From the NCBI GenBank assembly GCA_017508135.1, contig JAFVZN010000078.1:1-42009 (forward strand): a DNA stretch of 42,009 nucleotides, given 5' to 3'. This document shows, in pieces, positions 1-42,009 of the stretch. The notes beneath the pieces are model-generated. The model was given only the letters and a program-made list of their open reading frames with translations. It did no database searches and was not told the origin of the DNA. Made by a program: the position numbers and the translations under genes. Position 1 is the first letter of the stretch. The number at the start of each line of letters is the position of its first letter. Source of the DNA: Lentisphaeria bacterium. GTDB lineage: Bacteria > Verrucomicrobiota > Lentisphaeria > Victivallales > Victivallaceae.

Positions 1-46
1 GGAATCACACACATGTTACCGTAGCATAACTTTGGGAATCTGTCAA

Positions 47-112
47 GCAGTTGCTCTTCACCTTTGGCTCCGACGAGTGAAAATACCCATTCTCGCCAAA
101 GGGAGCAACTGC
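47..112. repeat. long imperfect inverted repeat (hairpin)
   Basis: The outer arms GCAGTTGCTC (47-56) and GAGCAACTGC (103-112) are perfectly complementary. The inner arms CCTTTGGC (61-68) and GCCAAAGG (95-102) are also perfect, so the stem is 18 bp with a 4-nt bulge (57-60) and a 26-nt loop. No T-run follows, so it is not a typical intrinsic terminator. It lies just upstream of a short coding-like remnant and the first operon. Its function is unknown. Confidence 0.6.
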
Positions 113-122
113 TATCTGATAA

Positions 123-239
123 CCGGGGAATAATATACAAGAATATGAAGCGGAAATCATCACCGATAATGGAACATTCAGCCGGACAGTCGATTTAAGC
201 AAACACTCGTTCAACGAATTTGTCATAACTCTGAAATAA
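123..239 (+). pseudogene. possible C-terminal remnant of an upstream gene
   Basis: An open stretch of 38 codons ends with TAA at 237-239, immediately before the RBS of the next gene (TAAGGAA). It reads like the final beta-strands of a real protein (for example EAEIITDNGTFSRTVDL), but an in-frame stop at 120-122 cuts it off and it has no start codon. The hairpin at 47-112 lies directly upstream. It could be the tail of a gene broken by a frameshift or insertion, or chance. I do not recognise the family. Confidence 0.3.
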
Positions 240-252
240 GGAATTTACAACT

Positions 253-1566
253 GTGAAAATCGATCCATCAACTTTGAAGATCACCGATATGCGCTTTGCC
301 GAGATCGACGGCGCGCCCAAACGGTGTACTTTGGTCAAACTTTATACCAATCAGGGCTTGGTCGGCTACGGCGAAGTACGCGATGCTTCCAGTGCCACCT
401 ACGCCGCCATGCTCAAAAGCCGTATTCTGGGGGAAAACCCCTGCAACGTGGAAAAGATCTTCCGCCGCATCAAACAGTTCGGCGGCGATTCCCGGCAGGC
501 AGGCGGCGTTTGCGCTATTGAAGTTGCCTGCTGGGATATTGCCGGAAAAGCGTGGGGCGTTCCCGTCTGGCAGCTTCTTGGCGGCAAGTTCCGCGATAAG
601 ATCCGCTGTTACTGCGATACCGACAGCGAAGGTCACGGCAGTGATATGGGAAAAGCTCTCAAAGCGCGCATGGAACAGGGCTTTACTTTTCTCAAAATGG
701 ATTTGGGTATTGAACTTTTGATGAATGTTCCCGGCGCGCTCTCTGCGCCGCTGGGCTTCATCGAAACAATGAAAGAGTACAAGCAGGTCTTCAAAACACC
801 GCATGGTTCCATCAATCCCTCCGCCATGCGCGGTGCGGCGTATGATCTTTTTAATACCGCGCACCCCTTTACCGGCATCCACCTTACGGAAGTCGGACTC
901 GATTATCTGGAACAGTATATGGCAGATGTCCGCGCTGAAGTCGGTTATGAAGTTCCCATCGCCATCGACCACCTCGGACATATTCCGCTCGAAGACTGCA
1001 TCAAACTTGCCCGCCGTCTGGAAAAATACAATCTGGCATGGATGGAAGATGCTGTTCCGTGGCAGATGACTCAGCAGTGGGTGCAGCTCCACAATGCCAC
1101 GACCGTGCCGCTGGGAACGGGAGAGGATATTTATCTTAAAGAGGGCTTCAAGCCGCTTCTGGAATCCGGTGCGCTTGCCGTCATCCATCCGGATATCCTT
1201 ACCGCCGGCGGCATATTGGAGACCAAAAAGATCGGTGATATGGCTGAGGAATACGGCGCACAGATGAATATCCACATGGCGGAAAGCCCTGTCGCCTGTC
1301 TCGCCGCCGTCCATGTTGCCGCCGCCACGCGCAACTTTATGAGTCTGGAACTTCACAGTGTCGATGTACCGTGGTGGGGCGAGATCGTGATTCCCGCGCT
1401 CAGATATGATGGCGGATTTATTGAAGTTCCCGACCGTCCGGGGCTTGGTATCGAAGCACTCAACGAAGAGCTTATCAAAGAGAAACTCCACCCCGCTTTC
1501 TCCGAAGCGTGGGGAGACACTTCCTGCTGGGATAAAGAGTGGTCAAACGACCGCCAGTGGTCATAA
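253..1566 (+). CDS. mandelate racemase/muconate-lactonizing (enolase superfamily) dehydratase
   Basis: This is a 437-aa enolase-superfamily protein, the size of sugar-acid dehydratases. The N-terminal capping domain covers about residues 8-125 and a TIM-barrel domain follows. Visible elements are K148 in FLKMDLG, metal ligands D239 (IAIDH), E265 (WMEDAVPW) and E291 (GTGED), and H341 in NIHMAESP, the likely barrel-strand-7 base. The family abstracts a proton alpha to a carboxylate, most often dehydrating an aldonic or uronic acid to a 2-keto-3-deoxy acid. The start is GTG at 253 with AAGGAA nine bases upstream. The gene heads a four-gene operon whose next member is an RraA-like aldolase, which fits dehydratase-then-aldolase chemistry. 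The exact substrate cannot be read from the sequence. The fold is certain; the dehydratase role is probable. Confidence 0.88.
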   Translation: MKIDPSTLKITDMRFAEIDGAPKRCTLVKLYTNQGLVGYGEVRDASSATYAAMLKSRILGENPCNVEKIFRRIKQFGGDSRQAGGVCAIEVACWDIAGKAWGVPVWQLLGGKFRDKIRCYCDTDSEGHGSDMGKALKARMEQGFTFLKMDLGIELLMNVPGALSAPLGFIETMKEYKQVFKTPHGSINPSAMRGAAYDLFNTAHPFTGIHLTEVGLDYLEQYMADVRAEVGYEVPIAIDHLGHIPLEDCIKLARRLEKYNLAWMEDAVPWQMTQQWVQLHNATTVPLGTGEDIYLKEGFKPLLESGALAVIHPDILTAGGILETKKIGDMAEEYGAQMNIHMAESPVACLAAVHVAAATRNFMSLELHSVDVPWWGEIVIPALRYDGGFIEVPDRPGLGIEALNEELIKEKLHPAFSEAWGDTSCWDKEWSNDRQWS

Positions 1567-1591
1567 AACGTTTATTTGAGGAGATATTATT

Positions 1592-2347
1592 ATGCCGTCA
1601 CTTAAAGATATGAGAGAAAAAGCCAAAGAAGCCGGTTTGATGAAACTGGATAAACTCATCGCAGTCCGTCAGCGGATTCCCAATTGTGAAATCCCCATTC
1701 CCATCAAAGAGCTGTGTGAGCGTTACGAAAAACTTTACACCGGGTGCATCAACGATGTCATGCGCGAATATACTCTGCTTGACCAAAATCTCCCCAGCGA
1801 CATTATGCCGCTGCGCGATGAGATGACCGTTTGCGGCGAAGCCTTCACCGTGAAAAGTGCCCCCAACGTGATGATCGAAGGCGAAATGACCTTCCGCGCC
1901 CAGATGCTCGATGATTTCAAACCCGAAGGCGTGGTGGTCTGGGATACCTCCAACGATGTCGAAGCGAGTTTGTGGGGTGGCGTGATGACAGCGACCGCCA
2001 TTACCAAAGGCATCCGCGGCGCGGTCATCGCCGGAGGTATCCGCGATACCAAGCAGATTCTGGAACAGGATTTTCCCATATTCTACAAGTACCGCACCTC
2101 CAACGGTTCTCTCGGCCGCTGTATGATAACCCACTATCAGGTCCCGGTCAAAATCGGTAAAGTGACTGTCCGCCCCGGTGATATCATCTTCGGTGATATC
2201 GACGGAGTGCTGTGCATCCCCCGCGAAATAGCTTATGATGTGCTGCTGCGCGCAGAGGGTATCGAACGGAACGAAGTGGATATTTTTTCCTGGGTGCGCC
2301 AGGGGGATACCATCAGCGAGATCATCGGCAAAGGAGGATATTTCTGA
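1592..2347 (+). CDS. RraA-family aldolase-like protein (HMG/CHA aldolase fold)
   Basis: A 251-aa protein of the RraA/demethylmenaquinone methyltransferase-like family. The conserved loop LWGGVMTATA (about 127-136) and the core AGGIRDTKQI, with R151 and D152, are the phosphate/carboxylate- and metal-binding elements of class II pyruvate aldolases such as 4-hydroxy-4-methyl-2-oxoglutarate aldolase. A helical N-terminal extension of about 40 residues precedes the usual core. It starts 25 bp after the dehydratase with the RBS GAGGAG, and its TGA overlaps the next ATG. The likely role is to cleave or decarboxylate the keto acid made by the upstream enzyme. Related proteins include the RNase E inhibitor RraA, but the catabolic context favours an enzyme. 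Confidence 0.82.
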   Translation: MPSLKDMREKAKEAGLMKLDKLIAVRQRIPNCEIPIPIKELCERYEKLYTGCINDVMREYTLLDQNLPSDIMPLRDEMTVCGEAFTVKSAPNVMIEGEMTFRAQMLDDFKPEGVVVWDTSNDVEASLWGGVMTATAITKGIRGAVIAGGIRDTKQILEQDFPIFYKYRTSNGSLGRCMITHYQVPVKIGKVTVRPGDIIFGDIDGVLCIPREIAYDVLLRAEGIERNEVDIFSWVRQGDTISEIIGKGGYF

Positions 2348-3144
2348 TGGAAACGCAAATAAAACTCTGCTGGCTCGGGCAGAGCGGATTTCTGCTTGCT
2401 TACGGCGGGTTTTCGCTGTTGGCAGACCCTTATCTTTCGGATTCATGTGCCAAACTGCAAAGCAAACTTGACCATACCCGGCACACTCCCATCGTCAAAG
2501 CTCCGGAAACATTGCAGGTGGACTTTTACCTTGTCACCCACAAGCACGCCGACCACTTTGACCCGGAGACCATTGCCCCGGTGATGGCGAACGATCCATC
2601 GTGCCGTTTCTTCTGTCCCGGAGACTGCCGCGAAAAGATCGGAAAATTTTTCCCGGAAACTCCGGAGAGATTTGAGTTCGTTTCCGCCGGAAAGATGGTG
2701 GAGCTTGCTTCCGGCGTGGAACTGCATACCATCCCCGCCGCCCATGAAACACTGGAAAAAGACGAATACGGCGAATACAAGGCGGTAAGTTACCTTATCA
2801 ACTTCCGGAAAGAAAACAAATCCATCTTCTTCGGCGGCGACACCATCCCGTATTGCGGGCAGGACGCCGCCATTCTCCGGTGTCTCCCCGCCGGAGCGGA
2901 GCTGACATTGTGTCTGCCGGTGAATGGCAGAGATGATGCCCGTCACGCCATGGGAATCGACGGAAATATGGATTTTGATGAGGCGATCGCTCTTGCCGGA
3001 AAGTGTTCTGCAAAACTTTTGATACCCTGTCATATCGGGATGTTTCCCGCCAACGACCCGGCGGAACCGGTCACGGCGGAATATGGTATTGCGGCGGGAG
3101 TCAACACCATTCTTCCCGTCGCCGGAGAGGAGTTTGAAATATGA
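2347..3144 (+). CDS. UlaG-like metallo-beta-lactamase-fold hydrolase
   Basis: A 265-aa MBL-fold protein. The metal motif HxHxDH is visible as H65, H67, D69 and H70 in THKHADH, followed by the later ligands in FGGDTIPY and PCHIGMF. The N-terminus (CWLGQSGFLL, LADPYLSD) resembles the UlaG family, which contains L-ascorbate-6-phosphate lactonase. No signal peptide is present, so it is cytoplasmic. The ATG overlaps the preceding TGA by one base and its own stop overlaps the next ATG, so it is translationally coupled on both sides. A lactonase step feeding the sugar-acid dehydratase is a reasonable inference, but the substrate is unproven. Confidence 0.82.
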   Translation: METQIKLCWLGQSGFLLAYGGFSLLADPYLSDSCAKLQSKLDHTRHTPIVKAPETLQVDFYLVTHKHADHFDPETIAPVMANDPSCRFFCPGDCREKIGKFFPETPERFEFVSAGKMVELASGVELHTIPAAHETLEKDEYGEYKAVSYLINFRKENKSIFFGGDTIPYCGQDAAILRCLPAGAELTLCLPVNGRDDARHAMGIDGNMDFDEAIALAGKCSAKLLIPCHIGMFPANDPAEPVTAEYGIAAGVNTILPVAGEEFEI

Positions 3145-3860
3145 AAAAAATTGCCCTTGTCACCGGTTCCAGCCGGGGAATCGGACTGGCGGCGGCAAAA
3201 CTGTTGAGTGCCGCCGGTTGTGAAGTGATATATCACGCCTCAAAAGAGAGTGAAAAGCTCCGCAATGCCGCCGGAACATCGCCCTTTTACGGCGTTGACC
3301 TGAATGATGCTTCTGCCGTTGCCGCATTTGCGGAAAAGTTGATTTCCAATGGGCAGATCCCGGATATACTGGTCTTCAATGCATCGTATCAAAGCTATAC
3401 CGGTATCGGGAATTTTTCAACGGATGAGTACCGGAAAATGTTTGATACCAACGTTCAAAGTACCGGTATCCTTTTGAATATGCTTCTGCCGGAAATGCAG
3501 AAAAAGCATTGGGGCAGGATAATATTTGTCAGCAGTATCAACGGCATCAAGCCGGCATCACGTCTTGCGGTTTACGGTGCGACCAAAGCGGCATTTCAGA
3601 ACCTTGCCCGGACAACGGCAGTGGAGTGCGCGCCATTCAATATCACCGTCAACACCATTCTGCCCGGAGTTATCGAAACCGACCGCAACGCGGCAGTTTT
3701 GAGTGATGAGAATTTCGCCGCGCAGCTCAAAGAAAAAGTTCCGATGCACCGTTTCGGCAGTGCCGGAGAGTGCGGCGAACTTATCGCCTTTCTCGCCTCG
3801 GATAAAGCCGGTTACATTACCGGTGCCGAGATCCCCATCGCCGGAGGCTTGCAATTATAA
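3141..3860 (+). CDS. short-chain dehydrogenase/reductase (SDR, FabG-like)
   Basis: A 239-aa classical SDR. The NAD(P)-binding TGSSRGIG motif is at residues 8-15, N104 and S131/S132 are in place, and the catalytic YxxxK is Y145-K149 (YGATKAA). The family's VNTILPGVIETD and C-terminal TGAEIPIAGG segments follow. The start overlaps the previous stop in an ATGA arrangement. As last gene of the dehydratase/aldolase/lactonase-like operon it probably oxidises or reduces the sugar substrate or a product. Fatty-acid FabG function is less likely because no fatty-acid genes are nearby. Confidence 0.88.
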   Translation: MKKIALVTGSSRGIGLAAAKLLSAAGCEVIYHASKESEKLRNAAGTSPFYGVDLNDASAVAAFAEKLISNGQIPDILVFNASYQSYTGIGNFSTDEYRKMFDTNVQSTGILLNMLLPEMQKKHWGRIIFVSSINGIKPASRLAVYGATKAAFQNLARTTAVECAPFNITVNTILPGVIETDRNAAVLSDENFAAQLKEKVPMHRFGSAGECGELIAFLASDKAGYITGAEIPIAGGLQL

Positions 3861-4001
3861 AGCACAGTTATCCCATAAAAACACAACCTGCGGCGGTGTC
3901 TCGCGGGCAATCTTGCTCCTGTCCTCCGTAGCCATCAAGGCGAAGGAGGATGCTCCACGATCCATCCGCCGGTCGAGAACGGACAGTTTTGAATTTCTGC
4001 C
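3861..4001. repeat. intergenic segment with a copy of dispersed repeat B
   Basis: No gene is seen here. The 12-mer CCTGCGGCGGTG at 3887-3898 is identical to 38133-38144 and is followed by GGCAAT and CTTGC elements, as at 38152-38169 and 25087-25104. All three copies are intergenic. The remainder up to 4001 runs into the tandem repeat. Confidence 0.4.
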
Positions 4002-4489
4002 CAGCCCTGCTAATGCCAGCGGGCAAGAAAAAAATCCCCTCCCCGAAGAGGAAGAGAATTCTGGACAAGCTCACCGCCGGAGGCGCGGGGCGACAGCCCT
4101 GCTAATGCCAGCGGGCAAGAAAAAAAATCCCCCTCCTGAAGAGGAAGAGAATTCTGGACAAGCTCACCGCCGGAGGCGCGGGGCGACAGCCCTGCTAATG
4201 CCAGCGGGCAAGAAAAAAATCCCCTCCCCGAAGAGGAAGAGAATTCTGGACAAGCTCACCGCCGGAGGCGCGGGGCAACAGCCCCGCTAATGCCAACGGG
4301 CAAGAAAAAAAATCCCCCTCCTGAAGAGGAAGAGAATTCTGGACAAGCTCACCGCCGGAGGCGCGGGGCGACAGCCCTGCTAATGCCAGCGGGCAAGAAA
4401 AAAATCTCCTCCTGAAGAGGAAGAGAATTCTGGACAAGCTCACCGCCGGAGGCGCGGGGCGACAGCCCTGCTAATGCCAACGGGCAAGG
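4002..4489. repeat. 92-bp tandem repeat, 5 full copies plus a partial copy (AB-AB-C)
   Basis: Units start at 4002, 4094, 4187, 4279 and 4372, with a partial copy from 4463. Lengths are 92, 93, 92, 93 and 91 bp. Each unit contains CAGCCC(T/C)GCTAATGCCA, an A-run, a C-rich stretch, AGAGAATTCTGGACAAGC and GCCGGAGGCGCGGGG. Copies 1 and 3 share the variant TCCCCTCCCCGAAG; copies 2 and 4 share TCCCCCTCCTGAAG and one extra A. So a 185-bp dimer was itself duplicated. Each unit can form small hairpins (GCCC(T)GCT/AGCGGGC and GCGCC/GGCGG). The array lies between convergent genes. The 127 bp after it (4490-4616) has no gene. There are no unique spacers, so it is not CRISPR. Confidence 0.93.
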
Positions 4490-4616
4490 CGGAAGTATCG
4501 CGACGCTATCCGCGAGTTTTTCCGAGGCGGCGGCGAGGGAGTGGACTGCTGTCCTCGACCGAAACGACGTCCGACGGAAAGGCTCGCGGGAGCAAGCGAG
4601 ACAACGCCGACTCTAC

Positions 4617-5573
4617 TCAACGGCAGAAGTCGGGGGCATCTTTCAAAAGCTGCTCAAAGTAAGCTATCGTGTGGGTCAAGCCTTCTTTCAGCTGGACAGC
4701 CGGTTCCCAGTTGAGAATATTTTTTGCCTTGCTGATATCCGGTTTCCGCTGTTTGGGGTCATCGGATGGAAGCGGTTCAAAGATCAGTTCGGAGTTGGAG
4801 TTGGTAAGTTCGATCACCGCTTCCGCAAGCTGTTTGATGGTAAATTCTCCCGGATTACCGAGGTTGATGGGACCGCAGATTTCATCCGGGGTATCCATCA
4901 TCGTCATCAAGCCGCGCACCAGATCGGAAACATAACAGAAACTCCGGGTCTGGGAACCGTCTCCGTAGATGGTGATATCTTCGTTCCGCAATGCCTGAAG
5001 AATGAAGTTGCTCACAACGCGCCCGTCATTGGGATGCATCCGGGGACCGTAGGTGTTGAATATCCGCACCACTTTGGTCCGGAGATTGCACTGCATCCGG
5101 TAGCAGTTGAACAATGTTTCCGCACAGCGTTTACCTTCATCGTAACAGGAACGGATGCCGATGGGGTTGACGTGTCCCCAGTACTCTTCGACCTGCGGAT
5201 GCACCAGCGGGTCGCCGTAGACTTCACTGGTGGAAGTTTGCAGAATTTTAGCGTTGAGCCGCTTGGCAAGACCGAGCATATTGATCGCTCCGTGAACGCA
5301 GGTTTTCACCGTCTGCACCGGGTCCTTCTGATAATGTATCGGGCTTGCCGGGCAGGCGAGATTGTAAATTTCATCACATTCGATATAGAGCGGGAAGGTC
5401 ACATCGTGCCGGATGAATTCAAATTTCGGGTTGTCCAGAAACTTATAGATGTTGCGTTTCGCTCCCGTGAAAAGGTTGTCAACGCAGATCACTTCATCGC
5501 CGCGCGCAAGTAACGCTTCACACAAATGCGAGCCCAGAAAGCCGCTGCCGCCGGTAACTAATATCCGTTTCAT
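4617..5573 (-). CDS. UDP-glucuronate decarboxylase (UDP-xylose synthase)
   Basis: A 318-aa extended SDR of the UXS type. The NAD-binding TGGSGFLG is at 7-14, the active-site [10 protein letters not shown] with S115 and E117 is present, and the catalytic Y144-K148 lies in SCYDEGKR. The [12 protein letters not shown] segment (71-82) and the [14 protein letters not shown] segment are characteristic of UXS. It converts UDP-glucuronate to UDP-xylose in the cytosol, supplying xylose or related residues for surface glycans. The start is ATG at 5573 with a strong AAGGAAGG upstream on the minus strand. It lies 28 bp downstream of the PFK gene and is probably co-transcribed with it. Length and motifs match the family throughout. 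Confidence 0.93.
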
Positions 5574-5601
5574 AAAAGTATCATCCTTCCTTTAAGCCGG
5601 G

Positions 5602-6894
5602 TCAAAAACAGGTGAGCGACTTCACGCATGACCACAGCGGAGTTTGCAGATCGATCTTCTTGCGCTGACCCGTGGCAAGCGCGATCGGAACATGGGTGAA
5701 CTCTCCGCCCCAGTGACCGACCATGACATCGGTTTTTCCTGCCATCGCGGCGTGGGCGGCGGATTGTGCCAGCATGGCGCAGAAGACCGCATCGTCACCT
5801 TCGGCGGAAACGCTCCGGATGGTGTAGCCGAGATCAAAATATTTGGTATTGAGTTCAACTTTCTGCTCTTTAAAGTAGGCGTTGATCTCATTTTTCAGGA
5901 GGATACCGATATCTTCGTGAAGAATGTTGCCGGAAGCATCTTTCTTGCGCTCGGCATTGGCAAAGAGGTTTTGTCCGGCACCTTCTGCGACGATTATCAC
6001 CGCGTGATGTTTGCGGTGCATACGTTCAAGCAGATGAGGCAGCAACGCTTTGGTTCCATCTTCGCCCCGGAGTGAGAAGCTCTCTTCCGGAATCAGACAG
6101 TAGTTGATGAACGGGTTGGCAAGTGCCGCATACGCCGCAATAAAACCGCTGTCACGCCCCATCACCTTGATCAAACCAAGACCGTTGAACGCGCCTTTGG
6201 CTTCGTTATGGGCGCAGCTGACAAAGCGTCCAGCTTCCCTTACGGCAGTGGCAAACCCGAAGGTGCGGTCGACGAAGCTGATATCGTTGTCGATCGTTTT
6301 GGGGATGGCTACCACGCTGATGGGGAGTTTGCGGGACTTGATCTCTCCGGCGACCTCATGGGCGCAGCGGGAGGTTCCGTCGCCGCCGATACAGAACAGC
6401 AGATTGACACCGAGCTGTTTGAGCGAATCGACGATGGTTTTCACATCCTCCTGTCCCCGGGAGGAACCAAGAATGGAGCCGCCGATCTCATGGATGGGGT
6501 CGACTACATCTTCGGTCAGCCGGATGGGACGGAGCTGGCGGGCAGGGTTCAAGCCCCGGTAACCGTAGGGAATACCGTAAATATCCCGCACTCCGTAGTT
6601 GCGGATAAGGCACAAAGTCAGGAATTTGATGACCTCATTCAATCCCGGGCAGAGGCCGCCGGCGGTAAGGATCGCCGCCCGGCACCACGCCGGATTATGG
6701 TAGAGCATCTCTCTGGCACCGGCTTTCTCAAAAGCGGGGACCGCTTTGCCTTCAGCGGTATATTTGGCGATCATTGCCGGGTCCATGAAATAGGTCACGC
6801 TTTCTCTGTCGTCAACAAATTTCTGTCCGACAACCGGAGAGGGGATGTTGCATTCTCCCAGAGATGAAATCAGAAAATCTTCTTTTGTCAGCAT
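5602..6894 (-). CDS. ATP-dependent-type 6-phosphofructokinase (clade X/TP0108-like)
   Basis: A 430-aa PFK-A-fold enzyme with the long N-terminal extension (about 70 residues) typical of PPi-PFK-like clades. Key motifs are LTAGGLCPGLN (77-87), GGDGT (170-174) and PKTIDND (198-204), followed by MGRDSGF and the PEE segment. The Gly in GGDGT is the residue associated with ATP use, whereas the Lys in PKTIDND is common in PPi enzymes. This mixed pattern is known from ATP-using clade-X enzymes. It phosphorylates fructose 6-phosphate in glycolysis. It is first gene of a probable minus-strand pair with the UDP-xylose synthase gene and has a sigma70-like promoter upstream. Confidence 0.92.
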   Translation of the reverse strand: MLTKEDFLISSLGECNIPSPVVGQKFVDDRESVTYFMDPAMIAKYTAEGKAVPAFEKAGAREMLYHNPAWCRAAILTAGGLCPGLNEVIKFLTLCLIRNYGVRDIYGIPYGYRGLNPARQLRPIRLTEDVVDPIHEIGGSILGSSRGQEDVKTIVDSLKQLGVNLLFCIGGDGTSRCAHEVAGEIKSRKLPISVVAIPKTIDNDISFVDRTFGFATAVREAGRFVSCAHNEAKGAFNGLGLIKVMGRDSGFIAAYAALANPFINYCLIPEESFSLRGEDGTKALLPHLLERMHRKHHAVIIVAEGAGQNLFANAERKKDASGNILHEDIGILLKNEINAYFKEQKVELNTKYFDLGYTIRSVSAEGDDAVFCAMLAQSAAHAAMAGKTDVMVGHWGGEFTHVPIALATGQRKKIDLQTPLWSCVKSLTCF

Positions 6895-6936
6895 ACCAAT
6901 GATTCCTTTTTTTTATGTTGACACATATTCAGCTTA

Positions 6937-6965
6937 AATGTAACCTTTTTCCGAAGATATTTCAA
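6937..6965 (-). promoter_or_regulatory. putative sigma70-type promoter for the PFK gene
   Basis: On the minus strand, TTGAAA (6960-6965) and TACATT (6937-6942) are separated by 17 bp, about 40 bp upstream of the PFK start codon. This is a pattern match only. Confidence 0.5.
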
Positions 6966-7002
6966 GTCGGAAATTGCAAATTTCTTTGAAATTACTATAT
7001 AT

Positions 7003-8166
7003 TCATCCTTCCGATCTCAACAGCAGCCGTGATCTGGTCCCTGACGGGAAGCGCAGCTGAAAGACGGTGCCGCGTTCCGCTTCTGAAACCACACCGAACT
7101 CCGCGCCGTGTTCCCGGCACACCCGTTCTATTATCATGGTGCCGATACCGCTGCCTCCGGCTTTGGTCGTCTTGAAAGGAATAAACATCTCCCGCAACGC
7201 CTGCGGGGTCATGCCGCCGCCGGAATCGGCAAACTCCAGTACCCGGAACTCCGGCGTGGAGTAACCGTAAATCGCCAGCGTTCCGCCGTTGCTCATCGCC
7301 TGTACCGCGTTGCGGATGATATTGTAAAACGCCTGCTTGAGCTGTTCCCGGTTGCCGGGAACCGGAGGGAACGGCGTGTTCCAGGAACATTTGACCTCCA
7401 CTTTTCTGGTTTCGATCTCCGGGCGCATGAAGTTCAGCACCTCCACCACTGTTTCGCGCAGATCGACCGGGGTGAATTCGCCCTTGCCGGGGCGGATGGC
7501 ACCGAGGAAGGAGTGGATGATACTGTCCAGACGTTCGACTTCACTTTTACATATTTCCAGCATGGAGACGACCTCTTCTGAAGAAAACTGGTTATCTTCC
7601 GGAGATTTCAACGCCTCTTCCATGATCTGCAAATTGAGATAAAGGCTGTTCAGCGGGTTGCCGATCTCATGGGCGACACCGGCGGCAAGGCTGGAAACGG
7701 CTTTGACGGTCTCTTTTTCCAGTTCAGCTCCGGCGCGGAGGCGGTTTTCGGTGACGTCATGGAGGATGACTGCGGCAAGTCCGGTCTTGTCCGGCAGCGG
7801 TGCCAGATAAAACTGGACGAACCGCGATTCCGGATAGCGGATCTCCAACTCCTGACGGATGACCCGGTTCCAGGAATTTTCATCGTCGCACAGTATCCGC
7901 TGCCAGTCTATCCCCGGCAGCAGCCGGGAGAGGCGCAGCATGGAGATATCCTGCGGCAGTGCCAGCAATTCTCTTGCCGCACGGTTGAAGTAGCGGATCT
8001 TAAGTTCCCGGTCGATCACCAGCAGTCCGTCGTCGATCGCGTTGAACACCGTTTCGAAAAATCCATGCTCGCGGGCAAGCCGGAGCAAATATGCCTGCTG
8101 ACTGCCGGAATCGAGCGATTCAAAACGCTCACTGAACCGGTCAATGAATTTTTTTCTTACTGCCAT
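7003..8166 (-). CDS. cytoplasmic PAS-domain sensor histidine kinase
   Basis: A 387-aa soluble sensor kinase with no membrane segment. A PAS domain covers about residues 37-145 (VFNAIDDGLLVIDRELKIRY). The HisKA domain has phospho-acceptor H166 in AAGVAHEIGNPLNSL. The HATPase domain has the N box YNIIRNAVQA (281-290), G1 DSGGGM (314-319), FIPFKTTK and G2 GGSGIG (337-342). The pattern resembles NtrB/AtoS-type kinases that usually partner with NtrC-like regulators, but no response regulator is in the window. I chose ATG at 8166; a TTG at 8184 is possible but lacks an RBS. It is divergent from the secreted-protein gene at 8313. The signal it senses is unknown. Confidence 0.9.
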   Translation of the reverse strand: MAVRKKFIDRFSERFESLDSGSQQAYLLRLAREHGFFETVFNAIDDGLLVIDRELKIRYFNRAARELLALPQDISMLRLSRLLPGIDWQRILCDDENSWNRVIRQELEIRYPESRFVQFYLAPLPDKTGLAAVILHDVTENRLRAGAELEKETVKAVSSLAAGVAHEIGNPLNSLYLNLQIMEEALKSPEDNQFSSEEVVSMLEICKSEVERLDSIIHSFLGAIRPGKGEFTPVDLRETVVEVLNFMRPEIETRKVEVKCSWNTPFPPVPGNREQLKQAFYNIIRNAVQAMSNGGTLAIYGYSTPEFRVLEFADSGGGMTPQALREMFIPFKTTKAGGSGIGTMIIERVCREHGAEFGVVSEAERGTVFQLRFPSGTRSRLLLRSEG

Positions 8167-8191
8167 GGTTTTATTTTTCCGCAAGTTGTGC

Positions 8192-8197
8192 TATATT
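8192..8197 (+). promoter_or_regulatory. putative extended -10 element upstream of the 8313 operon
   Basis: TGTGCTATATT matches the recurrent TGCTATATT element seen upstream of 19485, 38577 and 39338. The -35 position is weak (TTTTAT at 8169-8174). Transcription from here would give a leader of roughly 110 nt. Confidence 0.4.
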
Positions 8198-8312
8198 ATC
8201 TTTATCGTGCTGTTTGAGCCAATTTCGAATGACTTGGGAAATTGCCTCGTTTAATAATATAACGGCAAGAGAAAAATTTGTCAATCATCTGCCGGAGCGG
8301 AGGTACGGGAAA

Positions 8313-9542
8313 ATGAGGAAATATTGCTTTTTTGTCTGGTTATTTGCGATGATCGCTCTGCTGTCTGTCAATGCGGAAACCGTTGCGCTTCCCAAAATAC
8401 ACTACGACGGAGTATTTCAGAAGCCGGAGGTCCCGTCCACCGGAAGTTGGAGCAAAATGCCCGCCGCCGGTTCCCCCCGTGTCCGCCGTACTCCGGGAAC
8501 ATTGGCAGCACGCCTTGCCGAAGATGGTGTGATCTTCACCTGGATGCCCTCTCCGGACAGTTCCCGTCTGCTTCAGGCGGCTGATCTGGTCGATGCCGCA
8601 ATAAGCGAAGATGATTCTCTGCTTATCATCGCTGAACGCATCGGCGGCAAGGGAAAGAACAACTCCACACGTTTCGTCTTTGTCGATCTTGTCAACGGTA
8701 ATATCTGCGGCGGGTTTGAACTGTCCCGGCGTCACATTACCGCCATCGGCATCATTCCCGGAATGCCGGATAAGATCATCGCCGTTCAGCGCGGACAGCA
8801 TGGCACTGGAATGAAAAACGCACTGCTGCTGATCGATTTGAAATCGAAAAAGGTCGGGGCGGAAATCGGTACTTTCGCCCGCCCGATAGTCACCTTTGCC
8901 TGTGATGGTGAAAAAATATGGTTCGCTTTGAAAAACTCCGATGAAATATTGAGCCATGATATCTCCAGTGATCTCATGCTGTTCCATCGCAGTCAGGTTT
9001 CCCGGAATGTGAAAAAACTCTTTTACCACCGCAACAGCAAATCGCTTGTGGCATGGGAGCAGGGGATGTGTGAATATTTTTCGTTGAAGCCGAATCTGCT
9101 TTTTCTGGAACACAAACTTGCGCTTCCGGGGAACTTCACTCCGGCATGGAGTGCCGTTGTTCCCGATATCGCCAACGGGGTGGTGGCGATATCCCCCGAA
9201 GGTAAAGGCGTATATTTTTCACCGTCAGGCCGCGCGGATCTGCCGGGGAAGCTGGATGCTTACGGTTGTATCCTGCCGGGAAATCAGATCATCACCGGCA
9301 GTTTTGAGCGGATGAAATTGGCTCATATCCAGCTCCCGGACGGCATTTTGAAGGGTTTTTATGCGCCCAACTCTCTGCGTCCGCACAACCGCAACAAGAC
9401 CCGTTTCCTTTTTGCCCGCAGGACGACGCCTGCTGAACTCATCCAGGTGGATGAACGGGGCAACGTATTTAAAATAACTCTGACCGGACGGCGCGGCCGC
9501 AAAGCGGTTCTGCTTCTGGTCGATAAACAAGGGATAAAATAG
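8313..9542 (+). CDS. secreted protein of unknown function, possibly beta-propeller
   Basis: Not recognised as a named family. From ATG 8313 (GGAGGT upstream) it is 409 aa, with a signal peptide MRKYCFFVWLFAMIALLSVNA and likely cleavage near residue 21. The mature part has repeated beta-strand patterns such as DLVDAAISEDDSLLIIAER, ALLLIDLKSKKVGAEIGTF and VVAISPEGKGVYFSP, spaced 40-60 residues apart. This is the look of a WD40/YVTN-like propeller, but the repeat count is uncertain. It is followed within 3 bp by fmdB-type, rsmA and nadA genes, probably in one transcript. That grouping gives no functional clue. An in-frame TTG at 8214 would extend it but would bury the signal peptide. Confidence 0.72.
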   Translation: MRKYCFFVWLFAMIALLSVNAETVALPKIHYDGVFQKPEVPSTGSWSKMPAAGSPRVRRTPGTLAARLAEDGVIFTWMPSPDSSRLLQAADLVDAAISEDDSLLIIAERIGGKGKNNSTRFVFVDLVNGNICGGFELSRRHITAIGIIPGMPDKIIAVQRGQHGTGMKNALLLIDLKSKKVGAEIGTFARPIVTFACDGEKIWFALKNSDEILSHDISSDLMLFHRSQVSRNVKKLFYHRNSKSLVAWEQGMCEYFSLKPNLLFLEHKLALPGNFTPAWSAVVPDIANGVVAISPEGKGVYFSPSGRADLPGKLDAYGCILPGNQIITGSFERMKLAHIQLPDGILKGFYAPNSLRPHNRNKTRFLFARRTTPAELIQVDERGNVFKITLTGRRGRKAVLLLVDKQGIK

Positions 9543-9544
9543 TT

Positions 9545-9775
9545 ATGCCGATCTTCCGTTACAAGTGTCAGGAGTGCAATGCTGAATTTGAACTCCTTCT
9601 GCCCCGCTTCGATTCTCCTGCCGAATGTCCGAAATGCGGTTCTGAGAAGTTGGAAAAAGCTCTCAACCGCGTCGGTGTCATCTCTTCCGCCCCCTCCGGC
9701 GGCGGCTGCGCCATGCGGAACGAATGTCCTTCCGGCGGCTGCTGCTGTGCCGGAAGCTGCGGCCACAAGCATTGA
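9545..9775 (+). CDS. FmdB-family zinc-ribbon protein with Cys-rich tail
   Basis: A 76-aa protein starting MPIFRYKCQECNAEF. The zinc ribbon has C8, C11, C28 and C31 (two CxxC pairs), as in the FmdB/regulatory zinc-ribbon family. The family role is poorly defined; it was named for a formamidase/amidase regulator. The C-terminal 22 residues carry six more cysteines (C55, C61, C66-68, C72) and H74, H76, a possible extra metal site. The start lies 3 bp after the upstream stop, so translation is probably coupled. Confidence 0.88.
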   Translation: MPIFRYKCQECNAEFELLLPRFDSPAECPKCGSEKLEKALNRVGVISSAPSGGGCAMRNECPSGGCCCAGSCGHKH

Positions 9776-9799
9776 TCCAACCGGGGAGTAACCTTGACC

Positions 9800-10648
9800 A
9801 TGAACAAAAAAGAGCTTGTTGCAGAACTGGAAAAACTCGGTATGCGCCCGGGCAGGGGGCTGGGACAGAACTTTCTGCTTGACGGCAATCTGCTGGATTG
9901 GATCGTCCGGGCGGCGGGGGTATCTGCCGGTGAAAAGATCCTGGAAGTCGGTCCCGGTTTCGGTGCGCTGACCTCCCGGCTCCTTGCCGCAGGTGTTGAA
10001 TTGACGGCAGTCGAATATGACCACCGCCTTGCCGATTACAACCGGGAGAAGTTTGCCGCCTTTCCCAACTTTCATCTGGTTGAAGCCGATGCCTGCCGGG
10101 TGGATTACGATGAACTTTTTCCGGCGGGAACGGTTTACCGTTCGGTCGCCAATCTGCCTTACGCCATAAGTTCGGTTTTCATCGCCAGACTTCTGGAGTG
10201 TACAAACCCGCCCCGGACGATGTTTTTCATGCTGCAAAAGGAGATGGGGGAACGCCTCGCCGCCCGCAGCGGAACCAAAGCCTACGGCGCGTTGTCGGTA
10301 CGGGTCCAGCTGGACTATGAGGTGAAGATCGAAAAGATCGTTCCGCCGGAGGTATTCTGCCCGCCGCCGGAGGTGGAATCGGCTCTGGTATCGTTTGCGT
10401 TGCGGGAGGAAAAGTTGTGCCGCGACGATGAAAAAAAACTGGTGTCGCGCGTCGTGCGTACCGCGTTCAACCAGCGGCGCAAACAGCTGGGTAAGGTTCT
10501 CGGTCAGATGTTCGGCAAAGCGGAGGTCGAAGCCGTATTCGCCAAGCTGAACATCCCCATGGAGATCCGCCCGGACAAGCTGGAAGTTGCCGATTTTGTG
10601 GCGATCGCCCGTGAATTGAACCTTATTAAAGGAGATGCTGATAAATGA
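9800..10648 (+). CDS. rsmA (ksgA): 16S rRNA (adenine1518/1519-N6)-dimethyltransferase
   Basis: A 282-aa KsgA/RsmA. The N-terminal RPGRGLGQNFLLD is a family hallmark. The SAM-binding motif I EVGPGFG is at 49-55, the acidic VEYD follows, and the catalytic NLPY motif is at 118-121. The C-terminal helical domain (FNQRRKQLGKVL) binds rRNA. It dimethylates two adjacent adenines near the 3' end of 16S rRNA during 30S assembly. I use ATG 9800; a TTG at 9794 would add two residues and sits closer to the GGGGAG. The stop overlaps the nadA start (ATGA). Confidence 0.96.
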   Translation: MNKKELVAELEKLGMRPGRGLGQNFLLDGNLLDWIVRAAGVSAGEKILEVGPGFGALTSRLLAAGVELTAVEYDHRLADYNREKFAAFPNFHLVEADACRVDYDELFPAGTVYRSVANLPYAISSVFIARLLECTNPPRTMFFMLQKEMGERLAARSGTKAYGALSVRVQLDYEVKIEKIVPPEVFCPPPEVESALVSFALREEKLCRDDEKKLVSRVVRTAFNQRRKQLGKVLGQMFGKAEVEAVFAKLNIPMEIRPDKLEVADFVAIARELNLIKGDADK

Positions 10649-11559
10649 ATGAACAAAATGCCCTGATCGAAAAAATATCCCGACTGCGCCGGGAGCGTAA
10701 CGCCATCATCCTCGCACATAACTATGTCTCTGCCGAAATCCAGGCGATCGCCGATTTTTGCGGCGATTCTCTGGAACTGAGCATCAAAGCCGCTGATACC
10801 GATGCCGATATGCTGATCGTCTGCGGTGTGCGTTTCATGGCGGAAACGGCGAAAATATTGTCTCCCCGCGCCACCGTGGTCATGGTTCGCTCCGATGCCG
10901 GATGTCCGATGGCGGATATGGTCGATCCCGATGAACTCAAAACTTACAAAGCCGCCCATCCGGATACCATTCTGGTTGCCTATGTCAATACCACCGCCGA
11001 AGTCAAGGCTCTGGTCGATATCTGCTGTACCAGCGGCAATGCGGAGAAAATCGTCTCCTCTCTCCCCGCAGATAAAGAGGTCATGTTCCTCCCCGACCGC
11101 AACCTCGGCAGCAACCTTGTCAACAAACTTCACCGCCCCATGCAGCTCTGGCACGGCTGTTGTCCGGTCCACGATGCCGTCACCGTGGAGATGATAACTG
11201 CGATGCGGGAAAAGTTCCCCAACGCACAGATACTCGTCCATCCGGAGTGCCGCCCGGAGGTGGTGAGTGCCGCCGATCAGGCTCTCAGCACCGGCGCGAT
11301 GCTCAATTATGTCACGGCATCTGAGCATGATGAATTTGTCGTCGGAACTGAAAGCGGCATCCTTTACCGGATGATGCAGGCGAACCCCGGGAAAAAGTTC
11401 CATTTGCTCCAGCCGGAGATCCTCTGCGCCGATATGAAGAAGCTCACCCTTGCCGATGTGGAACGCGCCTTGCGTACCGGCAAAGATGAAGTGATGCTCT
11501 CCGATGAAATAATCCGCGCTGCAGAGTCATCCATCCGCAAAATGCTGTCAGTCAAATAA
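10645..11559 (+). CDS. nadA: quinolinate synthase
   Basis: A 304-aa NadA of the compact type. Residues AHNYVSAEIQAIADFCGDS (24-42) form the first substrate-binding repeat. The three [4Fe-4S] ligands are C87 (SDAGCPMADM), C173 (HGCCPVHD) and C261 (EILCADMKKL), at the spacing seen in thermophile NadA structures. It condenses iminoaspartate with dihydroxyacetone phosphate to quinolinate in de novo NAD synthesis. The oxygen-sensitive cluster suits an anaerobe. It overlaps rsmA by 4 bp; nadB and nadC are not in the window. It is convergent with the AraC gene. Confidence 0.96.
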   Translation: MNEQNALIEKISRLRRERNAIILAHNYVSAEIQAIADFCGDSLELSIKAADTDADMLIVCGVRFMAETAKILSPRATVVMVRSDAGCPMADMVDPDELKTYKAAHPDTILVAYVNTTAEVKALVDICCTSGNAEKIVSSLPADKEVMFLPDRNLGSNLVNKLHRPMQLWHGCCPVHDAVTVEMITAMREKFPNAQILVHPECRPEVVSAADQALSTGAMLNYVTASEHDEFVVGTESGILYRMMQANPGKKFHLLQPEILCADMKKLTLADVERALRTGKDEVMLSDEIIRAAESSIRKMLSVK

Positions 11560-11598
11560 GCCCCCGAAACGGTCGCATTCATGGCAGTTGAGCCAATC

Positions 11599-12474
11599 TC
11601 AATCGAAGATGTCCAGTCTGTTCCGGTAGACCTGCGGCGTGGTTCCGTGGAACTTTTTAAATTCGGCGCAAAAGAAACTTACATTATTATACCCGCACTC
11701 CTCCGCTACCGCTTTGACCGAAAGCGTATTGCTCAACAGCAGCTGTACCGCATAATTCATCCGCTTGGAAATAAGATACTGTATCGGCGTACACCTCAAA
11801 TATTTGTGAAACAACCGGTTCAACGTCCTTTTCCCCACCTTGAAATGTGATGCCATACGTTCCAATGACAGATCCGGAGAATATATATCCAGATTTGACA
11901 GCAATTGTGTAAAAGAGTTATAAATATTTTTCTCCCGGCACTGCGATATCAATTCCGTAAACAGCGCGAACAGCGTATTGGGAATGAGAGATTCCGGAAA
12001 CGCTTCTCCGGATTTATCCTTCACGATCTCCGAGATGGTATCGAAAAATGCTTCCACTTGGGCTGGTTCCTGGCAATGTATCACATTCAACCCGTTCAAA
12101 CTGGTACGATTACACAAAATTGACACCAGTGGAGAATTGTTCATCATGATCTCTCTTTTCCTCAGCACTTCGTTCCCGGCGGCACTTTTGGAATATTTTT
12201 TCCCGGGATAAAGGATCAGTACATCTCCAGCTTTCAAGCGGAATGTTTCACCGTCGCAACTTACATGATACTCTCCGGAACAAACATATTCCAGTGCCCA
12301 GTAGACCATGGGATAAAATGGCGTTTTGAAACCGGGTTGAAAATCAGTTTCTTCATAGGCATAAAGCTCGATCATTGCCGAATTGTAGAACGGCATCTGG
12401 TTGACATTCAAATAAGCAACGTCAGAATAATCTTTTTCTTTCCGGACCCGCGTGGAGAATTGATAATTTTTCAT
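11599..12474 (-). CDS. AraC/XylS-family transcriptional regulator
   Basis: A 291-aa regulator. The N-terminal cupin-like sensing domain (about 20-170) includes YVCSGEYHVSCDGETFRLK and GDVLILYPGKKY. The C-terminal two-helix-turn-helix AraC domain occupies about 190-288, with LERMASHFKVGKRTLNRLF as HTH1 and VKAVAEECGYNNVSFFCAEF as HTH2. Such proteins usually bind a sugar or small molecule and activate adjacent genes. It is divergently transcribed from the oxidoreductase/pseudopilin/DUF4091/GH39 set with a 116-bp AT-rich intergenic region, so it very likely controls that set. No operator could be assigned with confidence. Confidence 0.93.
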   Translation of the reverse strand: MKNYQFSTRVRKEKDYSDVAYLNVNQMPFYNSAMIELYAYEETDFQPGFKTPFYPMVYWALEYVCSGEYHVSCDGETFRLKAGDVLILYPGKKYSKSAAGNEVLRKREIMMNNSPLVSILCNRTSLNGLNVIHCQEPAQVEAFFDTISEIVKDKSGEAFPESLIPNTLFALFTELISQCREKNIYNSFTQLLSNLDIYSPDLSLERMASHFKVGKRTLNRLFHKYLRCTPIQYLISKRMNYAVQLLLSNTLSVKAVAEECGYNNVSFFCAEFKKFHGTTPQVYRNRLDIFD

Positions 12475-12520
12475 GGCATGATTATGTTATTTTATGTCAA
12501 TATTCTATCATGTAATATAC

Positions 12521-12549
12521 TTGCTTTTGACCATGATTTCAAATATATT
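12521..12549 (+). promoter_or_regulatory. putative promoter of the AraC-adjacent operon
   Basis: TTGCTT (12521-12526) and TATATT (12544-12549) are 17 bp apart, 41 bp upstream of the start at 12591, in the AT-rich divergent region. An AraC-type activator would be expected to bind near or upstream of the -35. Confidence 0.5.
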
Positions 12550-12590
12550 ATTTCCATAAACATGAAAACTTTTCGAAAAAAGGTGATCTT

Positions 12591-13808
12591 ATGCTGAAAA
12601 TAGGAGTCGTCGGCTGCGGCTTGCAGGCTGCAACCATTGCCGGTTATCTTGATCTGTTCGGTGACAAATATGAAGTTGCCGCTGTGATGGATATAAACGA
12701 ATCCGGAGCCAGAGCCCGGCTGCTGGAAAAGAAGGTCAATGTCAGTGACAACTGCTGTTTCTTTGCGGACATCGACTCCTTTATCTCTGCCGGATTGCCT
12801 CTGGATGGCATCATCATCGGCACTTACTGCACCTCTCACACGGAGATCGCCTGTAAATTGGAACAGCTCCACATCCCGCTTTACCTGGAAAAACCGGTGG
12901 CAGTTTCTCTGGAACAGATCCAAGCTCTCGACTCCTGTTTCCGCAACTCTCCGACCCCGGTGCAGGTATCTCTTCCGATGCGTCTTGCTCCGCTGGCGGT
13001 CAGGGCCAAACAGATCATTGATTCCGGAAAGCTCGGAAGGATATTCCAAGTCACCGGATTTGAAGATACTGACGGCAACATCTATTTCACGACCTGGTTC
13101 CGGGATGCGGAAAAAACCGGCGGCATGTTTATGCAGAAAGCGGTACACGATATTGATTATCTGCTCTATTTAAGCGGCATCGAACCGGAAAGCGTCTGTG
13201 CCATGCGGGCTAAAGTGTGGCATACAGGAGATAAAGATTACGATTTGAGCTGTGACGTATGCCCGGATAAGCATACCTGCATCCACGGTCCGGAATTTTA
13301 TTTTGACCGAAAGGGATTGTTCAACTCCTTTGCCGAAGCGGAAAAATTTCATTCCGGGACCTATGCTCCGGACGGAACATTTTTACGCAAGCGGTTCTGT
13401 GCCATCTCCCGCGAGATTGCTATCGAAGATATCGGGGAGTGCATCATCAAGGGTAAAAACGGAGCGCATCTGGTATACACCCAGAATTTTATAGCTTCCC
13501 GTACCGCCTCCCGCCGTGGCGGAAGACTGGTCGGTGAATTCGGTTCTCTGGAAATGGACTTCAACCATGGGAAACTCACATTCTATTCGTCCATAAACAC
13601 TGAGGTGGAAAATTACACCGTTGACCCCGGAAAACTCAGCCACTACGGCGGAGACCGGGCGTTGGTGAAGAACTTTCTGCACACGATGAAAACCGGTGAA
13701 CGCAGTTCGACTGACCTTATCACCGGGCAGGGGATATTAAGTACACTGGTTTGTCTGTGCGCCCGGGAATCAGCTGACCGGGAAACATTTATGAAAATTT
13801 CACTGTAA
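12591..13808 (+). CDS. Gfo/Idh/MocA-family oxidoreductase with a Cys-rich insert
   Basis: A 405-aa NAD(P)-dependent oxidoreductase. The Rossmann motif [15 protein letters not shown] starts at residue 5, the EKP motif is at 100-102 (YLEKPVAV), and the catalytic-domain segment [14 protein letters not shown] has H186, D187 and D189. The family oxidises or reduces sugars and inositols. An insert at about 215-235 carries C221, C224 and C230 ([11 protein letters not shown]), which could bind a metal; it is not part of the standard fold. The protein is cytoplasmic. It is the first gene downstream of the AraC promoter region and 22 bp before the pseudopilin gene, so it probably processes a sugar released by the secreted enzymes. 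Confidence 0.9.
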
Positions 13809-13830
13809 GATCAACAAGGGAGAATGTGGT

Positions 13831-14604
13831 ATGAGAAAGTCGTCAGAGCATCGCCGTAAAGTCCAGGAGCAGCAAAATACCCCGCTTTTCTTGAAAAAGG
13901 GAGAGGGGTGCGGGGAGAGGGGAAAAACCTCTTTTCCCGTGAAAAGAAGTTTTTCCCCTTTCCCCGCAAGCCGTTTCACTTTGATCGAATTGCTGGTTGT
14001 CATCGCCATCATCGCTATACTGGCGGCGTTGCTTTTACCGGCGTTACAGAGTGCGCGGGCGCGGGGGCGGACTGCTTCCTGTCTCAGCAATTTGAAGCAG
14101 ATAAATCATGCAACAGTTTCCTACACTGATTCTTACGACGGATATTATCCTTACTACAAAAATGCGAATGATACTTCACACAAAAAAGTTATCAAACACA
14201 TGGGTCTGGTATATGACAGCAACTATGCAAAAAACACTCCTGTGTTTCATTGTCCGTCCAACAGTGCCGACCGGCAGGTCTGGGGCAGCTACGGAGCGCA
14301 CTTCGAATTGAAAGCCGGCTTGAAAGCCTCCCAGATAACCAATCCGCAACTGGTTTTATGGGCCGATGCCGAAAGCTGGCGCGTAAGCAGTTACGATATG
14401 ACATACAGCAACAGTGCCAAAGAGAGGAAACTGCGTTACCGCCACGGCAGACGTCAGGCGACATCGGACATCAAAACCGCTTCCGATTCGATCAACTACA
14501 CCAGTTGGGACGGACGTGCCGTCAACACCAGAGAGGTCATATCGCGGACTTACGGCGAAAGAAATTCTGCTGAGATGAAAAAATATTGGGCAACGAAAAA
14601 GTAA
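13831..14604 (+). CDS. prepilin-type (type II pseudopilin-like) secreted protein with repeat-derived leader
   Basis: A 257-aa protein whose class III signal sequence [18 protein letters not shown] spans residues 49-66 and includes the essential Glu at +5. After the hydrophobic helix, [24 protein letters not shown] is typical of the many pseudopilin-like proteins of Lentisphaerota and Planctomycetota. The leader is unusually long (48 residues) and largely encoded by a palindromic repeat (13866-13967) also found between genes elsewhere in this window. The residue before the Phe is Arg rather than the usual Gly, so cleavage by prepilin peptidase is uncertain. The RBS AAGGGAG precedes the ATG. 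The neighbours are a regulator, an oxidoreductase and two secreted glycan-acting proteins. A surface or substrate-binding role is inferred. Confidence 0.88.
13866..13967 (+). repeat. copy of dispersed palindromic repeat A inside the pseudopilin leader
   Basis: The segment begins GGAGCAGCAAAATACC, comparable with GGGAGCAAAAAATACT in the intergenic copies. It ends in an inverted repeat with 27-bp arms (13910-13936 and 13941-13967, loop CCGT) differing at only two positions. The loop-proximal half CTCTTTTC...GAAAAGA is the same as in the other copies. It encodes [13 protein letters not shown], matching PSFPVKRGFPLP of the intergenic copies in the same frame. Confidence 0.8.
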
Positions 14605-14631
14605 TAAAGTTTACGGGGGGAGAGTGACACC

Positions 14632-16788
14632 ATGCGGAGAATCATACTTTCAGGTCTTTTGTTCTGCCTTCTGATATGGCGGACATCCGGTGCCGATATC
14701 GCAGTACCGGTTTTATATCAGGCAAAAGATATTCCGGCAGACAAACACCGCATCGTCGGTTTGGGAATGTATCAGGATGACGACAAGTATGTCTGGGCAG
14801 TACAAATATCGGGTCTGGATGCAGCGCGGAAAAAACAGAACTTCGGCGCGGGATTGTACTTCAACTCCGATAATAACAAAAAAACCGGCCGGTTCGCCGG
14901 GAAAAGCGGCTGGGATTTCCAGATCAACATCAAGCGCAGCTCCATCAGTGTCATCCGGTGGCTGCCGGGGAACAAACCGGAGTTCATGCCGCTTTATGTG
15001 GACGATTATCTGGTGGAAACTGCCGGCGATGTGATGTACATCGCCCTGCGGAAAGCGGCGGTAAAAAGCATGGTGTTCACGGATAAATTTGTCTTCCGCT
15101 GTCTTGCATCAGCGGTAAAAACGCCGATGGGCGATATTTCGCGGCAGCTCGATGTGAGAAAGAGTTACGGTACGTTCCAGCCGGTGTTCAAATTTTTCCG
15201 CTTTGAACGGGAAAACAATATGCACAGGAAAAAAGCGGAAGCGGTGCTGATACCGCGCAGTGACGGGGTGAAGGTGTGGAACACTTACGGGGAACGTTAC
15301 GAAGAAATGGAAGCCATGCCGCAACCGTCTGAAACAGCAAACGCGCTGAAAACATCTGCGGCACGGGGCGAAAGTGAAGTATTTTTCTTTGCACTGACCA
15401 CCGGCAAACCGGTACAGAGCCTCGAAGTTACCCCCACTGCTCTTGTCGATGATAAGGGAAACCACATCCCGACGGCAAACATGTTCGTCCGGTATATCGG
15501 CTTTACCGGAACATTGCGTGAGGAATATTTTACCGACGTCCTCTATCCGTCATTTGTCAAAAGCAATTCGCTGAACAGCTTTGTCGCGCTGCGGGTGAAT
15601 ACTCCGCGCAATATTCCCGCCGGCATCTATCGCGGCAGTGCCAAAATCAAACTCGACGGCAAAGATATCGCACCTGTGCCGCTGGAGTTTGAAGTTTACG
15701 ATTTCGACCTGCCGGAACAGCCGTTTTTTTCCACCGCCTACTGCATCAAGCCGGGGCATATCAAAAAACATTTTACCAAAATCTCCGCCGCCGGGATGCA
15801 CGCGGAATATGCCACGCAGCAGAAAATCGCGCGGGAATACCGTTTCAGTCCGCGCCTGCTCAACGCGCCGCGCCCGGTCCGGTGGCAAGGAAATGAACCG
15901 GTCATCGACTGGCGAAAATTTGATGCCGCAGCGGATATGTATTTCAACAAGCACAAGTTCACCTGTTTTCAGGATTCATTTTTCCAAATGGGTTCCCATG
16001 ACAAATTCAATACCCGCATCACCGGAAACATGAAGTTCGGTACTCCGGATTTCGAACCCAGATTCGGAATGATGGTGAAGAAAGTTCATGACCACTACCG
16101 GAAACTGGGAATATTGGACAAAACGTTGTTCATTTTCTGGGACGAGCCGTACCGCAGTGTTTATCCGGCAATAAAACGCGGTATCGCAAGCGCACGCAAG
16201 TATGTTCCCGATTTGCAGGCGGGGGTTTTTATCGACCATATTGCCCCGGAACTTGAAGACGATATCGACATCTGGCTGGGAAAATTCAATGTTGCCGCCC
16301 AGCTGCGGCTGAACCCCGAAGGCAACAGCAAAAAAGTGTGGACCTACAATAATACCGGAATGAGTTCATTCCGCACATCTGCTGCCATTCCCCGGCTCTA
16401 TTACTGGCTGGCGCACAAATACAACATCAACGGTTATCTCTACTCCGAAATCAACGTTTACAACGACTATGCCGGAATGAAGCGGCAGGATATTCCTTAT
16501 AACAAATGGGTTAATCACAGTTGGTTTTATCCCGGGAAAAAGCCGGGGGAAACGATGGCATCACTCAGGATGGAACTCGCCCGCGACGGACTTGATGATT
16601 ATGACTATCTGACGATATACCATCAACTTTCCAAAGGTAAAGAGCTGCCGGCAGAGATCAGAAATATGATGCCGGTATTGACCAAAAATGGCGGCATCGG
16701 ATTCAAAGTCAACAGCAATAAAGCGATGCAGAAATTCCGCGATCAAATAGCAAGAGAAATCGTAAAATTGAAACGCAAAGCAAAATAA
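14632..16788 (+). CDS. secreted DUF4091-domain protein (putative glycoside hydrolase-like)
   Basis: A 718-aa protein with a signal peptide (MRRIILSGLLFCLLIWRTSGA). An N-terminal region of about 200 residues has beta-sandwich character, suggesting a carbohydrate-binding or CBM9-like domain. The middle contains a second beta domain ending in PLEFEVYDFDLPE, and a TIM-barrel-like part follows with FIFWDEPYRSVYPAIKRG. The C-terminus has RDGLDDYDYLTIYHQLSKG, a DUF4091 hallmark. DUF4091 proteins are associated with glycan use, but few have known activity. The Asp/Glu pair in WDEP is a candidate for catalysis. It sits between the pseudopilin and the GH39-like gene with short gaps and is probably co-expressed with both. 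Confidence 0.83.
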   Translation: MRRIILSGLLFCLLIWRTSGADIAVPVLYQAKDIPADKHRIVGLGMYQDDDKYVWAVQISGLDAARKKQNFGAGLYFNSDNNKKTGRFAGKSGWDFQINIKRSSISVIRWLPGNKPEFMPLYVDDYLVETAGDVMYIALRKAAVKSMVFTDKFVFRCLASAVKTPMGDISRQLDVRKSYGTFQPVFKFFRFERENNMHRKKAEAVLIPRSDGVKVWNTYGERYEEMEAMPQPSETANALKTSAARGESEVFFFALTTGKPVQSLEVTPTALVDDKGNHIPTANMFVRYIGFTGTLREEYFTDVLYPSFVKSNSLNSFVALRVNTPRNIPAGIYRGSAKIKLDGKDIAPVPLEFEVYDFDLPEQPFFSTAYCIKPGHIKKHFTKISAAGMHAEYATQQKIAREYRFSPRLLNAPRPVRWQGNEPVIDWRKFDAAADMYFNKHKFTCFQDSFFQMGSHDKFNTRITGNMKFGTPDFEPRFGMMVKKVHDHYRKLGILDKTLFIFWDEPYRSVYPAIKRGIASARKYVPDLQAGVFIDHIAPELEDDIDIWLGKFNVAAQLRLNPEGNSKKVWTYNNTGMSSFRTSAAIPRLYYWLAHKYNINGYLYSEINVYNDYAGMKRQDIPYNKWVNHSWFYPGKKPGETMASLRMELARDGLDDYDYLTIYHQLSKGKELPAEIRNMMPVLTKNGGIGFKVNSNKAMQKFRDQIAREIVKLKRKAK

Positions 16789-16805
16789 CGAGGAGCAGAC
16801 AACAA

Positions 16806-18656
16806 ATGGATTTAAAGTATTTTTTCAGCTTTCTGGCATTGGCATGTACCGGAACGGCACTCGCCGGGAACGGTCATACAGACTTTCTTTCGCCGCAATG
16901 GAGTTATATTGCCATAAAAGGTGATGTAAAAGGATACATCAACAAAATTCCGGCAAAAACCGTGAAATTCACTTTGGACAACAATTTTTCTGCCAATCTG
17001 GATATCCCTGCCGGAAGCGTACAGCCGACTTACGCAGAGTGCATCGTTTATAACGAATTTACTCTGGATAAAGCTGCTGAATTCGGTCTCGGCATGGGAG
17101 CGGACTGGTGGTTCGATGTCTATCTCAACGGAAAAATGATCTTTTCCACCGGAGAAGCGGGAAATGTCCGGGGCTGGTTCTCCTATAAAAACCATCTGTT
17201 TACCGCCAAGGGTAAAAAAGGAAAAAATCTGCTGGCAGTTTATATCCGCCGCGGCAGAAGCAGTCATATTTTTTGCGCCCGTAACCTGCCTCTTTCCATG
17301 GTCGATCCGACCTCCCCGGTCACCGTTTCCGGCGATGTAAGCCGCATTGTCAATAAAATCAAAATAATGAATGCCGGCTCCGCCGGACCGGTCAATTTCA
17401 GCGCCTGGAACAATAAGCCGGCAGTGACAGTAAGTATGCAGCGCTGGCGCGAAATGCGCATACCTTATGTGCGCAACCATGATGTTACGCACATCATCTC
17501 CTACGGCGGGCCGCACATCGTGGATGTTCATATGATATTTCCGGACTTTTCCAAAGATCCGACTGATCCGGCATCCTACGATTTCACTCTGACCGACCGC
17601 TATATGCAGTGGATGCAACAGGGAAACTCCAAAGTATTCTACCGGCTGGGAGCTTCCATCGAACACGAACCCAAAAAGTACGGGACAGTGGTTCCGCCGG
17701 ATTATCATAAATGGGCGGTAATCTGTGAACACATCATCCGCCACTACAACGAAGGCTGGGCAAACGGTTTCCGCATGGGCATCGAATATTGGGAAATCTG
17801 GAACGAACCCGACCTCAGCAGCGGCGCCATTGACAAAAAAACCTGGCAGGGAACCGATGAACAGTTCTTTGAATTTTACCGTACTGCCGCAACTTATCTT
17901 AAAAAACGTTTCCCGAAACTCAAAATCGGCGGTCCGGCAGTGGCAGGCAGAGAACCGTGGATCAAGCGTTTTCTGCAATCAATAAGCCGCGGTGAACGCG
18001 TGCCGCTGGACTTTTTCTCCTGGCATATTTATACAGCCGATCCGGAATCCGCAGGAGAACGGATGCGGAAATTCCGGACAATGCTTGACAGTTATGGTTA
18101 TAAAGATACAGAAAGTATTCTCAATGAGTGGAACTATGTCCGCACCTGGAATAATTTAAGTGAAAGCCGCAAGGTCATGGACTGTGCGAAAGGTGCGGCA
18201 TTCGTCTCCGGCGTGATGTGCGTCGGGCAGAATTCTCCGGTGGATATGCTGATGTATTACGGAATGTTCCACAACGGTTTCTGGAACGGGACCCTCAGCC
18301 CGTTTTATATGAAGCGATTAAAGACATTTTACTCTTTTGTTATCTGGGCGAAACTTGCCGACCTGGGCAAACAATTTGCACTGGATACCCGGGATAAAGT
18401 TGATTTCTACGCCGTTGGTGCCACTGACGGCAAGGGGAAAACCGGTCTGCTTCTGGTCCGTTATACAGACAATGATAAACTTCCCGGTGATCTGCCGGTG
18501 ACCGTTAAAATCAAAGGTACCGACTTGCGGACATCCAAAGTTTTTCTGCTGGATGATGAACATGACTTCAAAGATGCCGTTCCCTTCCGCATAACCGGAG
18601 ATGGCGCGCTGAAGTTCATTATGAAAGCCAATACTGTCGTCTATATCGAAAATTGA
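16806..18656 (+). CDS. secreted GH39-like/clan GH-A glycoside hydrolase
   Basis: A 616-aa exported protein (signal MDLKYFFSFLALACTGTALA). An N-terminal beta-sandwich of about 170 residues resembles a jelly-roll binding domain (FGLGMGADWWFDVYLNGK). A TIM barrel follows with acid/base E334 in EYWEIWNEPD and candidate nucleophile E441 in SILNEWNYV, the NEP/E arrangement of clan GH-A families such as GH39 and GH5. A C-terminal beta domain covers the last 100 residues. The likely substrates are beta-xylosides or uronic-acid-containing glycans, but specificity is unknown. It is last gene of the AraC-linked set and starts 17 bp after the DUF4091 gene. Confidence 0.85.
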   Translation: MDLKYFFSFLALACTGTALAGNGHTDFLSPQWSYIAIKGDVKGYINKIPAKTVKFTLDNNFSANLDIPAGSVQPTYAECIVYNEFTLDKAAEFGLGMGADWWFDVYLNGKMIFSTGEAGNVRGWFSYKNHLFTAKGKKGKNLLAVYIRRGRSSHIFCARNLPLSMVDPTSPVTVSGDVSRIVNKIKIMNAGSAGPVNFSAWNNKPAVTVSMQRWREMRIPYVRNHDVTHIISYGGPHIVDVHMIFPDFSKDPTDPASYDFTLTDRYMQWMQQGNSKVFYRLGASIEHEPKKYGTVVPPDYHKWAVICEHIIRHYNEGWANGFRMGIEYWEIWNEPDLSSGAIDKKTWQGTDEQFFEFYRTAATYLKKRFPKLKIGGPAVAGREPWIKRFLQSISRGERVPLDFFSWHIYTADPESAGERMRKFRTMLDSYGYKDTESILNEWNYVRTWNNLSESRKVMDCAKGAAFVSGVMCVGQNSPVDMLMYYGMFHNGFWNGTLSPFYMKRLKTFYSFVIWAKLADLGKQFALDTRDKVDFYAVGATDGKGKTGLLLVRYTDNDKLPGDLPVTVKIKGTDLRTSKVFLLDDEHDFKDAVPFRITGDGALKFIMKANTVVYIEN

Positions 18657-18670
18657 ACCAATAGAAAAAT

Positions 18671-18700
18671 TTTTCAACTTTTTTCAAAAAAAGTTAAAAA
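18671..18700 (+). terminator. possible AT-rich hairpin at the end of the AraC-linked operon
   Basis: AACTTTTTT (676-684 of this kb) pairs perfectly with AAAAAAGTT (687-695), and flanking T and A runs could extend the stem. It is AT-only and lacks a clean downstream T-run on the plus strand, so terminator activity is doubtful. It may equally be an upstream A/T tract of the rubrerythrin promoter. Confidence 0.3.
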
Positions 18701-18705
18701 ACCAT

Positions 18706-18733
18706 TTGCAAAAGTGATAATGGATACTATATT
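18706..18733 (+). promoter_or_regulatory. putative rubrerythrin promoter
   Basis: TTGCAA (18706-18711), a 16-bp spacer and TATATT (18728-18733) precede the gene by 65 bp. A-tracts lie directly upstream. No peroxide-response box could be identified by eye. Confidence 0.55.
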
Positions 18734-18798
18734 ATAGACATCGAAAGAAATGATACCTGTACAAGAGGTTTCAAACTTAAAAACAAGGAGAATTGAAA

Positions 18799-19335
18799 AT
18801 GGCTGATCTCAAAGGAACCCAAACTGAAAAGAATCTGTGGTACGCTTTCGCCGGAGAATCCCAGGCCCGCAACAAATACACCTACTTCGCTTCCGCCGCC
18901 CGCAAGGAAGGTTATGAGCAGATCGCCGCGATCTTTGAACAGACCGCCAACAACGAAAAAGAACATGCCAAACTCTGGTTCAAGGCCCTGAACGGCATCG
19001 GCGACACCAAAGCCAACCTCGCCGCCGCCGCCGCCGGTGAACACGAAGAGTGGACCGAGATGTACAAGAACTTCGCCGACGTTGCCGAAGCTGAAGGTTT
19101 CGATGTCCTCGCCCGCAACCTCCGCCGTGTTGCCGAAATCGAAAAACGTCACGAAGAACGCTATCTCAAGCTGCTCGCCAACGTTGAAAAAGGCGAAGTC
19201 TTTGTCAAGACCGCTCCGAACCGCTGGGAATGCCGCAACTGCGGTCACATCTACATCGGTGAAGCCGCTCCCGAATCCTGCCCGGTTTGCGCTCATCCCA
19301 AGGCTTACTTTGAACTGGAAGCCACCAACTACTGA
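18799..19335 (+). CDS. rbr: rubrerythrin
   Basis: A 178-aa rubrerythrin. The N-terminal ferritin-like diiron domain has E20 ([12 protein letters not shown]), E53 and H56 ([10 protein letters not shown]), and E115 and H118 (EIEKRHEE). The C-terminal rubredoxin domain has C145, C148, C161 and C164 ([10 protein letters not shown] and SCPVCAHP). It reduces hydrogen peroxide using electrons from NADH through rubredoxin-type carriers and protects anaerobes in the cytosol. I use ATG 18799 with AAGGAG eight bases upstream rather than TTG 18793. It is monocistronic, with its own promoter and a terminator. Codon use here is strongly biased to C-ending codons, suggesting high expression. Confidence 0.97.
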
Positions 19336-19360
19336 GCATTTCTGCAGTAAAGCGCATCCT

Positions 19361-19393
19361 GACCTCATACCCTCCGGTATGGGGTCTTTTTTT
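19361..19393 (+). terminator. Rho-independent terminator of rubrerythrin
   Basis: GACCTCATACC (19361-19371), loop CTCC, GGTATGGGGTC (19376-19386, one G-T pair) and seven Ts immediately after. A canonical intrinsic terminator 25 bp after the stop codon. Confidence 0.9.
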
Positions 19394-19414
19394 CTTTCCG
19401 GCAGTCTGGAAAAC

Positions 19415-19443
19415 TTGCAAATAGCGGCAAGCGGTGCTATATT
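19415..19443 (+). promoter_or_regulatory. promoter of the DUF4838/GH2 operon
   Basis: TTGCAA (19415-19420), a 17-bp spacer and an extended -10 TGC-TATATT (19438-19443). The core GCGGTGCTATATT is identical to that upstream of 38577. Confidence 0.65.
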
Positions 19444-19484
19444 CTCCCGTACTTAGTTGAAAACCCAATCAAGAGAGGTGTTTT

Positions 19485-22265
19485 ATGAAAAAATATTTTG
19501 CGGCATTGTTGCTTTTGTTTTCCGGGATGGTACTATCCGGTGCGGAGTGGAATGTTGCCAATTCGGCGATAAAGGTCGCCAAGCCGGATAATGCGGTACA
19601 GAAACTCGCCGCCGAAGAGTTGCAAAAGCACCTTGAGATCGTTGCCGGAAAGAAACTTGCTCCGGACGGTAACGCCTTCACCTTTCACATCGGCACCCGT
19701 GCTCCCAACGGCAAAAAGGTCAGCACGGTGACGGAAGCCAATTATGCCATCATCAAAAACAATGTCTATTTCTGGGGTATGGACAAAGTTCCCCGGCAGG
19801 TCGAAGCTGACCGCTGCAACTGGCTCGATTCCCGCAACACCAGTTCCGGTACCATGAGTGCCGTTTACAACTTTCTGGAAAACGAACTCGGTATCCTCTG
19901 GCTCCGCCCCGGTGATTCCGGTATCGTCGCCGGAAAGCGCGAAAAACTTCTCCTGCCCGATAACAAGTTTCACCACTGGGTCATGCCTCTGGAGATGACC
20001 GGAGTGCGCACCTATTTCTGGCGTTACCGCTTGATGAAAAATGCCGTTGCCGCCGCGCCGGAGATCTTCCGCATGACCGAAGATCAGATCAACGCCCGCC
20101 AGTTTCAGGATAAACTTTATGCCCGCCGTCAGCGTCACGGTATGCACTTTTACTTCAAATACGGTCACGCGTTTGCCAAATGGTGGGATAAATACGGCAA
20201 AGATCATCCGGAGTGGTTCGGCATGGACACTACCGGACGGCGCGGGCTGGATTTGGCTTATCGCGGCAGAGAAAAGCTCTGCCTCTCCAATCCCGAGGTG
20301 ATCGAAGCCATCGCCAGAGAATATATCGCCGCCGGACGTCCGGCTTATTACAACGTCTGCCCCAACGACGGCACCCCCGGTTTCTGCCGCTGCGCCAACT
20401 GTATGAAACTGGATACCCGCACCCCGGGAGAAGATTTCTATGCCCACCTGACCGACCGCTACCTCTGGTTCTGGAACAAACTCACCGCCCGCTTGATGAA
20501 AGAGCGCAAAGATGTCACCATCATCACTTACATTTACAGTTACTACCGCCATCCGCCCCGGCGGGAAAAGGTGGAATTTCCGGACAATATGCTTTTCGGC
20601 ATGGTTCCCAATATGTTTGATGACAATGTGAAATTCTTTTCACTGTGGAAAAAAGCCGGAGCCAAACGCATCTTCCTCCGTCCCAACGATCTTTGTCACG
20701 GCACCCCCATGCCGCGCGGTCTGGAAAAGCGTATCTATGACAAGTTTCAGCAGGCGCGCACCTTCAACATTTTCGGAACCGATTATGACGGCGGTTTCGG
20801 CAACCGTTCCATCGACCTTGAGTGCTACGTTGCCTTTCGCATGGTTCACGACCCTGCGCTCTCCTTTGATGCGATAATGAAAGAGTACTGTTCGGCTTTC
20901 GGTGCCGCCGCTCCCGAAGTCGCGGAGTTCTATGCCGCGTGGCGGCAGCAGGGCGAAAAGATCATTCCCATGGTGGATGAATGGCTGAAACAGCGCAACC
21001 GTTTCCTCAATGATGCCGGTCAGATACCCGGAGTTGTGAATGTGGACATCACCCGTTATTACCCGGATGCCATCTTCGCTCTTACCGACGGCATACTGCA
21101 GCGCGGATTGAAGAAATCCCTTGCTCCTGCGGAACGTTCCCGGCTGGAAAATCTCCTCATCCGGAACCGCCACGCCGCACTTTACCGCACCTTTATTGCG
21201 GAAGCCAACAAAGCCAATGCCAAACAGCCCAACGACCTTGAAGCTGCCGCCAGAGCCCTTTACGATTTCCGCGTGAAATATGTCAGCGAGCTGGACACCA
21301 GTTTGTTCTCCTGCTTCGGCGGCGAGCGGGGCGAAGCTCTCATCTGGCAGCAGGTGAAGTGGTATCGCAAAGATATCCTCAAACTGGCGGACTCTCCCGG
21401 GGTCGAAGTTCTGCTTGAGAGCAATTTCGCCCGTCCGGACGGTATGCGTTCGTGGAAAAAACGCGATGCCTTTATCGCGCACGATCATATGACCGGAACC
21501 GGTGTCACCCTCAAGACCGCTCCCAAAGTCGATACTCTTGCTTTGAACTACCGGAATATTTCCCTCGTTCCCGGGAAAAAATATATCCTCTCCGGCGAAG
21601 TCCGGGTGCCTCAAGGTGCCAAATCCATCCGGTTCCGCATCGCCTCCGGCAAGAGTGTCAACAAATATATCTACTTCAAAAACGGTGAAGCAGAAAAGTT
21701 TTCCTGGGAATTTACCGCTCCTCCCGGAAAAGGTGCGACCAAACTCTACGTCTATTCCGGCCCCGGTGACGGTACGCCGGTCATTCTGCGTTCACTCAAA
21801 CTTACCGGCAAAACGGAACAAACTTCCGTATCTGCTCCCGGCGTGGTGTTGAAGGCGGATTTGACCACTGCCGCCGGAGTGCGCCGTTTCAAAAAGCGTG
21901 ACGGTTTTGTCAATGTTTCTTCTCAGGGCGTGGCGATAAAGACCTCCGCCACCCGCGATGATACCATGGCTCTGAGCTGTAATATCAAGGTCACTCCGGG
22001 AAAGAGTTATCAGCTGGAAGCGGAGTGCGCGTACAGTGAAGGTGGTACTTATGTCCGTTTCCGTTTTGCCGGTATCGGGCGGCAGGGAAACCTTTATGCC
22101 CGCAGTGCCGACGGCAAACCGGTCAGTTTCAAGGGTAAATTCACCGTTCCGGCAACCTTCAAAGGCAGCTCCATCGGACTTTATCTCTGCGGCAGTCCCG
22201 GCAGCGGCAAGCCGGTATTCGTCAAAAAACTAACGCTGACTGAACTTGATGGAAAGGGGAAATAA
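19485..22265 (+). CDS. secreted DUF4838-domain protein with duplicated C-terminal modules
   Basis: A 926-aa exported protein (signal MKKYFAALLLLFSGMVLSGA). The N-terminal domain (about 20-125) resembles the alpha-glucuronidase (GH67) N-domain, with VQKLAAEELQKHLEIVAGKK. The central DUF4838 domain contains YYNVCPNDGTPGFCRCANC and a TIM-barrel-like segment (IITYIYSYYRHPP). The C-terminal 270 residues hold two similar beta-sandwich modules, each opening with RSWKKRD or RRFKKRD and passing through DTLALNYRNI or DTMALSCNIKV. These are probably carbohydrate-binding and arose by duplication. A catalytic function is likely but not established for the family. It is followed 4 bp later by a GH2 gene, indicating joint glycan breakdown. 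Confidence 0.85.
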   Translation: MKKYFAALLLLFSGMVLSGAEWNVANSAIKVAKPDNAVQKLAAEELQKHLEIVAGKKLAPDGNAFTFHIGTRAPNGKKVSTVTEANYAIIKNNVYFWGMDKVPRQVEADRCNWLDSRNTSSGTMSAVYNFLENELGILWLRPGDSGIVAGKREKLLLPDNKFHHWVMPLEMTGVRTYFWRYRLMKNAVAAAPEIFRMTEDQINARQFQDKLYARRQRHGMHFYFKYGHAFAKWWDKYGKDHPEWFGMDTTGRRGLDLAYRGREKLCLSNPEVIEAIAREYIAAGRPAYYNVCPNDGTPGFCRCANCMKLDTRTPGEDFYAHLTDRYLWFWNKLTARLMKERKDVTIITYIYSYYRHPPRREKVEFPDNMLFGMVPNMFDDNVKFFSLWKKAGAKRIFLRPNDLCHGTPMPRGLEKRIYDKFQQARTFNIFGTDYDGGFGNRSIDLECYVAFRMVHDPALSFDAIMKEYCSAFGAAAPEVAEFYAAWRQQGEKIIPMVDEWLKQRNRFLNDAGQIPGVVNVDITRYYPDAIFALTDGILQRGLKKSLAPAERSRLENLLIRNRHAALYRTFIAEANKANAKQPNDLEAAARALYDFRVKYVSELDTSLFSCFGGERGEALIWQQVKWYRKDILKLADSPGVEVLLESNFARPDGMRSWKKRDAFIAHDHMTGTGVTLKTAPKVDTLALNYRNISLVPGKKYILSGEVRVPQGAKSIRFRIASGKSVNKYIYFKNGEAEKFSWEFTAPPGKGATKLYVYSGPGDGTPVILRSLKLTGKTEQTSVSAPGVVLKADLTTAAGVRRFKKRDGFVNVSSQGVAIKTSATRDDTMALSCNIKVTPGKSYQLEAECAYSEGGTYVRFRFAGIGRQGNLYARSADGKPVSFKGKFTVPATFKGSSIGLYLCGSPGSGKPVFVKKLTLTELDGKGK

Positions 22266-22269
22266 GACA

Positions 22270-25065
22270 ATGAGCAGGACAATTGACCTTTCCGGCAAAT
22301 GGGAGTTTACCTACCGCCCGGACGGACGGGAACCCGGTTCCGCGTGTCCGGATGAATTTCCCGGTTTTATGATGATCCCCGGTTACTGGGATGACCATTA
22401 TGAACTTTTTGATTACACAGATGACTTTGACCGCACGGCGAAATTCAATCCGGAGTACCGGCCGCTCCATTTCCCGATGGGAGAGGTGACTCCGGATGCT
22501 TCGATGCCCTTTCTGGTCGGCAGCGGCTACTACCGGAAGAAACTTATTTTGAGCAACGTCAGCGGCAGAGAAATATTTTTGCAGCTGGGAGCCGCCGTCT
22601 GGGGCAGTGAACTCTTTTGCAACGGAAAAAGTGCCGGTTTCCACCCCGGTTACTCCACCACCGTGACCCACCGGCTCACCGGTTTGCTCCGCGAAGGCGA
22701 AAACGAACTTGTTATCGCCGTCTCCAACGCCCGCTGCGGCGGTGCCCGTGAAACACACAACGGTCAGCATCGCGGTCTGGCGGTGCGCGGCTTCAAAGCC
22801 ACCCGCGCCGGAATTGCCGACGGTGTCCGGTTGAAGATTTCCGGCAGTGCCGCGATCTCTGATCATTGTGCCGCGCTCCGGGGGGAGGAGATCGAGTTCC
22901 GCGCCGTGATAACCGGTTCCGGAGCATCGCAGCTTGTTCTGCATATTTCCGGTAACGGCGTTGTGTTGGAAGAACAGATCCCGGTTCCGGCAGACGGTAA
23001 TATCGTTATGCGCTTTCCCGCCGGTGATCTTCCGCGCTGGAGCGACCGCCATCCGCAACTCTGCAATATCGGACTGCGTCTGCTGGATGCGGCAATGACG
23101 GAACTTGACCGGGTGGATGGTACTTGCGGGCTTGCCGGTTTCAGTTGTTCCGCAACGAGGGTGCTGGTCAACGGCATCCCGACCTTTATGCGCGGCAGTA
23201 CGGAACACTGTTACTTCCCCGAAAGCTGCAATCCGCACTGGGATATTGACAAATATCTTCACGATCTCGGTGTACTCAAGTCTGCCGGTTTCAACTTTAT
23301 GCGCTGTCACACCTGGTGCCCGCCGGAACCGTTTTTTACAGCCTGCGACCAATTGGGGTTGATCGTTCAAGTGGAAGTTCCGCCGCATACCGGAACACCG
23401 GAGTGGGATGCCATTCTCAATATGGTGCGGCGGCACGTTTCTGCGGCGATACTGTGCGGCGGCAACGAAGAAAACCTCACCTTTGAACGCATTGAAGGAC
23501 TCCGTTCTCTCCACGGCAGAATGAAAGCTCTTGCACCGTGGATGCTCTTCAATCCCCACGAAGCTCTCGCCACGGTGGAGTACCGTATTTATACGATGAA
23601 GAATCTGCCGCCGGGTGATGAAGACCCGGCGGATATATGCGAAGTCCCGTTCCGCTACAACAAGCGTAAACTGGATAAACTGGCAGAATTTTCCGACCTC
23701 TACGGTAATTTTCTCTGGGGCTTTGCCAGTTACGGTTCCGACATCTTCCCCGGAAGTGACGGGATCGAAGCGCGCCTTGCCGTCTACGGCAAACCGGCAC
23801 TTGCCCACGAAGCCGGTATCCTCGGCGGCTATCTCAACCCCGATCTGGAATCCCGTTACCGCAACACTTATATTTCTCCCGAACTGTACGAAACGGCGCG
23901 AACCTACATGGAGCGCAAAGGAGTTTCTCTTGAACAGTTCCGGGAATATTACCGTCTGAACTCACTCTTTATTGCCTCTTTGCGTAAACAGTTGTTGGAA
24001 AACCTCCGCTCCTGTCCTTCGCTCGGCGGTTATGATTTCCTCGGTGGGCAGGACAGCCATTGGCACCGCTGCGGTTATCCCTGCGGCGTGTTCAACGAAT
24101 TTTACGAAGAGAAACCGGGCGAAAGCGCGCAGACGTTTTTGCGCTGCAACGGCGAAAGCATCCTCATTTGCGCTGCCAATTACAAGCGTAATTTCACTGC
24201 CGGAAGTGAATTTTCCACCAGCGTATCGCTCTCCTGTTTCAGTGAACGTCCGCGCGTTTCCGGTACGTTGTCATGGGAGTTCGTTATGGACGGCTTCTCC
24301 CGCCGTGGCGAAATCGTTTCCGGGGAGATCGAACACGGCAGTGTCGTGCCGCTCGGAGAGATCACCTTTACTCTGCCTCCGCTTGCCGCCGGTAAAAAAG
24401 CGTTGCTCAAATGTGCTTTCACCGGAGACGGTATCGCCGTGGAGAATGATTGGGAGTTCTGGTGTTTCCCCGAAGTTCAGCCGTTTACCGGCAGTGATGA
24501 AGTGAAGATCGTCTCCACGTTCAGCAGTGATGAAGCGGAATTTGTTCAAAACGGCGGCAAACTGCTCGTTGTTGACGGCTTCCCCTGCGACCGCACGGTA
24601 GAGATGTACAAGGCGTGTCCCACCGGGCGGAGCAGCGGCCATTACGGCAACTATGTCAAAACGCACCCTGCGCTGGCGAACTTTCCGCATGACGGATATC
24701 TGACCTGGCAGGCATACGATATGATGTTTGAATCGCGGGCGATGCTCTTTGCAGAGGAGAGTCTGCTGCCGTTTGCGCCGGTCATCGGTTTGATCCCGTC
24801 ATACAAAAAGTATATGCGCAAAGCCATGCTGGCGGAATATAAAACCGGCAAAGGACGTATGATCTTCTGCGCTTTCAATCTGACCGGAGACGATCCGGCG
24901 GCGCAATATTTGAAGTCCGAACTGCTCCGTTATCTTGCTGACGGCAACTTTACTGCGGATGCACCGGAACTTTCACCGGAGACGGTCGCACTTCTGGTCA
25001 GCGGCAACTACACCTCCCACGCATTCCGGGAAACCGATATAGCGTGTGACCCCAACGTGCAGTAA
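22270..25065 (+). CDS. glycoside hydrolase family 2-like enzyme
   Basis: A 931-aa GH2-type protein. The N-terminal sugar-binding jelly roll begins DLSGKWEFTYRPDG and includes GSGYYRKKL and LQLGAAVWGSELFCNGK. An immunoglobulin-like domain follows, then the TIM barrel beginning VLVNGIPTFMRGSTEHCYFPE. E400 in CGGNEEN is the candidate acid/base and E514 in LAHEAG a candidate nucleophile; both are diverged from LacZ consensus. No signal peptide is visible, unlike the preceding gene, so it probably acts inside the cell on imported oligosaccharides. ATG 22270 follows GGAAAGGGG, 4 bp after the DUF4838 stop. Galactosidase, glucuronidase or mannosidase activity cannot be decided from sequence. Confidence 0.85.
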   Translation: MSRTIDLSGKWEFTYRPDGREPGSACPDEFPGFMMIPGYWDDHYELFDYTDDFDRTAKFNPEYRPLHFPMGEVTPDASMPFLVGSGYYRKKLILSNVSGREIFLQLGAAVWGSELFCNGKSAGFHPGYSTTVTHRLTGLLREGENELVIAVSNARCGGARETHNGQHRGLAVRGFKATRAGIADGVRLKISGSAAISDHCAALRGEEIEFRAVITGSGASQLVLHISGNGVVLEEQIPVPADGNIVMRFPAGDLPRWSDRHPQLCNIGLRLLDAAMTELDRVDGTCGLAGFSCSATRVLVNGIPTFMRGSTEHCYFPESCNPHWDIDKYLHDLGVLKSAGFNFMRCHTWCPPEPFFTACDQLGLIVQVEVPPHTGTPEWDAILNMVRRHVSAAILCGGNEENLTFERIEGLRSLHGRMKALAPWMLFNPHEALATVEYRIYTMKNLPPGDEDPADICEVPFRYNKRKLDKLAEFSDLYGNFLWGFASYGSDIFPGSDGIEARLAVYGKPALAHEAGILGGYLNPDLESRYRNTYISPELYETARTYMERKGVSLEQFREYYRLNSLFIASLRKQLLENLRSCPSLGGYDFLGGQDSHWHRCGYPCGVFNEFYEEKPGESAQTFLRCNGESILICAANYKRNFTAGSEFSTSVSLSCFSERPRVSGTLSWEFVMDGFSRRGEIVSGEIEHGSVVPLGEITFTLPPLAAGKKALLKCAFTGDGIAVENDWEFWCFPEVQPFTGSDEVKIVSTFSSDEAEFVQNGGKLLVVDGFPCDRTVEMYKACPTGRSSGHYGNYVKTHPALANFPHDGYLTWQAYDMMFESRAMLFAEESLLPFAPVIGLIPSYKKYMRKAMLAEYKTGKGRMIFCAFNLTGDDPAAQYLKSELLRYLADGNFTADAPELSPETVALLVSGNYTSHAFRETDIACDPNVQ

Positions 25066-25071
25066 GGTGAT

Positions 25072-25118
25072 CGGCGGCGTCCCGCCGGCAATTTCGCGCC
25101 TTGCTGCACTCGCCGCCG
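25072..25118. repeat. dispersed repeat B copy between convergent genes
   Basis: GGCAATTTCGCGCCTTGC at 25087-25104 is identical to 38152-38169. Here it is enclosed by the inverted arms CGGCGGCG (25072-25079) and CGCCGCCG (25111-25118). It fills the gap between GH2 and ruvB, which converge, so it may act as a bidirectional terminator-like hairpin. Confidence 0.6.
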
Positions 25119-25121
25119 GTA

Positions 25122-26135
25122 CTAAAAAAGGTCTGAGGCAGTGGCACTGCTTAAGCCGAGTTTGCTCCAGGCTTTGGGAGTGGCAACGCGTCCACGGGAA
25201 GTCCGGGTCAGATAGCCCTGCTGGATAAGAAACGGTTCATAGACATCTTCCAGAGAATCTTCATCCTCGCCCAGCGATACGGCGATATTTTTCAAACCGA
25301 CCGGTCCGCCGCGGAAATTTTTGATGATTACTTCAAGTATCCGCAAATCCATCTCATCCAGACCGTCACGGTCGATTTGCAGCATTTCCAGCGCATCAGC
25401 GGCAACGGTTCCTGTGATAATGGAATCCGCCTTCACCTGAGCGTAATCCCTCGCCCGCCGGAGCAGATTGTTGGCAATACGCGGAGTTCCCCGGCAGCGG
25501 GAAGCTATCTCTTTTGCGCCTTTATTCTCCAGTTCGACACCGAGAATACCGGCGGAACGGGAAATGATGCTGACCAGACTTTCCGTATCGTAGTAATCCA
25601 GACGCATATTCAATCCGAACCGCGCCCGCAGCGGAGCTGAGATCATTCCCTGGCGGGTGGTGGCACCGATAAGAGTGAAACGCGGAACTGTCAATCGCAC
25701 TGAGCGCGCGCCTGCGCCCTGTTCCAGCATGATGTCGATGAAGAAATCCTCCATCGCGCTGTAAAGATACTCTTCAACAGCAGCACTCAAGCGGTGTATT
25801 TCGTCGATGAACAAAATATCCCCCTCCTCCAGAGAGGTGAGCAGTCCGGCAAGATCACCCGGTTTTTCGATAGCGGGACCGCTGGAACTCTTTAAATTGG
25901 TTCCGCGTTCATTGGCGATGATATATGCCAGAGTGGTCTTGCCCAACCCCGGCGGGCCGCACAATAAGATGTGATCGAGAGCCTCATCCCGTTCCTTTGC
26001 CGCGCGGACAAAGAGCTCAAGCTGTTCCTTGACCCGGTGCTGACCGGGAAACTCAGCAAAAGTCGGCGGTCGCAACGTGGTCTCTTTGACCGCATCGCGC
26101 CGGTTTAAAGTCGAAGTTATGAAACGTTCTGTCAT
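25122..26135 (-). CDS. ruvB: Holliday junction branch migration ATPase RuvB
   Basis: A 337-aa RuvB of standard length. Walker A GPPGLGKT is at 60-67, Walker B LFIDEI at 108-113, sensor GATT at 157-160 and the arginine finger R170 in APLRARFG. The C-terminal winged helix ends in [15 protein letters not shown]. With RuvA it drives branch migration of Holliday junctions in the cytosol. ruvA and ruvC are not in the window, which is not unusual. It is divergent from transketolase across 164 bp of sequence. Confidence 0.97.
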
Positions 26136-26162
26136 TTATTCTGTTTTTTTCTCTGATAAAAC

Positions 26163-26204
26163 TTGTTTTTCCTGCAAAGAAGTGTTACTTTAAATTAAAG
26201 TAAC
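26163..26204 (+). promoter_or_regulatory. transketolase promoter overlapped by a palindromic operator-like site
   Basis: TTGTTT (26163-26168), a 17-bp spacer and TACTTT (26186-26191). A palindrome GTTACTTTAA-A-TTAAAGTAAC (26184-26204) with perfect 10-bp arms covers the -10 and start-site region. Such placement suggests a repressor operator, but no regulator is assigned. The ~100-nt leader to 26300 holds nothing else recognisable. Confidence 0.55.
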
Positions 26205-26299
26205 GCGAAATGTCACAAAATGCCAGTGGAATTGAGATTTTTTTGCATTTTTTATTGAAAAATCCGTTTCCGGGCGAAAAAAAAGTAAAGGAGTTTATA

Positions 26300-28351
26300 A
26301 TGTTTGACGTCGCTATGGTAAAAAAGACTGCGGACACCATCCGCGTTCTTTCCGCTGAAGCTATTCAGAAGGCAAAATCCGGTCACCCCGGTATGCCCAT
26401 GGGATGCGCAGATTACGCTGCCGTGCTCTGGAGCAAATATCTCCGGCACAATCCCGCCAACCCCAACTGGATCGGTCGTGACCGCTTTATCCTCTCCGCC
26501 GGACATGGTTCAATGCTTATTTACAGCTTGCTCCATTTGTTCGAATACGGTCTGGATATGGAAGAACTCAAGAACTTCCGTCAGTGGGGCAGCTTGACCC
26601 CGGGTCATCCGGAATACGGTCATACTGATGGTATCGAAGTTACCACCGGTCCCCTCGGAAGCGGTTTCTCCTCCGCCGTCGGTATGGCGATCGCCAACCG
26701 TCACTTCGCCGCCCGCACCGGTCTGGACAAGAGCGGTATCTACAACAACAAGATCTTTATCGTCTCCGGTGACGGCTGCATGATGGAAGGCTGTACCAGC
26801 GAATCCGCTTCTCTTGCCGGTCACTTGAAACTGGACGAACTGGTCGTCTTCTACGATGACAACAACATCTCCATCGAAGGCAACACCGCGATCGCCTTCA
26901 CCGAAGATGTCGCCGCCCGCTTTGCCGCCTACAACTGGCGCGTGATCCGCTGTGACGATGCCAACGATGTGGAAAAAGTCGATGCCGCTCTGGCGGAAGC
27001 TGTCGTTTCCGACGGCCGTCCGACCATCATCGTCGGTAAGACCAAAATCGGTTTCGGTGCCCCCAACAAGCAGGGTAAATCCAGTGCCCACGGCGAACCT
27101 CTCGGTGACGAAGAACTCGCCGCGCTCCGCGCCAATCTGGGCTACACCGCCGCGCCCTTCACCGTTGCGGACGATGTCAAAGCCTACTGCGCCAACCGCG
27201 TTGCCGAACTCAAAGCTGAAGCTGCGGAATGGGATAAAAAGTATCAGGCGTTCCTCGATGCTGATGCCGACCGCGCCAAATTGATTTCCAGCTACCTCAA
27301 CCAGACCGTCCCCGCCGACATCGAAGCCCAGCTGAAAGCGGCGGCTCCGATCGACAAACCGACCGCCTCCCGCGCCAGCAGCGGTGTGGTCCTGCAGAAG
27401 GCGGCGGAACTGGTTCCGGCTCTCTTCGGCGGTGCCGCTGACCTTGCTCCGTCCACCAAGAGCAACGTCAAAGACGGCGGCGAATTCGGACCGGACAACT
27501 ACGCCGGACGCAACATCCACTTCGGTGTGCGCGAATTTGCCATGGGTCTTGCCGCCAACGGTATGGCTCTCAACGGAACTGCCATCCCCTACTGCTCCAC
27601 CTTCTTCGTCTTCTGCGACTATCTGAAACCCGCCATCCGTCTGGCGGCTATCCAGCGTCTGCACGTTATCTACATCTTCACCCACGACTCCTTCTATGTC
27701 GGTGAAGACGGCCCCACCCACGAACCCATCGAACAGATCGCCATGCTCCGCAGTATTCCCGGAGTCACGGTCATCCGTCCGGCGAACGCCAACGAAGTCG
27801 CTTCCGCCTGGGCAACTGCGCTGCAGGCCGATGGTCCGGTGGTGCTGCTGCTGACCCGTCAGGATCTCGCTCCCTACGCTCCGGAAGTCGCTGATAAGGT
27901 CGACGTTTCCAAGGGTGCGTATGTGGTCGATGATGAAGAAGACTTTCAGATCATCCTTCTCGCCACCGGAAGTGAAGTGAACCTCGCTCTGGAAAGTGCC
28001 AAGCTAATCCGCGAAAAAGGCGACAAGGTTCGCGTTGTCTCCATGCCGTCTCAGGAACTCTTCCTCCAGCAGGATATCGAATATCAGGATGAGGTCCTGC
28101 CCTACGGTCTGGTTCCCATCGTCTCCATCGAAGCCGCCAGCACCTTCGGCTGGGAACGCTTCACCGGTCTGGAAGGTCTGACCATCGGTCTCAACCACTT
28201 CGGTGCTTCTGCGCCGTACAAAGTTCTCGCTGACAAATTCGGATTCACTCCGGAAGGCATCGTCGAACAGATCTACGATGCTTTCAGCTGTGATGATGAT
28301 GATGAAGAAGGCGGCTGCTCCTGCGGCTGTCACGGTCACTGCGGCGAGTAA
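26300..28351 (+). CDS. tkt: transketolase with acidic Cys/His-rich tail
   Basis: A 683-aa full-length transketolase. The N-terminal TPP domain has KSGHPGMPMGCADYAAVLW, TPGHPEYGHTDGIEVTTGPLG and the thiamine/metal motif GDGCMMEGCTSE...NN. The pyrimidine domain (FVFCDYLKPAIRLAAI, HDSFYVGEDGPTHEPIEQ) and the C-terminal domain follow. It exchanges two-carbon units between pentose and triose/hexose phosphates. The last 21 residues (acidic DDDDEE, then five Cys and two His) are not part of the normal fold. I use ATG 26300 with AAAGGAG upstream. Codon use suggests high expression. A terminator follows. Confidence 0.95.
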   Translation: MFDVAMVKKTADTIRVLSAEAIQKAKSGHPGMPMGCADYAAVLWSKYLRHNPANPNWIGRDRFILSAGHGSMLIYSLLHLFEYGLDMEELKNFRQWGSLTPGHPEYGHTDGIEVTTGPLGSGFSSAVGMAIANRHFAARTGLDKSGIYNNKIFIVSGDGCMMEGCTSESASLAGHLKLDELVVFYDDNNISIEGNTAIAFTEDVAARFAAYNWRVIRCDDANDVEKVDAALAEAVVSDGRPTIIVGKTKIGFGAPNKQGKSSAHGEPLGDEELAALRANLGYTAAPFTVADDVKAYCANRVAELKAEAAEWDKKYQAFLDADADRAKLISSYLNQTVPADIEAQLKAAAPIDKPTASRASSGVVLQKAAELVPALFGGAADLAPSTKSNVKDGGEFGPDNYAGRNIHFGVREFAMGLAANGMALNGTAIPYCSTFFVFCDYLKPAIRLAAIQRLHVIYIFTHDSFYVGEDGPTHEPIEQIAMLRSIPGVTVIRPANANEVASAWATALQADGPVVLLLTRQDLAPYAPEVADKVDVSKGAYVVDDEEDFQIILLATGSEVNLALESAKLIREKGDKVRVVSMPSQELFLQQDIEYQDEVLPYGLVPIVSIEAASTFGWERFTGLEGLTIGLNHFGASAPYKVLADKFGFTPEGIVEQIYDAFSCDDDDEEGGCSCGCHGHCGE

Positions 28352-28379
28352 TCAGTTTTACGCAGAGTAAAAAAAGCTG

Positions 28380-28415
28380 TTCCGCCGGGGGTGAGTGACT
28401 TCCGGCGGAATTTTT
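28380..28415 (+). terminator. Rho-independent terminator after transketolase
   Basis: TTCCGCCGG (28380-28388) pairs perfectly with CCGGCGGAA (28402-28410), followed by TTTTT. It lies 29 bp after the tkt stop codon and immediately before the phosphohexomutase gene. Confidence 0.85.
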
Positions 28416-28441
28416 CTTGAATGAAGAGAGGAGAAATTATC

Positions 28442-29758
28442 ATGTCAGGGATTTTCAAAGCGTATGATATACGGGGTATTTTCCCCGGAGAGATCAATGA
28501 AGATATGGCGTATGCCATCGGCAGAGCGTATATCGAATTCACCGGTGCCAGAAAGGTGGTCATCGGCAGAGATATGCGCCCGCATTCAGAAGACCTTTTC
28601 CGTGGTCTGAGCCGGGGAATCATGGAACAGGGTGCCGATGTGGTCGATATCGGTTTGTGTTCCACTCCGCAGAGTTACTTTGCCAACGGCACACTGGATG
28701 CCGACGGCAGTGTGATGATAACTGCAAGCCACAATCCGGGCGAGTGGAACGGTTTCAAACTCTGCCGCGAACAGGCGATCCCGATCTCCGGCGCGACCGG
28801 CATAATGGATATACAGAAGATCGTGGAAAACCGTTCCTGGAAAAATCCTGCGCGCACCGGAAAACTTTCCACCTACGATATCGCACCGGAGTATGGCGCA
28901 TATCTGCGCAGTTTTGCCAAACTCGACCGCAAACTTGATGTGGTCGTCGATTATGCCAACGCCATGGGGTTGTATGAGATCGCCGGGATCACCCAGCTGT
29001 TCAACATCATCCCGCTCTACGACAAACTGGACGGGACCTTCCCCAACCATGAAGCCAATCCGCTGAAAACCGACACACTGGATGCCATCCGTGCCAAAGT
29101 GCGCGAAACCGGAGCCGATTTCGGTGCCGCGTTTGACGGCGATGCCGACCGGTGCGGATTTATTGATGACAAAGGTGATATCATCCCGATGGATCTCTTT
29201 ACCGCACTGATCGCGCAGGATATCCTTTCCCGGGGACCGGCAACGATATTGTACGACTTGCGCAGCAGCCGTGCGGTGCCGGAGTGCATCCGTGCCAACG
29301 GCGGAACTGCTATCCAGAGCCGGGTCGGACACGCATTCATCAAGGCGCAGATGCGGGAAAACAATGCGGTTTTCGCGGGTGAGCTTTCCGGACACTACTA
29401 CTTCAAGCAGAACTACACCGCCGAATCCCAGGGCTTGGCGATGATAATGCTTGCCAATCTCATCTGTGCCAAAAAAATGCCGCTCCATACCCTGATCGCC
29501 CCGTTGAAAAAATATTTTTCCAGCGGAGAGATCAATTCAAAAGTTGCCGATGTCAAACCGGTACTGGATGCCATCCGTGCCAGGTACACCGACGGCAATA
29601 TGTTTGAACTTGACGGCATCTCGGTCGAATATGATAAGTGGTGGTTCAATATCCGTGCATCCAACACGGAACCGCTGCTTCGCCTGATCGTCGAAGCCGA
29701 CACGCCGGAGCTTATGGAGAGCAAAAAAGCTGAATTGCTGAAAATCATCCGGGGATGA
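28442..29758 (+). CDS. phosphomannomutase/phosphoglucomutase
   Basis: A 438-aa alpha-D-phosphohexomutase. The phosphoserine loop TASHNP has S96, the metal-binding loop is DGDADR, the sugar-specificity segment is GELSGHYYF, and the C-terminal phosphate-binding loop is RASNTEPLLRLIVE. It interconverts hexose 1- and 6-phosphates for nucleotide-sugar synthesis and glycogen or glycan use. GEMSG/GELSG-type loops are found in bifunctional PMM/PGM enzymes. Start ATG 28442 with GAGGAG upstream; an ATG at 28421 is less well placed. It is followed by the Nudix and purE genes. Confidence 0.94.
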   Translation: MSGIFKAYDIRGIFPGEINEDMAYAIGRAYIEFTGARKVVIGRDMRPHSEDLFRGLSRGIMEQGADVVDIGLCSTPQSYFANGTLDADGSVMITASHNPGEWNGFKLCREQAIPISGATGIMDIQKIVENRSWKNPARTGKLSTYDIAPEYGAYLRSFAKLDRKLDVVVDYANAMGLYEIAGITQLFNIIPLYDKLDGTFPNHEANPLKTDTLDAIRAKVRETGADFGAAFDGDADRCGFIDDKGDIIPMDLFTALIAQDILSRGPATILYDLRSSRAVPECIRANGGTAIQSRVGHAFIKAQMRENNAVFAGELSGHYYFKQNYTAESQGLAMIMLANLICAKKMPLHTLIAPLKKYFSSGEINSKVADVKPVLDAIRARYTDGNMFELDGISVEYDKWWFNIRASNTEPLLRLIVEADTPELMESKKAELLKIIRG

Positions 29759-29764
29759 AACGCT

Positions 29765-30286
29765 GTGGAAGAGCTTTTTGACATCTATGACCGGGAGGGC
29801 AGACATATCGGCACTGCGCCGCGTTCCCGCTGTCACGGTGATCCGTCGCTGATCCATCGTACCAGTCATGTGGTGGTCATCCATCCGGAGAATGGAAGCA
29901 TTCTTTTGCAGAAACGGAATTTGCAGAAAGATATCCAGCCGGGGAAATGGGATACCGCCGTCGGCGGTCATCTGGCACTGGGGGAAGATCATCTTACCGG
30001 AGCCAGACGGGAGCTGGCAGAGGAACTCGGCATCAATGGCGATGTGGAACTGTTCCATATCTTCGATTCAAAGATACGCAATGAGATCGAATCTGAGGAT
30101 GTGCGTATATTCGGAACATATATCGCAGATGGCTTCATCTTTGATCCCGGCGAGATCGACGAAATCCGTTTCTGGCAGCGGTATGAGCTTGAAAATCCGG
30201 AGTTGCAGAAAGATTTCACCCCGAATCTGATAACGGAACTTGAACAATTGAAAGCCGACGGAAGATTTTATCCGCCGGAGAACTGA
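29765..30286 (+). CDS. Nudix hydrolase (IPP-isomerase-like subgroup)
   Basis: A 173-aa protein with GTG start, 6 bp after the previous stop. The Nudix box runs from G68 to I90, with E74, R82, E83, E86, E87 and G89 all present (GHLALGEDHLTGARREL). The N-terminus MEELFDIYDREGRHIG resembles the YfcD/IDI-like branch. These hydrolyse nucleoside diphosphate derivatives; the specific substrate is not predictable. It lies between phosphohexomutase and purE, probably in one transcript. Confidence 0.9.
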   Translation: MEELFDIYDREGRHIGTAPRSRCHGDPSLIHRTSHVVVIHPENGSILLQKRNLQKDIQPGKWDTAVGGHLALGEDHLTGARRELAEELGINGDVELFHIFDSKIRNEIESEDVRIFGTYIADGFIFDPGEIDEIRFWQRYELENPELQKDFTPNLITELEQLKADGRFYPPEN

Positions 30287-30307
30287 AACAAATAAAGGAG
30301 TTTTCCT

Positions 30308-30805
30308 ATGGTTGGAATTCTTATGGGCAGTAAAAGTGACCTCGATGTGGTTCGCAACGCCTTTGATGTGCTGGATTCTTTCGGTGTGCCGTTCAAGGCA
30401 CGCATCCTCTCCGCGCACCGCACGCCGCAGGAAGCGGCAGAGTTTGCTGAAAATGCAGAAAAAAACGGTATCAAAGTTCTCATTTGTGCCGCCGGTATGG
30501 CAGCTCACCTCGGCGGTGTGATCGCGGCGCATACCACGCTCCCGGTGGTGGGTATCCCCATGGTCTCAGAACCGTTCAAAGCCGCAGATTCACTGCTTTC
30601 TGTTGTGCAGATGCCGCCTGGCATCCCCGTGGCAGCTGTGACATGCGGCAAAGCCGGCGCCAGGAACGCGGCACTGTACGCCGTCAGCATTCTTGCACTT
30701 GGCGACAGTGAACTTGCCGCCAAGTTGAAAGATTTCCGCGCCAAACAGCGCGAGCAGGTCCTCTCCGCCGATGCGGAACTTCAGGAGGAACTGCGCAACC
30801 GTTAA
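30308..30805 (+). CDS. purE: N5-carboxyaminoimidazole ribonucleotide mutase
   Basis: A 165-aa class I PurE. GSKSDLDVVRNAFDVL at the N-terminus, SAHRTPQEAAEFA and CAAGMAAHLGGVIAAHT carry the active-site Ser, Asp and His residues, and LPVVGIPM follows. It moves the carboxyl group of N5-CAIR to CAIR in purine synthesis. The RBS AAAGGAG precedes the ATG. No purK is nearby. Confidence 0.96.
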   Translation: MVGILMGSKSDLDVVRNAFDVLDSFGVPFKARILSAHRTPQEAAEFAENAEKNGIKVLICAAGMAAHLGGVIAAHTTLPVVGIPMVSEPFKAADSLLSVVQMPPGIPVAAVTCGKAGARNAALYAVSILALGDSELAAKLKDFRAKQREQVLSADAELQEELRNR

Positions 30806-30820
30806 AGGTTGCTGTAAATT

Positions 30821-30866
30821 TGATATGCACTTCTTCAGTTGTGTCCAACTTTGGAGGTGCATATCA
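30821..30866 (+). repeat. long hairpin downstream of purE
   Basis: TGATATGCACTTC (30821-30833) pairs with GAGGTGCATATCA (30854-30866) with one wobble, and inside it AGTTG (30837-30841) pairs with CAACT (30846-30850). No T-run follows, so it is not a standard terminator. GGAGGT within the right arm lies nine bases before an ATG at 30868 that opens a repeat-A-like frame. Confidence 0.6.
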
Positions 30867-30867
30867 G

Positions 30868-30985
30868 ATGATCCGTTTGCGACCAAACGGGAGCAAACAT
30901 ACCACGTTATTTTTCTGTGAGAGACCTCTTGCGGCTCTTATAATATCCCGAAAAGGGAGGTTTTCCACTCCCCGCGAATCACCGG
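30868..30985 (+). repeat. diverged copy of repeat A with start codon and SD
   Basis: GCGACCAAACGGGAGCAAA at 30880-30898 matches GCGACCAACGGGAGCAAAA of the copies at 38189 and 38356. From ATG 30868 the frame reads RLRPNGSKHTTLFF and later SRKGRFSTPRESP, resembling FLRPTGAKNTSLFP and VKRGFPLP of the other copies. The palindrome has decayed. The frame continues antisense into rnfE, so this is a repeat relic rather than a confident gene. No other gene lies in this 180-bp gap. Confidence 0.55.
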
Positions 30986-31654
30986 TTACTTACAGATACG
31001 GCAGCTGCGGCAATCCAGACCTTTCGGCGGGACGTAGAGGCGTCCTTCTTTTATTGCTTTGCGGCGGTTGCAGAAGTTTTTGAATGCCAATATACATCCG
31101 ACGATGATAAATGCTCCCGGTGCTGCTGCCGGAAGGAGAAAATCAGTTGTCCATGCCGTGATTATTTTGACTTCAAAGACGGAACCGCTGCTCAAAAACT
31201 CTCTTATCGCCCCCAGCATAGTCAAAGTCAGTGCAAAGCCCAAACCCATTCCCGCTCCGTCCAGCATTGAGCGGAAGAAGCCGTTTTGCGCCGCGAACGC
31301 TTCCGCCCGTCCCAGCACGATGCAGTTCACCACGATCAGCGGGATAAATATTCCCAACGCCTGACACAGCGACGGCGGAGCGTATGCCTGCATCAGCAGA
31401 TGCACCACTGTTACAAAGGTTGCTATCACCACGATATAAACCGGAATACGGATCTTCTGCGGTGTGATACCGGCGATAAGGCTGATAACGGCGTTGCTGC
31501 CGATAAGGACGCAGGTCGTTGCCAGTCCCATGCCGAGCCCGTTGCTGGCACTGCTGGTGACGGCGAGAGTGGGACAGGTTCCCAGAAGCAGAACCAGTAC
31601 CGGATTTTCTTTCCACACTCCTTTGGCAAAATCCTGCCACAACGAATTTTTCAT
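30986..31654 (-). CDS. rnfE: Rnf complex subunit E
   Basis: A 222-aa integral membrane protein of the RnfE/NqrD family with about six hydrophobic segments. The N-terminal WKENPVLVLLLGTCPTLAVTSS and the central LMQAYAPPSLCQALGIFIPLIVVNCIVLGRAEAFA are family signatures. With RnfA it forms the membrane core holding a [2Fe-2S] cluster. Last gene of the operon; the start overlaps rnfG by 4 bp (ATGA). The C-terminal tail contains CNRRKAIKEG and ends in CRSCRICK, whose extra cysteines are unusual. Confidence 0.94.
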   Translation of the reverse strand: MKNSLWQDFAKGVWKENPVLVLLLGTCPTLAVTSSASNGLGMGLATTCVLIGSNAVISLIAGITPQKIRIPVYIVVIATFVTVVHLLMQAYAPPSLCQALGIFIPLIVVNCIVLGRAEAFAAQNGFFRSMLDGAGMGLGFALTLTMLGAIREFLSSGSVFEVKIITAWTTDFLLPAAAPGAFIIVGCILAFKNFCNRRKAIKEGRLYVPPKGLDCRSCRICK

Positions 31655-32304
31655 TTTGCGGCCTCCTGTTCAAATTTTTCTCTGGCGGCGGTGAAATTGG
31701 CGGCGGCGGCATTGACCAGTCCGGTCACGGCGCGGCTGGTTACGGTCGCTCCGGTGCGGTAGATCATTTCTCCACCATCTTTGGTGATTTTCCAGGAAGT
31801 TCCCGGGGCGGCTTTTTTACCGTGGAACTGATCCAGCACCGGATTGGACGGCAAACCTTCCGGCACGGGAGAAAAGAGGTTGAATATGGTTTTCTGAAAC
31901 TTGCGTTCGCACACCGCCGCACCCAAACCCGGAGTTTCCTTGTGTTCCAGTATGTATACGGCGAGGATCGTTCCTGCGGTATCGAAACTTACGATGGCAT
32001 CTATTTTGCCGCCGTAACCGTTGTTTTCCGACACTTTTGCCGCAAATCCGACGATCTTGTTCTGATACTTTGCGACGGCATACTCCACGCCGTTGACATT
32101 GATTTTTGATGCGGTCATATCATTGTCGAACTCGGGGAGGTTCAAATTTTTCAATGCGGCAAGTTCAGCTTTCACGCTTGCACTTTTTATCGGTTCGGCG
32201 GTCATTTGTGAGACCAGTGCCAATATTCCCGCCGCCACGATGCCGGTGATGCCGAGAAAACCGGAAAGCACCCAGATGTTTTCACTGTTGCGGATATTAC
32301 TCAT
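31651..32304 (-). CDS. rnfG: Rnf complex flavoprotein subunit G
   Basis: A 217-aa protein with an N-terminal membrane anchor (GFLGITGIVAAGILALVS, about 15-32) and an extracytoplasmic FMN-binding domain. TGATVTS (184-190) is the motif in which a Thr is covalently flavinylated through phosphodiester linkage. HKETPGLGAAV (121-131) is also typical. I use ATG 32304, which overlaps the end of rnfD by 8 bp. It transfers electrons between RnfD/E and the rest of the Rnf complex. Confidence 0.93.
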   Translation of the reverse strand: MSNIRNSENIWVLSGFLGITGIVAAGILALVSQMTAEPIKSASVKAELAALKNLNLPEFDNDMTASKINVNGVEYAVAKYQNKIVGFAAKVSENNGYGGKIDAIVSFDTAGTILAVYILEHKETPGLGAAVCERKFQKTIFNLFSPVPEGLPSNPVLDQFHGKKAAPGTSWKITKDGGEMIYRTGATVTSRAVTGLVNAAAANFTAAREKFEQEAAK

Positions 32305-33436
32305 GAGCGTTGACCTTTTCACGTTTGGGAACAAAACCGAACGGCCGTTTGCCGCACCATCTGTCGATAAGCGGAACCAGCGCGTTCATAAAGAGAATGG
32401 CGAAACTTACGCCCTCCGGATAATTTCCCCACAGCCGGATAACACTGGTCAATATGCCGCAACCGCAGGCAAAAACCGCACATCCGCGCCCGGTTATCGG
32501 GCTGGTGACCATGTCGGTCGCCATAAAGATCGCGCCCAGCAGCAAGCCGCCGTTCAAGAGATGAAAGAGCGGATTCGGAGAAACTCCGGGCCAGATGGCG
32601 TTGACGGTTCCGGTTATCAGCATCACTGTGCCGATGAAGATCACCGGAACTTTCCAGTTTATCAGATTCAGGATCACCAGAATGAAGAAACCCAGTATCA
32701 GTGCCGGTGCGCAAGTTTCACCCAGACATCCGGCGCGGTCACCGACAGCGTAACGGGAGATCATCTCCCATGAATCAAGTTCGGTGAAATTATCTTCTGC
32801 TTTGAATGAGCGGTCGGTGATTTTCTCAATACTTTTCATCACCCCCAGCGGCGTGGCGCAACTGACACCGTCCAATGGCTCTCCGTTGTTTATCTTCTTT
32901 ATATTTTCCGCAGTGTAAAAGAGCTGCTTTTCCGGGTAATTTGTCTGTTTCATACCGCGTGACGGCGTCCACAATGTCATTGCCGCCGGAAGTGCGATCA
33001 GCAGTCCCACCCGCGCCACCAGTGCCGGATTGAAGGGGTTGTTGCCGATGCCGCCGTAAACTTGTTTCGCCAGCCAGATCGCCAGTATTGCCCCCAGCGG
33101 CGGAACGTAAAGCGGCACTGTCACCGGCAGGCACATCGCCAGCAGTACGCCGGTCACGCACGCAGAACAGTCAGAAATGTTCCGCCATACATCTTTGTCT
33201 GCAAGTTTGCACCAGAGTGCCTCCGCCGCAACACAGCACACTGCGGTGTAAAAAATAATAAACAGTGCCCGCATACCGAACAACCATGCTGATGCGGCGA
33301 TCTGCGGTATCAGTGCCAGCAGCACTCCGCCCATGATCTTGCGCAGTGAAGAACCGCTGCTCAAATGCGGTGACGAACTTAAAACCAGTTTTTCTCCGGT
33401 CGGCAGTTTTATATTATCATTGTCAACATCGGTCAT
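32297..33436 (-). CDS. rnfD: Rnf complex membrane flavoprotein subunit D
   Basis: A 379-aa integral membrane protein with about nine hydrophobic segments. The start of the family core is SSPHLSSGSSLRKIM (21-35), with the GNNPFNPALVARVGLLIALP segment at 131-150. The flavinylation motif is SCAT (192-195), with C in place of the more common G; T195 is the expected FMN attachment site. ATG 33436 follows GGAGAAAT, 5 bp after the rnfC stop. It takes part in ion translocation. Confidence 0.93.
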   Translation of the reverse strand: MTDVDNDNIKLPTGEKLVLSSSPHLSSGSSLRKIMGGVLLALIPQIAASAWLFGMRALFIIFYTAVCCVAAEALWCKLADKDVWRNISDCSACVTGVLLAMCLPVTVPLYVPPLGAILAIWLAKQVYGGIGNNPFNPALVARVGLLIALPAAMTLWTPSRGMKQTNYPEKQLFYTAENIKKINNGEPLDGVSCATPLGVMKSIEKITDRSFKAEDNFTELDSWEMISRYAVGDRAGCLGETCAPALILGFFILVILNLINWKVPVIFIGTVMLITGTVNAIWPGVSPNPLFHLLNGGLLLGAIFMATDMVTSPITGRGCAVFACGCGILTSVIRLWGNYPEGVSFAILFMNALVPLIDRWCGKRPFGFVPKREKVNAHE

Positions 33437-33441
33437 GATGG

Positions 33442-34785
33442 TTATTTCTCCTTGCTGGCGTTCATTTGTTTGCGTAATTCGGCTTTGGCATGGCGGACAT
33501 TCTGGATCAGCGGGCGATGGTCGGGGCAGACATAGGCGCAGGAACCGCATTCCATGCAGTCCATGATATGATTTTCTGCCGCCAGATCGAAACGTCCGGC
33601 TTCAATGGCGGTGGAGAGCAGACACGGAACCAGATTCATGGGACATCCCTGTACGCATCTGCCGCAGTGGATGCAGCCGCTGCTTTCAAAATTGTATGCC
33701 TGCTTTTGCGGTATCAGCAATATGCCGGAGGTGTTCTTGCACACCGGCACCTGAAATGATCTCTGGGCAAAGCCCATCATCGGACCTCCGAAAACCAGTT
33801 TGCCCGGTTCTTCGGTGATGCCTCCGGCGAAACGGACGGCTTCCAGAGCCGGAGTGCCTATCTTCAATTTGAAATTTCCCGGCTTGACCACGACCTCTCC
33901 GGTGACAGTGACGATGCGTTCTACTGACGGTATGCCCAGAGTCACTGCATCATCCAGTGCGGCGCAGGTGGCGACATTTTGCACGATACAGCCGGAATCC
34001 ATGGGCAGAGTTCCGGATCTGACGGTGCGCCCGGTGATGGCGTTTATCAGCTGTTTCTCCGAACCCTGAGGATAACGGACGCGCAGATATGCGATTTTGA
34101 CACCATAGTCTCCGGCGTAATGTTCCAATGCTGCGATCGCATCAAGTTTGTTGATTTCGACACCGACGAAGATATTTCCGATATTGAGTATGCGCCCGAG
34201 AATGGCGGCACCGCGAATAACCTTTTCCGGAAACTCCTGCATAAGCCGGTGGTCGGCGGTAAGATAAGGTTCACACTCTGCACCGTTGAGTATCAGGGTA
34301 TCCACGCTTTTGCCCTCCGGCGGGGAAAGTTTGACGTGAGTCGGAAAGGATGCTCCGCCCATGCCGACGATACCCGCTTCGATGACCCGCTGTTTGAGAA
34401 TGTCCACATCTGCATGCCGCCAATCGGGGATCGGAGCAAACGGAGAATCTGCTTCATCAAGACCGTCTGCAGATATCTCAATGGCAGAAGTCGGCACTCC
34501 ATGCGTTCCCTGAATGTCACGGATGTTGGACACGATGCCGCTGGTCGGGGAGTGCAAATTGGCGGAAACCGCACCATCTGCGGCGGCAAGCAGTTGATAT
34601 TTTTTTACCCGGTCACCTTTTTTGACGACCGGTATGGGGGGCTTCCCGGCGTTTTGTGCCAGAATGACAAAATATTTATCCAGCAGAGGCGCATTCTGTA
34701 CCGGAGTGTAACAGGTCAAACTCTTTCCATCGCCGTGAGGATGGATACCTCCGGCAAAGGTCATCACATTACGGGAACTTTTCAT
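33442..34785 (-). CDS. rnfC: Rnf complex NADH-binding subunit C
   Basis: A 447-aa peripheral subunit. GMGGASFPTHVKLSPPEGK in the first third is the NADH/FMN-binding Rossmann-like region. Two [4Fe-4S] motifs near the C-terminus are CIHCGRCVQGCP and CMECGSCAYVCP. It oxidises or reduces NAD(H) at the cytosolic face in exchange with ferredoxin through RnfB. The start overlaps rnfB by 4 bp. The long C-terminal extension of some proteobacterial RnfC proteins is absent. Confidence 0.95.
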   Translation of the reverse strand: MKSSRNVMTFAGGIHPHGDGKSLTCYTPVQNAPLLDKYFVILAQNAGKPPIPVVKKGDRVKKYQLLAAADGAVSANLHSPTSGIVSNIRDIQGTHGVPTSAIEISADGLDEADSPFAPIPDWRHADVDILKQRVIEAGIVGMGGASFPTHVKLSPPEGKSVDTLILNGAECEPYLTADHRLMQEFPEKVIRGAAILGRILNIGNIFVGVEINKLDAIAALEHYAGDYGVKIAYLRVRYPQGSEKQLINAITGRTVRSGTLPMDSGCIVQNVATCAALDDAVTLGIPSVERIVTVTGEVVVKPGNFKLKIGTPALEAVRFAGGITEEPGKLVFGGPMMGFAQRSFQVPVCKNTSGILLIPQKQAYNFESSGCIHCGRCVQGCPMNLVPCLLSTAIEAGRFDLAAENHIMDCMECGSCAYVCPDHRPLIQNVRHAKAELRKQMNASKEK

Positions 34786-35618
34786 GCGCGTTTACCTCCC
34801 GAAGCTGCGTTTTTGGCGACGGCATAACGCTCTTTTTCACTCATTATGCCGTGAACGGGGCAATTGCACTTTTCGATATCCTCCTGGGTGATCGCATCGG
34901 GGGAATCGTAATCGATCTGCGCGAGCATTCCATCGAATTTGATTTTTCCGGGAAGGAGTTTTTCGCACTTGCGGCAGCCGATGCAGCCGGCGGCACACAA
35001 GGAACGCTTGATCGCCGCCTTTTCCGGTGAGTTGCAGTAAATATGGATGTTGGCATTTGCCGGAACCATTTTTATCACATTGCGCGGACAGACTTTTGCA
35101 CATTGTTTGCAGCCGGTGCATAACTCCGGATGCACCACCGCTACCCTGCCGACGATCTCTATCGCGCCGAATGGACAAACCCGGGCGCAGCTGCCCAGAC
35201 CGAGACAGCCGTAACGGCAGGTCGTAGGTCCGCCGGCGACCAGATTGGCGGCGTTGCAATCCTGTACGCCGTTGTAATTCATCTCCTCCGCACCGATGTC
35301 GGCACGGCAGCAGACGACCGCCTGCTGCATTTCGATGGGACCGGCATCTATGCCCAGTGCCATGGCTATCGCGGCACGCTGTTCCACACTGGAGACCGGA
35401 CAGTTCCCCGGAGTGACCTCTCCCGCCGCCAGTGCCCGGGCGAAATCTGCACATCCGGCTCTGCCGCATCCGCCGCAGTTTGCGCCGGGAAGAAGTTCCA
35501 GTGCCAGTTCGACACGGTTATCCTGTTCGACTTTGAATAATTTGACAAAGACACCGACGATTGCTCCCAAGGTGAGTCCGAGCAATCCCATTATGACAAG
35601 TGCGGTATAAAAAGTCAT
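34782..35618 (-). CDS. rnfB: Rnf complex ferredoxin-like subunit B
   Basis: A 278-aa subunit. One N-terminal transmembrane helix (LVIMGLLGLTLGAIVGVFV) is followed by the 4Fe-4S domain CGGCGRAGCADFA and a ferredoxin domain with CLGLGSCARVCP and CTGCKQCAKVCP. A C-terminal cysteine-rich part (CAAGCIGCRKCEK, then CNCPVHG) is also present. It receives electrons from reduced ferredoxin. It lies 23 bp after rnfA. Confidence 0.95.
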   Translation of the reverse strand: MTFYTALVIMGLLGLTLGAIVGVFVKLFKVEQDNRVELALELLPGANCGGCGRAGCADFARALAAGEVTPGNCPVSSVEQRAAIAMALGIDAGPIEMQQAVVCCRADIGAEEMNYNGVQDCNAANLVAGGPTTCRYGCLGLGSCARVCPFGAIEIVGRVAVVHPELCTGCKQCAKVCPRNVIKMVPANANIHIYCNSPEKAAIKRSLCAAGCIGCRKCEKLLPGKIKFDGMLAQIDYDSPDAITQEDIEKCNCPVHGIMSEKERYAVAKNAASGGKRA

Positions 35619-35641
35619 AACAAAACCTCCTTTCCGAGTGG

Positions 35642-36232
35642 TCAGCAGAGTCCGGCAAAACCGGTAAAAGCCATTGCCAGAATACCGGCAGTGATCAGTG
35701 CAATGGGAGTTCCTTCAAAGGCTTTCGGCGGCACCGCCAGTTCAAGCCTTTCCCGGATACTGGAAAACAGAAGCAGTGCCAGAGCAAAGCCAACTCCGGA
35801 AAATGCACCGAAGATCGTGGAATCAAGAACATTGCGCCCGCTTTCCGCGTTGATAGTGGCGGCTCCGAGGACGGCACAGTTGGTTGTTATCAGCGGCAGA
35901 TATATGCCCAGCGCGCGGTAAAGAGACGGGGTCAGCTTCTGCATCATGATCTCCAGAAGCTGAACCAGTGCGGCGATGACCAGAATAAAAAGCAGGATCC
36001 GGAGAAAATCCAGCTTTATCACCGTTCCGGCGATGGTAAATTCCAATAAATAATTGGAGATGGCAGAGGTGATACACGACGCCAGTGCCATAACGAAAAT
36101 AACCGCACCCGACATCCCCATTGCGGTGCTTAAACGTTTGGACACTCCGAGAAACGGACAAATCCCCAAAAAACGTGAAAGTACAAAATTATATACTAAC
36201 ACGGCCCCAACAGTAAGTTCCAAATACTTCAT
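35642..36232 (-). CDS. rnfA: Rnf complex subunit A
   Basis: A 196-aa six-helix membrane protein, slightly longer than the usual 190-193. NFVLSRFLGICPFLGVSK near the N-terminus and ALGIYLPLITTNCAVLG in the middle, each with a conserved Cys for the shared [2Fe-2S] cluster, identify the RnfA/NqrE family. It is the first gene of rnfABCDGE on the minus strand. The complex couples ferredoxin:NAD+ oxidoreduction to Na+ or H+ transport. Confidence 0.95.
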   Translation of the reverse strand: MKYLELTVGAVLVYNFVLSRFLGICPFLGVSKRLSTAMGMSGAVIFVMALASCITSAISNYLLEFTIAGTVIKLDFLRILLFILVIAALVQLLEIMMQKLTPSLYRALGIYLPLITTNCAVLGAATINAESGRNVLDSTIFGAFSGVGFALALLLFSSIRERLELAVPPKAFEGTPIALITAGILAMAFTGFAGLC

Positions 36233-36302
36233 CTTCAGTCTTTCCTGTTAAGATTGCAATTTTTTTGCCGGAGACGGAACACCGCCTCCGGATGACATTT
36301 TA

Positions 36303-38015
36303 TCAATATACCTCCCGTATATCAATAATGTTCAACTGTGCCGGTTCTCCGGGCTGCTGCTTGTTCAGCTGCGGTGTTGCCAGGACATCCAGAACGCGGG
36401 AACTGAATTCGCTGACGGTACGGTTGAAGGCGATAAAGTCCATCTGACCGTGGCGGCTCTGCAGAGTTCCCCGGGTATGGGCACCGCCGCCGATGGCTCC
36501 GCACCGGATGACCCGCAGATCGTTGAAGCGGTAAACCGGTTTCTGATTGCTGTGACCGAATGGCGACAGACGTTCCAGACAGGTGAAGAACTCCGGAGTC
36601 AGTTCCTCCAGGTGAGCTTCCCCGTCATAAGCGATAAAACGTTCAAGTTCCGACGGGGCGATCTGCTTGCGGATCTCCTTGTCCATCTCTTCAAAGAACG
36701 GCGCGATATTCTCGGTTTTCAAACCGATACCGACTGCCATCGGGTGACCGCCGTAACGTTCCAGCAAGTGGGAACTGCGGCTGAGAACTTCCACCAGATT
36801 CAAGTTGGCAATGCTTCTGCCGGAACCGTAGGCTTCGTCACCCTGAATGGTCAGCACGATGGTGGGACGGTTGTAATCCCGGGCAAGCCGGGAAGCTACG
36901 ATACCGATGACCCCCTGATGCCAGTTTCTTCCGGCGACCAGAAGGGAATATGGGCTCTGCCAGGCGAGATTGCGTTCTATCTGCTCTCTGGCATCCTGAT
37001 AGATTTCCTGCTCCTTCTCCTGTCGGCTGCGGTTGAACTGCTCCAGTTGTCCGGCGCAGTTGTAGGCATCGACGATGCACTCGGATTCCAGCAGTTTCAG
37101 AGCGACATTTGCATCTCCGACACGCCCGGCGGCGTTGATCCGGGGAGCGAGACGGAAGGTGATGTCGGAGGGGACAAGTTCGGAACGGATGCGGGAACTT
37201 TCGATAAGAGCCCGGATGCCGGGACGGAGCTGACGGCGGAGGGCTTCGATACCGTACTTGACCAGAATGCGGTTTTCACCGAGCAGCGGCACGATATCAG
37301 CGACTGTTCCCAGAGCAACGTAATCGAGAACCTCTTCCAGATTGGTCTGGAAACCGCCGAGATTGTTTTCGCGTCCGTACTTCACAAAGGCGTGAGAAAG
37401 TTTAAACGCGGCACCGGCTCCGGAGAGCAGTTGGAGATCTTCCAGTTCCGGATAAACCTTGGGGTTGATGACGGCAAGAGCCTTCGGCAGTTCGGAACCT
37501 GCTTCGTGGTGGTCGGTGACGATGACATCGATACCCAAAGCAACGGCATTTTCGACCGCTTCACAGCTGGTGATACCGCAGTCGACGGTAACGAGGACAC
37601 CGCACTTACCGAACATCTCAAGAGCTTTTTCCAGAGATTCCGGAGTGAAACCGTAACCGTCATCGAAACGGTGGGGAATGAAGGAGTTGACAATTGCTCC
37701 ATTCTGACGGAGGACCAGAGCCAGCAGAGCACTGGCAGTGATGCCGTCGGTATCATAGTCACCGTGGATGAGGATCGGTTCCCGGTCGGCAATGGCCTGC
37801 CACAAGCGGGCGGAGGCATCCTTTATTCCGGGGAAACGGTAAGGATCGCTCAGGTTGGCGAGCCGGGGGTTGATGAAATCGCGTATCTGATCGACGGAGA
37901 TGCCCCGCGAGGCAAAGTAGACCGCGATCGGACGGGGGAATGAAAATTTCTGTTGTATCAGATCAATATCCTGATCCAGAAAATTTCCGGACTGTTTCCA
38001 ATTTTTAGCACCCAT
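36303..38015 (-). CDS. recJ: single-stranded-DNA-specific exonuclease RecJ
   Basis: A 570-aa RecJ. The DHH phosphoesterase motifs are HGDYDTDG (D86, D88, D90), TVDCGITS with D145 and VTDHHEAG with D168, H169, H170. The DHHA1 domain follows with NWHQGVIGIVASRLAR, GSGRSIANLNL and RYGGHPMAVG, and then the OB-fold region. It degrades ssDNA 5' to 3' in recombination and mismatch repair. In the 70-bp gap to rnfA a stem CCGGAGACGG/CCGCCTCCGG (36268-36291) occurs without a T-run, so it is not called as a terminator. Confidence 0.96.
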   Translation of the reverse strand: MGAKNWKQSGNFLDQDIDLIQQKFSFPRPIAVYFASRGISVDQIRDFINPRLANLSDPYRFPGIKDASARLWQAIADREPILIHGDYDTDGITASALLALVLRQNGAIVNSFIPHRFDDGYGFTPESLEKALEMFGKCGVLVTVDCGITSCEAVENAVALGIDVIVTDHHEAGSELPKALAVINPKVYPELEDLQLLSGAGAAFKLSHAFVKYGRENNLGGFQTNLEEVLDYVALGTVADIVPLLGENRILVKYGIEALRRQLRPGIRALIESSRIRSELVPSDITFRLAPRINAAGRVGDANVALKLLESECIVDAYNCAGQLEQFNRSRQEKEQEIYQDAREQIERNLAWQSPYSLLVAGRNWHQGVIGIVASRLARDYNRPTIVLTIQGDEAYGSGRSIANLNLVEVLSRSSHLLERYGGHPMAVGIGLKTENIAPFFEEMDKEIRKQIAPSELERFIAYDGEAHLEELTPEFFTCLERLSPFGHSNQKPVYRFNDLRVIRCGAIGGGAHTRGTLQSRHGQMDFIAFNRTVSEFSSRVLDVLATPQLNKQQPGEPAQLNIIDIREVY

Positions 38016-38132
38016 TGTTCTTTATACTCTTCCGTTATTTATTCATCTTATAAGATAACACCGGAAACAGTATTTGTAAAGCCGTAAAAGGAAAATTTTG
38101 GAAATAATTTCACAGATATCCCGAAAAATCTC

Positions 38133-38290
38133 CCTGCGGCGGTGCATTGTTGGCAATTTCGCGCCTTGCGGATGGAACAGGCCGTGCAGCGACCAACGGG
38201 AGCAAAAAATACTTCGCTTTTCCCGGAAGGGGTGGTGTGTGGGGAGGGTAAACCCTCTTTTCTCGTGAAAAGAAGTTTTTCCCTTCCCCC
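38133..38290 (+). repeat. repeat B followed by repeat A, intergenic copy 1
   Basis: The repeat-B core CCTGCGGCGGTG...GGCAATTTCGCGCCTTGC (38133-38169) is followed at 38189 by GCGACCAACGGGAGCAAAA and an imperfect palindrome (38241-38262 with 38267-38289). The frame TGAKNTSLFPEG, then GKPSFLVKRSFSLPP, matches the other copies. The 560 bp between recJ and the gene at 38577 hold only these repeats and a promoter. Confidence 0.85.
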
Positions 38291-38310
38291 GGAATTCCGG
38301 CATCTTTTAC

Positions 38311-38483
38311 AAACGCTATATTCCCATTGAGGGGAGATAATTTGATAAGCTTTTTGCGACCAACGGGAGCAAAAAATACTTCGCTTTTCCCGGAAGGGGT
38401 GGGGTGTGGGGAGGGGAAACCCTCTTTTCTCGTGAAAAGAGGGTTTCCCCTCCCCACAAGTCATCTCCTCTTTTCGGGAACAG
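38311..38483 (+). repeat. repeat A, intergenic copy 2, with perfect 24-bp palindrome
   Basis: Begins AAACGCTATATTCCC and carries GGGGAG then TTG at 38342, GCGACCAACGGGAGCAAAA at 38356, and a perfect inverted repeat with 24-bp arms 38406-38429 and 38434-38457 (loop TCGT). A 50-codon frame from TTG 38342 to TAA 38494 encodes FLRPTGAKNTSLFPEG and VKRGFPLPTSH, and ends shortly after. The same 173-177-bp unit recurs in reverse at 41780-41956. Confidence 0.93.
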
Positions 38484-38517
38484 CGCATTTATAAAAGACG
38501 CCTGCCGGTGTCTTGCC

Positions 38518-38546
38518 TTGATTTTTCTTTTTGGCGGTGCTATATT
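38518..38546 (+). promoter_or_regulatory. promoter of the small membrane-protein gene
   Basis: TTGATT (38518-38523), a 17-bp spacer and TGC-TATATT (38541-38546), 30 bp upstream of the start codon. GCGGTGCTATATT is identical to that upstream of 19485. Confidence 0.65.
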
Positions 38547-38576
38547 ATTTTCCGGATAAAAAGTCAAGGAAATATC

Positions 38577-39227
38577 ATGAGGAGTTTTGAGCAAATGTTC
38601 TTTTGCATAGCGATCATCTATTTGCTGGCATTACTGGGATTTCTCACTCAATTGAAGCGCATTTCCCGGTGGTGGCGGCTGGGGATATTGGCGGTTTTCT
38701 GCGCGGTAAATATGGCTTTCGCCGGAATATTGCGCACCCTGGCGTATCTTTCTTACAACATCCAATCCGGAGAGCGCGCCTTGAAGTTCTTTACAGAACT
38801 TGCCGGACAACTTGCCAACGACACAGTGACCATCGAATACCTGCCCATGCCGACCTATACCGCAAGCATCGTTTGGGGTATAATTTCACTGTCGGGAATG
38901 ATTGCCGCGTTTGTGGTGCTGGGGATGAAATTCCGCTGGTACAGTTGGATCGCCGCCCTTTCAGCGATGATTTTCGCCTTTGGCACATTGGGCATCCAAA
39001 CACCGTATACGGAATCGCGGTACATCAGAGACTCCAATCTTTTGCGAAAAAAAACCTATTCTCTTATTGAGCAGAAACGCAAAGAAAATGTAAGTACCAA
39101 ACAACTCTCCGATGCGATCAAAGCCAATTTGAAGGATTTCCACTACTCTTACGAAAACCGCAAAGACGAAAAGGCATCTTCTGAAAAAATCCTGACCGCC
39201 ATGCAAAACTTACAGCCGGAAAAATAA
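38577..39227 (+). CDS. four-helix membrane protein of unknown function
   Basis: From ATG 38577 (AAGGA upstream) it is 216 aa. Four hydrophobic segments are visible: FFCIAIIYLLALLGFL, LGILAVFCAVNMAFAGI, VWGIISLSGMIAAFVVLGM and IAALSAMIFAFGTLGI. The last 70 residues are polar and Lys/Glu-rich (KENVSTKQLSDAIKANLK), probably a cytoplasmic tail. I do not recognise a family. It has its own promoter and is followed by a secreted hydrolase gene with a separate one, so it need not share its function. The gene sits inside the repeat-A-bounded segment. Confidence 0.75.
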   Translation: MRSFEQMFFCIAIIYLLALLGFLTQLKRISRWWRLGILAVFCAVNMAFAGILRTLAYLSYNIQSGERALKFFTELAGQLANDTVTIEYLPMPTYTASIVWGIISLSGMIAAFVVLGMKFRWYSWIAALSAMIFAFGTLGIQTPYTESRYIRDSNLLRKKTYSLIEQKRKENVSTKQLSDAIKANLKDFHYSYENRKDEKASSEKILTAMQNLQPEK

Positions 39228-39276
39228 GATCCCATTTTAACTCCTGCGTTTCAAACCGTGTACGCAGAAAGTCATC

Positions 39277-39305
39277 TTGATTTTCGCTTGCGGCGATGCT
39301 ATATT
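39277..39305 (+). promoter_or_regulatory. promoter of the S15/CocE-type hydrolase gene
   Basis: TTGATT (39277-39282), a 17-bp spacer and TGC-TATATT (39300-39305), ending 32 bp before the ATG. GCGATGCTATATT differs by one base from the two GCGGTGCTATATT sites. Confidence 0.65.
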
Positions 39306-39337
39306 AATCATCCGGAATAACCGAAGGAAGTTTTGAT

Positions 39338-41008
39338 ATGAAATTTTTATTGTCGCTTTTTTGTGCATGTTCATCTTTTTGTGCTGTCGCCGGAAATCTG
39401 GTACGCGAACACATGGTCACTGCAAAAGATGGAACAAAACTTTACACGTTGACGGCAGTTCCGGCAAAAAACAAAAAATATCCGGTGATAATCCAGCGTA
39501 ATCCTTACATAAAAAACACTCCGGAAGAACTCGCGTTCAGAATAAAACTTTTTAAAAAGAAGGATCTTCGCGGTTTTGTCCTTGTTTTCCAGCACTGCCG
39601 GGGAACCGGCAAAAGTGAAGGCGATTTCATCCCCTATATCAACGAATCCTCCGACGGTCAGGATCTGTTGAACTGGGTCCGGAAACAGGATTTTTACAAC
39701 GGCGAAATTTACCTTTCCGGCGGCAGTTACGGCGCAAGTGTCCACGGCTCCTATCTCAATACCCCTCAAACAGATATCAAAGGCATATACTGGGCGGCTC
39801 AAGATACTGAACGCTACAACATCATCTACCGCAACGGTTTTCTGCGCCTGCAGCTGCACTCGAGCTGGTATCTTAAGATGTACAAAATAAACTCATCCAT
39901 AAAACGCAAACGCCGGGCGGCACGATTCAACGCCTTCCCTCTGACCGGCATTACCCGCGATGTCTTCGGTGAACCTGCCCCGGATTATGAAACTATCCTG
40001 CTGCATCCGGATAAAAACGATCCTTTCTGGAAAACTCCCGGCTGTGGCGGCGGCGAATACTCCAACGCTCTTGTCAATGCCAGGATCCCGACCTTCTTTG
40101 TCGGCTCCTGGCACGATATTTACATCACCGGCATGCTCGACATCTGGAGAAAACTTGATCCGGAACACCGGAAAAACTGCGTCTTTATGATAACTCCTTT
40201 TGAACACGCCTACCCCAACCGCCGGAAAGATCTCGCCACGGAACTCTTCTCCCCCGGCGGCCGGCCGTCTGAATACGCCCCCGTCGGCGACCTCGACTGC
40301 TTCTGGTTCAAGCACTTGAGAAAAGAGAATGATCTTCCGCATTTTACCAAAGGTAAGATCACCCGCTATGTTCTCTTCGGCAACAAGTGGGAAACTTCGG
40401 AGGATGTCGGAACCGATTCCGCTTCCATAAAATTTTATCTCAATGCCGACCGGGAGCTTACCACCGCCGTTCCGCCGTCCGGAAAGATAACTTACACCTA
40501 CGATCCCCGCGATCCAGCTGCTTTCAAAGGTGCTTGTCACGGCAACTTCGGCGGCGTGCAATTACAGGATGCTCCCAACTCCCGGCAGGACATCATCTCC
40601 TTTATCTCCGCACCTTTTACCCACGACCAGATCGTTGAAGGTGATTTCTATGGAAAACTTTTCGTCACCTCCTCCGCTCCTGATACTTGTTTTTACCTCC
40701 GCTTGAGCGTGGTGAAAAACGGCAGGGCTTTCGGCTTGCGCAACGAAATCGACTCCATCTGCCGCACCAATCCCGATTTCCGCCCCGGCAAGGAAGCGGT
40801 GATCGACTTCAAAATCGCCGCTCACAGCTTCAAACTTTCCCGAGGTGACCGGTTGCGGCTGGATATATCCAGTTCCTGCTGGCCTTATTTCCAGCTGCAC
40901 AGCAACTTCAGGGGCAATCAGGCACTTCAAAAGAGTTCTCAAATTGCCGCCAACACCATCCTTACCGGCAAATCGTTTATCGCGATCCCCATGGCAAAAT
41001 CCCGCTGA
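39338..41008 (+). CDS. secreted S15/CocE-NonD family alpha/beta hydrolase
   Basis: A 556-aa exported protein (signal MKFLLSLFCACSSFCAVAGN). The alpha/beta-hydrolase core has QHCRGTGKSEG and the nucleophile S130 in LSGGSYGASVHG. The Asp in VGSWHDIYITG and the His in TPFEHAYPN complete a plausible triad. The last 150 residues form the jelly-roll domain found in X-Pro dipeptidyl-peptidase and cocaine esterase families (GDRLRLDISSSCWPYF). It could cleave X-Pro peptides or ester groups such as acyl decorations on glycans; the sequence does not decide. The RBS GAAGGAAG precedes the ATG. Confidence 0.88.
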   Translation: MKFLLSLFCACSSFCAVAGNLVREHMVTAKDGTKLYTLTAVPAKNKKYPVIIQRNPYIKNTPEELAFRIKLFKKKDLRGFVLVFQHCRGTGKSEGDFIPYINESSDGQDLLNWVRKQDFYNGEIYLSGGSYGASVHGSYLNTPQTDIKGIYWAAQDTERYNIIYRNGFLRLQLHSSWYLKMYKINSSIKRKRRAARFNAFPLTGITRDVFGEPAPDYETILLHPDKNDPFWKTPGCGGGEYSNALVNARIPTFFVGSWHDIYITGMLDIWRKLDPEHRKNCVFMITPFEHAYPNRRKDLATELFSPGGRPSEYAPVGDLDCFWFKHLRKENDLPHFTKGKITRYVLFGNKWETSEDVGTDSASIKFYLNADRELTTAVPPSGKITYTYDPRDPAAFKGACHGNFGGVQLQDAPNSRQDIISFISAPFTHDQIVEGDFYGKLFVTSSAPDTCFYLRLSVVKNGRAFGLRNEIDSICRTNPDFRPGKEAVIDFKIAAHSFKLSRGDRLRLDISSSCWPYFQLHSNFRGNQALQKSSQIAANTILTGKSFIAIPMAKSR

Positions 41009-41035
41009 ACCAGACTTTTTGAGCTCCATCCGCTG

Positions 41036-41064
41036 TTGAAAAAGTGCAATTTCACCGCTATATT
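41036..41064 (+). promoter_or_regulatory. promoter of the gene at 41097
   Basis: TTGAAA (41036-41041), a 17-bp spacer and CGC-TATATT (41059-41064), 32 bp before the ATG. The CGCTATATT core is also in repeat A. Confidence 0.55.
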
Positions 41065-41096
41065 ATGCCAATGATTTTATCAAGGAGTTTTTACTT

Positions 41097-41744
41097 ATGG
41101 AAAAATATTACACCACATTCGCCAGAGATAAATGGAATCAGGACGATTGGCTCGTTGTCCGCAGTCCCCGCTGGGAAGATGTGAGCCATTGGATACAGCG
41201 CGACGACTGCATTTCCAACTACGTTCCGGACGACCTCAAGCCCGAAGATATGCAAATGGGACGTGACCGCACCGGCGAAAGTTACATCAGTATGCTTTTG
41301 AAACAGCCGGTTTCCGGCAGTGCCCGTCTTTCGACGACCTGCGTTTTCCACAGCCGCATGGCGCCGCTGATCGTGCTTTCACGCGAACTCGGCCCCATCC
41401 ACCATGAACATCTGGAAGTCGTCCTTTACGATCGCGGCGTCAATTTGTGGCACCACTTCTACCGCGACGGCAAACCGTCGTGGAAACTGCTCTCCTTTAT
41501 CGAACTCGATCTGGCTATCGACGAAAAGCACACTCTCACCGCCGAAATGATCGTCACCCACAAGGGAAAATTCCTGCTGATGGGATGCGACGGCAAGACC
41601 TTCGACTGCCGCCTTGCCGATGATTGGCCGGAAACATACTACGTCGGCTTCACCGGATGCGAAGGCAGAAACAGCTTCTATGATTTCAGCGTCATCCCCG
41701 GCAGAACCGATTCCGAGGCGATGAAAGAACGCGTCTCTGATTAA
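41097..41744 (+). CDS. protein of unknown function, possible concanavalin-A-like fold
   Basis: A 215-aa protein with no signal peptide, start ATG 41097 with AAGGAG upstream. It is rich in Trp and beta-strands; WHHFYRDGKPSWKLLSFIEL and YYVGFTGCEGRNSFYDFSV at the end resemble the edge of LamG/glucanase-like beta-sandwich proteins. I do not recognise a named family. A role in recognising or cleaving glycans is conceivable. It ends next to the inverted copy of repeat A. Confidence 0.72.
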   Translation: MEKYYTTFARDKWNQDDWLVVRSPRWEDVSHWIQRDDCISNYVPDDLKPEDMQMGRDRTGESYISMLLKQPVSGSARLSTTCVFHSRMAPLIVLSRELGPIHHEHLEVVLYDRGVNLWHHFYRDGKPSWKLLSFIELDLAIDEKHTLTAEMIVTHKGKFLLMGCDGKTFDCRLADDWPETYYVGFTGCEGRNSFYDFSVIPGRTDSEAMKERVSD

Positions 41745-41779
41745 GTCGTTTTTCATGATGACAAAACAGGCGGAAAGCT

Positions 41780-41956
41780 CTGTTCCCGAAAAGGGAGATG
41801 ATTTGTGGGGAGGGGAAACCCTCTTTTCACGGGAAAAGAGGGTTTCCCCTCCCCACACCCCACCCCTTCCGAGAAAAGCGAAGTATTTTTTGCTCCCGTT
41901 GGTCGCAAAAAGCTTATCAAATTATCTTCCCCCCACACAAAGGGAATATAGCGTTT
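41780..41956 (-). repeat. repeat A, copy 3, inverted, with perfect 24-bp palindrome
   Basis: This is the reverse complement of the 38311-38483 unit with few differences. The 24-bp arms are 41805-41828 and 41833-41856 (loop ACGG on the plus strand) and are perfectly complementary. GGGAATATAGCGTTT (41942-41956) is the complement of the unit's start. On the minus strand a frame from TTG 41920 to 41753 encodes FLRPTGAKNTSLFSEG and GKPSFPVKRGFPLPT, then a different tail. Confidence 0.93.
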
Positions 41957-42009
41957 CAAAAAGCTCTGTTCACGGGAAAAGATGGTTTCCCCTCCCCACA
42001 CCCCACCCC
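41957..42009 (-). repeat. repeat A, copy 4, truncated by the window end
   Basis: Minus-strand sequence from 42009 reads GGGGTGGGGTGTGGGGAGGG, then the left half of the palindrome with one change and a decayed right half. The array therefore continues beyond the window. Confidence 0.8.

Follow-up and report, generated by a model that had tools for sequence, protein, structure and literature searches.

The window analysed here, a stretch of 42,009 nt from a Lentisphaeria bacterium, contains an intergenic palindrome whose arms match at every position, and it raises the question of what keeps such arms perfect in separate copies. The first-pass annotation offered recent spread, gene conversion, or selection on the structure as RNA or DNA. 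It described the palindrome as 24 bp long; its perfection was borne out (100% complementary arms around the 4-nt loop TCGT), but the arms are one pair longer, i.e. 25 bp. The second copy, placed at 41805-41856, is likewise perfect, with 25-bp arms (41804-41828 and 41833-41857) around the loop ACGG. The arm sequences of these two hairpins are the same and the differences are confined to the loop bases. The related hairpin in a pseudopilin gene has the two mismatches reported earlier, over arms that we measured at 28 rather than 27 bp. In addition, we found two more hairpin copies and a mirror-symmetric purine block, and each hairpin is preceded by a small conserved stem-loop (Table 1). As single-stranded DNA, 38346-38460 folds with -41.6 kcal/mol, compared with -16.6 +/- 2.8 for shuffled sequences (z -9), and this structure is thus not due to chance.

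Table 1. Copies of the repeat, their parts and neighbouring genes in the window
Feature	Position	Strand	Remarks
recJ	36303-38015	minus	
ComEC-like gene	from 38577	plus	label from a sub-threshold DUF4131 match
Full-length copy, recJ / ComEC-like intergenic region	38311-38486	+	
Ends of this copy	38315-38341; 38462-38486		GCTATATTCCC..GGGAGATAAT; CATCTCCTCTTTTCGGGAACAGCGC; resemble MITE ends of relatives
Stem 1	38351-38375	+	TTTTTGC-GACCAACGGGA-GCAAAAA; conserved loop, co-varying stem
Stem 2	38384-38397	+	CTTTT-CCCG-GAAGG; weak, short AT stem that includes T.G pairs
Third strand	38394-38404	+	AAGGGGTGGGG; mirror image of purine arm 38408-38418
Purine-first arm, perfect hairpin	38405-38429	+	
Pyrimidine arm, perfect hairpin	38434-38458	+	
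Tandem neighbour copy	38189-38291	+	hairpin 38238-38291 decayed and chimeric
Second full-length copy	41777-41956	-	hairpin 41804-41857; 3' of the gene at 41097-41744, past its stop codon
End repeats of the second full-length copy	41777-41802; about 41926-41956		
Fourth copy	41959-42009	-	cut by the contig end
Copy in the 5' end of a pseudopilin gene	13848-13968	+	CDS 13831-14604; read in frame
Third strand of the pseudopilin-gene copy	13894-13908		
Arms of the pseudopilin-gene copy	13909-13936; 13941-13968		two mismatches

Read 5' to 3' on its + strand, the element is composed of stem 1, stem 2, a third purine strand, the purine arm, the 4-nt loop and the pyrimidine arm. Stem 1 is a T/C/G-rich stem around an almost fixed loop (GACCAACGGGA, GACAACGGA or GACAAACTGGA), while stem 2 follows the pattern CTTTT..AAAAG and precedes the purine spacer and the long hairpin. 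Covariation was seen in stem 1 as well: outside its GC/GC core, 125 distinct contexts form 3.33 pairs, a value that drops to 1.23 once flanks are exchanged between copies. The unit is a mosaic, as the module of stems 1 and 2 was also found lacking the hairpin and fused to arrays of short palindromes. At four loci of genome G029 (L033, L176, L148 and L256) short perfect palindromes spaced by GTGAAG are joined directly to this module, and these arrays make up another mosaic repeat system that coexists with the first. The tandem pair of copies at 38189-38486 recurs on contig C13. The window also carries a tandem repeat at 4002-4555 (five units with a period of about 92 nt and 60-98% identity), which overlaps the end of an open frame.

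Hosts and mobile forms of the repeat

A DNA search gave dozens of matches in the source genome (G000) and matches in 23 of 60 genomes, the source genome included, all of them in the same genus. With a covariance model built from 35 copies, the repeat was found in 27 of 34 species-level genomes of one gut Lentisphaeria genus, to which it is almost confined (137 genomes of the order searched). Of the few matches outside the genus, two were checked: the one in G068 is a pilin copy, the one in G112 a related composite. The exact motif for the two small stem-loops occurs in 59 places in G029, the best-surveyed genome, and its reversed control pattern in none. Among named public records, those with the motif are metagenome-derived genomes of Lentisphaeria, including a set from roe deer cecum; a pattern match in a 'Raskinella' record (L109) is without the hairpin and was taken as chance. 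The element was not found in phage records by blastn, and an Rfam search gave no match at the gathering score, just sub-threshold matches to generic long hairpins. The data are draft metagenome genomes in which genes were called from open frames alone. In G000, G019 and G015 many contigs end inside the element; the repeat therefore breaks these assemblies, and the copy counts are minimum values.

MITE-type ends occur in five genomes, and the repeat has no coding capacity. In G000, G002 and G015 the hairpin lies within a MITE with the ends GGCTCTGTTCCCG.../...CGGGAACA(A/G)AGC, and some copies are flanked by 9-bp target duplications. Terminal inverted repeats together with target duplications were found for the form present in these three genomes (TTACTTTTT, TCTCTCAAA, TTATGGCAA, TTTTTGTTT, TTTTTGTGA, TAATTTATC, TTTTGTCAA and TTTCGTGAA). 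A search over all copies showed an excess of target duplications in the MITE form only. Most copies abutting stop codons or lying in pilin genes have incomplete ends, and most of the stop-abutting ones do not combine terminal inverted repeats with a target duplication. The MITE form itself shows no orientation bias towards stop codons (left 9, right 9 of 23). The recent spread proposed earlier applies to a part of the family, the MITE form with 9-bp target duplications.

The REP-associated tyrosine transposase (RAYT) that the first-pass annotation suggested looking for did not turn up: PF01797 (Y1_Tnp) had no match in the source genome (73% complete) or in the element-rich relatives searched, namely G002, G004, G011, G014, G017 and G019. 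PF01609, the IS4-type DDE transposase considered as an autonomous partner, is absent from G015 and G002. At five loci of G015 and G002 (L277, L285, L287, L291 and L293) a shared insert, ATCCGCCGTCGCCAAGGCTATGGCGGGAC..GAAGCCGACGTTCGGCTTC, replaces part of the MITE hairpin. Two MITE copies of G002 (L278 and L286) have lost the pyrimidine arm with their ends intact, L278 retaining the 9-bp target duplication, and are possibly products of hairpin-induced deletion.

Placement at gene ends and within pseudopilin genes

The position of the copies relative to genes was assessed by scoring opposing open frames of at least 100 codons with a stop codon within 60 nt of the hairpin end. Such a stop codon was present for 68 of the 79 testable non-pilin copies, at a median distance of 12 nt, as against 12.7% for random positions in the same loci and 13 of 72 for the other end of the element; it is the hairpin end that faces the gene. 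In G029, 36 of 38 non-pilin copies abut an opposing stop codon. On the window the hairpin at 41804-41857 obeys this rule and the copy at 38311-38486, situated between the starts of recJ and the ComEC-like gene, breaks it. An all-against-all comparison of flanks was left unused because other upstream repeats dominated it.

One orthologous copy is identical at 127 of 129 positions in two species, beside a gene with 69-82% nucleotide identity. Its left flank is 92% identical, and interspecies recombination is therefore possible for this 99% identical copy. At another orthologous site the same stop codon bears two different element types; gene conversion between dispersed copies is possible.

A further group of at least 27 (about 30) copies lies in the N-termini of pseudopilins, in open frames, using two of the three reading frames. 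These usually occur between two FTLIELLV copies, 141-201 nt apart and always at a multiple of 3; the pilin copy on the window has no upstream FTLIELLV. Downstream of the pilin copies FTLIELLV is uniform, whereas the upstream copy is specific to each gene; this would be consistent with cassette transfer between paralogues by homologous recombination. The GTG of the loop was considered as a pilin start codon and ruled out, since the pilin copies use two different frames. In-frame inserts of 45-65 aa between two FTLIELLV copies, some of them tandemly duplicated, were seen in 13831-14604 and at L181, L183 and L199-L202.

Covariation of the arms and of a third strand

The first-pass annotation asked for a comparison of arms for compensatory changes and counted independent drift against its reading. 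In the intergenic copies the arms do not drift independently: double-sided changes between copies were found in 16 of 25 pairs, and 97% of cells are paired. As the first sample, from G029 and G031, had been picked by a model that rewards pairing, a second set was gathered by the stem 1-stem 2 motif to offset this, copies less than 70% paired being dropped. Among its 82 distinct non-pilin copies, 64 are perfect over 18-21 bp, and the mismatches comprise 16 G.T and 15 A.C, i.e. there is no wobble preference. Selection on one RNA strand should favour the wobble pairs of that strand. The near-equal numbers of G.T and A.C therefore point to selection on the hairpin as DNA and not as RNA, although haplotypes are shared among copies. 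In pilin genes the hairpins are imperfect (0 of 30 perfect).

The covariation extends beyond the two arms. The purine spacer that precedes the hairpin mirrors the purine arm (e.g. AAAAGGGATGGGGG-TGT-GGGGGAAGGGAAAA), written in a base code with G opposite arm G, A or T opposite arm A, and T opposite arm C. For 89 distinct spacer/arm pairs the mirror match is 11.8, against 8.97 with spacers swapped between copies (z 15.7). The fit of 55 distinct 12-nt cores is 10.6 of 12, compared with 8.16 for swapped and 6.6 for shuffled sequences; a direct-repeat reading of the spacer was rejected with a fit of 5.7 of 12, far below the mirror. At positions 3-7, G is associated with G and A with A or T (p 1e-7 to 1e-9, a significance inflated by the kinship of copies), and third-strand T stands opposite arm A in 34 of 201 cases and opposite arm G in 5 of 441 (p 1e-13, again among related copies). 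Where the purine arm contains a C, the third strand has T in all seven distinct cores with clear register (L277, L280/L292, L263, L212, L222, L038 and L042), at several helix positions; four loci with a C near the register (L281, L284, L298 and L020) were set aside because of decayed arms or unclear register.

Of 34 distinct arm cores, 25 are fitted by their own third strand at 10 or more of 11 positions, while the third strands of other arms do so in 6.3%; natural arm/third-strand pairs include GGGGAGGGG/GGGGTGGGG, GGGGGAAGGG/GGGATGGGGG and GGGAGCGGGG/GGGGTGAGGG. Since the copies share descent and may have undergone conversion, copy counts overstate independent events, and the proper unit is nearer to the 34 arm types. 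Some copies have one or two third-strand mismatches, and in many MITE copies of G002 the purine arm and third strand match while the pyrimidine arm is decayed.

The third strand at 38394-38404 co-varies with its purine arm by G.G:C, A.A:T, T.A:T and T.C:G. Older oligonucleotide work indicates that T is tolerated over C:G in purine-motif triplexes. The other three triads are those of antiparallel purine-motif triplexes (PMC10609763). A pyrimidine-motif reading on the other strand would not fit, as third-strand T becomes A. With mirror and inverted symmetry combined, the blocks follow each other on one strand in the order third strand, purine, pyrimidine, which is the definition of class I (PMC4666352). 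We therefore propose, with a probability of roughly 0.7, that the hairpin forms the centre of a mobile, mosaic repeat and that the maintained fold of this DNA would be a class I purine-motif intrastrand triplex. Of the alternatives of RNA and DNA left by the first-pass annotation, the double changes, the lack of wobble bias and the third-strand covariation speak for selection on DNA rather than on RNA.

The hairpin might instead be kept as RNA, in the form of a stable 3'-UTR stem-loop that blocks 3' exonucleases or aids transcription end, as proposed for REPs. The sense RNA would form the stem and loop, and the position 3' of stop codons in one orientation suits such a role, REPs being likewise mostly downstream of coding regions (PMC3733652). 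Nevertheless, we consider this unlikely as the principal explanation, because wobble pairs are not tolerated and neither the mirror-symmetric third strand nor the rule of T opposite C is explained by an RNA hairpin. The sense strand past the hairpin, CCCCACCCCTTC.., has no T run, and the element is thus not a canonical intrinsic terminator. An RNA function may be an added role beside the triplex.

Perfection could also be mutational, the arms being kept identical by quasi-palindrome correction through template switching, or by gene conversion. This would account for double changes with few intermediates, for whole haplotypes of third strand and arm common to several copies, and for the different haplotypes at orthologous stop codons. 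However, template switching perfects inverted repeats and cannot write a mirror block, let alone one that co-varies by base-specific rules, and we know of no copying process that makes a mirror repeat; selection on a triplex-like fold is therefore taken as the best reading. The pilin copies, with the same arms, also stay imperfect, and the mutational origin seems improbable.

We regard it as similarly improbable that the repeat is only a young non-autonomous transposon (MITE) with copies perfect through recency, as the terminal inverted repeats starting with GGCTCTGTTCCCG and the 9-bp target duplications of G000, G002 and G015 might suggest. Many paired and triple changes separate the copies, which occur in 27 of the 34 species-level genomes, hence most of them are not recent duplicates. 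Moreover, most stop-abutting copies are without complete ends, and between arm types the unpaired parts have substantially diverged while the arms are still perfect.

Folding of the G-rich block as a G-quadruplex, with an incidental hairpin, is very improbable: a motif of four runs of at least three G spans the third strand and purine arm in 55 of 81 non-pilin copies, but is missing in the other 26 and in 22 of 34 pilin copies, the mirror match persists, and a quadruplex needs neither A/T matching nor a perfect pyrimidine arm, nor would it lead one to expect T opposite C.

Relation to known repeats and possible role

Bacterial intrastrand triplex motifs were described decades ago, in copies so nearly identical that they give little basis for judging whether the triplex itself is kept. 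The closest precedent is the BoxC/PIT/TM repeat of E. coli, likewise short, dispersed and multi-copy (Holder et al. 2015, PMC4666352), in which a single strand also folds back twice with G.G:C and A/T.A:T triads (e.g. CCCTCTCCC-GGGAGAGGG-GGGGTGAGGG). TM is of class II (pyrimidine arm, purine arm, third strand) and 34-37 nt long, and its copies are highly identical and always intergenic, with no strand bias or preferred gene distance (PMC4666352). In contrast, the Lentisphaeria repeat is of class I: in all copies read, the third strand precedes the purine arm. Its hairpin spans 21-28 bp and is accompanied by additional 5' stem-loops. The repeat occurs in many co-varying types and in a MITE form, and it is located directly 3' of stop codons in one orientation as well as in frame within genes. 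Intrastrand-triplex repeats are thus known, and what is new is the family, the class, the three-strand covariation and the gene-end placement. The comparative evidence is unusually strong, and should the DNA indeed fold as a triple helix, the repeat would provide an exceptionally clear example from nature of such an element maintained by selection.

REP/BIME repeats with RAYT are also palindromic, present in many copies, mostly downstream of genes, sometimes intragenic, and arranged in mosaic clusters (PMC3733652). The Lentisphaeria hairpin is longer than their 20-40 bp units (Di Nocera et al. 2013, PMC3733652), and inspection of the alignment and consensus showed no unpaired GTAG or CGTC foot. 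A RAYT/REP origin is not supported, given this missing foot and the missing Y1_Tnp match in the genomes searched. With bacterial MITEs the repeat shares MITE-type ends in five genomes, 9-bp target duplications in some copies and a non-coding nature; it differs in the incomplete ends of most stop-abutting and pilin copies, and PF01609 is absent from G015 and G002. Rickettsia palindromic elements are palindromic repeats inserted in frame in protein genes, a feature shared by 27 pilin copies, whereas here one gene family, the pseudopilins, is affected at one site, usually between two FTLIELLV copies; to our knowledge, their sequence is unrelated to the Lentisphaeria repeat. Synthetic polypurine reverse-Hoogsteen hairpins consist of two mirror-symmetric polypurine blocks with a short loop and clamp a polypyrimidine strand (PMC5220335), while the Lentisphaeria arrangement is natural and its pyrimidine strand is tethered in the same molecule.

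Triplex formation would begin when the strand becomes single-stranded, through replication or supercoil-driven extrusion, and the arms pair into a hairpin of 21-28 bp. The upstream purine block would then fold back antiparallel into the major groove of this hairpin, giving about 10-14 base triads. If, as we infer, the triplex forms in the cell, it might constitute a DNA-level barrier or boundary at gene ends, i.e. a roadblock for a polymerase or fork, or a supercoil sink, and the same hairpin in mRNA may also shield the 3' end.

A broader suggestion, which we put forward tentatively and with less than even confidence, is that in a bacterial lineage a DNA triple helix, and not a hairpin alone, serves as a regular element of gene ends, set 3' of stop codons in a fixed orientation and maintained by selection that is legible base by base, including the rule of T opposite C:G. 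If true, these would be among the first natural triplexes backed by comparative covariation. The approximately 34 arm types with matching third strands amount to a natural mutagenesis experiment that predicts allowed triads. They make selection for a DNA triplex testable by short oligonucleotides, and the placement at gene ends gives it a testable role.
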